Made by a program: the position numbers and the translations under genes. A stretch of DNA of 64,000 nucleotides from Pollenia angustigena (Eukaryota; Arthropoda; Insecta; Diptera; Polleniidae): the NCBI GenBank assembly GCA_930367215.1, contig OV884059.1, positions 239,071,803-239,135,802 of the forward strand, given 5' to 3'. Below are positions 1 to 64,000 of the stretch, piece after piece. The number at the start of each line of letters is the position of its first letter. Position 1 is the first letter of the stretch. The notes beneath the pieces are model-generated. The model had not been told where the DNA came from and made no database searches. It saw only the letters and a list, made by a program, of their open reading frames with translations.

Positions 1-231
1 CCAACACAATGCAATGCATTTGTAGGGTCATCCACTGAGTGCTGGTCCTAACAGAAAAAAAATACAATGATAGAGATTGACAGAAATGTTAAGTTATATT
101 GTGAAAAAGAAATATATTAAATTTATAAGATTAAAAAATGCTAAAAATTGCTAATAAAATATAAGAAAAATTCGCTGCTAAATCAAAATAAATAATGCTA
201 AAATTAACAGTGAAAATGCTAAGAGGGTCAC

Positions 232-382
232 ACTGATAATTTAAGTATTTTTCAATTGAAAATCCTTACTTGAATCATTCTTTCTGTACTTGATTAAAGA
301 AATTCCGTACTCACCGTACTATTAATACCGCTTCGGATTGATTTGAGAACGGATGGATTGATTTTTCTTTTGAGATTGGTTG
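232..382 (+). repeat. Partial copy of the TA-target repeat found whole at 11.4-12.2 kb
   Basis: This stretch matches about 130 bp near the right end of the element at 11396-12220, including the block that reads CCGTACTCACCGTACTATTA and the following CGCTTCGGATTGATTT. The left part of the element is absent, so this is a truncated copy. Nothing coding is seen. The flanks at 1-231 and 383-614 hold no feature I can name. Confidence 0.6.
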
Positions 383-614
383 AAATCATTGATTGCAGTT
401 TCTTACAGCTCCGCTCCCCATGACGATCGTGAGAAGAGTTCGGAAAAAATCTCTCGAAATATATTTGTTGCAAAATGAAATCAAACATATACAAATGGAA
501 ATGGTACCTAAATAAATTTTTTGATTAAAAATTAATCATATTGGTCGTTTAAAGATTTTCTATACCTTTCACCATTGAGAACGACTTGAAATTAAAATCA
601 AGTTACAGTGATTT

Positions 615-656
615 ATTCGGCTGTGTCGAATCTTAAATAGTCTTCACCGAGAGTTA
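615..656 (-). repeat. Scrap of a DINE-like (Helentron) terminus
   Basis: The short run containing ATTCGGCTGTGTCGAATCTT followed by a CTTCACC-like end resembles the terminus of the DINE-like elements at 21.2, 24.8 and 11.1 kb. Only about 40 bp remain, so the call is tentative. Confidence 0.3.
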
Positions 657-711
657 GAATATTTTAGAAGTGGGCTTTTTATAAGACCTTTAAATTATTA
701 ACAAATCTTTA

Positions 712-1530
712 TCTATATATATATAAAATTGGATGTGTGTATGTATGTGTGTATGTAACGTATGGACTCCAAAACGGCTGGGCCGATTTTGATGAAATTT
801 TTAGGGAATCTTCAGAATATTCAGGCGGGTGACATAGGGAAGTCTGATTTTTGATTTTCGGTCTGGGGGCGGAGGGGCGTGGCAAAAACCATAACTTGAG
901 AACGGCTTGACCGATTCAAACGATTTTTTCTTCAAAATGATTGCCATGGTCCAACTTAGGTTTTTACGGAAAGAAAATTTTGCCCCGCCCACTTTTTTCG
1001 ATTTACCTAATATCAGAAAACGGCTCCATCGAGTTGACTAATTTTTCTTCAAATGTTCGTCTTAATCAACTTTAAGTTTTCATCGAAAGAAAAATTTACC
1101 ACGCCTACTTTTACGCCCACTTTTTCTATTAAGCGCATAACTGGAGAACGGCTTGACCGATTTGGACGATTTTTTTCTTTAAAATGATCGCCATGGTCCA
1201 ACTTAGGTTTTTACGGAAAGAAAATTTTGCCCCGCCCACTTTTTTCGATTTACCTAATTTCAGAAAACGGCTCCATCGAGTTGACTAATTTTTCTTCAAA
1301 TGTTCGTCTTAATCAACTTTAAGTTTTCATCGAAAGAAAAATGTATCACGCCTACTTCTACGCCCACTTTTTCTATTAAGCGCATAACTTGAGAACGGCT
1401 TGACCGATTTAGGTTTTTACGGAAGGAAAATTTTAAAGGCTGTAAATTTCGTTTACAGCTCAACTTAAATCGTCTGGTAATACAACACTAATGTTTGCTT
1501 GGGGCCAGCAACGCGGACCGGGTCAGCTAG
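712..1530 (+). mobile_element. Non-autonomous Helitron-type element
   Basis: The element begins TCTATATATATATAAAATTG and ends GACCGGGTCAGCTAG. It lies between A on the left and T on the right with no target duplication. A 5'-TC, a 3'-CTAG and insertion between A and T are the classic Helitron signature. A short GACC/GGTC palindrome just before the end could serve as the terminal hairpin, but its stem is only 4 bp. Inside, a block with GAGAACGGCTTGACCGATT recurs at about 897, 1144 and 1391, giving a 247-bp tandem repeat of just over two copies. No Rep/helicase gene is present, so movement would depend on another element. Confidence 0.72.
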
Positions 1531-1645
1531 TAAAATATAAAAGTGTGATTTTCAGCCATATAAAATGAATTTGTTCAAAATTATTTGAGAATCGGTGCAT
1601 TCTGCCACCAATTAATCCTAGAGGAAGTGTTTAACATACATTATA

Positions 1646-2244
1646 ATTGAGGAGGTCCATAACAAAACGCAATAATTAAATTTTTCAAGTTTTTTGATTT
1701 TTTGATTGAATCCCATTCTACACATTGAAATCATATTACCTTCATTATAAAGCATTCCAAAACTCAATAACTACACTGCAGATCAATATCAAATATACTG
1801 GTTCAGAGCAAAATGCAATTATTACACATCTTTGCAATAAATCTTTACAAGAAATTTTAAAAAAGTCAACTTGATAAATTAATTATGCTCTGGTGGTAAC
1901 TCTGAGATAACTGTAAAACGTAAGCAATTTTTGTTTGGTTAATATCTTTTGCTTTTGTTATGTTGATTGTGAGTAATATTTTCGTACAATTCATAGCAAA
2001 ATGAAATAAATACTATGGATTCGAACCAAAACGCAATAATTCCAAATTTGTTATCGAAATAACTTTAAAACAAACTGTCAGATAAAATAATTAATTTGTG
2101 ATTAATATTATTTTTTTTAGACAACAACACTTCAATAATAGTTTTTTAAAAAAATTATGTGCTACTTACTTCAATTACATTTTGTCGTTTATCCAAAAAA
2201 ATGTTATGGTGTAATTATTGCGTTTTGTTATGGACCTCCTCAAT
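1646..2244. mobile_element. Tc1/mariner-type MITE with reiterated subterminal motif
   Basis: Terminal inverted repeats of about 32 bp (ATTGAGGAGGTCCATAACAA inward to AATTA) face each other at the two ends and are flanked by TA on both sides (1644-1645 and 2245-2246). The inner half of the repeat, AAAACGCAATAATT, recurs inside near 1806-1824, 1993-2008 and 2022-2042 with few changes. Such reiteration is what multiple transposase-binding sites look like in the IR/DR class of Tc1 elements. No transposase is encoded. Confidence 0.75.
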
Positions 2245-2349
2245 TAGAAATAATTGTTACAAAATAACCACAATACTAATTAACCACAATACTAATTAAT
2301 AATTGTTAATTTTTGGAATGTATACTTCTTACTAATCTGTTTATATATA

Positions 2350-3583
2350 CACACAGAAAACAATTGGTTGGGAAACGGTTGCAGTAATAAAATATTGATC
2401 AAGTAACATGATTTATTATTGCAACTATTAAAAATGTATAGTTCTAACTGATTTTTAATTCTCTTGATTATAAAAATGATGTTCCAACTGAAATATGATT
2501 CCTTCAATTCTTTTATTAGTTATGATAACTAATTTAATTAAGTTCTAAAAATTAGTACAAATGGTTAGAATAACAACCGAATTTAATACAGGGCAATACT
2601 GAATATTGGTCATTGCAATCAATAATTTGCTTTCGTCAATAAATTTTGTAATATAAATGATTATTCATTTATTGCAGCTAATTATTGATTGTTGAAATAG
2701 ATTCAATTCGAGTACAACAAATGAAAATATAATTATTCAGAATTCACAACCAAAAAATAGTTAAAAGCCCCAATTGCTTACTAAATTTTCTGTCAAAACA
2801 TTTGATAGATTAAATTAATTTTAATATTATATTAAAAAAAAATATATTTGCGGTCAAAAATGGAAAATGTGAAAAACTTAATAAATAGGGGTAAGTAATT
2901 TACGAATTCTTATAGGTATGAACATATACACGTACGTATGAATGAATGTATGTATTATTTTTTTTATACCCTGCAAATTATATTGGACTTATTGATCCAT
3001 TTTTATCCTGGACTGGTCCAATGTAGTGCAAGTATGGACCATGTCATTATTAAAAAGAGTTTACAGTGAAACGACATGTCTTCGTTTTTTAACGACATGT
3101 TTTCGTTTTGAAACGATTTCAAAGCTAATCCTCTGGTGTATACCATGGAGTAGTTTTTAGACTTCTCCTTTGTAATGCAAGGTGGGTTATATGTTCCTGT
3201 AAAATAATCCATTTTTTCCATTGATTGGGATTACCTTTGGACAAGTCCTTGCCCCTTATGGGCTACATTTGACCGGTTAAAAAATATATATTGATAACGA
3301 CAATCGAATCTCTTGTTATGAACACCAATTATGTGTTAATTCAGTTGCAGCTATCATTTATTCGGGTATAAGCACAATTTTGTTTCTAATAATCATACTA
3401 ACAACTAACAATGTCTGTTGTTATGACTGATAGTGTACTAAAATTCAAATGTTGCTATCAAAACTATTATGCTAAGCAACGAAATTTTCAGTAATTGGAA
3501 CCGAATTGTGTGATAGTACATGCAACCGACGAAATTCGATTGGCGCCAAATTCTGTTGTGATGACGAATCTGTTTTCTCTGTG
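2350..3583 (+). mobile_element. TA-target non-autonomous element, copy 1
   Basis: The 1.23-kb element starts CACACAGAAAACA and ends TGTTTTCTCTGTG, flanked by TA on both sides. It is a close relative of the copy at 34300-35554, and the two align along their whole length with scattered substitutions and small indels. It contains no open reading frame that looks like a transposase. The short reading frame on the minus strand near 3.0-3.2 kb is only partly conserved between the copies and is not a credible gene. The family shares its ACAC-CAGAGAAAA termini with several other elements in the window. Confidence 0.8.
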
Positions 3584-4188
3584 TACTTACATACACGCAG
3601 AAAAAAAATATGTTAGGAGGTAACCACGCAGGCAGAAATTACGACTCTTCTAAATATTATGTACCGCCACAACCCTGTACATACAAAATTGTGACTCTAC
3701 CAAAAACATGGTACCATCTCAACACTGTAGATACAAAATTACAACCTTATGGCGATTTCTTTTCTGAGAAATATGTTGTATTAATGTTACATGTTCTACA
3801 TTTTGTGTTCGTTTGTACAAAAAATACAACTGTGGAAAAAATTTTCAAGTTCTTTTGTGAATATGTTGATGAAAAACATGCAAAACATGTTGCATATTTT
3901 ACCCTTACTTTTACTTAAGGTGTTCATACTGCCCTGTTTTACAACTTTGGTACTTACAACTTTGTTTGTACAACCAATGTTTTATTTTGATTGTCATAAT
4001 TCATGCCGCTCATAATTTTGTAAACAAATTGTTATAAAACAAAATATAAATATATTTACACATTAAAATCAAAAAAAGTCTATTTATATTATAATCGTTT
4101 TAATTTTTCTAAACCTCACATCCTGGCATCACATATTTGTTTCCAAGCCATAATAGCGTGCAGAAACATTAATGAAGAAAGTGTAATA

Positions 4189-4627
4189 CAGTCAAATCCC
4201 GATAATTCGTACCCCGATAAATCGTAATTCCCGATAATTCGTAATAAACTGTCGGTCCCTTGAACAAATCTCGTTAATTAAAAAAGTTTGCTAACTACCA
4301 CTTATAATTCGTAATAAAAACAACAGAAACATGGAAATAATGATTTTTTGTTTACCGTTTTTTTTTTTGCGTGGGCTTTTGCTTGTTCGTGTGTTTATTT
4401 TCTTAAGATCAGTTTGTTACATAAATAATTTTTATAGGTATATTTTGTTTTTAACAATTGTCTTTTATGTGTTTTTTATTGTTTTAGTAAATAAATTGAA
4501 AAACCCCGTTAATTCGTATTAATTTTTTTTAAACCCCGGTAAATCGAAATCCCGCTAAATCGAAAACCCCTATAATTCGTAAGAAATGGCCGGTCCCTTG
4601 CGATTACGAATTATCGCGATTCTACTG
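4189..4627. mobile_element. pogo/Tigger-type MITE
   Basis: The ends are CAGTCAAATCCCGATAATTC and the inverse of CAGTAGAATCGCGATAATTC, with TA on both sides (4187-4188, 4628-4629). A CAGT start, a CGATAATTCG-rich terminus and TA targets are typical of pogo-like elements. Inside, the motif CCCGATAAtTCGTA recurs several times near both ends. Only about 440 bp remain and no transposase is present. A 63-codon hydrophobic reading frame in the middle has no recognisable domain. Confidence 0.8.
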
Positions 4628-5171
4628 TAGTTGTAAATAAAAGCAGCTAATTGTGCTCTATTGAAATTGCACAACATGTAACACTTCTAGTGATTATAGG
4701 TAACATTAGAAAATGTTACATGTATATACTGTAACATATTTTTCTCAGAAAAGAAATCGCCATTAGTTTTTTAAATAAGATTCAACACCGGTACAACACC
4801 CTAAATACAAATAAACGACTTTAGTTTTTTAACGAATTTATATTTGTAAAAATATTGAAAAGAAGAGTCGGAAGACGGTTGTGACTACATTGTAAATTTA
4901 AATTTACAGTACTGTGACAACATTAAAAAAAAGAGTCGGAAGGCGCACATTTGGCGTTATCATTTTAAATAATCAGTATTGTGGTTATTTTGTTGAACTA
5001 TTTATGGTTTTTAATGCAAATTTTAAGTATTTTTATAATCAGGCTTAAGTTCATCAAATTTAATTTTCATTAAATTATTTTTATGAAGAAAGGAATTTTG
5101 CAACACGAAAATAAGTTAAAATTGTTATTGATAATTTTTCATTCTTGACGTGGCTGGGGCTCGAACCCTGG

Positions 5172-5226
5172 CCGGCAGGTTACCCTGACATGTTTCGATC
5201 GCAACCACTCGATCTCCTCAGATGGA
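5172..5226 (-). ncRNA. Hammerhead ribozyme motif, truncated at stem I
   Basis: Read on the minus strand, the CUGAGGA core, the 5-bp stem II, GAAA and the ACAUGUC cleavage region are all present. The inner stem I has one mismatch because ATGG has become AGGG, and the outer stem I strand is missing because the inversion junction lies right there. It is therefore probably weak or inactive. Confidence 0.65.
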
Positions 5227-5703
5227 TTATCAGTTATCAATAACAATTTTAACTTATTTTCGTGTTGCAAAATTCCTTTCTTCATAAAAATAATTTAATG
5301 AAAATTAAATTTGATGAACTTAAGCCTGATTATAAAAATACTTAAAATTTGGATTAAAAACCATAAATAGTTCAACAAAATAACCACAATACTGATTATT
5401 GTTAAAGCTAAGGCACGAGCTCTATGTATTCATTTGTCCTTCAAGTTGTGCTAAAAAAAAGGTCAACAAAAAAGAACGACAAAAATGAAAAAACAAACAA
5501 AAAATGTACTTCCGACTTCAAGAAGAATTCTTGACAAAAGTACGAGAAAGCAGAAGTAAGGAAAAAACACATTAAATCAATTAAAAATGGATAATTATAC
5601 AGAAAAGCAAATTTCGATCTTCCAAAGGTTAAAATACAATTTGGTTTAAGGATTGATGTTTGACTATTGACGTCAGCAGTCGTCGATGGCTGCGAGTGTA
5701 AGA

Positions 5704-5764
5704 CGGCAAATCCATCTGAGGAGATCGAGTGGTTGCGATCGAAACATGTCATGGTAACCTGCCG
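5704..5764 (+). ncRNA. Type I hammerhead ribozyme
   Basis: All conserved positions of a type I hammerhead are readable: CTGAGGA (5715-5721), a perfect stem II GATCG/CGATC around an 8-nt loop, GAA, then ACATGTC with predicted cleavage after C5750. Stem I has two parts, CCAT/ATGG and CGGCA/TGCCG, separated by an internal loop, the place where loop-loop contacts usually form. Stem III is the palindrome ACATGT, too short to close as a hairpin, so cleavage would be expected to be favoured in dimers. Confidence 0.88.
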
Positions 5765-6004
5765 GCCGGGGTTCGAGCCCCAGCCTCGTCAAGAATGAAA
5801 AATTATCAATAACAATTTTAACTAATTTTCGTGTTGCAAAATTCCTTTCTTCATAAAAATAATTTAATGAAAATTAAGTTATCATTTTAATATTGTGAAA
5901 ACATTGTAAATTTGGTAAACAGTACGTTGTATTGTTGTTGATAGTACCCCCTGCAACGGCGGCACAGCGTCGTGGTGGTTGTATTTTTCTGCCTGGGCAT
6001 ATTC

Positions 6005-6310
6005 TAAGAGAAACATACTACGGTTAATGTTTGCAGGTTACCATATCATATTTAAATATGACCATAAAATGGTTAAAATTAACATGAATTTTCCCGAAAT
6101 CAACCATAATATGGTCAAAATTAACCATAATTTTTTCAAAATAAACTATATTTTGGTCAATATTAACCATAATAATGGTGAAAATTAATTATATTATGTT
6201 CAAAACTAATAATATGGTCAAAATTTTTCAGAATTTGGACAAAAGTAACCATATTATGGTCAGAATAAACAATACTATGGTCAAAGTTAACCATGTTATG
6301 GTTATTTATA
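6005..6310. repeat. Cluster of AACCATATTATGGTT-like palindromes
   Basis: At least ten imperfect copies of an ACCATA...TATGGT dyad are spaced every 20-40 bp, with AAAATTAA spacers. The same dyads build the foldback at 44904-45393 and the relic at 43262-43600. The cluster marks the interior of the right-hand part of the composite block. No coding potential is seen beyond a 69-codon repeat-derived reading frame. Confidence 0.6.
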
Positions 6311-6947
6311 TCATCCATTTTTGCAATTTGTTTACTAAGTAATAAGATTCGTTTGTTTCCTGTTACGTGTTAGGTTCCACTTTAAAAGTTGGCCCATTAA
6401 ATGCATTTCCAGCCTTTGACGACCTTCATTAGCATTCCTTCTGTTTTCAAAGTACTAAATTTGTGTATTTTTTTTTCAAAAATTAATATAAAATGAATGA
6501 GAACTTAAAGCAAACCAAGAAAGTATTTCAAAAGCATTCAACTATTGTAGAGAGCAAAACCATCATAATATTGTTGTTTTCAATATATTATTTTTAATTT
6601 AAAAGTAAACATTGACTGTTTCAAATTATTATAATTTCAAACATATTATTGTTATTACATATTAAACATAACATGTTGGCTTTTGGATGGATGAATTTGA
6701 CAATAATATGGTTAAAGTAACCATAATATGTTTAAGTGTATGGTTGTAACTTTGTTTTATTAAAACATTATTTTGATAAATTCCACCATATTTGAAGTTT
6801 CAAGGGAGGTAAACACTTTATTGTTAAAAAGAAACAAAATATTTTTAATCGTGAAAAAGTAATGTTAAAAATAACAACATTGCATTGCGGGCACCATAAT
6901 ATGTTTTTTGTTAACCATACTTCAACCAAGTTTTTTCTCTGTGTGTA

Positions 6948-7492
6948 TATATAAAAAAGTAACTGTAAACATGTTGGTTTTTTATAGCGTTCTACTTTTG
7001 GGGAGGAATAACACTATTGAGGACTTATCAAAATGATTTATTAAATGGTGTTGTGTTCATAAATCAAACAACTGTTGCAAAAGTTGTTGAAGTGTCTTGT
7101 CGTTAATTCAAATCAATGGCGGAATTTAAAAAGGGCGTATCTCGATACAATACACCTCCCTTGAAAATTTTCGTGATTTATGTATCTTTTTTAAATAGCG
7201 GATTTATAGCTGATTAAAAAAGCCTTATTATTTAAAGAAAAAAGCCCTAACTATGCAATGAAACAAATGGAAATCTTGTTTCTTCTATATTATATTATCA
7301 TTATGCCATTCGTATTCATTTGATTATAGACCAAGCGTATGTGATGTTGATGCTATAAGTCAGAACATGAACGATACGTTTGGCCGAGACCTAATTGAGG
7401 AGAATTTAACAACAATAACAACAACATATGTAAAATTACCTGTAGTTTTTTCGTGACAATTTACCCCAAAAGTGGCAGTACTATACACTGTA
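6948..7492. other. No feature recognised
   Basis: I see AT-rich sequence without a convincing reading frame, terminal repeat or RNA gene. Confidence 0.5.
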
Positions 7493-7591
7493 GACTGGTT
7501 ATAAAACTATCCACATTGATCCTATACTATGAAGACTGGTTGTAAAACTATCCACATTGATCCTATACTCGGAAGACTGATTCTAAAACTT
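7493..7591 (+). repeat. 41-bp tandem repeat, about 2.4 copies
   Basis: The motif starting GACTGGTT.TAAAACTATC occurs at 7493 and 7534, and its start again at 7575. The first two units differ at only a few positions. It has no evident link to a neighbouring element. Confidence 0.8.
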
Positions 7592-7939
7592 TGGAAAATT
7601 TTACTGTCACTTTGTGCTGGCACTTAGCTGTCTTTATATGTCGCAGATTGTGGATTGTAAAAAAGGTATGTCACTTAGCATATCGGTCATTTTATGAGAG
7701 AGAGAGAAACAGAACGTATGACAACACAATCAAAAAAGCAGATTTATGGTTGGTATAAGGAGACAGTTTTGGGTAAGCCAAGAAGAACCTGCTTATGAAC
7801 TGTTTTTTTGTGGCCTCTTTGTGACACTTTACCCCTTCGTATGACATCCCCTTGTTAAAGTGGCCAGTCATATGGCTAGCATTCGGACTGGTTGTGTCAT
7901 AAAGGGGCTAGTATTATAGCCAGCTCGGAGATAGCCACA

Positions 7940-8340
7940 TGAATTACAGGGTTCATACAACGCATACAATCGCAAAATGTAATAGTATATGTTGCCGATC
8001 GCAACAGAAGAGTATCCAATAATATTGACTCCCTTGAACACCGGCGCAATGTGGGTTTTATTTGCCTGTTTTTTCGTTACTACAATGGAATGTGCTCTGA
8101 TGAAATAAGGGATTTGGTTCCCGACGCCCGTGCGTTTGTTTGTAGTACATGTTTTTCCCTAAGATCCCTTTCTTTTGTGGTCGACTGGCCGGTGCTTTGC
8201 ATGGAAAATTCGTTATTTCCCGGACTGTTAGTATTTGAAATAACCTTCATGCTGAAGTCTTTCCTCCCACTTTAAACATTAATAAGTGCCTACCCCCTCT
8301 ATCCGCCTTCCAACAACCTATTTCTCAGTTTCCAACCCCA
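7940..8340 (+). pseudogene. Remnant of a non-LTR retrotransposon ORF2 C-terminus
   Basis: Plus-strand translation across several frames gives a SLEHRRNVGFICLFFRYYNG segment, then a region with SSEL-like and VPDARAF residues, and finally, after a frame change near 8200, a region ending in a run of proline. The SLEHRR...L..FYRYYHG pattern is typical of the tail after the reverse transcriptase in jockey/CR1-like LINEs. Reverse transcriptase motifs are not preserved upstream, so this is a truncated, frameshifted fragment. Confidence 0.55.
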
Positions 8341-8892
8341 CCCGCCTCCTCTATTAATAGACTATTTCCATTATGATTTTTTTTTTAATTTAGAAAGTAT
8401 ATATTTCTAAGATAAACTCTTCCAAGTGAAACTATTCCAGATTAAACAATTCTTAAGTTGTGAACAGGATATAATACACACATTTGTATCTTAAATTTCA
8501 GGCAGAAGTTTCGGAAATCCAACAGTTAATATAATTCAAGCATTGGCATATGACGCATCAGGAATAAATAATTTCAAAGCTGGTATAACATAAGAATACA
8601 AGTCAATAAGATTCAAGCATAGGCATATGATACTTCAGGATCAATTTGTTTCAAAGTTGATGTAACAGATGAGAATACCAGCTACTCCATAGAGTGAAAT
8701 CATAGATTGAGGCATACTGGTGGCGACGTATCTTCTGATTGTCTTTATAAAGCAAAAATCAGAAAACCAAAAAGTGGGTAATTTACAAGACTTTTTAAGT
8801 TTCTGCCAGCAGCTTGTCATTTTTGTATGACAGTTTACCCTATAAAAAAAATCAAGATATGCCCTTTCTACAATAAGCCATATATATATTAA
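8341..8892. other. No feature recognised
   Basis: This contains two similar short segments around TTCAAGCAT.GGCATATGA (near 8537 and 8611) but no gene, terminal repeat or RNA structure that I can support. Confidence 0.4.
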
Positions 8893-9033
8893 CTGCCTAT
8901 TTCACGATGTTACTCGAACGTTTACGTTCGCACAAATAACATGTAAACCAAAAACAAATTTGTTAATTTTGTTTTTGTTTTATATGTTATTTGTGCGAAC
9001 GTAAACGTTCAAGGGCCATCGTGAAATAGGCAG
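8893..9033. mobile_element. 141-bp foldback MITE with TAA target duplication
   Basis: Two arms of about 55 nt starting CTGCCTATTTCACGATG form a near-perfect hairpin around a short AT-rich loop. TAA flanks both ends (8890-8892 and 9034-9036). A TWA duplication is characteristic of PIF/Harbinger. The palindrome GAACGTTTACGTTC lies inside each arm. There is no coding capacity. Confidence 0.8.
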
Positions 9034-9647
9034 TAAGTATGAATCAATAAGGACTAATTTAATCTTATTCTAAAACTTTATTTTATGTCCTGCCAATGCC
9101 CGACGAAAACCAATTTACAAAAATTAAAGAAATAATATTAGAATCATTAGGAGAAAACTTACTGGAGATCGGTGATACATTTTATTTTTATCCCCCTAGG
9201 GGCGACTTCTTGGCAGTTATGGGACTTTTTCTTTAGTATATATGAATTATAATCTTTATAAATATTGAATAAAAAGTCCCATAAGTTGCTTCTAGAGGGA
9301 TACAATGTATAACCTGACTTCATTTGTTTTTTGTCCTTAACATTTTCTCAAAACATACTTGACTCTTATCACAACCCCAAAAGGGGTATTCTTAAATTTT
9401 GCCCCTGCAGTACCTAGGATGCCCCTTGACGGGCAAAAGTATGACTAGCCCCACTTTATTTTTATCGCCATTTATTAAGTAGGTTCCCATACAAAATTTT
9501 TAATACAGGCTAGTAATATATTGAAGAAAAAGTCCCAGAATGGCCTAGGAGTCAGTCGCCCCTAATGGGATATAATGTATGATCGAATTCTATTAATTTT
9601 TCGTCCAAACATTTTCTCACGAAATACTTGCCCTTTGCAAATATGTA
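9034..9647. repeat. Two diverged direct repeats about 250 bp apart
   Basis: A block with AAAAAGTCCCA, then a CCCCTA/CTAGAGG-like run, then GGGAT.....ATGTATAA.C and TTTTGTCC..AACATTTTCTC appears near 9272 and again near 9527. An inverted version of the first part lies near 9220. This could be the relic of an old element, but no ends are visible. Confidence 0.4.
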
Positions 9648-10016
9648 TGTCGTTTTACGAATTTTAGTTTTATTAAAATATTTCATCACTTGCGAGTAAA
9701 ATCAAAAGTGGTAGACAGATTTTAACCATATTCGGCTTGTTTCGTTTGGAACTTCGTTTCCTTTCATTTTCCAATTTTTAACAAATTATGCAATTAAATT
9801 ACTTTTCTAAAACGATTGCTCATATTTAAAAAAAATTTTATCTTACTGAAAGGTAATTTCATTGCGGAATTTCTGATGTATTTTCATTTTAATACACCAT
9901 TTTTGAGTTACGCCAGTATGTTGTGCAACCTCCTCCTCCTACGGTATATCACGAAAATAAGAGTTAACCTAAAAAAAAACTGTTAGCACCAGTGTATTTA
10001 CAGGACCGAAATTAGG
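9648..10016 (+). repeat. Interspersed repeat, family shared with 36.7 and 46.7-47.2 kb
   Basis: Key shared segments are TTTCATTGCGGAATTTC, TTTTTGAGTTACGC, ATGTTGTGCAACCTCC and GGTATATC.CGAAAA, ending GAATTAGGTTAAAA-like. The same order is found at 46660-47270 and partly at 36740-36870. The family is unknown to me and no transposition hallmarks are visible at this copy. Confidence 0.65.
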
Positions 10017-10254
10017 TTAAAACACCTATTGCTCTGCTTGCCAGTTTTTTCAACTTTTTTGATGGTAAACATATTTTATAGCTTTTACCGAGTAAATTGT
10101 TACTGCATTGTCCTTGATATACTTGTCATATAAACAATTAAAAAAGAAAGAAGAAAATCTAAAAAGAATAAAAAAATGTTTGTATGCTAAACAACTCCGC
10201 AATTGATACAATTCAACGTTTTGTTGTAAACTAAAATGAAAGCGTATTATTGTT

Positions 10255-10530
10255 GTAAACATATTCTAAGAGCAACATATTATGATAAGATTCATGATTG
10301 TAGTGACCATATTACGATTGTTATTGAATCATATTATGACCAAATATATTGGTAATATTACATCATAATATTTTTCCCTTAATCATATTCTTATCATGTA
10401 AATCAAAATATGTTTAGAAGTAATCATTTTATTGCCCTGTTAATCATAAAACATTAAGAAGCAATCATATTATTATCATGTTTATTATAATAAGTGAAGA
10501 CGTAATCATATTATTGTCATGCTAAGCATA
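10255..10530. repeat. Relic of the CATATTCTAAGAG... palindromic-repeat family
   Basis: The start ACATATTCTAAGAGCAACAT matches the sequence at 5999-6023, and AATCATATTATTGTCATG-like dyads follow every 40-60 bp. This is a diverged cousin of the AACCATATTATGG family. Confidence 0.5.
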
Positions 10531-10648
10531 ATTTTTTATTTTCTGGCACTTTACAATTTCTTAATTTTTTTGATTAAACTTGTTTTTTTAATGGGTATTT
10601 GGTTTTTTTATTTGTGGCTCAACAACTCCCTTCCAAATAATTCGATAT

Positions 10649-10770
10649 TTAACCCTTGTGTTAATACCCGGGTACCGGGGTACCCACCAAGGTAAATTTA
10701 CATGAAAAAAATGTATTAAGTATTAAAATTTTTAAACAAGCTTCTGGATTGTCGTTATATAACTTCAGAT
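10649..10770 (+). mobile_element. GGTACC-rich piggyBac-like terminus, copy A
   Basis: The sequence starts TTAA then CCCTTGTGTTAATACCCGG and contains GGGTACCGGGGTACCC. It matches, in inverse orientation, the right end of the element at 37648-38261 for about 115 bp. A TTAA target is the piggyBac hallmark. The opposite end is not found here, so it is a fragment. Confidence 0.55.
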
Positions 10771-10924
10771 TCTACATACAGAGCAACTGGACAAAAACTA
10801 AATAATTTTTACATACCTATACATATTTACAATACTTAAAACTTCATTAAAAATAAAATTTAAACAGCGAAAACTGGCAAATATTTTTTTTAAATCGTTT
10901 TTAGAACATAAAAAAATAAAAATA

Positions 10925-11030
10925 TAAAAAAAAAAAAATTTCTTTTTAAAAAACCAAGATTCGAACCAGGGAACTCTCAGTTTCTAACTTAACACACCCC
11001 CTAGACAACTGACCCATGAAGGAACGTTAA
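10925..11030 (-). other. tRNA-like SINE head or tRNA relic
   Basis: On the minus strand a box-B-like GGTTCGAATC follows about 45 nt after a weak box-A-like TCAGTTGTCTAGG, and a T/A-rich tail comes next. The spacing suits a tRNA-derived RNA polymerase III promoter. The T stem pairs poorly and no full cloverleaf can be drawn, so a functional tRNA is unlikely. Confidence 0.3.
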
Positions 11031-11079
11031 TTGAATATCATTAAAATGAAATATGGCACGTTTACTGTTTACAAAATTC

Positions 11080-11262
11080 AACACAGTTGAGTTGTAATTA
11101 CTTTTGATCACATGGACATCACATGGTTAACTCAAGTTCTCTCCTCATAAGGACCCAGAATATATATACTTTATAGGGTATTAGATCAATATTGTAGAAA
11201 TTACAAACGGAATGACAAACTTGTATATACCCTTTTCCACCTGAGGTGAAGGGTATAAAAAT
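11080..11262 (-). mobile_element. DINE-like (Helentron) fragment
   Basis: The block shares the GGACCCAGAATATATATACTT and ATTACAAACGGAATGAC segments with the element at 24797-25275. It ends GGTGAAGGGTATAAAAA, which on the minus strand is the TTTTTATACCCTTCACC start typical of DINE-1/INE-1-like elements. A stem-forming CACCTGAGGTG sits at the terminus. Confidence 0.65.
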
Positions 11263-11395
11263 ACTGTACTGTATAAAAAGTTTAAGATTTATGGCGCAAC
11301 TTTTATTAGAATATATTGCACCCCCTTCGAATATGACATGCACATGGGCGTTATAATTGTACACTTCGAAAATTTAACAATTATAAGTTTTACTA

Positions 11396-12220
11396 CACAG
11401 AAAAAAATACTCGGGATAAATCAAGTTTTTTATGATTACTTTTGAAAATCAATCCCGAAATTTCTTGAAATAAGTACAAAATTCTTAAATTAAGTAAAAA
11501 AAGATTAAACTTTACGTTGGTAATGCCACTCTGAGAGTAAAATTACAAGTTGGGGGCTTAAATCTCATCAAAGTTATTAGTCTCATCTCTCAGCATTGCA
11601 TTCTTTAATGCGTTCATACGTGTGTGTTTTTCAAAGTTTGCTGTAGATTAACAACAACAGAACAAGGAGAAAACCATATATTATTTTCATGTTTTACCCT
11701 CCGGCTTACGCCTGTATTAATTTTCCTAACACATTGAAAAAAGGTCTGGCCAAACTCATTTGTACCACAAAGGGCTAAAAAGTAAATTTGAACTCTTGCT
11801 TCTGTTTAGGTTTATATTTTTGGTTAAATATGTACATAAGATTTTTAAAGTAAAAACCATATCAGGCATGATCTGTAAGGTGCAAAACGGGTAAGTAAAT
11901 CAACCATAATATTTTTTTCTTTCTCATTTCTTTTTTTTGGTTTTCAAGTACGAATTCAGGATAAAATCAACTTTATAATACTTGAGTCAAGCGCATTTTA
12001 AGATTGATTCGCTCTTAGTTTTACTTAAATCAATCTCTTTTTCGGATTATTTTAAGTACGATTTTTGGATTGCATATGGATAATTCAAGTGTTTTGCGAT
12101 TGAAAATCCGTTCTTGAATCAATCTTTCTGTACTTGATTCAAGAAAATCCATACTCACCGTACTATTAATACCGCTTCGGATTGATTTAAGTACGGATGG
12201 ATTGATTTTTCTTTTGAGTG
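11396..12220 (+). mobile_element. TA-target element, second family, complete copy
   Basis: The 825-bp element begins CACAGAAAAAAATACTCGGG and ends GGATTGATTTTTCTTTTGAGTG, flanked by TA on both sides. Related copies lie at 232-382 (fragment) and, inverted, at 41701-42547. Interior motifs such as TACTTGA and AATCAATC recur. It encodes no transposase. Confidence 0.7.
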
Positions 12221-12222
12221 TA

Positions 12223-15022
12223 GAGTAAAGGGCTGTTTTATTACTTTATTTTTCTAGTAAAGTTTTTTATACATATTTTTATTTTTAAGTAATGAATACT
12301 TAATAAATTTGTAGCAATAGCTTTTATTATGCCATTGTTACTGTCTATCCATCAATCATGTAATTTTAATAGGCTTTGGATTGACTATTGAAATGAATAA
12401 ATAAATATAAAATAAAATAAATATGAAAACATACATGATTGTTGCAATCGTATGAAACTGATATTAAGGTGGATTTAATCATTATGTGGCTTTTGTAATG
12501 ATGAGAATGAGAAAGTGATTTTATTGTGTTCGGTTGTGATAGACTGCATTAATTATTATTTTTCCATTCGTTCGAGTTAATAAATAGAAATACTTTTTAA
12601 AAGTAAAATATTAACGAAATGAAAGACACTTTTTTGTTTGATTATTTCAATTCAAAAGGCTAAAGTATAGTTCTTAAAGGTGATCTGTAAAAATTACTTA
12701 AATAATAAGAATAAACGTATATAAAAGTGTCATATAATGCGGCATTAATGACTATATTGCGTGAATTTGTTAGACAACAAAATACAACATATCAAAAATT
12801 AATGATGATTATTAATAACTTTTTTAAGGCAATATATTGTGTATTTATGGAAATATGTAGTACTTAAGATTGTAGATATGGTTTTAATATACTCGACTAT
12901 CTTGCTGTTTAGTTTCATTTCAGCTAGACCTTTTTATTGTTCTGCATACACTTAAATAATCAAATCAATAACCTAAAAATTATCTAATAAAAACAAGGAA
13001 AAATAATTAAAGGTTTTTGTTATTTTTACTTTTTTTTTTTTAAATTAGGAAGCGCTTTAACTTAATATCAAACCTTTACGAATAACAATGATATTATAGT
13101 TGGTTGAGCCACAGAAGTCAGAATTTTCCAATCAATATCAATATTGCACCGATTCTTCTATCTTTTCGCAAAAGTTTGCAATAACATAGTAGACAATATG
13201 GGCATTTCCGTCAAAAGGTCCACCGTGACCGAAAATTTAAAAGTTATTAAAATTCTTTTACGATATTGTTATAGAGAAATATTTAGATTTTACTAATTTT
13301 ATAAATTTACTCATAAATTTGTTCACTTAGATGAACAATCAGACTGCAAAGTTGTGCAAACGTAATTTCTTATTTGTGAGAATGCTTTATTGTATGTTTT
13401 CTTTAATATTTATCTTTCTTTAAAGAGGTGATATTTGATAAAAATTATTCCAAAAAAAATTATCTTACATGGTCTGTAATCTAAGGAAGAGTTCGAAGAG
13501 AAATATGTTATTCGGATTAACGGTAAATTTTTATTTTATTTTAATCATTCTTCAGTTATATTACTACGGAAAAAAATTCACGTTCGAAATGTCACGTATC
13601 GACCCAGATTTTGGCTTAAAAAAAGAAAATACAGAAGATTTTGGAATCAAACCAATACAGTTTAATGTTACATTGCTACGTAAATTTCTGAAAGTAGTTT
13701 GACCAAAATATTGTGCCAGGTTTCGCTGAACTACGACTTTTTATACATGGGCACAAAAATTACTTCTGTTTTTTTCACGTTCGAACCCCTACTTCTTTTG
13801 CCATTATCTTTGACCTAGAATCGTGCCCTCCATAAACTTTAGCTTTTTTAGTGCTATAATATAAGGGAAGAGAGAACGTAAAAATATTTTCTGTTTAAAA
13901 TGTTATTGCATTTATATAATTGGTTATTTATAGACACAAAAAGCTTAATTTCGGAAAAAGCTTATTGTTTAATTCTGGGACAAGGGATATCCAAGATTAA
14001 AGGAAGGAAGCAGAATTTGACTTGCGAGCAAATGATTGAGGGAGGCTTATAGGGGTCCTAACCACCACTTAGCCTCCGGAAGAGGGAGAGAAGAGCCTAT
14101 TGGGGGAAGGTTTCGTGTGTGGGTAAAAAGAGACAGTGGCAGGAGGGGATTCCTGGAGACTCTATGTTATAATAAAAAGACGGCTACACTGGTTTGAATT
14201 CACAATACTTTCATAGGTATTTATTTAATACTTATTTTTAGACTTTACATGTTATGTATACTTAGCAAATTAGTAGATTCTTGAACGTTGATTAGGAGCC
14301 GAAGGATGACCATGTAGTTACAGCATCTTAGAGCCAACTCACCTCCGACCGAGTTAAGACTTAATTTTTTACCGCCAAACAAAGAAAACGCGGCGAATAT
14401 CAAACCGGTAGAAAAACGAGTAATAATTCACGATATACTGAACGATTCAGAGCCGAAAATGTAGAAAAAAAACTATAATTTTTTTTGTTTTAAAGAAGTA
14501 CTTTAAACACTTGTATTAAAGAAATTTTGGAGCGTTGCCAGCAGGACGGACTGACGATTATTTTTAGATCAATTCCGAGCCAATTGGTATACGAAAAGGT
14601 AAATTAATTCACTGCAATTAGTTTTATAAATGTGTCTTCTTTATTTTTATAAGTTGTTTTTACTGAAGCCCGATAGAACTTTCGAAGGTGTTAGCTACCA
14701 AACGATCTGTCATAATGCCGTAAATTTTTGACACTGATGATCAGTATAATCTGGCATATCATCATGAAGAGACTTACGCCTGTTACTTGACGTTTTCGAC
14801 TCTTTGGCAATTTTTTGGACAAGCTCAGTAATATATTGAATTTTCTGGTACTTACTTAGTTCCCAACTCCCACCAAAGCCCAGGGACACGCATCAATAAA
14901 GAAAACTTAAAAACTTATAGGCGACTTTGTAAGTTTTATGTCGTATGGGACATTTTTACAAATTACCCTACAAACATCACGTTTAGGAAAACACGCTGAT
15001 TGGCGCGGTTTCTACACTTCGT
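12223..15022. other. 2.8 kb without a recognised gene or element
   Basis: I see no terminal repeats or RNA genes. A 77-codon plus-strand reading frame at 13469-13702 starts with a basic stretch and a hydrophobic segment (about residues 13-33), but it resembles no family I know and its upstream region has no gene-like signal. It is left as unassigned. Confidence 0.4.
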
Positions 15023-16115
15023 GATATACGCAGGGTTTAAAAGCATCCATCAGCTGGCTGCTTTTTATTTTTGCTTTTGCCACTGCTTTTGAAATTTTTA
15101 ATTTTTTTCCAATAGCCAATGTTTTGTTTTTCGTTTGTGCAAAAAAGCAAATCTCCTATTTTGAATATTTTTATTTTCTGACAACTGCTTTTTTACCAGC
15201 CAGCGACAAAAATGGACAACCACATAAAAAGCAAAAGCTAAAAAAAATTATTTCGCCTTTTGCTTTTTTAATTTTTCCTGAAAGAAGAGCTAGTTAAAAA
15301 AGACAAACCAAAAAAAAAATCTAAAATTCAAAGAACAAAAATTCTTCTCTGGCTGGTAATAACAAAAAGCCGCTGAAGTGTGTGTTAAAAGCAGTCTGAG
15401 CAGAGCTATTAGCTCTGCAAAAAGGCAGATTACAACGAAAAAATACTGATCAGTGCACAAGCAACATGGTTTTTTTCATGGTGGTGAGGAAAAATAAATT
15501 TTTGCCTTTCTTCAGTAATGTTGTTGTTGCTCGACAGTTTGCATGACTATAGCACGAAATGTGTGTGTATTTTGGTTTTTTTTTAATATTTTTAGTAAAG
15601 GCAACCAGCCAAAGTGTCAGTTGGATTTTTTATTGTATAGAAACAAAAACAAATTCTTGTTGTATTTGTTTTGCATGAAAAATATTACTTGTCTTCGTCG
15701 ATCTCCTATTTTGCGGCTATTAGCATGCAGTGGTTTTTGATTTGGCGGCTGTTTGACAGAATCTTTTTGTTTCATTCTCTTTCCTACATATTTTCTCCTA
15801 CAACAGAAAAGTTATTGCCGTTGCTTTTTGAGTTCCATCAAATATGAAATTTTTGCTATTGTTAAAAAAGCAATAGTTGGAAAAAGCAGTGTCCATTAAA
15901 AGGTTACTTTTCAAAAACAGTGTGTTTATTTTGCTGCTGCTTTTGAAAAGTTTTTTTTTTTTTTTTTGTCATTATTTTTTTTTTTATTGAATCTTCATAT
16001 ATTAAATATGAACTAACAATAATTAATCAAATCTTAACCTAATACGTTATTTTATCTCCTTCCAGTGCCAGACAAAATTTTCTTCATCACGGGTTATGTT
16101 CACTTTTATAGGTGT

Positions 16116-18685
16116 TTATCGCTCATCTAATTGAGTAAGTGCTGCAGTGTCTCTTCTTCTTAAGCGAGTGTGGCCGCCATGATTTAAAATATTTCGAGCT
16201 AGTGGATTTGGGTGTTGTTCAAGCCTTTTTAAATATTTTATTGCATATTTTGTAATCATAGATTTCACTAATGGCACATTGAGATCCTTATGAATGTTTG
16301 AGTTTTTAACATACCAGGGAGCTTTAAGATAGAGTTGTAAAGTAGAAGCTTGCAATCGAGACTAAGGACAGAATTTCTTCCAATAAGCCAATGAATTTGA
16401 ATGGCTTTTAGTTTCATTTGAGTTAATTTTGCCTCTATATGGCATTTCCACGTTAATCGCCGATCCAGATGTATACCGAGATATTTAACATGCGAATGTT
16501 GAGGAATTATTTGATTATTGATTGTAATAGGGGGGCAAGATTCCCGGCGCAAAGTGAATGTTATATGTACACATTTTTGCTCATTGACCATTATCCTCCA
16601 TTGTCTTAACCATATTTCTAGTTGAAATATATGATGCTGTAAGTAACGCGATGCTTCATAACGATTGTCGTGGACGCTTAGAAAAGCTGTATCGTCTGCA
16701 AATGTTGAAGTTTGTGTGTAGTTGCTTGTTGGCATGTCCGAAGTATAAATTAAGTATAATAGGGGGCCCAGGATGCTGCCTTGTGGGACTCCAGCGGCAA
16801 TGGGCTGAGGTGAACTTAAGAAATTTCCTTCTTTAATAATAAATTGACGACCGACTAAGTAGCTTTCTAGCAGCTTGTGTGTGTTTGCTGGTAAATTTTG
16901 CTTCAATTTGTGTAATAAGCCTTCATGCCAGACTTTGTCAAAAGCTTGCGAAACATCGATGAAGAGTGCTGAGCAATATTTCTTTTCTTCAAATGCTTTT
17001 CTTATGACATTTACTATTCGATGAGTCTGCTCGATTGTGCTGTGTTTTCTTCTAAATCCGAACTGATGGTTTGGAATACATCTATTTTCACTTAAAATTG
17101 GTGTTAATTTTGAAACTAATAATTTCTCAAACAGCTTTGACATATTTGATAATAAGCTAATAGGTCTATAAGACTCAACTTTTGTATGATCTTTACCTGG
17201 CTTTGGTATCATGGTAACTAAAGAAGCCTTCCATTTTTCAGGATAGTATTCAAGGCGTAAAATAGCATTAAAAATAAAAAGAATAATTTTCTTTGCTATG
17301 CGAGGTAGCTCCAAAAGCATTTTATTACTGATTTTATCAATACCAGGTGCCTTCTTAGTGTTTAAGTCACAAATAGCCTTTTCGATTTCTCTTATCTCAA
17401 ATCTGAGGGGAAAAGCTGCTCTAGCATCAACAGGTGGTAACTCGACCGCAATATTGTGAGATATATTTGGTGTAAATACGTTTTTCAAATGATTTACAAA
17501 CAAGTTTCCTTTTTCATTATCATTTCTTGCCCAACTACCATTCAAGTTTCTTAATGGTGGCTTAGATATAACTGGCCTTTTTAGATTTCTAGCTGCACGC
17601 CATAATGAGTAGTCAGATTGTGGAGTTGCATCAAGTTCCTTAAGATATTTTTCTAGAGAAGCCGTTTTCTGATTCTGTAGTAACTTTCTTAGCCTTTTTG
17701 TGCATTCTTTTAATAAAATCTTAAGTTGCGGGGATCTGTAAAGTTGCCACTCTCTTCGAACTCTCCTTTTTTCAGTCAAGAGCCGCTCGACATCTGAAGA
17801 ACATATTTTATTATTTTTAATTTTTTTGGGGGTAACGCTGGAGTGTTGAACAGCTAGTTTAAGATAACTGTCAAAGTTAACAAGAGAGAGATCCACATTC
17901 TCCGGTGTACTAAGCGGAATATTTTCTGTGCAATGGGCACTGAGAAATTTTTTATATTTTAACCAATTTATTTGTGTGGCTGGCGTCGCTAAGTAACCTG
18001 ACGGAAATACAATTCTATTTGGGTTCGATATAGTAACAATTGTAGGTGTGTGGTCGGATGATAATTCTAGGGAAGCTTCAACATGAATCGTTTCTGTGGG
18101 GATGTTTTTAACCACGCCAAAGTCGATAACATCTGGAATTTTTTGCTGATCAGTAGGCCAATATGTTGGTTGCCCGCTCGCGACCACATTTAAACCCATT
18201 TTAGAGATTGTGTTAAACAAAACACGACCTTTTGGTGTTATAAGTCGTGACCCCCAGAAGGTATGTTTAGCGTTATAATCGCCAGCGGCCAGAAAACAGG
18301 GTCCTAATGATTTATAATATTTATAATATTGGCCTTCTGATATGGAAAATCTAGGTGGAGAGTATAAAGAAGAAATTACTATGTTTCGATTTAGCTCCTC
18401 AACACAAATAGTCGTTGCTTGCAGATAGTCTTCACGGTGATCACACATAATGTAGTGTTTGACTCGAGTTTTTATTAAGATGGCAGAACCTCCACAAGCT
18501 CTATCTCGAGGGTCCTTGGTATCATATAGTATATAACCATTGATTTTAAACGTATTTCTTGAGGTCAAATGAGTTTCAGAAATCATCATGACATCAATTT
18601 GTTTATTTTTAAGAAAGTATTCTAATTCATTTTTATGTTGGCGGATGCCGTTTGCGTTCCAAAAACAAATTTTTAAACAGTTCAT
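16116..18685 (-). pseudogene. ORF2 (endonuclease-reverse transcriptase) of jockey-clade LINE, frameshifted
   Basis: An open frame of 805 residues starts at 18685. Residues 1-220 are an APE-type endonuclease: FWNANGI, SETHLT, GDYNAKHTFWG and SSDHTP carry the catalytic Asn, Glu, Asp and His positions. The reverse transcriptase spans about 440-730 with YRPISLL, DVSQAFDKVWH, GVPQGSILGPLLY and the catalytic FADD. The frame then shifts near 16320-16330, and the family's C-terminal PWYVKNSNIHKDLNVP and HPNPLA segment continues in another frame to a stop at 16116. Compared with jockey proteins about 40 residues between the two parts are missing, so a small deletion probably caused the shift. The product would lack its C-terminus. 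Confidence 0.87.
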
Positions 18686-18766
18686 GGTTTGTTAAGTACA
18701 GCTTGCAATAACATCGATTGCATTCTAAGCATTTCCTGCATCATATTACCCATTGTGTTCGTAAAA

Positions 18767-20200
18767 TTATTTACTGTTTGCACTAATGTTTCCATGGTTT
18801 TTTTCTAAACGACTTAAATTAGAAACCGGAGTTTCATCATTACTTGGCGAGGCACCTTGCATTGGCTGATGGTTTGATTTTAGGACGTTAGCGTAAGAGG
18901 TTCTGTTATTACTAGGCTGGGGGGCTTGAATTGCATTTGTGTTTACCTGATTTGCAACCTGCATTTGAGGGGTATTTGTTTTCGGTCCAACCGTCTGCTT
19001 GACAATATTATATACTGGACATCCTCTATAATTGGCAGTGTGATTACCGCCACAGTTGCTACATTTTTTTACGTTGGGGTCGGTTTTAGACTTATCGCAA
19101 GAAACTGTACCGTGTAGTTCACCACATACTACGCAGACAGGGGGTAAGTAGCAGTATGCCTTGGTATGGCCAAATTCTTGGCAGTTTAAGCACTGAACAG
19201 GTCCATTTTTTTTGTGCGGCTCTTCTATAGTTATTCTTCTGTAGAGAATATATTTTAAATTGTAAATAGGATGTGTTTCGTTTTTTTTAAGTTTTACGTC
19301 GCCGGGTTCAAACTCCACTCGAAAAAGTGGTTGGGGAATTTTTTCTCTATTTTTAATATTTACTACATGTTTTACCTTGAAGCCTTTTTCTTCTAGGAAT
19401 GTTTTAACCTCTTCTGGGTCCACACATGAGTCAATACCCTTAATCACTACCTGTAGACCTTTACTGCTTTTCAGTTGGTAGGTATAAAAGTTTTTTTTAA
19501 GCGTTTCAAAGTTGTTTACTATTTTGCGAAAATCATTCTCATTATTGACTTGTATTTTTGTCTCGTTTATACTTCCACGCTTTATAGCCGCTACGTAAAA
19601 CGAATTTTCACCTATCACCGATATCAAACTCTTTATGAGCTCATTTGAATTTTGCTCCCTTAGATATATCGGGGGAGGCTTGGATGGTTTAATGACGTTT
19701 GGTACTTCAGAGGATTCATCCTCCAGAATTGCAAAACGATTTTGAGTATTTATTTTATCAAAAGATGGTACTTTTGAGGCCGAAGCAACTGCTGCAGAGG
19801 TAGGGCTGCGTCCCCGTTTAAGCACTGTTATGTACCTGTCCATACCAACTTGTACTGTAGGCTTTTGACAACTTTTTACAGGGGGGTTTTCCATTGCATT
19901 TGTGTTTGAGTTCATGGTATCATTTCCCACTAAATTTGTTTTTGACGTCACGGCAATACTTGCTGGCCTGGCAACACTTGTCACCAAATCTTGTTGTAGT
20001 TTTTTTAATGAGTCACTATCCACCGTTTGTGTAAATACCGAGGGTGAGAGGGAACGTGTTCGAGTAATTGGCTTAGCCGTTAGGTAGTTAATATTGTTTT
20101 GTTTTGTTTTATTTATTTCTGCATTATTTTCATTTGCATTAACTAAAACGTAAACGTTTCTTTCATTTTGTCTTAGTGTTGTTTCACTGTTTGTACTCAT
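18767..20200 (-). CDS. ORF1 (Gag-like nucleic-acid-binding protein) of jockey-clade LINE
   Basis: The 477-residue reading frame is intact. Residues 1-180 are polar and low in structure. Residues about 235-330 match the layout of the PRE_C2HC/RRM-like domain of jockey ORF1, including the VVIKGIDSCVDPEEVK segment. Three CCHC-type knuckles follow at about 336-392 (CLNCQEFGHTKAYC, CVVCGELHGTVSC, CSNCGGNHTANYRGC). In this family ORF1 coats the element's RNA and forms cytoplasmic or nuclear RNP particles. The tail is Asn/Gln-rich. The first ATG precedes a continuous frame and no better start is visible. It lies upstream of ORF2 with an 80-bp gap, and reinitiation is the usual way ORF2 is made. Confidence 0.88.
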   Translation of the reverse strand: MSTNSETTLRQNERNVYVLVNANENNAEINKTKQNNINYLTAKPITRTRSLSPSVFTQTVDSDSLKKLQQDLVTSVARPASIAVTSKTNLVGNDTMNSNTNAMENPPVKSCQKPTVQVGMDRYITVLKRGRSPTSAAVASASKVPSFDKINTQNRFAILEDESSEVPNVIKPSKPPPIYLREQNSNELIKSLISVIGENSFYVAAIKRGSINETKIQVNNENDFRKIVNNFETLKKNFYTYQLKSSKGLQVVIKGIDSCVDPEEVKTFLEEKGFKVKHVVNIKNREKIPQPLFRVEFEPGDVKLKKNETHPIYNLKYILYRRITIEEPHKKNGPVQCLNCQEFGHTKAYCYLPPVCVVCGELHGTVSCDKSKTDPNVKKCSNCGGNHTANYRGCPVYNIVKQTVGPKTNTPQMQVANQVNTNAIQAPQPSNNRTSYANVLKSNHQPMQGASPSNDETPVSNLSRLEKNHGNISANSK

Positions 20201-20702
20201 GCAAAGAGTTGTTTTTGTTTTTCACCGTTTTGCTTTGCTTTAATATTTTTATTATTTATTGTATTTTACAACAACAAAAGAAAAAACCAGAATTTAAATG
20301 TTTTGTTCAGAATATGTTTACACATGTATGAACATTCATACGTACATACATATATATTTTTACTGTTTTATTTAATTTAATTTTATCGTTTTAAATTGTT
20401 CACTATTATGTTAAGTAATTTAAATAACAAAATATATTATTTTTTTTTTAAGCGTCCATTCGCTGCTTATATTTATGTATGTATTACAAAATCAAATGTG
20501 ATTAATTAATAGTTCAAATCGTATGCGGGGCTAAAAATACACGTCTGTATCACAACAAAGCACAAACCGAACTGAAAGTGTGGGCTTTTTTAGCAGTGGA
20601 ACTTGTCGGCTTTTTATTTTTGATTTTTTTTTTTAAAGGAAAAAGGCAAAATTTGGCTGCTTTTGCTAATATGGCGATAGCATTTTAAACCCTGGATATA
20701 CG

Positions 20703-22068
20703 ACTACCAATGCACGCAAAAGTAGTGAAAAAAGAGGGCGCTTCTTCAGGAAAAGCCGCGCTGACCGAAATTGGTTTCAAATGTTAATTAGGGCCTTAAT
20801 TTTCATAAAATTATTTATTTGATAAAATTTAATTTTTGTGATTTTTTATATAATTTTATAAAATAATTGATTTCACAACTTTTTTTTAACTTTTAAGTCC
20901 ATATTAAGTTATTTGTAATATGTTTCATTTAGACTTTAATATTTTCATTCCAATAATGAACTCTTCAATACCTTAACCTGCTTGCTAGTACTTATGGGAG
21001 CTTAAAGATTTTCATGCAAAGTTCATCAATCTTCGTTAGGTAAACAACTTCAGAGTGTCAAGCATTTGCAATTTTACGCACAAATAACGAATTGAAAACA
21101 AAAGAAAATATTTAAGTATTACATTTGTATTTAAATTTTACAAAAATCGCTACTTCAACGGTTATTGATTGAAATGAAAATAAACATATTTTATAAACAA
21201 AAAAAACAAGTAAGAATGCTATATTCGACTGAGGCGAATCTGCAATACCCTTCATGTAAAGTTTAGCAGCATCTTAGACCACTCACCCACTAACATACAC
21301 TATCAAACAGAATTAAATAAAAATAAAAATAAAATAAGTTGAGTACAATTTTTCTTTTACAATACATTTCTCTACTCAAGCGGCAAATCGTGTTTATATT
21401 TGTTATGTTTAAAAAAAGCAAAAGAAAAAAAAAACAACAATAAGGGATTTTAAGAGGAAATTTTTTGCATTTAACGTTCATGCACGTTCATGTTTACATA
21501 TAGAATTTTATTTTATATATTATTCACATTTTATCCCTGTTTGATTTTGTATTTAAATAGGATTACGCAAAGTATGTTAAAAAATAATTTTCTGCTCTTT
21601 ACTAAAAGTAAGTTCAAAAAAATAAAATTTTTCCAGTTTTTTTACTTCTTTTAAATGGAATATTTGTGTAGAAATATTTAAGCATCAAAGGATTATTTTA
21701 GGGGAACATAAAAGAAAGAAAAATATATGAAAAAAGAGCGATAATGTGCAAAAGTTTTAACAAATGGTATTGATATTATTGAAAAATCATGATATCAAAT
21801 AATGCACAAAAAGATTTTTTCTTTACAATAAATATTTAAGATTATGAAGATTTTCGTTGTTTCATTTTGCTTTTGTTTTATCTAAAATAGTAAGGGTAAT
21901 CACGATGGTCATTGTGCAAATTTGCGATTTGTAAAATTGAAGTGCATATTATGTATGATCGTAAGCATACCACTTTTATTTTTGTGCAAACGTGCTATTT
22001 TTCTTTAAATTTATTTTGGCAACACAAAAAACTTCTGGCAGCACTGTAAAAATATCTGCATTTGTTTA
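20703..22068. other. Unassigned, with a DINE-like end fragment at 21203-21290
   Basis: Most of this is AT-rich without recognised structure. At 21203-21290 an AACAAGTAAGAATGCTATAT start and an ATACCCTTCA-like stretch match the distal terminus of DINE-like elements. No genes are seen. Confidence 0.45.
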
Positions 22069-22074
22069 CAATTA

Positions 22075-22526
22075 AGCACTGCCGCGAATAACGTTGTAAA
22101 ATCCACTTTTTGCAAAATCAGTTTTTTTGGAAATTATCGTTAACATTACTCTCTTACATTGTTTAAACCTTAAATCACCAAAAATTATGCACCATAACGC
22201 CTTTAAAATGACATAAAAAAAGTCAACCAGTGGAAGAACATTGTAAGTTACTAAAAAAATTATACAATTTAATGGTTTTGTAAATTGGAATAACGTTTTA
22301 AAAGGCGCTTGCGTAGTGGAAAAACGTTTTAAATGGCATCGCCATTGTGGATATAAAACGTTTTTCCACAATTTTTTTTTTAAATTCAAATTTCTTGATA
22401 TTTTGCGTACAAGTTTTTATTATCATTAATTTTGATAATTAAAAAAAAAAAAATTTTTAAGACGTTTTTTTGCTCTCCTGAAAAATAATTATTTTGTCGG
22501 TTACAACATTATTCGCGGCTGTGCTT
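22075..22526. mobile_element. MITE with GCACTGCCGCGAATAA termini
   Basis: Inverted termini of about 25 bp (AGCACTGCCGCGAATAACG left; the inverse of AAGCACAGCCGCGAATAATG right) are flanked by CAATTA on both sides (22069-22074, 22527-22532). The interior carries several AACGTTTTAAA-like repeats and a self-complementary CATCGCCATTGTGG region. The superfamily is uncertain; a 6-bp duplication is not diagnostic. No transposase is present. Confidence 0.7.
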
Positions 22527-22532
22527 CAATTA

Positions 22533-23380
22533 TAGACAAACAAATTAAAATGTATTTTTTTCTTTTTAAATTATTTAAATTTAATTCTCTATTTTATATT
22601 AAAACCCACAAAAATGTTTAATTAATAAGTTTAATTTAAAAACCATATGGGGCTTAATATGTCAAATGATATTGTTAATATTTGTTTGCAACTGAGAAAA
22701 TATCGATGGTTTTCCTCTGCAACCACGTTACTCGTTTTTTTTTTCGATTTTTGGTTTTAAACGGAAAAGTAATCAGTAAGTACCGCCTTACAATTTTGCA
22801 ATTTTTTTTGGATTATAAAAGAATATATAGCAAAAAGTTTCAAATATTTAGAAAAAAAAAAGTATGTTGTCTCTCCTGAAAATCCGAAATCTGAAGATTT
22901 CGATATAAAGTATACTTTTTATTCGAACAACCCTCGCATAAAATTCCAAATGCTTTACACCGTAATACTGGTCTTAAGGCAATAATTTTATTTATGTGTG
23001 TATTGAATTTAAGGATTTGTAAACCGCAAAACACTTTATGAATATATTTTTTATTATAATTTTTATCTCTTTTATCTGTGTTTGTCGTTCTTTACTGTTA
23101 TATATATTTTTATGGCGCAAACAAAAACAAAAATATAAATACAAACGTGAAATCTGTTTAAAATGTTCGACACGTAAAATATATCACAAGGTAATTTGTT
23201 TTAATTTTCCACTTTAAATTTTTTTCTATAAACATTAACTTTTTTTTTTTTATTTACTATTTTCCAAAAAACTTGAAAAAATAATACAAAAAAATTTGAC
23301 AAGAATTCAGATCGGTTAAAAAATAACGTGCCGCTCGAGGGTTAAAATTCTTAACAACGAAATTAGGGGAAAATGGATAA
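22533..23380. other. No feature recognised
   Basis: This is AT-rich sequence with homopolymer runs. Short reading frames on both strands have no domain or gene-like context. Confidence 0.5.
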
Positions 23381-24073
23381 AAAAAACAAGTAAGAAAGTA
23401 TAGTCGGTCAAGCCCGACCATATGATACCCTACACCACAGTATTAAAAAACACATCATGCTTATATGTCCATATAAATATGGATTTATCTATGTTTATAA
23501 AACTTATTAAACTCGGGTTAAAAGTTTGTGAGGGGCAGAAATTGCCCCCTACCTCCCCTTGCGGTCCTATTTTTTTAAAACTGTACAGCTTATGTGTCTA
23601 TATAGATATGGATCTATCTATGTTTTGAATTTCATTAAAATCGGTTTGAGAGGCAGAAATTGGCCCTATCTCCCCTCGTGGTCCTATTTTTTTAAAAATA
23701 CATCCCTTTTGTGTCCATGAAGATATGGTTCTATGTTAGTTTTAAATTTTATTAAAATCGGTTTAATAGTTTCTGGAGGAAGAAATGTCCCCCTATCTTC
23801 CCTCGTGGTCTTACGATTTGGCCCTTGAGTCAATAAGAACCTATGTTCCAAATTTTATCAAATTATCTCCAAAATTGCGACCTGTAATTTGCGCACAAAG
23901 TTACATGGACAGCCAGCCAGCCAGCCGGATGGACATCGTTAGTTCGACTCAGAAAGTGATTCTGAGTCGATCGGTATACTTTAAGGTGGGTCTTGGACCA
24001 ATATTTTAAGGCGTTACATACATCAGCACAAATGCATAGTACCCTCTCCACTATTGTGGTGTGGGTATAAAAA
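23381..24073 (-). mobile_element. DINE-1/INE-1-like Helentron relic
   Basis: On the minus strand the element begins TTTTTATACCCACACCACAA with a hairpin (CCACAATAGTGG), passes a CAGCCAGCCAGCCGG microsatellite next to GGACATCGTTAGTTCGACTC, and ends TTACTTGTTTTTT. These features in this order are typical of DINE-1-like Helentrons. A second copy lies at 55096-55718. No coding capacity is expected or seen. Confidence 0.78.
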
Positions 24074-24796
24074 GTTCGTAATTTAGGAGTCGGCCCTATG
24101 GAGGTGAAATAAGCAAGCCCCAAATTCGATTTGTGTTCACAATATTTCTCTAGAACTAACTTACCTATAACCAAGTTGGAGATAGAAGGTTGGTGACTCC
24201 AACCCTTCAGGGGATTCCAATACAAAAAAGCTGAACTTTCTTAAAAATTTAATATATATAACCTAACCGCGAAATTAAAGCATACAGCTTAAATAATTTT
24301 GAATTTGATATTTGCAATAAAAATTTTTTTATTTACAAGACAGTTTTGTTCTAAACTCCAATTTAGAATTTTTTAATAATTTTTCAACAAAATCGAAAAA
24401 ATTGAGATTTGCACTCCAGCATCTTGTTAAAAACATTTTTGAGAATGAAAATAAAAAACTTTAAAAATATCCCCCAGTGCAATTGGGCAGTGTATTGAAT
24501 GATCAAAAGGGTAAAATTCTTTTCTTTTTTTATTAAGTTGCAATTAATGAAATGCAGAGTTCTATGACACAAACTACAAAGACTACACTGAAAGTTTGGA
24601 AAAAAAAACCATGCCAAAGGTCAAATGACAATATACAAAATCAATTTTTAATATTTCATGAAATTGATAACAAAATATTGTGGGATATATTTATATTTTG
24701 ATGAAATTTGATTAATTGCTAATTGAAAATTCAAAAAAAAAAAATCAAAATTATTTTAAACACATGAGAGCAAAGATTACCCAACACATTTTTAAA
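24074..24796. other. No feature recognised
   Basis: I could not identify a gene, terminal repeat or structured RNA here. Confidence 0.5.
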
Positions 24797-25275
24797 GTAA
24801 ACAAGTAAGAGTGCTATATTCAACTCAGTTGAGTTGTAATTACTTTTGATGTTTTATAGCAAAGTTGTAAACCATAATAAAAAATTACAAATCAACTTAT
24901 TTGAGTTGTGAAGCGAATATTTATATTCGCCAAAATAGTTTGTGCCATATATGTGTGTTTGTTTGTTTTCTTTTATCTTTTTTGACGAGTTTTTATGTAG
25001 CAAAAAAACGCAAAAATTCTTAGTTTCTTTAAATAGATGAAATAAAAAAGAAGGGTGATAACGAATATCATATTGGGCATTATGCCAGTATATGTAAACA
25101 AATGTGAAGGGAGGGGGGGGGGGGGTGGAGACGGACAACCGGATTTGAACTTCGCTTTTCATAAGGACCCAGAATATATATACTTTATAGGGTGTAGGAT
25201 CAATATTGTAGAAATTACAAACGGAATGACCAAATTATATATACCCTTTTACCTTCGGTGAAGGGTATAAAAAGG
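24797..25275 (-). mobile_element. DINE-like Helentron relic, second subfamily
   Basis: Reading on the minus strand the ends are TTTTTATACCCTTCACC and TTACTTGTTTAC. It shares the GGACCCAGAATATATATAC and GAAATTACAAACGGAATGAC segments with 11080-11262. A run of 13 G with one flanking GGGA block at 25110-25127 replaces the usual central microsatellite. Confidence 0.7.
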
Positions 25276-25458
25276 CGGTTTCATTCAAATATCAGCAAAA
25301 TAAAAGTAAATTTTTTTAATTATAAACAGAAAATATTACGGATTTACTTCTTTAAGCTGTAGCATTTGGAACTTATTGATATTAAAAAACTTATTTGACA
25401 AAATATGCGAGATGTTCTCTTTTCGAAAGTGCATATTCAGTAAAATATGAAATAAGCT

Positions 25459-26132
25459 ATAAATAATTAGTATTGTGGTTATTTTGTTGAACTATTTATG
25501 GTTTTTAATCCAAATTTTTAATATTTTTAATTAGGCTTAAGTTCATGAAATTTAATTTTTATTAAATTATTTTTATGAAGAAAGGAATTTTACAACATGA
25601 AAATCAATTAAAATTGTTATTGATAATCTTTCATTCTTGACGTGGCTCGGGCTCGAACCCTGGCCGGCAGGTTACCATGACATGTTTCGATCGCAACCAC
25701 TCGATCTCCTCAGATGGATTTGCCTTCTTACACTCGCAGCCATCGACGACTGCTGACGTCACTAGTCAAACATCAATCCTTAAACCAAATTGTATTTTAA
25801 CATTTGGTAGATCGAAATTTGCTTTCCTGAATGATTATCCATTTTAATTGATTTTACATATTTTTTCCTTTACTTCTGTTTTTTCGTACTTTCGTCAAGA
25901 ATTTTTCTTGAAGTCCAAGTACATTTTTTTGTTTTTTTCCACTTTGTCTTTCTCTTTTCTGTTGACCTTTTTCAGCACAACTTGAAGGACAAATGTACAC
26001 ATAGAGCTCGTGCCTTAGCTTTAACAATAATTAGTATTGTGGTTATTTTGTTGAACTATTTATGGTTTTTAATCCAAATTTTTAATATTTTTAATTAGGC
26101 TTAAGTTCATGAAATTTAATTTTTATTAAATT
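25459..26132 (-). mobile_element. Hammerhead-bearing non-autonomous retroelement, copy 2
   Basis: About 1.2 units of the ribozyme-bearing repeat lie on the minus strand. The first 105 bp (from TTAGTATTGTGGTTATTTTG) are repeated 564 bp later at 26031-26132, so the insertion is a partial tandem copy. It contains one intact hammerhead (25666-25724). No target duplication is obvious at this locus. No protein is encoded. Confidence 0.8.
25666..25724 (-). ncRNA. Type I hammerhead ribozyme
   Basis: On the minus strand the motif reads GGCAAATCCAT, CTGAGGA, stem II GATCG/CGATC with an 8-nt loop, GAA, ACATGTC and ATGG...TGCC. All core residues are intact and predicted cleavage falls between 25679 and 25678. 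The outer stem I has 4 bp here instead of 5. Confidence 0.87.
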
Positions 26133-26438
26133 TGAGTTTCAGTGAAACATACAACACGTCTCATTATATTGAAACTCACAATGTAAACATTTTTTTTTTT
26201 TTTTGCAAAAAACCTCCATAACAAAATTTTGTTAAAAATCTTGTTATAAAATTCAAAAATATAATTCAAGACAGAAAAGTTTTTAAACAGTTTCCATTGT
26301 TTTTTCGCAGTTGAATTTATCATTTTTATAACACGCTGTGGTAGTTTTTTATTATTTACTTATCAAATATTTTTGTGTGCAAGTAGACAACATTTTTTCG
26401 TTTCTATCATCAACAAGTTAAAGTGCAATATTTTCTAA

Positions 26439-27072
26439 AGGCGCCCATACACGACATGTATTTGTCATCTGACATGTCAAATTTTCAAGTCACATGTAAT
26501 TGTTCATGTCTGTCAAATGTGCTGTTTTACATAAGGTTTATAATATTCGGTCACAAACGTACATGTAATTTGCTTCTGACATTGTCTCTGTTTTTTTCGC
26601 ATTGTTATTGCAAAAACCAAAGTAGTTCTCGGTTTCAAAATAGCTTGCTGCCGCCACGAAAATATTTATTTGCGCCGTAAAATAATTTAGCCATCTTAAC
26701 ATTTTTTTCTTTTATTTTAAAGATACCAATTTAGAATTTTATAATGAAACGGTTTTTATGTATATATTTACATAAATTCTATTCAATGGTAAGATGAGCA
26801 TACATATCTTGGTATTGTAAAATATTAACTTCAGCCGGCTAATGATTCCGTCAATAGTTGACGCCGCTGCCAGTTTCTTCCCGGCATGGATTTCTGATGT
26901 CAGATGGTTTGTCAGAAGAAAATAGAGCACGCTCTAATTAAAATTTTGTCAGATGACTTTGCGTCTGACTTTTAAAGCAGCAAAGTTAAAAAGGTAACAC
27001 ACGACATGTATGTGTTTTGCAGTGGGAAATTTGACATGTCAGATGACAAAAACATGTCGTCTATACGCTCCT
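26439..27072. mobile_element. Harbinger-like MITE with TAA duplication
   Basis: The ends AGGCGCCCATACACGACATG and the inverse AGGAGCGTATAGACGACATG extend into a shared TTTGTCATCTGACATGTCAA. TAA is repeated at 26436-26438 and 27073-27075. The about 45-bp terminal repeats hold several ACATGT/TGACATGTCA palindromes. The interior has no transposase. Confidence 0.78.
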
Positions 27073-27075
27073 TAA

Positions 27076-27521
27076 AGCCACATGAATTAAATTTTTATTA
27101 AATCTGCTTTGCGTGGCACAAATTTTTCAAAATTTTCCCTTTTCGTTAACGACAGTTTGTCAAATAAACGACATCATGTAGATGACTGCAAAATAATAAC
27201 TCAAGGAGAAGGGAGACAAAAGTTATTAAAATATGACAACAATAATGAAGGTAACAGGTTAAAGGTCATATTTTTATAAAAAAATGTGTACTGTTAACAT
27301 AAATAAATCTCATTTAAATATTTTTTTTCTAAGAAATGTTGCAAAAGAGGCAAGCAAAAAAAAATTTGAAAAATTTTTCGTACAAAAAAGAAATAGAATA
27401 CAGACAACCCAATAAGGAAATTCAATAAAATTGAGGTTACTTTTATTAAACTTTTCGTTGCCACAACTACCTTTGACATGCTATAACTATTGTACATAAG
27501 TCTAACTCAATCATATTGTGA
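27076..27521. other. Pre-insertion flank of the copia element; nothing recognised
   Basis: This AT-rich sequence shows no gene or terminal repeat. A short stretch near 27082 resembles the AATTTTTATTAAAT end of the ribozyme unit but is too simple to interpret. Confidence 0.4.
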
Positions 27522-27526
27522 TTACA

Positions 27527-27689
27527 TGTTGAAATAATTTGTTCCAAAATATTACTTGTTCATAATTTTACTTTGATACATTTTAATTATTTCAATTGAA
27601 TATGTTTTGTATTTTTTGTTACTTGAATAAATAAAATTTTCTTTATTCTTGAATATTGAATCAGCAAATAAAAGTCGTTTTTGTCAAAA
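27527..27689 (+). repeat. copia 5' LTR
   Basis: This 163-bp LTR starts TGTTGAAATAATTTG and ends TTTTTGTCAAAA. It contains an AATAAA-type signal within CTTGAATAAATAAAATTT. It differs from the right LTR by a single C/T change (GATACATT versus GATATATT). Confidence 0.93.
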
Positions 27690-27703
27690 GGTTATGGGTC
27701 CAG
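27690..27703 (+). promoter_or_regulatory. copia primer-binding site (initiator tRNA-Met, internal)
   Basis: Immediately after the LTR, GGTTATGGGTCCAG is complementary, with one mismatch, to the anticodon stem-loop region of the insect initiator tRNA-Met. Priming from a tRNA half-molecule rather than the 3' end is the known peculiarity of copia. Confidence 0.8.
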
Positions 27704-27728
27704 ATTACGTCAGTCAATTTAAACTATA

Positions 27729-28772
27729 ATGGAGTCTGAATCTAAGATTGAAAAATTGAATGACGCAAGTCAATGGTCAACATGGAAGTTTCAAGTTAAA
27801 ATCACATTGATTGCTGCAGATGTTTATGAAGCAGTTACTGGGGATGAAGAATGTCCACAAAATGATGATTGTAAGATTCGTGCGTGGCGAAAAAAGGATG
27901 CCAAGGCTCAACAAATTATAGGGATTTCGGTTGGAGATATACATATTACTAATTGTGATTCTGCTAAAGCTATGTGGACTAAAGAAAGAAAAAATGAATC
28001 TAGTTTGTTAATGCTTCATCAACAGTTTTTTAATTTTACGAAAGACGCTGGTGAAAATATGATATCCTACATTGCAAGACTTGAAGAATTGGTTCAACGT
28101 TTAAGAGATTTAAAAGAAACAATATCAGATGATATGGTAATAACAAAGATAATACTATCCCTACCTTCTGAATATGCAGCTTTTAGTAGTGCATGGAAGT
28201 CAGCAAGTAAGATAGAACGCACATTAAATACCCTTAGATCAAGATTAGTTATTGAAGAAGAACGTTCAATCTGTCGTGGACAAATTGAGCGAGTTGAAGC
28301 ACTGACTGCATCAAAGGGTTTATAAAATTATAGTAATAAAGGTGTTAAAAATGCAAAGAAAAGTAAAACTTGCCACAATGGTGGCAATTTAAATAATTTC
28401 AGACCTAATAGCCGATGTTACATATGTGGTGAAGAAGGTCATTGGAAGCATAATTGTCCTGAACGCAACTCGACTAGAAATTTTACAGCTTTAAATTCCG
28501 ATGCCAATGATTTCAAAGTTACAAATAATAATTGGTTATCAGACTCTGGTGCAAGTCATCACATGACATCTAATCGTTGCTGGTTTCATTCTTATCATTC
28601 AGAAGTAGGAAATGTACAAAATTCAAGAGGCACTATTCAAGCACATGGAATTGGAACAATTTACGTAAGAATATTTGATGATGTAAATTGGAGAAATGGA
28701 ATTCTTAAATTCTTAAACAAATTTATTTTCACAAAACCATGCTTTGGATCAGGGTTTAAGTGTCGAAGGTAA
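27729..28772 (+). pseudogene. copia gag and protease region
   Basis: A 198-codon frame from ATG 27729 is the capsid-like Gag part (the IEKLNDASQWSTWKFQVK start is typical of copia-type UBN2 Gag). It ends at a TAA (28323-28325) that lies in frame before the rest. The same frame continues into a CCHC zinc knuckle (CYICGEEGHWKHNC, near 28419-28460) and the aspartic protease active site WLSDSGASHHM (near 28533), then degenerates. The stop appears to be a point mutation. In intact elements Gag packages the RNA and the protease processes the polyprotein. Confidence 0.85.
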
Positions 28773-29653
28773 CAGCAATGAAATAAAATTTAAGCGAAAA
28801 TCTGATCAAAAGGTTGTTGTTGATGGACAATGTCATGGAAATGTAACTGTTGTCTGTATAAAAGTATTAATTACTCAGGCTTATTTAGCAACAAACGAAA
28901 ATTCAACACTAAATCTATGGCACGAAAGATTAGCCCATCAAAATAATGAACAAATTCGAAAAATTTTGAAAGAAAATAATATCTCTTACGAAGATAATAA
29001 TTTTGTGTGTGAAGCTTGCATGTATGGGAAACATCATAGAAGTAGTTTTAAAGTTCGTGAAATTGTATCAAATAAGTGTGGTCAAATTGTTCATGCTGAC
29101 GTTTGCGGACCAGTTCAAGTTGAATCTATTGGTGGTTCAAGGTATTTTCTTATTATAAAAGATGATTTTTCTCATTATCGTTTCGTTTTTTTTTATGAAA
29201 TATAAATCTGAGAGATTAGCAAAAAATTCATATGGCCATTATATAAAAATTTTTCGTTCTGACAATGGAACTGAATTTGTAAATAATAAAATGAAAAAGC
29301 TATTTGAAAACGAAGGTGTTCGTCATCAAAGAGCTGTCCCTTTTACTCCACAGCAAAACGGTTCTGCAGAAAGGGAAATAAGAACTATTATGGAAGCTGC
29401 TCGTACAATGATTTATGCAAAAGACATTCCCTTAAAATTTTGGGCAGAAGCAGTTAACACAGCTGTATATGTAATCAATCGCTCAGGAACTAGTACTGTG
29501 ACAAAGAAAACTCCTTACGAACTCTGGATGGGTAAAAAGTGTAAAATAATTTTTTTTATGCCATTTGGTAGTGAAATTTTTACTCACATACCTAAAGGAA
29601 AACGAAGTAAATTAAATGCTAAATCAGAAAAGTGCATCTTTGTTGGTTATGAT
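28744..29653 (+). pseudogene. copia integrase region, frameshifted and interrupted
   Basis: A frame from about 28744 holds the GAG-pre-integrase zinc domain (LWHERLAH ... CEACMYGKH) and the first catalytic Asp in IVHADVCGPV. A T-rich run near 29190 shifts the frame. The next frame (29162-29656) carries the second Asp in FRSDNGTEF and the Glu in NGSAEREIR, completing the D,D-35-E set. The sequence KCIFVGYD is then cut by the hAT insertion. Integrase would insert the cDNA, but this copy cannot make it in one frame. Confidence 0.87.
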
Positions 29654-30334
29654 TAGGGTATTCATTCGGTTAACCGTTAATCGGTTAACCGATTAATTAC
29701 TACCCGATTAACTGATCGGTTAATTTAAAATTGGCTATTTTCGATTAACGATTAAACCGGTTAATTTCAGTCGGTTAACCGATTAACCGATGTAATAAAA
29801 TTTTGAATTTGTTTGTAGATCATAATATTTTTTTTGTGTGTTTAAATTATTTTTTTTCATCTCATATACAAAAGTTATGTGATTAGAAAATATTTTTTCA
29901 TACAATATATTTCCTACATTCTTAAAGTACAGTACAAAAAGAAACTTAGGAATTCGGAAATAAATTTTTTGCAAAATGTTCTGTGCTGAGCTTTGCTAGG
30001 ATGAGTCATATGATGACCTAACAACAGAAGAGACTTTCGATAATAACGCAAACAACCTTTTAACAGAATAAGAGTAAACCATTAGAAGTGTTAAAAATTT
30101 AAAAAAAATTAAAACAGGACTTTAATGGCCTAATGGAAGATCTTTAGTTTTTCTATATCTGTGGCATTTTGACAAAACATCTTAACCCTGCTGTTAAGTT
30201 AGAAAAAACTTACGAATGTTAGGTTAATGGACCATTTGGTACATATAAACAGCTAATGTAAAAAACATGTATGGGATATCCCTTTTTTGTTTTTTTTATC
30301 AATATAGATTAAATATGTAAAAGGCAATTGTGGG

Positions 30335-30880
30335 ATGCCTCGTTTTTTGATTTTTGTTGTCAAGAAATACAAATATTTGCAGTTCAGTTTGTGTGTTGTT
30401 TCTAACGGTTCAGACATGAACTTTGGGACCGTTGGCAATTACTTCTCCCAATGTCTTACAATTGTCACGAAAATGTCACCATTAATAAGCAAATTGTTGC
30501 ATTCAACATCAAAACCAGAAAAATATGAATCGAAATTTTGGTTATCGGTGTACTTTAAGTCAGGCTACAAATGGAAAATACAACCATACCTTGGTAAGTC
30601 TAGAAATGCACAGCCTGAAAAGAACCAAGGGCAACACGTTGTATTGGACTTGACAGAAGGCTTGAATGGGCAAAATATAACAGGCGACATTTTTTTCCAA
30701 TTTTGAGTTGGTAAAAAACTTCAGGAAAAGAAACTTACATATGTAGGGTTTTAAGGTGGCGTAGATACTGCTGATCATATGGTTGGTTCCTACAGCACAA
30801 AACGCAAAACAAATCGATGGCCAAACATGTATTTGGAAACATACTTGATATGTCCGCTTTGAAGGCATACATACTATTTT
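30335..30880 (+). pseudogene. piggyBac transposase fragment (DDE_Tnp_1_7)
   Basis: Translation from about 30365 gives SVYFKSGYKWKIQPYLGKSR, then PEKNQGQHVVLDLTEGLNGQ and NITGDIFF, matching the core of piggyBac transposases, with Ile-Phe-Phe where an intact family member has Asn-Phe-Phe after the catalytic Asp. After a stop and frame change, GVDTADHMVGSYSTKRKTNR (near 30755) matches the next conserved block. Several stops and missing stretches show it is inactive. Confidence 0.8.
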
Positions 30881-31138
30881 ATAAATAAATAAAATAAATT
30901 TTTCTAAATTACAATGGAACAAAATAATAGCTACGTTTTACACTCAACACTAATGTGTATTTAGCGTGTTAAATATTGAATGCAAAGTTTGTACTAAAAG
31001 CGATATTCACCATGCTTGTAGCAATTTTCAACAATAAATTTTCTTATAATTCCAATAAACGTTAACAGCACTAATTTTCAATAATTAATGTCAGCTGTTG
31101 TTAAAAATTTTGCGACAAAAAAAATATAAGCAAAGTAA

Positions 31139-31533
31139 GTCCCCATTTACACTAGGGACATTTCTTGCCGGACAGACGAAGTTTGATGGCGAGGGGTCGA
31201 AAAGGTAGAGTGTGTAGTACATGACTATCTGTACTGAACATTTTTTCATTTCCCTTTTTTACTTTTCGTAGTTTACATAGTCCCAATTTACACTAGGGGC
31301 ATTTCTTGCCGGACAGACGAAGTTTGATGGCGAGGGGTCGAAAAGGAAGAGTGTGTAGTACATGACTATCTGTACTAGACATTTTTTCATTTCTCTTTCT
31401 TACTTTTCGTAGTTTACATACAAGTATTAATTTCTGTCTGACTTCTAATGTTTCATATGTAAACGCTTCAGGTAAGATTAAAAGAGAATTCAAAAAATGT
31501 CCGGCAAGAAATGTCCCTAGTGTAAATTGGGAC
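31139..31533. mobile_element. Harbinger-like MITE with duplicated left end
   Basis: The ends GTCCC(A/C)ATTTACACTAGG are inverted and TAA is duplicated at 31136-31138 and 31534-31536. The first 141 bp are tandemly repeated (31139-31279 and 31280-31420) with few differences, so the MITE has two left termini. It interrupts the piggyBac relic. Confidence 0.8.
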
Positions 31534-31791
31534 TAACTAAAAATCACAATATAACGCAAATTGTCCGCAAACACAAGAAAAAATGCTTACTTGCATAAAA
31601 AAGTACTTTACGCAGATGCAAAAAAGGGTATTATCTCACACTCAGTTATAACTGCGGGTAAGAAATGGAACAAATTTGCCATTTATTGTTGCAACATATT
31701 TAGAAAGAAAAACGACAACTTCTCACATTTTTGCATATATTTTTAGAATGGAATAAAAACCCGCACGAATGGTAGCATATATGGAACATTA

Positions 31792-31983
31792 TTGTCAGAA
31801 AAGAAAACACACAAGTCTGAGATAAAATGCTCCATTTGCAGCCAGTTTATTTGCAAAACTAACCGAAAAACATTTTGCTCATCATGCAATGAATATTATT
31901 ATAAATACTTATTTTTTTTAAATAAATGTAAAAAAATCAAAGAAAACCAAAGAACATATACTATGGACCAAATGGTCCCTTAA
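31792..31983 (+). pseudogene. piggyBac C-terminal Cys-rich domain fragment
   Basis: The KCSICSQFICKTNRKTFCSSC segment follows the layout of the cysteine-rich C-terminus found in piggyBac transposases. It lies on the same strand and downstream of the core fragment, on the far side of the MITE, as expected. The frame starts mid-protein. It ends in unrelated residues. Confidence 0.6.
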
Positions 31984-32875
31984 CCTAAGATTCGTAAATT
32001 TATATTTTTCTCAGTCCTGTTTTAAGTCAGAACCTAGAATTTTTGAAAAAACCGTTATTTTATAAAAAGACCACGTGAGCTAAAAAACTAAGTCAGTATA
32101 TATCACCCTTCAAAAATTACAAAGGAATAAATTCAAAAATTGGACCAAATGGGCTTAACCTAACAGCAGGGTTAAGTAGAGAAAAGATAGCAAAAAAGTT
32201 TTTAAAACAAACTCGGTGAAAAAATGATTTTTATCAAATAATTTAATACACCGAAATTAAAGAATAATTTCGTTTGTAATACAAAATTTTAAAAACGTGA
32301 GCAAAAATATTTTTTGAATGAAAATTTGTACGATTAACAACAATTTTTTTCAACTTTTTAAATTTGACTTAAGATGTTTTGTCAAAATGCCACAGATATT
32401 ATACGTTACTTTCGATTTCTCCAACATCTACGATAAATGAAAGAGTGCTTTCCAAGTGAAGTTTAATCGAAACAAATGAAAAGAATCGCCTAAATCCATA
32501 ACATAAAAACCAAATTGTTTTTCTAAAAGATTATTTTATAAGATCTCCTTAAACTATTGAAATAACTAAAAAATTATCTCACATTAAAAAATATGTATTA
32601 CATATTTATGAATTATTTTTTTGTTTGGTCGTTTGAGATCAAGAAATGTTATGTTTGTTTTGTTATTGTTGTTTTTTTTTACTATAAACTCCAAATAATA
32701 AAAAATGTTGCATTTTTATTTAATGAAATTACTAAATTTATAAGAACAACATCATTAATCGGTTAACCGATCAAAAACAAAATTAACCGATTATCAACCG
32801 ATTAAACCAAAACCTCGGTTAATTAATCGAGCGATTAACCGATTAAAGCAAAAGCCCGATTAAATGAATACCCTA

Positions 32876-33294
32876 GTTATGATGAAAATGTAAAGGGATA
32901 TCGTGTATGGAATCCCAACAAAAATATAATTGAATATTCAAGAGATGTAAAGTTATTTAATTCAGATTTAACTGTTATCAATGCCAAGAAAGAACGTTTA
33001 AAATAAAACGCTGTTTTAGAACTAGGGAAGGAAAATACAGATATAAAAATGGATATAAATGAAATTGATACCCACAATTCCGATAACGAAGATTTTAAAG
33101 ATGCTTGCGAAAATGTAGTTAGCAATGCTGACCCAAGTGAACCAGTTTTAGATTCAGAATTGGTTGAAAGTTCTAACAACAATAATGCCAATGATTTACA
33201 GCAAAATTTAATTGAAATAAAGCAAAATCAAAACACTCGACGTCTTAAGAAAAACACTAGAGAGCTTTCTTACTTGAACGAGCATAATATATAG
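32876..33294 (+). pseudogene. copia integrase C-terminus and linker
   Basis: After the hAT copy of the duplication the frame resumes with ENVKGYRVWNPN and SRDVKLFN, a conserved stretch at the end of copia integrases. A TAA at about 33003 interrupts it. The acidic, Asn-rich stretch up to 33294 corresponds to the variable linker before reverse transcriptase. Confidence 0.78.
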
Positions 33295-33356
33295 TAGAAA
33301 AACAGCTAAGAGACAAATCGAAACGTTTAATAAATACAACGGATGCTAGTGGTTTT

Positions 33357-34299
33357 GTGTCTTTGATTATGGAGGAACCTAAGAGTTTTAAACAAGCAAT
33401 GAGCTCTACAAATAAGAATAAGTGGTTAACTGCCATGAATGATGAAGTAAAATCTTTAGAAGAAAATCAAACATGGATTTTAGTAGAATCTCCACCAGGT
33501 AAAAAGATTATAAATAATAAATGGATATTTAAAATAAAGCATCGGTTAGATAAGAGTATAGAAAGATTTAAAGCTCGACTTGTTGCCCGTGGTTTTACCC
33601 AAGAAGACGGAATCGATTGCGAGGAAGTTTTTAGTCCTGTTGTAAAATTTACATAGATTCGTATACTTTTATCTCTAGGTTTAAATGATGGTACTGGTAA
33701 GTCTGCAAATTACAAAAAATTTTGTATGGACTTAATTAAGCAGGCAGCAGGCGTCACAGTGCTGGAATCTGAAATTCACCACATTTATTTAAAAATACAA
33801 ACTTAAACAATTGGAATCTGATTCATTTGTATTTGCGAATTTAGATAAAACTCTTATTTTGGCCTTGTATGTTGATGATGGATTAATTACAGCGATGTCT
33901 AAAGAACAAATAAAAAACGAAATTGCCTATTTACAAACTAATTTTGATGTAAAATTTTTTGAAGCTAAATGTTTCCTTGGCTTAGGGATAGGTCGTTATA
34001 CTGATAGGTCTATATACTTATGCCAACCGAATTATACTAAAAAGATTCTTAAAAGATTTAAGATGGATGATTGCAATGGAGTTTCAACACCCATAGATGC
34101 TAATCAAGTATTTGAAAGATTTGAGAATTCAAACAATTCTATTTGTCCATACCGAGAAACTGTTGGAAGTTTACTTTATTTAGCAATTGCCACAAGACCT
34201 GATTTAAGTTTTGCAGTGGGAGTTGTAGGTCGTTTTATGGATAGTCCTAATGAGGCACAAGTGAATGCTGTTAAGCGTATCTTAAAGTATTTAAAGGTA
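33357..34299 (+). pseudogene. copia reverse transcriptase, internally deleted
   Basis: The frame at 33357-33656 has the N-terminal RVT_2 block (EEPKSFKQAMSS, NKWIFKIKHR, ARLVARGFTQ, FSPVVKFT). The part that should carry the first catalytic Asp (the DVKTAF region) is missing or replaced between about 33680 and 33800. The frame at 33811-34299 retains the catalytic YVDDGLI, then LGLGIGRY and ATRPDLSFAVGVVGRFM, ending at ILKYLK where the TA-target element begins. Loss of a catalytic Asp means that reverse transcriptase activity is excluded for this copy. Confidence 0.87.
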
Positions 34300-35554
34300 C
34301 ACACAGAAAACAAATTGGTTGGGAAACGGTTGCAGTAATAAAATATTGATCAAGTAACATGATTTATTATTGCAACCATTAAAAATGTATAGTTCTAACT
34401 GATTTTTAATTCTCTTGATTATAAAAATGATGTTCCAACTGAAATATGATTCCTTCAATTCTTTTATTAGTTATGATAACTAATTTAATTAAGTTCTAAA
34501 AATTAGTACAAATGGTTAGAATCACAACCGAATTTAATATAGGGCAATACTGAATATTGGTCATTGCAATCAATAATTTGCTTTCGTCAATAAATTTTGT
34601 AATATAAATGATTATTCATTTATTGCAGCTAATTATTGATTGTTGGAATAGATTCAATTCGAGTACAACAAATGAAAATATAATTATTCGGAATTCACAA
34701 CCAAAAAATAGTTAAAAGCCCCAATTACTTACTAAATTTTCTGTCAAAACATTTGATAGATTAAATTAATTTTTAATATTTTATTTAAAAAATATCTTTG
34801 CGGTCAAAAATGGAAAATGTGAAAAACTTAATAAATAGGGGTAAGTAATTTACGTATTCTTATAGGTATTTACATATACACGTACATACATATGTTTGTA
34901 TGAACGTATGTATTTTTTTATACCCTGCAAATTATATTGGACTTCTTGATCCATTTTGATACTGGACTGGTCCAATGTAGTGCAAGTATGGACCATGTCA
35001 TTATTAAAAAGAGTTTGCAGTGAAACGACATGTCTTCCTTTTTAACGGCATGTTTTCGTTTTGAAACGATTTCAAAGCTAATCCTCTGGAGTATACCATG
35101 GAGTATGTTTTAAGACTTCCCCTTTGTAATGCAAGCTGGGTTATATGGTCCTGCCCTAGGACATCGTACTGTAAAATAAACCATATTTTCCATTCATTGA
35201 GATTACCTTTGGACAAGTCTTTGCCCCTTATGGGCTACATTTGACCGGTTAAAAAAATATATTGATAACGACAATCAAATCTCTTGTTATGAACACCAAT
35301 TATGTGTTAATTCAGGTACACCTATCATTTATTCGGGTATAAGCACAATTTTGTTTCTAATAATCATACTAACAACTCACAATATCTGTTGTTATGACTG
35401 ATAGTGTACTAAAATTCAAATGTTGCTATCAAACCTATTATGCTAAGCAACGAAATTTTCAGTAATTGGAACCGAATTGTGTGATAGTACATGCAACCGA
35501 CGAAATTCGATTGGCGCCAAATTCGGTTGTGATCACGAATCTGTTTTCTCTGTG
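34300..35554 (+). mobile_element. TA-target non-autonomous element, copy 2
   Basis: The element starts CACACAGAAAACA and ends TGTTTTCTCTGTG between TA duplications. It matches copy 1 (2350-3583) along its length. Its removal with one TA joins the two copia reading frames in register, so the insertion point is precise. Confidence 0.87.
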
Positions 35555-35556
35555 TA

Positions 35557-36066
35557 ACTACTTATTATGGACTTAATTTTAATACAAATACAAGTTTGAA
35601 GTTACTTGGATACAGTGACGCAGATTATGCGGCCGATAAAGAAACTAGGAGATCAATATCTTGTTATGTGTTTCTATTTGGTGAACATATTCTAAGCTGG
35701 GGTTCAGAAAGGCAAAAATCTGTTTCTTTATCAACCACAGAATCAGAGCATATAGCTGCAAGTACGGCCACAAAACAATTAGTTTGGCGGAAACGTTTGA
35801 TAAAGGACTTAACTTCTGTTACTATTTCAACTGAATTTAATATGGATAATCAAAGTGCAATACGAGTAATTAAGAATCCAGAATTTCATAAGCGCACAAA
35901 GCACATAGACGTGCGTTATCACTTTATTAGAGAAAAATATGAAGAAAATGTATTCCGTTTAAATTATGTTTCCTCCGATGAACAATTAGCGGACATTTTT
36001 ACAAAAGCCCTCCCTAAGTCAAGATTTGAATTATTAAGAAAATTAATTTATGTTAAAGAAAAATAG
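35557..36066 (+). pseudogene. copia RNase H region (open but detached)
   Basis: The frame runs open from the right border of the inserted element to TAG at 36066. GYSDADYAADKETRRS, SLSTTESEHIAAS, MDNQSAIRV, KHIDVRYHFIRE and LADIFTKAL are the standard RNase H blocks of copia polyproteins, with the catalytic Asp and Glu present. It no longer has a start or an upstream protein in this copy. Confidence 0.87.
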
Positions 36067-36085
36067 ATGCTATATTTTAAACAAA

Positions 36086-36094
36086 TTGTGGGAG
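36086..36094 (+). promoter_or_regulatory. copia polypurine tract
   Basis: TTGTGGGAG, ending in GGGAG directly before the right LTR, is the short purine run where plus-strand DNA synthesis is primed. Confidence 0.6.
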
Positions 36095-36257
36095 TGTTGA
36101 AATAATTTGTTCCAAAATATTACTTGTTCATAATTTTACTTTGATATATTTTAATTATTTCAATTGAATATGTTTTGTATTTTTTGTTACTTGAATAAAT
36201 AAAATTTTCTTTATTCTTGAATATTGAATCAGCAAATAAAAGTCGTTTTTGTCAAAA
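36095..36257 (+). repeat. copia 3' LTR
   Basis: At 163 bp it has the same length as the left LTR with one substitution, and is followed by the TTACA duplication. Confidence 0.93.
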
Positions 36258-36739
36258 TTACACAATAAGGTTTTGCTCTTTTTACTATATTTTAACCCCC
36301 ATATTCATAAAAAACATTTCAGGTTTATGAAACGAATTTCCTAGGAAAATTTGTTCAATAAACCTTTTATAAATAAAAAAATTAGTTTTTGAATATGGGG
36401 GAGAGACTTAAAGGCAATTGTTGCACATATATTAATTGCTGTAATAGTCTGAAGTACCTTTGCTAATAGGTAAGGCGTTTTATTTGGACCTCTATAAGAG
36501 TAAACATTAGGATATTTATTTAATCGGGCTTTTGCTTTAATCGGTTAAATGCTCGAGTAATTAATAACACTGTTCTAGTTCCAAATTAGACAAGCCGGGC
36601 ACACATTTTGTATTGGAGCCCCCTTAAGCAATGGAGATAGCGCGTAGATATGTATGTTAGAAACAAATGATTGAGATGAAAAATAAAGTGGGGTTGGTCA
36701 TACATTTGACCCATCTAGGAGCATCCTAGATGTTTCTAA

Positions 36740-36870
36740 AATGACTGCTCATATTAAAAAAAGTTTTACTTTTCTGAAAGGAAATTTTATTGCGGAATTT
36801 CGGTTTTCGGTAATTCCAACAAACTAAACCGTTTTTGAGTTACGCGAATATATGTTGTGCAACTTCGAGA
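36740..36870 (+). repeat. Fragment of the GCGGAATTTC / GTTGTGCAAC repeat family
   Basis: This shares ACTGCTCATATTAAAAAAAG, TTTATTGCGGAATTTCGG and GAGTTACGCGAATATATGTT with the repeats at 9648-10016 and 46660-47270. Confidence 0.6.
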
Positions 36871-36881
36871 ACAGTGTAATA

Positions 36882-37389
36882 CTACATTTACACCTACGCA
36901 AAATCTAGTACTTACGATATTTCGGGCCAAATCTAGTTGTTTTTGACTAGATTTCCCATACAAAATAAAATCTACTTCGTGATTAGATTGCGACGAAATC
37001 TTCTCAAAATCTAGTAGTACTTAATGATGCAACTATGGTTTTTTCCATATAGCACTAAAAAATACTTCCCTGCACAAGAAAAAATGACATTTAAAAAAAA
37101 ACAAAACAAAAATTGTTAAAAATAAATTAAAAAGATTAATAAAAATTGTAAAAAACTAAAAAGGACGAATAATATTGATAAAATAAATATCGTTGATTAT
37201 TAATAAAAGGCAATGCAAATTTTTTAATGTATATTTCTTTTTGTGTTTGTATGTGTAACGAAAAAAAGTCAGTTGTTTTGTTATAAAAACAAAATCTCGC
37301 TTATGTCAAAAAAGTATAATGTAAACGCACTAGATTTTGAAGAAGATTTAAAATCAAATCTACAAGATTTCGGCCTAATGTAAATGTAG
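36882..37389. mobile_element. TA-flanked MITE with CTACATTTACA termini
   Basis: Inverted ends CTACATTTACA with further similarity (GGCCGAAATC-like and CTAGAT-rich arms) are flanked by TA. The interior repeats the word AAATCTAG in both orientations. No transposase is visible. Confidence 0.65.
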
Positions 37390-37647
37390 TATTATTGGTT
37401 AGTTTTGTAATTGATCTGTTACCCGATTAATAAAGTTTTTTTTTATTAATAAGGTAATTTCAATAAATAAAAATGCATAAATTATTTGGAGTTTATTAGT
37501 AAAAAAAAATATCACATACATATATGTAACACAGTTCTTGAACTAAAACGAGCAAACACGAAAATAGTTCATAAATATGTAAACATGTATATGCTGACTA
37601 GGCACAGTTATTTTCGAGAGTGCTATATGTATGGGAGCTAAGGTTAA

Positions 37648-38261
37648 GGGTTAGTTAATACCCAACTTTATCCACGTTGTTTAGCACCCGGGGTACCCCG
37701 GTACCCATAAACTATAATGTATAAATAATCAATATTTTTATGAAAAAAAATAAATTTTTAAACTTTTTAAAGGCTTATTAAATTATATTTATGTTGAAAT
37801 ATGATTTTTTAACTTTGTATTGCACAATGGCTTAAATCTTAAACTTTTTATACAGGACAGTATTTTTTAGTATAACAGTTGAACATTTTTAATCACACAT
37901 GATATGTAAATGAGATTTCGCTGAATTATAATACTAACGCTTTGGAAACTAAACTTATGTAATTGTATGATACAGAATTTAGTTTCTTGAATTTTTTGAG
38001 CAGTTCAAACGAGTTTATGTTATGCCGTTAAGTGTATTGGGTACCGGGGTACCCGGGTGCACATATTACGATGGTTAAAGTTAAAGCAATGTTTTTGGAG
38101 TATTAAAGGAGCAAAAAAAGAAATCTAGAATCTGAATTCGTTTTCTTTTAAGTTAAATAACGACGATCCAGAAGCTTGTTTAAAAATTTTAATTCTTAAT
38201 ACATTTTTTCATGTAAATATACCTAGGTGGGTACCCCGGTACCCGGGTATTAACACAAGGG
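37648..38261. mobile_element. GGTACC-rich piggyBac-like MITE, copy B
   Basis: TTAA flanks both sides (37644-37647, 38262-38265). The right end, on the minus strand, starts CCCTTGTGTTAATACCCGGG; the left end has GGGTTAGTTAATACCC, a partial match. Three GC-rich palindromic blocks (GGGTACCGGGGTACCC type) lie near 37684-37706, 38038-38058 and 38228-38249 in otherwise AT-rich DNA. The right end matches copy A at 10649-10770. Confidence 0.6.
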
Positions 38262-38355
38262 TTAAGAACTGCTTTTATTTAATTATTTAAAATGATTTTT
38301 TAAAATGGCTTCTTGATGGAGGAATAATTTAACCACAACATAAAGTATTTTTTAA

Positions 38356-38490
38356 GGCCGTGCACTTGCCTCTTTATTATCAAAAAGAAATTTAAATTTA
38401 TGGGAATATTCGTGCTTAATTCCCAGTTTTTATTATTGATTCACAAAAATTGAAAATACTTTTTGATAATAAACAGGCAAGTGCACGGCC
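38356..38490. mobile_element. 135-bp foldback MITE with TAA duplication
   Basis: Arms beginning GGCCGTGCACTTGCCT pair over about 32 nt, and TAA flanks both ends (38353-38355, 38491-38493). The loop contains a 33-nt stretch that recurs inverted at 39588-39620. Confidence 0.8.
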
Positions 38491-38801
38491 TAAAAAAACA
38501 CTTAATTGACAACATCTTTTGTAAGTTGTTGTTGTTTTTATTTTGTTTTTCTTAAGCTACTTACAATTACAATTAATGTTGAGAGAATTTCAACTAATTG
38601 TAGTGACGAATGTAAGATGAGATAAACCCACTGTTTATTGTTGATGTGTTTTGTTTAAACTTTGATATTATTACCAGTAGAACTGTTGCTATAAGTCTTA
38701 TACGTTTAACAGTTTTATTTAGTTTAATATCTTTAGTTTTTCTAAAATCTTTATGAATGAAGTTTCCTGATGATCTGGCCTAAGCAACCAGTGAAATGCA
38801 T

Positions 38802-39579
38802 TTATTTAGTTTATTTATTTATTTAGTCTATGGATTACCTCCTTTCAGACAAAAATTACAAAATTAAACAAACAAATTTAACATCATCTATTTAAATATA
38901 AAATTAAATTCAGTTTGATAGTATTAATATTCAAAGTCATATCAATAATACTGTACAGATCATTAAAGTTTACACATATTCGACGAAAAGGGTCGGCATT
39001 TGCATAATTTTGTTGGAAGTATTCAATTGATAACGGCTGGTAAGAACGTGTAGGGCGTTGGGGAACATTAAAAAATAAACTGTTTAACAGGAACTCCGAG
39101 CAAATATTGCCTTTAATTAGATTGATAACAAATATGACATTCAGCATTGTTCGGCGGCTTTTTAAAGTTGGTAAATGAATCTCAAATAACCTGGTTCTAT
39201 ATGGAGGAAGATATATAGATGGATTTGGGTAAGTGCTCCGTAATATGAATAGCAGAAATTGTTTTTGGACAGACTCAATACGATCACTATGAACGTTGTA
39301 ATATGGATCCCAAATTTTTGAGCCATATTCGATTATAGGTCTGACAAGTGCTATATACAACTGTTTTGTTATAGATCTGTCAGAGAATTCCTTTGACCAA
39401 CGTTTAATAAATCCAAATACACCACGAGCTTTATTAGTACACATATTAATATGTTCTAAAAAAGATAACTTAGTGTCAAATAATACACCAAGATCCAAGA
39501 AAGCATTAACAACTTCCAATTTGTGGTCACCAATAAAATAGCAATAGGAATAGCTTATCCCATCAACAATAAATTTCAA
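38802..39579 (-). pseudogene. 3' fragment of a non-LTR retrotransposon (reverse transcriptase C-terminus)
   Basis: The 231-codon minus-strand frame has the post-catalytic blocks DLGVLFDTKLSF, HINMCTNKARGVFGFIKRW, LYIALVRPIIEYGSKIWDPY and DRIESVQKQFL, which follow the YADD region in jockey/CR1-type LINEs. The catalytic part is missing, so the copy is 5'-truncated. A TTTA-repeat at about 38802-38825 on the plus strand is its TAAA-type 3' tail. The frame is otherwise intact, suggesting modest age. Confidence 0.8.
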
Positions 39580-40002
39580 GTGTTTTTATCAATAATAAAA
39601 ACTGGGAATTAAGCACGAATAACAAAATCTTTTGAAATTGAAACTTTAATTATTTTTGACAGAGCAATGAAATTTTTTCGTTATGTGTGGCGTGTTGGAA
39701 CAAAAAAAAATTAAATCGATGGAATAAAATTTATTTTCAGTATAGACTTTCGCCCGTATTTATAAAAATTTTTAACATTTAATAAAGGTTTACAAAACAA
39801 ATTTCGTATGAAAATTTGCCTTAATAAACGTTTATAAATACGGGGGTTAATATTTTGCAATTTGAGAAATGAAATATTTCAACTGTTGTATATTAAGCTG
39901 TTGGTAAATTAATAAAAAATTTTATAATTTAAATATAAACTTGATTTTTTTACCGACACACCTGTTCGAATATTAATAAGAACAATGACTTGCGTTTTCA
40001 TC

Positions 40003-40925
40003 CACTACCCAGTAATAAATTTTAATTTCTGGAAGCAAGAAAAATTTTTGTACTGATATATATACGCGCTGGCTATTACATATTACTAAGAATCAGAAGA
40101 GAAGCGAATACCATTGAATTCTTAATTAAAACAAATAAAAATGTTTGAATAACAAGTTGTAAATGATTAGTTAAAATTATTATTTTAAAGAAAAAATTCA
40201 TTGCTTATGTTATACCCTTTTACAGGGAAGCAGGTTGTATTGCAATGATTTTAGAATGTGTTTACGATCATTCCCGAAATTCTGCTGAACATAGGAATAC
40301 AATTTTTTGTATTCAGCATTAAGCCTGGTACTCTGTTTAACATTTCACGTGAAATGCTGCCAAAACGCATATGAAAAAAACTTGTGCGGAATATCTATGA
40401 AATAATGTTGCTAGAGTTTTACTCTGTTCATTTTGTGAAAAAGTTCCGAAATGTGTCTGGAAACATTTTTTTACAACTGCGAAAGCAAAAAAGTATGAAC
40501 TGATTATTAAATAAGAAATAAAAAATTAATATAACACAACCGGTTACCGTTTTTTATCCATATTTACTTTCTTTTTTATTAATTTTTTTATTAAAAAAAT
40601 AGTTTTTAGTAAAATACATGTGGGGTTTGTTTACATACGCAAAACAATGTCGCATACATTGAAGAAATAAAACGTCAAATTGTACAAGCCCGCATGACAG
40701 GTAACATTGATACATGTCAAAATTTTCGTGTGAAATAATTAATGTTGCTCAACTTTTTTCACAAATTTGAACAGAGTACTAGGCCTTAGTCATCAAATTG
40801 TTTTTAAGCAGAGAGGAAAAAAATAATACTTCCAAGTGGACATTCGCCTTATAAAAATCATGCCTCTTGTAAGCAGATTTGTAAGGGGGTGTTGCTTACC
40901 AGTAAGCTCCATTTTTTACTGGGTA
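40003..40925. mobile_element. Element with ACCCAGTAA ends holding a second MITE
   Basis: ACCCAGTAATAAATT at the left and the inverse ACCCAGTAAAAAATGG at the right are candidate termini; no duplication is clear. Nested inside, 40322-40786 has inverted ends AGCCTGGTACTCTGTT and AGGCCTAGTACTCTGTTC plus inverted TGTTCA.TTTGTGAAAAAG segments. Neither part encodes protein. Confidence 0.4.
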
Positions 40926-41700
40926 GTTACAATTTTTTTTTTAACATGCTAAGCATTTGATAAGTAAAATTATAAAAATAATTTGTTTCTGTTAGTTTTA
41001 AGCGGAACCCAGCAAACACATTACAATTAAGAATGAAATAATTCCTAAACGAAAAAAGTTACAATAAAAAACTTTTAATGAAACAATCCGAAAAAAATAA
41101 GATAAGATAAAACTTAGATGATAAGTGACAAAAAAATCTAATTTTTGCAAAAACGCAAAAAATTTCATTAAAATAAACAAATTTTAATGAAATAATTCCT
41201 ATTAGCCAGATATCACCCTATGGAAAGAGATTTCTTCTTTAAGTATGGCAAAAAACAGCTCAATAGTTAGTGGGCGCACAGTGGGATATTTTGAAAAAAA
41301 AATGGTAATAATTCAGGTGGCATTTGAGTGTTTGTATTTGAATTTAAAGTTTAAATTTGGGGTCACTAGACCTATTATGGGGTTTGCCATAGGTTGCCAC
41401 CTTGGCTACACAAAAATCAAAAACGATCTTATATATAGTTAAGGAACATCGGACTATGAATGTTTTAATTTGCTATTTTTAACCTACAAGGGCCAAGATT
41501 TTCTAGATATATCTTTTTTGCATTACCAGCAAATTGTTAAATATTCTACAGAAAGAATTTTGAAGAAGATCTTTTGTTATTAAAAGTACGATGTTAAAAG
41601 ACTGAATTTTTTTGCCATTTTTCTTTTCCTTCTTTTATGCTACTTGCTACTTTATGTTTATTATTGTTATGCAAAAAGTGATCGAAAATTTCAATCACTT
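40926..41700. other. No feature recognised
   Basis: The short reading frames in this stretch have no recognisable domain and no terminal repeats are visible. Confidence 0.45.
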
Positions 41701-42547
41701 CACTGAAAAGAAAATCAAGAATTAATAGTACGTTAAGAACGCATTTCCCTTAATTAAGTACAGAATGCTCCGAAAACGGGATTAACTTAACCCTTCTGAT
41801 CCCTTCTGATCCTTTGGGTCAATATGACCCAACAATAAAATGTTAACAGCATTTCATATTTAAGTATAATAAAAACAAAAGCGATTCTATTGATTATTTG
41901 ACCGAAAAAATTATTGATCGATGATTCTGAATGAAGATGAACTCAATTCAATAGAAAACAAATTTTAAAGTGGAAATAAACTTGCAATATCGCTTGTTGG
42001 GTCATACTGACCCAAAGGATATTAAATGTGTGTAAATCGTGTTTTTTGGAGGGGGAAGGAAAAACTAAAATTTTATTATTTTCATTTAAATTTATAATTT
42101 TTGTCCCTGTAATGGATAAATTGAAGTTTTACGTCCATATCTTATATTTAAAGGGACAAATTTTGCGTTTGAAAACCAAAATTGGGTCAAATTGACCCAA
42201 TGAGTGCAGAAGGGTTAAGTAAAACTGAGATAAAAATTATTCTCAACGCGTTCGCTACACATCTTGGTTTCGCATTTTTTGTATTGTCCCCTTTTGTACA
42301 GAACAACTCGCAATAACAAGACCCAATCTGTACACCCGATATGGTGTTAGTAATAATTTTACTTTAAAATTTTGAATTTTTTAACTAAATAATTTTAACA
42401 AATAGAATTCGGGAATTTTCGTTTTTTATTTCACTTTTTTAATATGAAGTTGTTGTTTCTACATAAAACAGGCGAACCGTTTTTTCCTACTTTTGTTATA
42501 TTCTTGCTGTTTTTACAACAGACTATTACTTAGTAAATTTTTCTGTG
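41701..42547 (-). mobile_element. TA-target element, second family, inverted copy with nested MITE
   Basis: The right border TTTTTCTGTG followed by TA and the left CACTGAAAAGAAAATCAAG match, in inverse orientation, the ends of the element at 11396-12220, as does the AATTAATAGTACG ... AAGTACAGAA interior. TT replaces TA at the left flank. The piggyBac-like MITE at 41791-42214 is inserted inside. Confidence 0.55.
41791..42214. mobile_element. piggyBac-like MITE with GGGTCA.TGACCC palindromes
   Basis: CCCTTCTG and CAGAAGGG ends are flanked by TTAA on both sides (41787-41790, 42215-42218). The palindrome TGGGTCAnnnTGACCCA occurs three times (near 41814, 41999 and 42183), close to each end and in the middle. 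CCCTTCTGAT is doubled at the left end. No transposase is present. Confidence 0.8.
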
Positions 42548-42984
42548 TAGGTGCCAAAAGTTAAAATTATTCTAGTGGAAACTGGTTTACTGTTTGTAAA
42601 AATGTATAAGAAGTTATTGCCGATGTTGACTTACTGTTGGTGTTGTTTGAATCACAGACACTAGCACACTAATAGAAGTTAAGTTTACCGAACAAGGAAT
42701 AAAATCAAATCGTTTTTAGCTTAAATTTATTTTATAATAGAATTTATTTTATAATACAAATTATTTTGTTTTTTTAACATTAAATACATATAGACTTCTT
42801 TTCCTTTTTCCGTTTAAGTCATCTACTTTTGTCTGTCAACGGCAGCTTAGCATAATTCACATTTTCCTAGTTGTAAACAGCTTGTCACATTTCATTACAA
42901 ATTTCCATAAAGACAACAAAGAAAAAGTCAATTGTAAGCAATCCAAATAAATATTGGGTACAGCATATAAAGGATATTTTTGTT

Positions 42985-43250
42985 ACACCCTGAAGAACCG
43001 TAGGTGGGGAGGGTAATATAATTTTGTGCTGACGTCTTTAACATGTTGGTGGCAGAATAACCTTTTAGTATACCGATAGATTCCGAATCAATATCTTAAT
43101 CGATTTAACAATGTTCGTCCGCTTGGTTGGCTGGTGTTTTTATTTCATTTGATCAAATTTGGCAGATACGTTAAAATTGTGATAAGGCATATTGAAATCG
43201 GTTAAAAGACATAAATTCACATACAGACTCATGTCAATAAATCTTCTAAT
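42985..43250 (+). mobile_element. DINE-like Helentron fragment
   Basis: The run TTACACCCTGAAGAACCGTAG then GGAGGGTAATATAATTTTGTG and the later ATACCGATAGATTCCGAATC resemble the 5' part of DINE-1-like elements on the plus strand. The distal end is lost. Confidence 0.5.
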
Positions 43251-43261
43251 TACACTGTTCA

Positions 43262-43600
43262 ACACCGTATATGGTTGCCTCTAAACATGTTATGATAAAA
43301 TATGACAGTGGTATGTTTTTAAATTAACAATAGCATATTCCTCTTTTGTAAGAGCAACATGCTATGGTGGAAAAACAACCATGCTATTATAAGTGATCAA
43401 CATATTTTAATTGATTTTAACCATAACATGTGCAGACGTAACGAAATATGGTTGTGGCTTCTTGATGGACGACTTATTTACCCGTAATTTAGCTGCCGGT
43501 GACAATTATATTGTTAAATGAACCATAAAATATTTAAAAATTTTCCTTAACAATAGTTTTTTTGAAGGTGTGAGAGGCACATTTTCTTGCAATATTTAAC
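43262..43600 (-). mobile_element. Truncated copy of the AACCATATTATGG foldback family
   Basis: ATGGTTGCCTCTAAACATGTT, GTAAGAGCAACATGCTATGG and GTGGCTTCTTGATGGACGAC occur in the same order as in the right half of the foldback at 44904-45393. Termini are not preserved. Confidence 0.6.
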
Positions 43601-43942
43601 CAATTGGTTCTTTTAATTCCTTTCTTAAAAAAGGAAAACAAGTATTATTAAAATAAAATATTCCACAAATATATATATATTCGCCACAATCAGATCTGCA
43701 TAATCCTCAAAATTTAACTTAAATGCCAAAAATTACCAAAAAAAAATAATTTTTTTTTGAAGCTAAACAAATTATAAAAAACACTGATTTTTGGCCCTGG
43801 GGTTATTTTCAATTATCTGCGATATTTGGTTCATTCTTTAACAAATAAATATTTTAGCAAAACTGAGTCTATAAATTCATACTTAAATTAAACTAAAATA
43901 CACTAAAATGAATTTAAGAAAGGGTTTAAAAAATAACATTAA

Positions 43943-44369
43943 ATATCGCTCCTTAGCGTTCGGTTTGGCAGATATGTGGAAAACTCAAACGCTTATAGTG
44001 CTTGTGTAGTAAATGAATAAAAAAATAATGTTACGCTGTTTGCGTGTAACGTGTAAAATTATTTTTCTGGCTTTTTGTTTTTTTTTTCGTATGTGTATTT
44101 TGTTTTTGTAAATAATGTTTGGTTTTTTTACCAGCTAAAAAGGACGAACATTAATGTGCCGAACCGAATACAATGAAGTTTGTGGTTAAAAAACCCGAAC
44201 GGAATCAAATGTTCTCATCTTTTGTTGAGTTGGATAAAAGTAGTATTATTTTTGTGTTCGAAAGATGACAAACAGGGAAACGTTATTTTTTTTAAAGATT
44301 TACTACACAAACACTATTAGCCTTTGTGTTATTCACAAATCTACCGAACCGAACAATAAGGAGCGATAT
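43943..44369. mobile_element. Harbinger-like MITE with ATATCGCTCCTTA ends
   Basis: Inverted ends ATATCGCTCCTTA.nGTTCGGTT, followed by related GGCAGAT/GGTAGAT, are flanked by TAA (43940-43942, 44370-44372). GTTCGG/CCGAAC words recur inside. No protein is encoded. Confidence 0.78.
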
Positions 44370-44903
44370 TAAGTGTTAATTTTCGAACACTGGTTTCAAC
44401 ACATAATTCATTTATTCTTGTTAATATGCATTAATTCTTCTGATGCCAACATTGCGCATGAGTTGTTTTATATGCAAATATCACTCATACGCTACCAGTT
44501 CGTTATAAAAAAACATACATAAAAAGAGATTAAAATTTAATTTAATTTGCAGAAAGAAAAAAGTAATTATTTTAATTTATTTCTTTTCGAATTCTGTAAA
44601 TATTTGTATTTTGTGAAATATTTTTTGTCATCCGTAAAATAGTACTTTCCAGAAAATCAAGCACGTTAACCGCTTTAAAGCTTTACAAATATAAAAAAGT
44701 AAAAGTCTGAATGAAGTCGTTAGGAATATAAAACTGATTAAACCAAGTTAGAAAAAACTGTTAAAAACTGTAACATGTTTAACAATTTTCCAAAGGTTTT
44801 GCCTCACTGAAAAACAACCATCGAAGCGTCAAACTGAACGTGAAAAACAGCCTTTAAGGCAGTTGGCAAACTATTTGGAACAACTTTTTTCTTTACTCTT
44901 CTA

Positions 44904-45393
44904 CACACCCAGAGAAAAAACATGTTTAAATATGGTCACCTCCAACAATACTATGTTTAAAGAAAATTTTAACCATATTATGTTCAATTTAACCATATTG
45001 TTGTCAACGACAACCATTTTATGGTTAAAAAGTCCCCCATTTAGAAGCCACAACCATATTATGGTTGCCTCCGAACATATTATGGTTAAAAATAACTAAA
45101 ATATGTTTAACATTTATAATAGCATGGTTGGTTTTCAACCATAGCATGTTGCTCTTGAAAAAGAGGAAAATACTATTGTTAATTTAAAAACAAATTATTG
45201 TCATATTTAACCAAAACATGTTTAGAGGCAACCATAACATGGTTGTGACTTCTTGATGGAGGACTATTTTAACCATAATATGGTTGTTGTTGACAATAAT
45301 ATAGTTAAATTAAACATAATATGGTTAAAATTTTCTTTAAACATAGTATTGTTGGAGGTGACCATATTTAAACATGTTTTTTCTCTGCGTGCA
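44904..45393. mobile_element. 490-bp foldback element built from AACCATATTATGG dyads
   Basis: Two arms of about 200-240 bp are inverse copies of each other, from CAGAGAAAAAACATGTTTAA through GGTCACCTCCAACAATACTA inward. TA lies on both sides (44902-44903, 45394-45395). The arms are made of repeated ACCATATTATGGT dyads, so the element could fold at several scales. The outer ends share CAGAGAAAA with the other TA-target families of the window. Confidence 0.8.
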
Positions 45394-45628
45394 TAATTAA
45401 GATTTTTTGCCAGTTCTTTTGAAAGAAAATACATAAGCGTATAAAAACAAGCAATAAAAATGTATCGAACGTGTTCGACTCTAAGACACTTTTAAATTTC
45501 AACCAATTAACAAAATTTAACAGCCTACGTTTTATAGTCGAACAATCTAAGGCCTGGCCTAAGCTTTCAATACCCTTCACTAGCAGACTATCTAGCAATC
45601 ACTAGAGTTTTAATAAGTTCCATATAAA

Positions 45629-46100
45629 TTGGTTGTTCTTATCCTTGCTTTGTACCGAGATTCAACAAGAATGGTGCTACTTGAACGCAATCTGAGAAGA
45701 CCCTTTAGAGTTTACTCAGGTTTACGACAAGGCTGTGTTTTATCTGAAATGCTGTTCAATGTAGTACTTGACGTTGTTATGCTTAAGGCAATATCTCGAT
45801 TATGCCGATAACATATGTCTCCTAGCTCACACATTCAATGATATGGCGTTCCAACTAGGGGAAAACAATCCACGACAAGGGCTGCAGGTCTACATATTAA
45901 CATAGAAAATACCAAAATCTTGCGTTAAGGTACCACCAATTCCCAAATGTTCCAAACAAACAACGTAGATCTTGAAGATGTGCAAATATTTATATGTTTA
46001 TCTGGGTGGTGTCATATCAGCATCAGGCGGTTCTAGAAAAGACAGTACCGATCGCATCTTAACGGCATCTTTTTGTCAAACGTGCGTTTCGTCCTGGATG
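45629..46100 (+). pseudogene. Degenerate non-LTR reverse transcriptase fragment
   Basis: FRVYSGLRQGCVLSEMLFNVVLD is the GxxQGxxLSPxLFN block of LINE reverse transcriptases. In another frame a YADNICLLA segment follows at the distance expected for the catalytic YADD box, with Asn replacing the second Asp. Stops and frame changes show it is dead. The rest of the element is absent. Confidence 0.65.
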
Positions 46101-46107
46101 TATGGAT

Positions 46108-47703
46108 GTTTATTAGACTGGTCGCAATTTTTTTTTTTTTTAAATTTACATGTTTGCGCTGCTTTAAGTATGAGGTTTGGTGTAAGAAATCAAGTCCTTA
46201 TTTTTCAGCTCAATCCGACGGTGCCTAGTCGTGCCAAGTGGGGCCCAAAGTTCCCCATCAAAAAACATCTTTTCTATCAGGTCTTTATAGTAATACTAGT
46301 TGAAAAGCCGAAAATCAAAAATATGACTACGCTACGATCTTTGGCAGAGAAAGTACTTCAAGTGTGCCAAATTTCAGCTTCCTATGTCATCAGATGGCTT
46401 CAGAAAGTTGCGGAAAGAATAGGACATACATGCAAACATCCTGACATACTAAGAAATTATACATTGTATAGATAGATTAAAGTATTTGCAGTTTAATATT
46501 TTAGTATGATACGAACGAAAGATTTTTAACTAATTTTAATTAATTCGGGGTCGCTGAATCCAGTACCCTTCTTGAGGCATCCTAGGCACTACACGGGCCA
46601 AATATAAGAATTTCTATTATACAAATATGGCGGTTTAATAAAATTCTTAAATTAATTAAAAATTTTCGTCTTTTGTGAATACATAAAATCAAAAGTTGTG
46701 AACAGATTTTAATCATTTATAGATTGTTTTGTTTGCAATATTGTTTTTTATATGACTCTATAAAATTGGAAGCATAGCTCCATTTTTCAATTTTTTATGA
46801 ATTTTTAAAAACAAAAATTCCGAAATTTTAATAAAAAAATTATTTTTTTTTCCAGAAAAAAAAAATTATGTTTCTAAAACGACTGCGCATATAAGAAAAA
46901 CGTTTTACCTTTCTTAAAGTAAATTTTATTGCGGAATTTCGGTTTTTTTTAGTTTTTCAATAAGCTAAAGCGTTTTTGAGTTACGCGAACATATGTTGTG
47001 CAACCTCCTTAATTTTCGAAATAACGGTATATCTCGAAAACCAAAGCCAATATGAAGAAAAAAGTTTTAACTTTCTTAAAGTAAATTTTATTGCGGAATT
47101 TCGGTTTTTTTTTAGTTTTTCAATAAGCTACGGCGTTTTTGAGTTGCGCGAACATATGTTGTGCAACCTCCTTAATTTTCGAAATAACGGTATATCTCGA
47201 AAACCAAAGCTAACCTAAAAAAACGGCTAGCACCACTGGATTCAGCGACCCCGAATTAGGTTAAAATTCTTTCGGTCGTATCATACTAAAATATTAAACT
47301 GCAAATACTTTAATCTATCTATGCAATATATAATTTCTTAGTATGTCAGGATGTTTGCATGTGTGTCCTATTCTTTCCGCAACTTTCTGAAGCCATCTGA
47401 TGACATAGGAAGCTGAAATTTGGCACACTTGAAGTACTTTCTCTGCCGAAGATCGTAGCGTAGTCATATTTTTGATTTTCGGCTTTTCAACTAGTATTAC
47501 TATAAAGATCTGATAGAAAATATGTTTTTTTTTATCATATGGGGAAATTTGGGCCCCACTTGGCACGACTAGGCACCGTCGGATTGAGCTGAAAAATTAG
47601 GACTTGATTTCTTACACCAAACCTCATATTTAAAGCAGCGCAAACATTTAAATTTAAAAAAAAAAAATCCCATACAAGATGCGACCAGTCTAATGTTTAT
47701 CCT
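46108..47703. mobile_element. 1.6-kb inverted-repeat structure with about 460-bp arms
   Basis: The left arm (46108-about 46561) and right arm (about 47236-47703) are inverse copies with only scattered differences. Both end inward at CGGGGTCGCTGAATCCAG. The 670-bp centre belongs to the GCGGAATTTC repeat family, with a 164-bp tandem duplication. Matching reading frames occur in the arms but look like by-products, since they change at indels. Outer ends and a duplication are not clear, so the type of element is unknown. Confidence 0.7.
46892..47215 (+). repeat. 164-bp tandem duplication
   Basis: The block TTTCTTAAAGTAAATTTTATTG ... GGTATATCTCGAAAACCAAAG occurs twice in direct order with a period of about 164 bp, within the centre of the inverted-repeat structure. 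Confidence 0.75.
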
Positions 47704-48833
47704 GCAAAACGACAGCTAGCGACTTGCAGTCCTTGCAGTCCTTGCAGGTATTCATAAATCGCTTGTTACGAAAATTATTAAACACATTTTAGCCACATTT
47801 TATCTACAACAAAGATCTGTCAAAAAGAGCAGTTGTAACACCAATACGTATCCAGATCATCAATAGTAAATCGAGTTGGATTGTCCATGTTCTCAGATGC
47901 ACTAACGATAACGTAGCCAAGACGGCGCACAGATAGGTATATTTAAACGTATTTAAAAAACACGGAATTTTATATGAGATGAAAATATTGTCGTTCCACA
48001 AAATCCTTAAAAAAAACTTTATTTTTCGTCCGATTTTCTTCAAATTACGCTGAAAATGTTGGTAATTAAATATTATATTTGGTTAAGAAATAAAAAATTC
48101 CAGATATTTAATAAAACGTAGTAAAAAAACGAAATGAAAATGAAAAATTTTGAAAAAAACTTAAAAAAATTTACATTTTTTGAACTTTGAGGTGCCATTA
48201 CTCAGCCATTTCTTATCAGGTTTGAGTGGGACCATACACCGAAAAACACAAAAGTACCGTTATCTAAAAAACGGTACTAAGGAAAAAAAATTACAGCGAT
48301 TTTCGTGTTCAGGAGGTCCCAATTAACTTATGCCTTATGCCTATGTGGTGTTCTTGGTATTTTTCCAAATTAAAAATTTTTAAAGCAGTGTAATAGAAAC
48401 TAACATAAAATCTACTTTATCACCTTAAATTGAATATTTGACAGTAAAGTTTGAGCGTATCGAACAAATCACATGAACTCGTTTGTCGAACGGTTACTTC
48501 CGACTGACTTTATGCAGCTGGTGAAAGGTTGCAGCGCGCCATGTTGGTTCTATTATTTGGAGGGGTTAACTGACTTTAAAAATAAACAGTAAAAAGGGTG
48601 TAGTGCTTATTAAAAAAAAAAAAAAGAGTTTTGACCGACTTTCAGGGCCAAATACCTGTCTGTGCGGCGATTGAATAGAACCCCCAAAGTAGTAACAAAA
48701 GAGTTCGACCCGCTGACACCTTGAGGATATAGATCGAAAGTGAAACAAACTTTATTGGAAAGTACTGGGACAAAGTGTGGCAGATAGCGAAAGAAAGATC
48801 TTAAGTGAAAAAATTAGTTGTGGCCTTTTGTTC
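47704..48833. other. No feature recognised
   Basis: I found no convincing gene, terminal repeat or RNA here, apart from short homopolymer runs. Confidence 0.45.
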
Positions 48834-48920
48834 TAGGGATTGCGGTTCGGTTTTAACCGAAATCGAAACCGCGGTTTTAATGCCTACAAAACCGAAAACC
48901 GACCAAAAATCGTGGGTTTT
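48834..48920 (+). repeat. GGTTTT/AAAACC-rich hAT-like terminus
   Basis: TAGGGATTGCGGTTCGGTTTT is followed by repeated AACCGAAA and CCGCGGTTTT words. It resembles the TAGGGTATTC-type hAT ends at 29654 in design. No matching right end or duplication was found. Confidence 0.3.
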
Positions 48921-49476
48921 AGCTTTTACTTTAAATATATATTTATGGTGAAAAAATTGCAAATAATACATAATATTCGTACTTCATGTAAAAAAACTTT
49001 ATACATAACAGCCTGGAACAATGGCAAGGTATTTTAAAATTCTTTTAATTAGAAAAAAAATGTTTTTTTTTTTTAATAAAAGTACCTGAATTGAAACAAA
49101 TAAAAAATTGTATAACATACAAAAAAAAATAATTTGACTGCACTTTTTTAAACGCTGAATATGAGTGTTTCTTTGAGAATAGCTAAGTTGTATATGACTA
49201 TAAATGAAAAGATTTTTTCTCTGCGTGTACCCCATTAGTGGCTTTAGTTATTTATGTTTCTGGTTGAAAACCATTTCAATGAAAATGTATTCCGGTTAAA
49301 GGAGTTAAACATGCAGAGAAACTTGAAAACACTTGTTTAATGTGGATATCCTTTGTAAAATTTCTCAGTAAAATAATAATAATAATAATAATAACCAAAT
49401 GTTAAAATACAATTTGGTTTAAGGATTGATGTTTGACTAGTGACGTCAGCAGTCGTCGATGGCTGCGAGTGTAAGA

Positions 49477-49537
49477 CGGCAAATCCATCTGAGGAGATCG
49501 AGTGGTTGCGATCGAAACATGTCATGGTAACCTGCCG
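49477..49537 (+). ncRNA. Type I hammerhead ribozyme
   Basis: Core: CTGAGGA at 49489-49495, stem II GATCG (49496-49500) with CGATC (49509-49513), GAA at 49514-49516. The palindrome ACATGT at 49517-49522 stands for stem III and C49523 is the cleavage residue of a GUC triplet. Stem I pairs CCAT (49485-49488) with ATGG (49524-49527) and CGGCA (49477-49481) with TGCCG (49533-49537), around an AAT/TAACC internal loop. Every invariant position is present. Confidence 0.9.
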
Positions 49538-50037
49538 GCCAGGGTTCGAGCCCGATCCACGTCAAGAATGAAAGATTATCAATAACAATTTTAATTAATT
49601 TTCATGTTGTAAAATTCCTTTCTTCACAAAAATAATTTAATAAAAATTAAATTTCATGAACTTAAGCCTAATTAAAAATATTAAAAATTTGGATTAAAAA
49701 CCATAAATAGTTCAACAAAATAACCACAATACTAATTATTGTTAAAGCTAAGGCACGAGCTCTATGTGTACATTTGTCCTTCAAGTTGTGCTGAAAAAGG
49801 TCAACAGAAAAGAGAAAGACAAAGTGAAAAAACAAAAAATGTACTTGGACTTCAAGAAAAATTCTTGACGAAAGTACGAAAAAACAGAAGTAAAGGAAAA
49901 AACATGTAAAATCAATTAAAATGGATAATCATTCAGGAAAGCAAATTTCGATCTACCAAATGTTAAAATACAATTTGGTTTAAGGATTGATGTTTGACTA
50001 GTGACGTCAGCAGTCGTCGATGGCTGCGAGTGTAAGA

Positions 50038-50098
50038 CGGCAAATCCATCTGAGGAGACCGAGTGGTTGCGATCGAAACATGTCATGGTAACCTGCCG
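50038..50098 (+). ncRNA. Type I hammerhead ribozyme with one stem II mismatch
   Basis: It is identical in core and stem I to the copy 561 bp upstream. One change (GACCG for GATCG) creates a C-A mismatch in stem II. Predicted cleavage is after C50084. Activity may be reduced. Confidence 0.85.
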
Positions 50099-50282
50099 GC
50101 CAGGGTTCGAGCCCGAGCCACGTCAATAATGAAAGATTATCAATAACAATTTTTATTAATTTTCATGTTGTAAAATTCCTTTCTTCATAAAAATAATTTA
50201 ATAAAAATTAAATTTCATGAACTTAAGCCTAATTAAAAATATTAAAAATTTTGATTAAAAATTTCTCAGTAAAGTTAATATA

Positions 50283-50543
50283 TCAAGCCCTAACTGCGAA
50301 AATAACGTAAGCGATAACATTTTCAATTTTTGTTTTTTTAAATAACTGACTTTATTGGCAACAGTTGCATCATCTCCTAAAATGTCATGGTCACATAAGG
50401 TACCGTTGCGATTTTATAGCAAGAACAATTTTATTGTAAGCGACATTTTTCATACAAAATTTATATGAAATAAAATAAAAAATCTATCTCCTGTAAAATT
50501 TTATTTTTGGCGCTTACGTTATTTTCGCGGTTAGGGGTCGATA
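50283..50543. mobile_element. MITE with CCCTAAC.GCGAAAATAACG termini
   Basis: Inverted ends of about 30 bp (CCCTAACTGCGAAAATAACG left, the inverse of CCCTAACCGCGAAAATAACG right) enclose 260 bp. The target duplication is not clear. It starts 12 bp after the ribozyme element's duplication. Confidence 0.65.
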
Positions 50544-51690
50544 TGTTCAGAGTTTTCGTCAGGAGCGTATTTTTAGCAGGGTTGGTTCTTGGGGAAAATA
50601 AATCTTAAAATATATTTAAATCGGGTGTGTTCTAGAATCCGAATCCACTCGAAAGTGGATTACTTTAGCATTTTTGGTGTTCTGCATTTCACATCCACAA
50701 GTTTTTATTCGTTTTCAATTAGAGTAGTAATGGGTTGGTGAAAGTAATACGATTCGATTTTTATTCTAATATTTGATAAGATTTTTAACAAAAAAATAAG
50801 TTTTGTTTTTAGCTTAAAATCTTCTTTATCCAATTTAATCAAAAATATAACGTTATCTAAAATGCAAAAGTCCCTAACTTACCCTAAATTTAAAATCGAC
50901 TTTTTCATTATTTTGATGTAATTACAACTTATTTTTTTAACGATGTTTATGTTATTTTCAGACAATTTGTTTTTTTAATCGATTTAGCGATCTCAAATTA
51001 GTTTTTTGTTTGTTTAAAATTTTGCGATTTTTCGCGAATTTTAGCCATGTTCGCGATAGAAGCTTTCATTAAGTGGTTCATTAAGTTTTCTGATTCTTTA
51101 CAATCCTTATAGTTTTAGGTACTTTTAATCAATTATATGGCTGGTTTGAAATATTAAAAATTTACGCGATTTTTCGCAATTTTTGCAATTTTTTTTTTGT
51201 TGCTATTTTCCGACATTTTGTTTTTTTTTACCGATTTAGCGATTTCAAATAAATTTTAGTGTTTGTTTAAAAGTTTGCAATTTTTCGTGAATTTTAGCCA
51301 TGTCCGCGCTAAAAGCTATTTTTTCCTGTAATTCTTTACAGCTTTCACGATTTAAAAAAAATATTAAACATTGCTATCATGCTGCGGTTAGCAAATTAGC
51401 GATCTTTAGTCCAAAAAAAGTGTTTTCGAACAAAAACTTCGAATACACAAAAACATGCGGATTTGAGAACACCAATTTATGAATTATGCGGATTTAAAAA
51501 ATTTTTCGTTTTCAATTCGAGTCGAAACCTAGAACATACCTGAATATTAAAGTTTCCTATTGTTTTAATATCAATAAACTTTGGCGGTCAAAAATTATTT
51601 CCGCTAGCACCAAAATCGAAGTTTTTTACACCAATATTGTATTGGTTCTCGAGTTATAGCCATTTTAGTGAACACTGCATTCATTCCGAA
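50544..51690. other. Unassigned; repeated GCGATTT / TTTTAGCCATGT segments
   Basis: Segments with TTTGCGATTTTTCGCGAATTT, GAATTTTAGCCATGT.CGCG and ACCGATTTAGCGAT recur about 240 bp apart (near 51040 and 51290), so an old tandem duplication is likely. No gene is visible. Confidence 0.4.
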
Positions 51691-51699
51691 ACATGTATT

Positions 51700-52268
51700 T
51701 ATATTCCTATACAAATATAAACAAAATGCCCTCCATTTTTTATGAAATTTTGTATGTGTATTTGTTAGGTATGAGAATATGTCGTAGAGTATATTTTATA
51801 TCTCTAGAGGGCGCAACATATTGCAATAGGGGTAAAAGCTCCCACTCCCCAATCTTCTGAACTAATCAACCGGGTTTCTTAAAATTTGGCATGCAGACAA
51901 TGCAACATCTGAAAGAGAATAAGAAATTGGGTGTGAAATAGGGTAAGAGGGCTAAAAGCTCCCCCTCCCAATATCTTCGTAACTAATCAACCGATTTTTT
52001 TGAAATTTCACAGGCAAATAGTGTTACAGTTGAAAAGAACTAAAGCCTATAGTTTTTATTATTAAGGGCGTAAAATAGAGCAAGAGGGGTAAAAGCATCC
52101 CCTCCCTATATCTTCTTAACTAATCAATTAATTTTCTTGAAATTGGGCAAGCAAATATTGTAACATCTGGAAATAAGTATAGCCTATAATTGTTTCTTAA
52201 AATTTGACTAGCAGACACATCTGAAAGAAATAAGTTATGTGGCAAAACAACGTTTGACGGGCCAGCTA
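51700..52268 (+). mobile_element. Helitron-like relic with internal tandem repeats
   Basis: Three repeats of about 118-137 bp start with GGGTAAAAGCTCCC-like sequence (near 51830, 51948, 52085), each with AACTAATCAACCGATTTT. The right end ACAACGTTTGACGGGCCAGCTA resembles the GGGTCAGCTAG end of the Helitron at 712-1530. The 5' end is not found. Confidence 0.5.
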
Positions 52269-54901
52269 TTTCGTTAATTTTCGTAAAAGTATTTTTTTTG
52301 CTATATAAGTAAATCTAATCAGCCCACAATGCCACCACTATCCACAATCATCATATAAATTCTTTTCATCACATTTCAAATAAATTTATCAATTTTTTTT
52401 TTTAATTTTTCTTTGTTTATCTTTTATTTATATTCTTTGTTTATATTTTATTTATATTCGTTATTGAGAATTTCGCAGTTGTCGACAAAGTGAAAAGTTC
52501 TTGAATACTTTTTAAAGTTCTTTATTTAAGCATTGAAGCCTGTTTAAAAAGTTTGCATTTTCTTTCTATTGACATTTCATGGCATGAATATTCTTAATTC
52601 CACAATGAATGGTGTAGTTATTCGCTCTTAAGTGGTTTTTTATAAATTCTTTGTCAGATGCAAATTTAAGGATTTGTAGGAAGTAGGAAAATTTCTTTAT
52701 AAAGGTTTGCTTTATGCTCAAGTAGATGAAATTCTTAAAGTTGTAGGTATTTCTTAAAGTAGAGTTTATATGATAGAAAAAGGCTGGTAATTTCTGTAAG
52801 CTTTTTACTTAAGTTCTTTGAATTTTTTAAAAAGTTTTGAATTTTGCTTATTAAAATCTGTGTTTCTAATATTGCCAAATATCGTAACAAAAGTTTAATC
52901 CAACAACAAAACACACAAAGTTTTCGTTATATTTCATTAAAGTGCTACTATATTTTGCATTTGCTTTTTCGCTAACCTAATACTGAACTTCAGTTGTGTT
53001 TTTAAATGTATGTACATACATTAGAGCTATATGTAAATAAGAAATTTGGCATAACTAGTCGAATAGACAATTAAAAACTATAAAGAAATACGTTTTGGCT
53101 TTTTAGCTGGCGCTAAAAAAAGTTCACATTCCAACGGCGATGAAGTTTTAATTTTGTATTTGTATTCAATGAGTTGGCGTTTATTTATTAAAACACATTT
53201 ATTGCATGGAAAATAAATAATAAATAAAAAAATTTGTTCTTGTTTATTAAACAAAATTTCTTTTTGTATTGATTTAGAAAATTAAATTGTTGCGTGAAGT
53301 TTTTTTTTTTGGAAAAAGAGCTCAAGATTACATTTTTTGTTAATAAAACAACATTGCCAGCCTCGTGGTATTATGCGAAAAAAAATGGTTACTTCCCTAA
53401 CGTACATACATAAATAACATGTGTGCACATAATTTTTTTATTTTTTTGGTTAATCGAATATTTTATTTTCTGTTTGTGTATTTCTGGCAACACTTTGTGG
53501 TACACATATAAAATTCCATTAAAAAGCTCTCATTTATATACGAAAAATTTTGTGGTTTCACAGTGTGTGAAATTCACACCACGAAATTCTCTCATGAATA
53601 TGAAAAAATAGTTTAAATAAAATACAAAGTAACTTTTTTAAACTTCAGAGATATTCCATGTATTCTACAAAGTTATTTTATTTCCTACAAATTTGCAACA
53701 CTGCACTGTGGTTTCGCAGAACACTTTTCTTGGCCAAAATTATCAAAATTGAAAAAAATATATATTTTGGTTTGTAATAGGATTTCTATATGGATTGTTA
53801 TCCTTTTTTTAACAGCCTGCCCGCGATGGCGATCGGCAACTTAAGCGACCGAAAACAAGTCACGTGGCCCACAAACTACAGATCTTAAAGTTTAACATTT
53901 CTAACGTAATCCATTTATTTTTTGTCAAAAATTTCACATCAACAATTCTAGCTCCGACTAAAACTCTGAAACCGTTGAAATTTTTTAAGTCCAACTCCTA
54001 CTCTTACCTTCATGCTATATGAATATGAGACTAGTCCTTATTTGACTCTAAGCCCTTGTTTTTGATGCAGTACCATTTAAATGGTTTGATATAGCAAGAA
54101 AGTGATTCTTTAAAAATTTCAAATGGGTATTTTAATTCTAACACGTGCCGTATTGAGCTTTATAATAGTTACTGACTGGGGTCGAGTTTTTGTGGGTATT
54201 TCGACTCCAAATCCGGTACAAAACCCTCAACTCTGACCCTACAACTCGGACTTCGACTCCACAGCCCAGGTACTGAAAATAATTTTAAAACCAAAAGTAA
54301 GCCTTAAGTTTTCTCTGGACTTTATTGTCCAAACACAATACAAACGCTTCAGTTTTTAGCGAAATTTTATGACTTAGAATTACATTTAATTGTCAATAAC
54401 TGATAAAATCTTGCTTTGGAATTTATAAAAAAAAATTCTGTGTTCCCGCAAATTAAATAAGTCCAGGTAATCAGAAACCATATTGCATATTAATGTTTTT
54501 TGTTTTAAATATTTTTAAGCATATTGTTTAGTTTTATTGATGTTCTTTTGCTTAAACATATAATTTTTTAATTGAAAATTAATAAATAAAAAGTAAATAA
54601 AATTCAATACTATTTAACATGATGAAGTTTATCGGAATTATTTGAAATTTATTTTTTGTAAACATAAAAAAAAGCGTTGCCACTTATAAAAAAGACAATA
54701 AATTCCTTTTGGAAATTATTAGTAAAAATGTGTAATTTGTATTTTTTTTTTACCAATATCATATAAATATTAAAGTTTGATTGTGTTAAACTATTCATTT
54801 AACACTAACCACCAAACTTATACGGCACTTTTGTTAGGAAATATTTTTGTATTCTTAAAGATGCTGAGAATTATTTGGCACAGACTGTAAGCATTGCACA
54901 C
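52269..54901. other. 2.6 kb without a recognised gene or element
   Basis: AT-rich sequence with runs of T. No terminal repeats, RNA genes or credible coding frames are seen. Confidence 0.45.
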
Positions 54902-55023
54902 CCCAGTAAAAATTTCGCCTACAAAATAATGTGTTGAGTAATCAGAAAAACATAAGAGCACTACTTACAATTCTACTGAAAGAACCAATTCATTTTGAAA
55001 AAGTAGGCGAAGTTTTTACTGGG
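54902..55023. mobile_element. 122-bp MITE with CCCAGTAAAAA termini
   Basis: The 21-bp ends CCCAGTAAAAATTTCGCCTA(C) are inverted with one mismatch. Flanks have a possible ACA duplication. The interior is too short to encode anything. Confidence 0.7.
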
Positions 55024-55095
55024 ACAAATTCATTTTTAATTTTTTTCTTTATTTACATGATTCATAATATCAAAATAAATTTTTATCTTCAACCC

Positions 55096-55718
55096 AAAAA
55101 AAACAAGTAAGAAAGTATAGCCGGTTAAGCCCGACCATATGATACCCTACACCACATTATTTAATAACACATCATGCTTATGTGTCCATATAAATATAGA
55201 TTTATCTATGTTTATAAACTTCATGAAAATCGGTTTGAAAGTTTGTGAGAGCTGAAATTGCCCCCTGCCTCCCCTTGTGGTCCTATTTTTTAAAAACTGT
55301 ATAGCTAATGTGTCCATATATATATGGATCTATCTATGTCTTAAATTTCATTGAAATCGGGTTGATAGTTTCTGAGAGGAAGAAATTTCCCCCTATCTTC
55401 CCTCGTGGTCCTACGATTCGACCCATTTTCAATGGACTTAGTCCTTGTGCCAATAAGAACCTATGACCCAAATTTCATCAAATTATCTCCAAAATTGCGA
55501 CCTGTACTTTGCTCACAAGGTTACATGGACAGCCAGCCAGCCAGCCTGCAAGCCAGCCTGCCAGCCAGCCGGACGGACATCGTTAGTTCGACTCAGAAAG
55601 TGATTCTAAGACGATCGGTATACTTTAAGGTGGGTCTAGGACCAATATTTTAAGGCGTTACACACATCAGCACAAATGCATAATACCCTCTCCACTATTG
55701 TGGTGTGGGTATAAAAAA
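55096..55718 (-). mobile_element. DINE-1/INE-1-like Helentron relic, second copy
   Basis: The same termini and order as at 23381-24073, with an expanded AGCCAGCC/AGCCTGCC microsatellite next to GGACGGACATCGTTAGTTCG. About 90 percent of positions appear to match the other copy by eye. Confidence 0.78.
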
Positions 55719-57218
55719 CAAATACTTATTCCTCCATAAATTTTAGCAATCTTGTGTCTTCGTGGCTCCACAATAACTCTTTTTCCTTCGTTGCACTAAC
55801 TTTTTAGAAAGCTGGCGCATGGGTTCCTCTTTAGATTAACAGGAGTCAATTAAGCAAAAACGTTTAGGAATTAAAAAAAAAAATCCAAATACAAAATTTC
55901 TCACACTCGATACAAAAGCCCATTGTATATCTTGCTCATTCGCCAAATGACTCTAATTTTTACCAGGCACCTCATCAAATGGTAAACAAACTTAGGCATT
56001 GCAATTGATAAGGGTTAAATATTTGCCCGGGCAATTTGCGCCCGTATCCAATGTTACGTTTATAGCCGATTCGATGTACTTAATAATAGCGAATCGTGAA
56101 ACCATACAGATTTAAATCTTTTACACACTCACACAAACAGATGAAGTTTTAAATTATAGTTCTTCGCTACCAATGAATTTGGTGTATTAATATCAATAAA
56201 CAAACAAGGGATAGCATTAAATTGTTTTCGGTCCGCTTTATGATTCTTTAATTCTCAAAGGCAGTAATGATCCAACTGTTGCTGCGTATAACATTACAAA
56301 CATCTTCTTAAGCTGCCCCATTCTGCTGGTTCTCTTACTTACAGCTTTGGCGATATTTGGCCGAATAACCTCGGGTTGTTGTCGCTTTATCTAATGGCAA
56401 AATATTTGGATATTTATGAAATATGTTTCTATGTACATAAATTTAATTTAATTTATTTTTTAACTTCAAAAAATATACATATAAAGCAACAATAAAAATG
56501 GGATTAATAAATGAAATATGGTAGCAAAAATTCTCATAATTCCAATAAACGTCAGAACGTTAATATGGCGATAAAAAGAGAGAGTGGAACTACCTTGTGT
56601 ATTTGTATCATGCTATTTAATATCTTTACGATACATAAGCTTCATTGACAGTGTATATACATTTAACCAATACACCGAACCCTATTAATTATAACAAAAT
56701 TTCGATAAATTTCCGCTTACGATATTGTCGCAAATAGGATTGGATTTGCTAGTCATTGTAACGAATGCTTCTAACCTATTTGCAAGAACAAAAAATTTAG
56801 ATAAATGGTCGCTTACGATTAGGGATGGGCAAAAAATATATCGATATATATTGAATCGATATTTTTAAGTATTTTGATGAAACAATTACCAAATTAAAAA
56901 ATTTTATATATATATAATTATATATATATATATATATACGCACAAATCTTATTTTTATTCCAAATATACATATATACCACATATATTTTTCCAAAACCGC
57001 ATAAAATAAATCTTTACAAGTTCGTTTGACTTTACTGTTTTAATTAGAAATCTGCAATGTAAAACCCCGCTTTTTTCTTAATTATTCTTCTTATAAAAGT
57101 CAATCATTTTTAATCTTTATATAAGTTTAAAAAAAAACATATGATGCGGTGATGCCAATTCTTAAAGAAAACATGTAAAATCTTTTATATTTACAATCAT
57201 TTTTTTTAACATTATTTA
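55719..57218. other. Unassigned; TA microsatellite and a possible hAT end
   Basis: A TA-repeat spans about 56905-56940. At 56820 TAGGGATGGGCAAAAAATAT followed by ATCGATATATATTG resembles a hAT terminus, but no partner end is seen. Otherwise nothing is recognised. Confidence 0.35.
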
Positions 57219-59143
57219 TTGCCTTTATTAAAGTTGGTACTGATACAAAGAAGCTTCTTAACTAAAACTTCAACAAATGACTTTTATTATCAAAACTTAA
57301 TAGTTTTTAATCCTGCAGAGAAGTTTAATTTTCATCATGTTGATGATAGAGATGTAATAATGGCCTTCCATGCAATCAAGTCTAACTCAATTGGTTTGGA
57401 TGGTGTAGATCCCAAATGTATAAGGATAATTCTGCCATGGATAGTTCCCTTAACTCACTTATTTAATATTTTTTTCATGACCAGCACTTTTGCAATAACA
57501 TGGAAACATGCCAAAATTATTCCAGTCCCTAAAAAGGGACATGATTACCGCCCTATTGCTATTCTACCATTCTACCTTACTTTTCCAAGGTCTTCGAACA
57601 CTTAATGCATAAACGAATATACATGTATGTGAATGTCAACAATTTGTTAACGGATCGTCAATCAGGTTTTAGAACACGATGAAGCTGTATTACAGCTTTG
57701 GTTGATATAGTAGAAGAAGTAAGGAGTAACTTAGATGATGGCAAATTAGCGTTATTGGTACTTCTAGACCATTCAAAGGCGTTTGACACCGTCCATCATT
57801 CTACCCTTTGTATGAAACTTTTGAATCAATTTGGCTTCTCTTCATTTGCAGCTAAATTGATTCAATCTTACCTTTCAGACCGAAGCCAGTCAGTTGTTAA
57901 TAATGGACTTACTTCGCGCTCTCTACCCGTCCCCAGAGGTGTCCCACAGGGGTCAATTCTCGGTCCACTATTATATAGTCTATATGCTAACGATCTACCG
58001 AAACAACTTCGTTTTTGTAATATACAGATGTATGCTGATGATGTTCAGTTATACCTTAGCAGTATCAAGGAATTAATCGTCACCAAGTTAAATGAATTGA
58101 ATTCTGACTTGAACAATATCTTTGTGTGGACTTCTGCAAATGGTTTGAAAATAAATCCAAACAAGTCAATTTTCTTGGCAATTTCTAGAAATAACACAAG
58201 AATGGAAAATGAATTTAATGTTTCAATTGGACAATCGAGAATTGAACTTGCAAATACCGCAAGAAATTTAGGTGTAATTTTCAACAAAACTTTAACTTGG
58301 TCTGACCATATTAATCAGGTATGTGGTAAAATATACGGTATGTTACGTAATTTGTGGCCCACCCAACATTTCACCCCAATAAATATAAGAACTTTGTTAG
58401 CAAAAACTTATCTTCTGCCTACTCTATTATACGGCTCTGAAATCTTTGCTGGATGTTCCTCTGTAGATAAGAGGAAGCTCAACACCACTTATAATAACAT
58501 TATTCGGTATGTTTTCGGTTTAAAAAGATTTGACAGAGTTTCGGAATTCTCTAGTAGATTTATGGATTTATCTTTTAATAACCAAATAAAAATGAAATGT
58601 CTAATGTTTCTACACAAAATCATAATTACAAAAGAACCAGATTACCTTTTTAATCGAATACGATTCGCCAGATCTCGTAGAGGAACATATATTATTCAAT
58701 TACGGCATCAAAGCCATGCATCTGAATGCCAATTTTTTGTTTTTAGCATACGTCTCTGGAATCAACTCCCAAGTCATATCCAAAACACAAACAACGCAAT
58801 AAATTTTAAGAAAATGCTTATTAATTTCCTAACGTAATTTTAAATCAATGTTTTTTTTTCATTTCAATTAGTTAAATATATTTGTGTTAATTTTTACTAC
58901 ACACATATACTTTTATTATTATTATTTTTTTTTTTTTTTTTCAACATAAATTGATCTTTGTTTTTTATGTATTTTTTCTGTTTTCTAAAAATTAATGTAT
59001 TTTTTCCCCCCAAAAATTTTGTAAAACTTTTGACATTTTATATTATTTTTTAACATGTCTGATTCTACTACTGTAATTTATAAGATATACTTATCTTGTT
59101 GTATTAGAAAATCGATATTAAATAAATAAATAAATAAAACTGA
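57219..59143 (+). pseudogene. 5'-truncated non-LTR retrotransposon (jockey/CR1-like) with reverse transcriptase
   Basis: The first frame (57219-57605) holds the reverse transcriptase start (IKSNSIGLDGVDPKCIR, WKHAKIIPVPKKG, DYRPIAIL). A frameshift near 57590 and an in-frame stop near 57680 (TGA after FRTR) separate it from a 379-codon frame (57698-58837) with DHSKAFDTVHH, GVPQGSILGPLLYSLYAND and the catalytic YADDVQLYL, then LGVIFNKTLTWSDHI and the C-terminal region to TAA. The endonuclease and ORF1 are absent. A TAAA-repeat ends the 3' UTR near 59120-59143. The main frame is well kept, so the copy is fairly young. Confidence 0.87.
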
Positions 59144-59595
59144 GGATATCTGCAAACTACAATATTTGACATAAGCTACTTTTCCATTTCGGCACAGAAA
59201 TAATCAAAAAACCTGGGACTCGCTGTCATTATCGTCGTCAAAACCCTTATCGTTTTATTTTTTTGTTTACGAATCATTGAAATTTAATATACAGGGTTGT
59301 CCTTAAAAAAACAGTACCAAAAAAAATAAAAATACAAAATTTTGAGCTTAAAGTAAAAGATTTAGAGTTGTCTCAAGGCGGCTGAAATCTTGAATATTAA
59401 ATTCAATGCGAAAAACCCCCGTTTTTTTAATTCTTGTCAAATTGTTCAAGTGTCGTAAAAGAATTTAAAAACCTTATCGATTTTTGTAAGCTGCTTATTT
59501 AGTAAAGAAAAAACCTACATGAAGGGATTTTCCTACTTTATGGCAGCGCTGGTGCAAACGCTCATATGGAAACTCAATAATATTATGTCTTCAGG

Positions 59596-59838
59596 CAATA
59601 AACAATTTTAATACAGTGCGAAACCAAAAGGCTCTTTTGGGTAAATAGTAATAAATATTTTATTAATGTAACCAAGACGAATTTAAACGCTTATTTACAG
59701 AAGCAACACTATATCGAATAAACCATTTTAATACAGTGCGAAACCAAAAGGCTCTTTTGGGTAAATAGTAATAAATATTTTATTAATGTAACCACGACGA
59801 ATTTAAAAGCTTATTTACAGAAGCAATACTATATCGAT
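59596..59838 (+). repeat. Tandem duplication, 120-bp unit, two copies
   Basis: The block from AATACAGTGCGAAACCAAAA to TACAGAAGCAA.ACTATATCG is repeated with an exact 120-bp period and about four differences, which points to a recent event. Confidence 0.88.
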
Positions 59839-60989
59839 AGAGTAGTTCATAAATTGCAAATAATGTTGTGGATTATTGCAAGGAAAGCGGAAAAGAAATA
59901 CAATTATTTAGACATATAAGTTTGCTAAAAACGCAATTAATTCAGCAAATTTTTTTTTTTGATGCTAAATTGATAAACATGTCGTTGCAGGGATACAAGC
60001 TGTACAAAATTCCAAAATTTTGTACTCAAAATCATACCATAATTTTAATTTATTTATATAATTTGTTTTTTTGGTAAATTAAAAACGTTTTAATTTAAAA
60101 GTAACTGAAATTTGAATTAGACAGATAAGAAAAAATATGTAATAACGAACATCGCTATTGTGAATGAGTGGAAAAGAGCATTCGAAGTTATGCTAAAAGG
60201 CTCATGTAGAGTAAATTAAACCTTAAATGAAGTTTTTTGAAATGCACGAATCAATTGTTAGAAAACCATCAAATTGTAAAGTTCTTAAATCATTAAAAAA
60301 ATATTTAAAGTTACCTATAAATTTAATACTTAAAATTGTCTAAAAAAAATACTACATAAATCATACAGAGCTACAATCGGGTTGCCTTGTACACCATAAG
60401 TTTAATTAATCTTATTGAATACACTAATAAAATTGTGAAATTAAAATTTAAACCGAATTTGCTTATTCATTATCCTCAATTCAACCCAAAGGAATTATAA
60501 GGTGAGCTCACATGTGCCCATATACCGTATTACTTCTCAAATCTAACACATCATTTCTTATTTATTGCACGTTATACTCGTTTAATTTCTCATACCAACG
60601 AGAAATTGTACGTTAACAAATTGGTGTTTTCCCTAGCTCGATCATACAGTCCACTTTACTTCCACACTCCACCAACTAAAAACACCAAATTTATTCACAA
60701 GCTTTAATTTTCCATCAAGTTTTGAGGAATATCTAGTAGATCAAACAATAAATTTTAGTTAAGCTTAAACATTTTTGATTTTATTTTTTTTCTGCTCTGC
60801 AGAATTATTAACCAACATTTTATTTTGTGTACTTTTAGGATTTGACTTGAACTTTTTTTTATTTTTGCTGGTCTCTTAAGCATTTAATCTTGTTTTATCT
60901 TTTTTAATGTTGACGGACAGCATGAGCTCACTGTGTGAATGTAAAGTGCTTTTCCCATATTTTTCAGGGTCTTCTGTTTCAATGTATAG
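59839..60989. other. No feature recognised
   Basis: AT-rich with short reading frames only; nothing that I can name. Confidence 0.45.
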
Positions 60990-61190
60990 GATGTAGACTT
61001 TAAATTTAAGGGGGCTGAGGCCCGTGGGCCCCCTTAATCCAAAAAACGGCCCCGCCCACTTAGTGTTATTTGTAGGTATTTGAATTAAAGGAAATTTTAC
61101 AAGAAAAAAACATTTAGAGTGGGCGGGACTTTTGGAGCCCTCTGGGGCAAAAAAAAGTGCCCCCTCCAGTTATATCTATATTACCGTACT
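60990..61190. repeat. Imperfect inverted repeat with GCCCCGCCCACT / AGTGGGCGGGAC arms
   Basis: AACGGCCCCGCCCACTTAGTG and GAGTGGGCGGGACTTTTGGAG face each other over about 80 bp, with GGGGGC and GCCCCC blocks outside them. It stands out as GC-rich in AT-rich DNA and may be a foldback MITE, but ends are not clear. Confidence 0.5.
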
Positions 61191-61726
61191 TAAATTAAAG
61201 GTAATTTGCTCACAATTGTAAATATTTTGATTTAATTTTGTTTATTTTTTAATGTTTTTTGGACTATTTTTTCAAAAAAATGTTCTTTCTATTTGTTTGC
61301 GAAAGTGACTTGTTAGTTTAGGCGCAAACGATTTGTTTGTATTGCGCCAGTTCCATGTACATTCATTTCCCCCAATCGCCTCAAAAGTAGTAAGCTGGTA
61401 AAATACCGAACAAAGAATACAAAGGAGTTATTCGGCAAAGTCATCACCAAACGCTTGCACCTAATCACAGTTTGCTTACGCAAAATTGAGGTAGTAGAAA
61501 CCCATATTACACATATGTGTAGGTACACATTAGCTCGCAAAAAACACAAAAAATTCATTGTGTATTTAAAAATATTTGCACATTATTTAAATGTATGATG
61601 CTTTAGTTACAAAATAATAACAAAATCTTCATATATTTGGCGTAATATAAGCAAAATAATGATAATTACATATCTTGTCTTGCACGCGTCCACACAAATA
61701 CTAAAATAAACCTCGAAAAAAACTAA

Positions 61727-62384
61727 CACTCAGTTTAGATGAGGGCTTTTACGACGTCGCTTTGTCGACGTCTCTTTTGGTTTGTTGGTGAGCGGTGTAG
61801 AAAAGAAAGAGGGGTTAACAAAATGTCTCGTTTTGTATTTTGCATGTCGTTTTTTACATTTCTCTTTTAACATTTTCTGTTTACGTTTTATTCTTTTTCT
61901 TACTTTGAAGTGTGTGGTTGAAAATACAGTGAGACCTCGATTATCGATAATAGACGGGATCGGCAGAATTCTTGATTATTTATTTTTTTTGGTGTGCTTC
62001 TTATTTTATGTAAATATATAACGTTTTATTATGTAAACATGAGGAAAAAAGTAAATTTGGCAGAACATGCTTCCACACCGTTAAGATATTCTCTTTTTTC
62101 GTTTATTTAAATTTCTTTTGATTGTTCAAAATTTAACGAAAAAAAGATAATTTGTTTATAATTTCGGATAATAGAGGCAATTTAAATCAGTGCAAAAAAA
62201 TGTTTGTTTTCCATTTTATTGAAGCTGCCGGTTAATCGAATGACGGGTAATCAAGGCCATACTGTAAATAAAAAAAAGACATGCAACCAAAAATCATCGT
62301 ATGAACGCAAAGAGATTTTGGAAGTTGCTTTAAAAGGGAATCAAGATAAAACGACGTCGTAAAAGCCCTCATGTGAATTGAGTG
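61727..62384. mobile_element. Harbinger-like MITE with GACGTCG-containing ends
   Basis: Ends CACTCA then ATGAGGGCTTTTACGACGTC are inverted, and TAA is repeated at 61724-61726 and 62385-62387. A pogo-type MITE is nested at 61927-62264. No transposase is seen. Confidence 0.78.
61927..62264. mobile_element. pogo/Tigger-type MITE nested in the Harbinger-like MITE
   Basis: CAGTGAGACCTCGATTATCG at the left and the inverse CAGTATGGCCTTGATTACCC at the right, with TA on both sides, are pogo-like termini. The 338-bp element is a different subfamily from the one at 4189-4627. Confidence 0.8.
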
Positions 62385-62387
62385 TAA

Positions 62388-64000
62388 AAGGCAACGATTA
62401 AGAGTAACACATAACATGTAGAGACTAAAAGAAGTAATAAAAGTTAGATATTTATATATAAACTTCTCTCTTCAAAAAACGTAAAATTTACCTACACGTT
62501 TGTGTAGCCAGGGCCGGAAAGGGTTAATCCCAATTTTTATTTTTGATAACATACACTGAAATTTTTTTGTCGAGGGAAAGCTAGTCTCTATGCGCATTTC
62601 ACTGGTTGCTTAGGCCAGATCTGTCGCTGGGCTAGAGAAGTAGGCGCGAAGCACTCAATACAAGGACTATATAAATATTTGAATATCTGGAGAACGGTAA
62701 CAGTAGAGGCGCACAAAAATATTTAACGAAAACTTGTTCATCAATACACAATATCTGTAAAAAAGCGAGCTAAGCTTTCAAAGTGGGCTTGGAGAACCCC
62801 CTTATAAGGACAATAAATTTATGTTATATTAGGTCAATAAATAGTAGAATAAAAAACTGCTTTGTAAAAATCACGAGATCTGTTTTAAAAAAAAATGTAA
62901 CTTAATTTTATTTCAATGGAAGAAGCGAAGTGCTCCGAGTTAAACCACTATCTACGTGAAGCACTAACAAAAAATTTTTTCGTAAATTTACTAAAAAAAA
63001 AACAGTTGAAGTCTTCTGTTAGAATAAAATAACAATTCGATTTGAGCCAATGAAGAGAAAACGCCATTTACCCAAAACGAGCTAAATCACAATTTGCTTA
63101 AAGATTTTACCAAACTAATTTTATTTATGTCAATTGGCTAAAAGAATACAAACGAAATATTGAGTGCTAAAACAAAATACATACATGGCATAATTTCATT
63201 CACATCGCCTTTTTAATTGGATTAATTTATGCCCTGGAATTAAATGATATGATGTTCTCTTTTCTTCCTTTTGTTGGAAAACTTAAATTTGGCAGCACTG
63301 TTTTAATGACAACAGATTTGTAAGCTCTCGAATGTTTTTGGTATTGCACACATGTGGTTTCAGTGGTGCCACTCCAATCAAATTTCTTAACATAAATAAC
63401 ATTTGACGAACGAATTATTTCACGAAATGGACTAGATAACTGATTCTACTCGACGTCGCGTCTTGAAAAACGTGCCATTTAACCCCTTCCTAGGACATCG
63501 TCATGTTGAAAGTGACAAGTTCCCTTCATAAAACGTGCTTGAAGTAGAACTAGTGTTAGTTCATTTTCTCTTTGGGTACAAGTATTGTTCAGCTGCCGAT
63601 GACTTCTGGCGATGTTGACTTTCATTAAAGCGGTGATTATTGCCATCAAATTATCTATATAATTAGACAAAATGATTGAATATGAAAACATTTCCCCTAT
63701 ATTTTTTTTCAATTTAACCCTTAAGAGTATAGCTGGGCCTGACCCGTCATTTTTGACTTTTTCCAGTTTTTTTCATATAATTTTTAAATATATTAGAACA
63801 AAACTTTATGCATTCCTCAATCAATGTGTTTTTTAAAAGATAATGAGGAAAAAATTGTAAATTTAAACACCGTGGGCGTGGCAATTAAACAAATGAAAAT
63901 TTTGGCATATTATATCCACCTTGGACTAGCCAGGAACTACTCTATTATATATGTACGGTGGCAAATAAAATCCAAACGGAACGTATCGAAAAGCATACGC
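62388..64000. other. Unassigned to the window end
   Basis: A 28-nt stretch at 62594-62621 recurs inverted at 38772-38799. TTTAACCCTTAAGAG at about 63714 could be a TTAA-flanked element start whose other end lies outside the window. No gene is recognised. Confidence 0.35.

Follow-up and report, generated by a model that had tools for sequence, protein, structure and literature searches.

What kind of element places two hammerhead-like motifs exactly 561 nt apart in fly DNA, and how does it move? We analysed a 64,000-nt stretch of the Pollenia angustigena genome (the window) and searched the genome for further copies. The reading that we favour, with a probability of roughly 0.8, is that the motifs belong to an animal retrozyme: a non-coding, non-autonomous retroelement that relies on the machinery of Penelope-like elements (PLEs) to move. 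Read directly from the sequence, both motifs run CCAT-CTGAGGA-GATCG-AGTGGTTG-CGATC-GAA-ACATGT-C^ATGG, with an outer stem I of CGGCA/TGCCG and with the exception of one stem II base in the second copy. Hammerhead 1 occupies 49477-49537 (+ strand), with its stem III palindrome ACATGT at 49517-49522 and predicted cleavage at 49523/49524. Hammerhead 2 (50038-50098, + strand; predicted cleavage at 50084/50085) has a stem II of GACCG/CGATC with one C.A mismatch and is otherwise identical. Each motif comprises CTGAGGA, a 5-position stem II, an 8-base loop, GAAA, ACATGT, C17 and a stem I split into CCAT/ATGG and then CGGCA/TGCCG. They thus show the CUGANGA and GAAA core, the U-H17 cleavage site and the three helices, with stem I open, of a type I hammerhead; stem III is either a palindrome or a single pair only, and both an internal loop in stem I and an 8-nt loop II are present. 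The preliminary description of two type I hammerheads that differ by one stem II base is borne out by this reading, and repeat analysis gives a spacing of exactly 561 nt.

Both strands were scanned under strict rules (CTGANGA, a stem II of 4 bp or more, GAAA, a self-complementary stem III, T-H17 and a stem I of 4 bp or more). This returned three matches in the window (5716, 49489 and, on the − strand, 25713), all within copies of the hammerhead element, and none in 200 dinucleotide shuffles of the sequence. Together with the direct reading, this upholds the earlier identification of hammerheads with a palindromic stem III. The copy at 50050 is missed by the strict scan because of its stem II mismatch. 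Comparison with the Rfam hammerhead models, which had been suggested as a check, gave a divided answer: no family was listed for the window at gathering thresholds, and in a permissive search of 49300-50400 the second copy matched Hammerhead_1 (RF00163) at 18.2 bits (E 0.33), below the threshold of 34, with no listing for the first copy. A complete lack of matches to hammerhead models, which the preliminary description had named as evidence against itself, was therefore avoided by a single sub-threshold match. The low score is probably due to the loopless stem III. We dropped stable folding as support for the hammerhead: it was absent from the lowest-energy folds of 130 nt, of 64 nt and of the 561-nt circle, the 130-nt fold was as stable as those of shuffles (z -0.15), and forcing the hammerhead on the 64-nt sequence placed it ~3.3 kcal/mol above the minimum.

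The two motifs lie in insertion A (49373-50257), which repeat analysis and the sequence itself show to be bounded by 16-bp target-site duplications (TSDs), AAAATTTCTCAGTAAA, at 49357-49372 and 50258-50273 (+ strand). From its 5′ junction, it consists of an (ATA)n tract outside the unit (49373-49393), a complete unit of 561 nt (49394-49954; GC 32%, non-coding) and a partial second unit of 303 nt (49955-50257) that ends at a short 3′ site (unit ~303-307), all on the + strand. The tandem is therefore one of 1.54 units in a bounded insertion, not an open-ended array. The longest ATG frame in the concatenated unit is of 56 aa, which, with the repeat spacing of 561, agrees with the earlier proposal of a 561-nt non-coding tandem unit. 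Along the + strand of the unit we located a hairpin GGG-TTCGAG-CCC that resembles a tRNA B box (49541-49554; 3′ foot at unit 162-163), the short 3′ end site (49687-49700; unit 294-307), an AC-rich stretch (49714-49740) before the long 3′ end site (unit 345-347), and a second predicted hairpin (49840-49878, unit 447-485; 3′ foot at unit 485-486). Shortly upstream of the ribozyme, a palindromic TGACGTCA at 49441-49448 recurs in the second unit and could be a promoter element.

The window holds other copies. Copy B (25462-26132, − strand) has 1.2 units, one hammerhead (25665-25725) and the long 3′ end; no TSD was detected for it. Copy C has two arms: the inverted arm (4968-5228, − strand), whose ribozyme is truncated on the 5′ side, terminates at the long 3′ site (unit 347), and the direct arm (5234-5885, + strand) ends at unit ~264 and carries one intact hammerhead motif. 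Its 13-bp TSDs, GTTATCATTTTAA, are at 4956-4968 and 5878-5890 (+ strand). A 39-bp micro-insertion (2260-2298, + strand; 24/24 match at 2259-2282), flanked by copies of ATAATTGTTA at 2250-2259 and 2299-2308, contains unit ~323-345 once and then its last 16 nt again. It contains nothing but the ~23 nt that precede the long 3′ site, in part twice over, and looks like an aborted insertion event. Elsewhere in the window, 16268-20221 (− strand) has two long frames (807 and 484 aa) that by eye resemble a non-LTR retrotransposon with a reverse transcriptase and a zinc-knuckle protein, and 27723-36066 (+ strand) has a chain of frames that by eye resembles a broken Copia-type retrotransposon.

A search of the 1.37-Gb genome with the unit found at least 40 places, a lower bound since the best 40 of 76 candidates were scored. 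Among the matches listed, the copies are dispersed over five large contigs and are built as tandem arrays, as head-to-head arms, or as both; the L016 array has at least five full units. A 101-nt query of the hammerhead region found 26 places, all at 97% identity or above, and distant relatives of the unit are therefore beyond its reach. For the analysis of insertion structure we parsed 39 scored genome loci and the three window copies, leaving out block matches shorter than 40 nt; these loci are the best-scoring ones, so that young copies are over-represented, and some of the parsed 5′ and 3′ ends may be breaks within a copy.

The 3′ termini fell into two groups. Of 64 that could be parsed, 32 lay in unit 335-372, with a peak at 345-347 (the long site), and 22 in 285-312, with peaks at 294-296 and 305-307 (the short site); 10 were elsewhere. 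TSDs of 12-20 bp were found at the outer ends of 15 two-armed loci, including L026 and L050. Three of these (L036, L037 and L039) have one mismatch in the TSD, and L039, although weak (control 0.075), was counted. In 15/15 of these loci, the 3′ end of exactly one arm lies at 344-351. That of the partner arm lies at 293-316 in 11 of them and at 105, 253, 264 or 271 in the remaining 4. This rule of one long and one short arm was seen in the same data in which it was counted, and 0.5^15 = 3e-5 is the most that independence allows rather than the result of a planned test. L027, treated as a nearby duplicate of L011, and L030 (13-bp TSD without a control; ends 353/273) were kept outside the 15, and the rule was not scored for L009, L012, L015, L038 and L041, whose second arm lies beyond the fetched stretch. 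Among the two-armed loci without a detected TSD, the pattern was kept in L024, L027, L031 and L045, and the two exceptions, L013 (348/367) and L029 (346/493), also belong to this group. TSDs were detected in 2/11 single-armed copies (L040 and insertion A) and not in the other 9.

Six of 69 parsed 5′ ends were at unit 162-163 and five at 485-486, the 3′ feet of the two predicted hairpins; a further 4/69 were at 182-183, away from both. None of the 69 coincided with the hammerhead cleavage site. The head-to-head junctions unite distant unit positions in L020 (107 with 485) and copy C (89 with 183), and close ones in L018 (148 with 163). A snap-back explains junctions of quite different unit positions less well than two copies that ended independently. 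The insertions carry the marks of PLE-type insertion: head-to-head or tandem structure, two adjacent 3′ ends and a tail on one arm.

We then compared arms and units within loci. The median divergence between arms of the same locus was 1.4% (51 comparisons), vs. 3.5% between copies from different loci (7326 comparisons). Both arms had two or more rare variants in common in 6/20 loci, vs. 6/371 cross-locus arm pairs; the numbers of common variants were 9 in WC, 6 in L022, 5 in L045, 4 in L028, 3 in L020 and 2 in L009. Exactly one was common to the arms in 4/20 loci and none in 10/20. The arms of L026 were 10.7% apart (6.4% average to other loci) and those of L036 6.7% (5.6% average to other loci). 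In 7/9 arrays, the full units had at least one rare variant in common, L013 and L015 having none. Where rare variants are common to the arms or units of a locus, they are what one monomer, most simply a circle, would leave behind on being copied repeatedly; the loci and arrays without any, and the divergent arms of L026 and L036, speak against the favoured reading.

Alternatively, genomic arrays may have given rise to the copies through multimeric transcripts that were linear or remained unprocessed, with the hammerhead dispensable, a possibility that we consider real though doubtful. It sits well with the free passage of arrays across the cleavage site and with the lack of parsed 5′ ends at that site, although a circle predicts the latter too. 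It also draws on the PLE of anole, whose hammerhead mutants, in the part of the published account used here, still insert in vitro and for which no RNA-seq reads begin or end at the presumed hammerhead cut (PMC11167929). The private variants common to units of 7/9 arrays, on the other hand, are unexpected on this account unless the source array was uniform; later homogenisation or gene conversion could mimic them.

A GIY-YIG search of the genome (best 150 of 493 candidates scored) found at least 19 places, one of them SLX1. The nearest named matches to an exon of this SLX1 gene come from Lucilia, Cochliomyia, Musca and Stomoxys, which makes a calyptrate fly likely. Pfam identified RVT_1 and GIY-YIG in one frame of L057, RVT_1 in L063, and GIY-YIG in L056 and L059. 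A minimal hammerhead with an ACGT stem III accompanies 16/18 of the non-SLX1 loci, that of L061 with a changed core base. Counted from the cleavage site, five copies of one local PLE family end at +74 to +80 and one at +120; in a second family, the ends of five copies fall within positions 163-186 of the alignment and show no clear second site, and the third family allowed one comparison only. At L056 (1021-3191), a PLE tandem junction runs from a GIY-YIG frame through a pseudo-LTR (pLTR) with a minimal hammerhead to a next open frame, which by eye contains a start region and has no Pfam match. On contig C14, at about 523-593 kb, many Penelope-like pLTR/ORF matches lie on both strands of a 70-kb stretch, ten of which end at the common query position 261.

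These genes raise the question of whether the unit is simply the pLTR of an autonomous PLE of this genome, whose coding copies exist and escaped detection. PLE pLTRs do carry hammerheads, tandem or inverted pLTRs are described as normal for PLEs in the text drawn on here (PMC3846280), and one unit copy (L050:732-1213; two arms ending at 296/346, 14-bp TSD) adjoins a Penelope-like endonuclease fragment. That copy is, however, itself bounded by TSDs, and in BLAST of the unit against the 19 GIY-YIG loci it was the exception among solely short matches of E 0.002 or worse. The hammerheads of the three local PLE families differ from that of the unit, with an ACGT stem III and a CCC/GGG stem I, and four PLE queries against the 39 unit loci and the window gave no match and no frame with reverse transcriptase plus GIY-YIG. 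Direct repeats of whole units also lack an ORF. We rejected a sequence kinship between the unit and the start regions of the local PLEs, which resemble it no more than chance by local alignment (P 0.50, 0.37 and 0.42 for the three families); a fixed-register comparison of the start region of one family gave P 0.004, a post hoc choice that amounts to a hint only. We therefore judge the pLTR explanation improbable.

Of the alignment rows, 95 (including the reference row) cover the ribozyme. Variability was 0.7% in core columns, 0.4% in loop II and 0.8% in the start-site stretch (321-340), vs. 2.5% for the non-ribozyme columns of unit 31-345; conservation is equally high (0.5%) in unit 21-40, which has no known role. 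The variability of stem II was 6.3%, because of a paired change at 106-117, where C-G occurs in 69 copies, T-A in 25, T-G in 2 and G-G in 1, i.e. a compensatory change. The T-A form marks a subfamily, and the compensatory change may therefore be a single (ancestral) event. The other helix pairs hardly vary.

The same region has some likeness to a tRNA, which could make the unit a tRNA-derived SINE whose hammerhead resemblance stems from tRNA-like arms, with AGTGGTTG as a D-loop-like element and GGTTCGAGCCC as a B box. The B-box consensus fits GGTTCGAGCCC at 49543-49553 exactly, and stem-loop II resembles an A box; stem-loop II and the hairpin after the ribozyme together fall within 49489-49554. 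ARAGORN (bacterial code) found no tRNA, however, and Rfam gave no tRNA family for 49300-50400 even at E 10, and on these grounds we rejected this reading. The CTGAGGA/GAAA core, stem III, stem I and the covarying stem II are moreover foreign to tRNA, and tandem units with internal 3′ ends are not SINE-like; a tRNA origin is very unlikely. Still harder to credit is that recombination alone spread a satellite DNA that carries a hammerhead by chance. The array of at least five full units (L016) would speak for this; the TSDs, the recurrent 3′ ends, the dispersal of copies on five large contigs and the 0/200 result in shuffles speak against it.

We return, then, to a non-coding retroelement moved by PLEs, for which self-cleavage, a circular RNA and dependence on PLEs are inferred. 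Every GUC of a multimeric transcript would be a point of self-cleavage, which would probably take place as two units pair via their self-complementary ACAUGU stem III, and the 561-nt monomer would be closed into a circle by a host RNA ligase. The PLE protein, a reverse transcriptase with a GIY-YIG endonuclease, would make a staggered break and start priming at unit ~346 for one of the DNA strands, with ~296 or a more upstream point of the RNA as the start for the other. The circle would be copied round once or several times, with copying stopping now and then at RNA hairpins, and the two arms would finally be united head to head.

More tentatively, each two-armed insertion may hold two copies of one circular RNA: the halves of a PLE dimer would each copy it from a different strand of the staggered break, one using the long site and the other the short site; we hold this to be possible rather than probable. 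The available account of the anole PLE describes both strands as cut and extended and two adjacent internal RNA start sites, with the strands alike in start site and a hammerhead that cuts only when protein is added (PMC11167929). The lack of a strand difference there and the loci without common variants weaken this two-strand, two-site reading, and the anole strand, hammerhead and read results together speak against parts of the proposed mechanism. In Penelope/Poseidon elements, pLTRs in inverted orientation have been described, one of which carries a tail, with self-priming as the favoured explanation, and a gene between pLTRs has been moved in trans, according to the part of that work cited here (PMC3846280).

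The unit shares much with these PLEs as far as their published descriptions were available: head-to-head arms, partial tandems, TSDs, AT-rich targets, two adjacent 3′ ends that yield an optional tail, and a hammerhead in the repeated unit (PMC11167929, PMC3846280). Unlike them, it has no reverse transcriptase or GIY-YIG frame, and unlike the minimal ACGT type of the local PLEs, its hammerhead combines a longer stem I with a stem III that is a 6-nt palindrome.

Metazoan non-LTR retrozymes, in the sections of the source used here, are likewise non-coding, low-GC tandem repeats (32% in the unit) with type I hammerheads, and their TSDs, when present, exceed 4 bp, compared with 12-20 bp in our two-armed loci and 16 bp in insertion A (PMC7229834). 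The same sections report circular RNAs and a weak stem III in amphibians, including a single-pair stem III with a palindromic tetraloop in the axolotl Amex1 retrozyme, which the fly motif resembles, and name PLEs as strong candidate movers on indirect grounds. The fly unit, at 561 nt vs. ~170-400 there, is larger, and its head-to-head arms and two-state 3′ end go beyond what those sections document (PMC7229834).

The SMalpha SINE-like/W-elements of Schistosoma also place a type I hammerhead in a short non-coding repeat; the SMalpha-like W36.2 is 335 bp, and a head-to-head, PLE-like structure is not described in the part of that source used here (PMC8490949). Plant LTR retrozymes are comparable as non-autonomous hammerhead retroelements thought, in the text cited, to use circular RNA (PMC4918200). 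They have type III hammerheads, LTR features, 4-bp TSDs and a GC content above 55% (PMC7229834, in part), unlike the fly unit with its type I motif, no LTR features seen, 12-20 bp TSDs and 32% GC. A literature search covering titles and the beginnings of abstracts found no such unit described in a calyptrate fly.

The link to PLEs and retrozymes drawn in the preliminary description holds up. That description did not recognise that the pair sits in a retroelement bounded by TSDs, with many copies in the genome, inverted arms and two sites for the 3′ end. Retrozymes themselves, and PLEs as their proposed movers, were already known; the insertion evidence is new. Finding PLE-type insertion marks on a non-coding hammerhead unit bears on how animal retrozymes insert, and many of the arms and array units look as if single RNA monomers had been copied repeatedly. 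If the two-strand reading is true, the PLE 'tail' would reflect a built-in rule of priming at two sites on two strands rather than an optional extension, and the natural template would be circular hammerhead RNA. The unit family offers a compact natural data set on which templating by circular RNA and the priming of two strands by PLEs can be tested.
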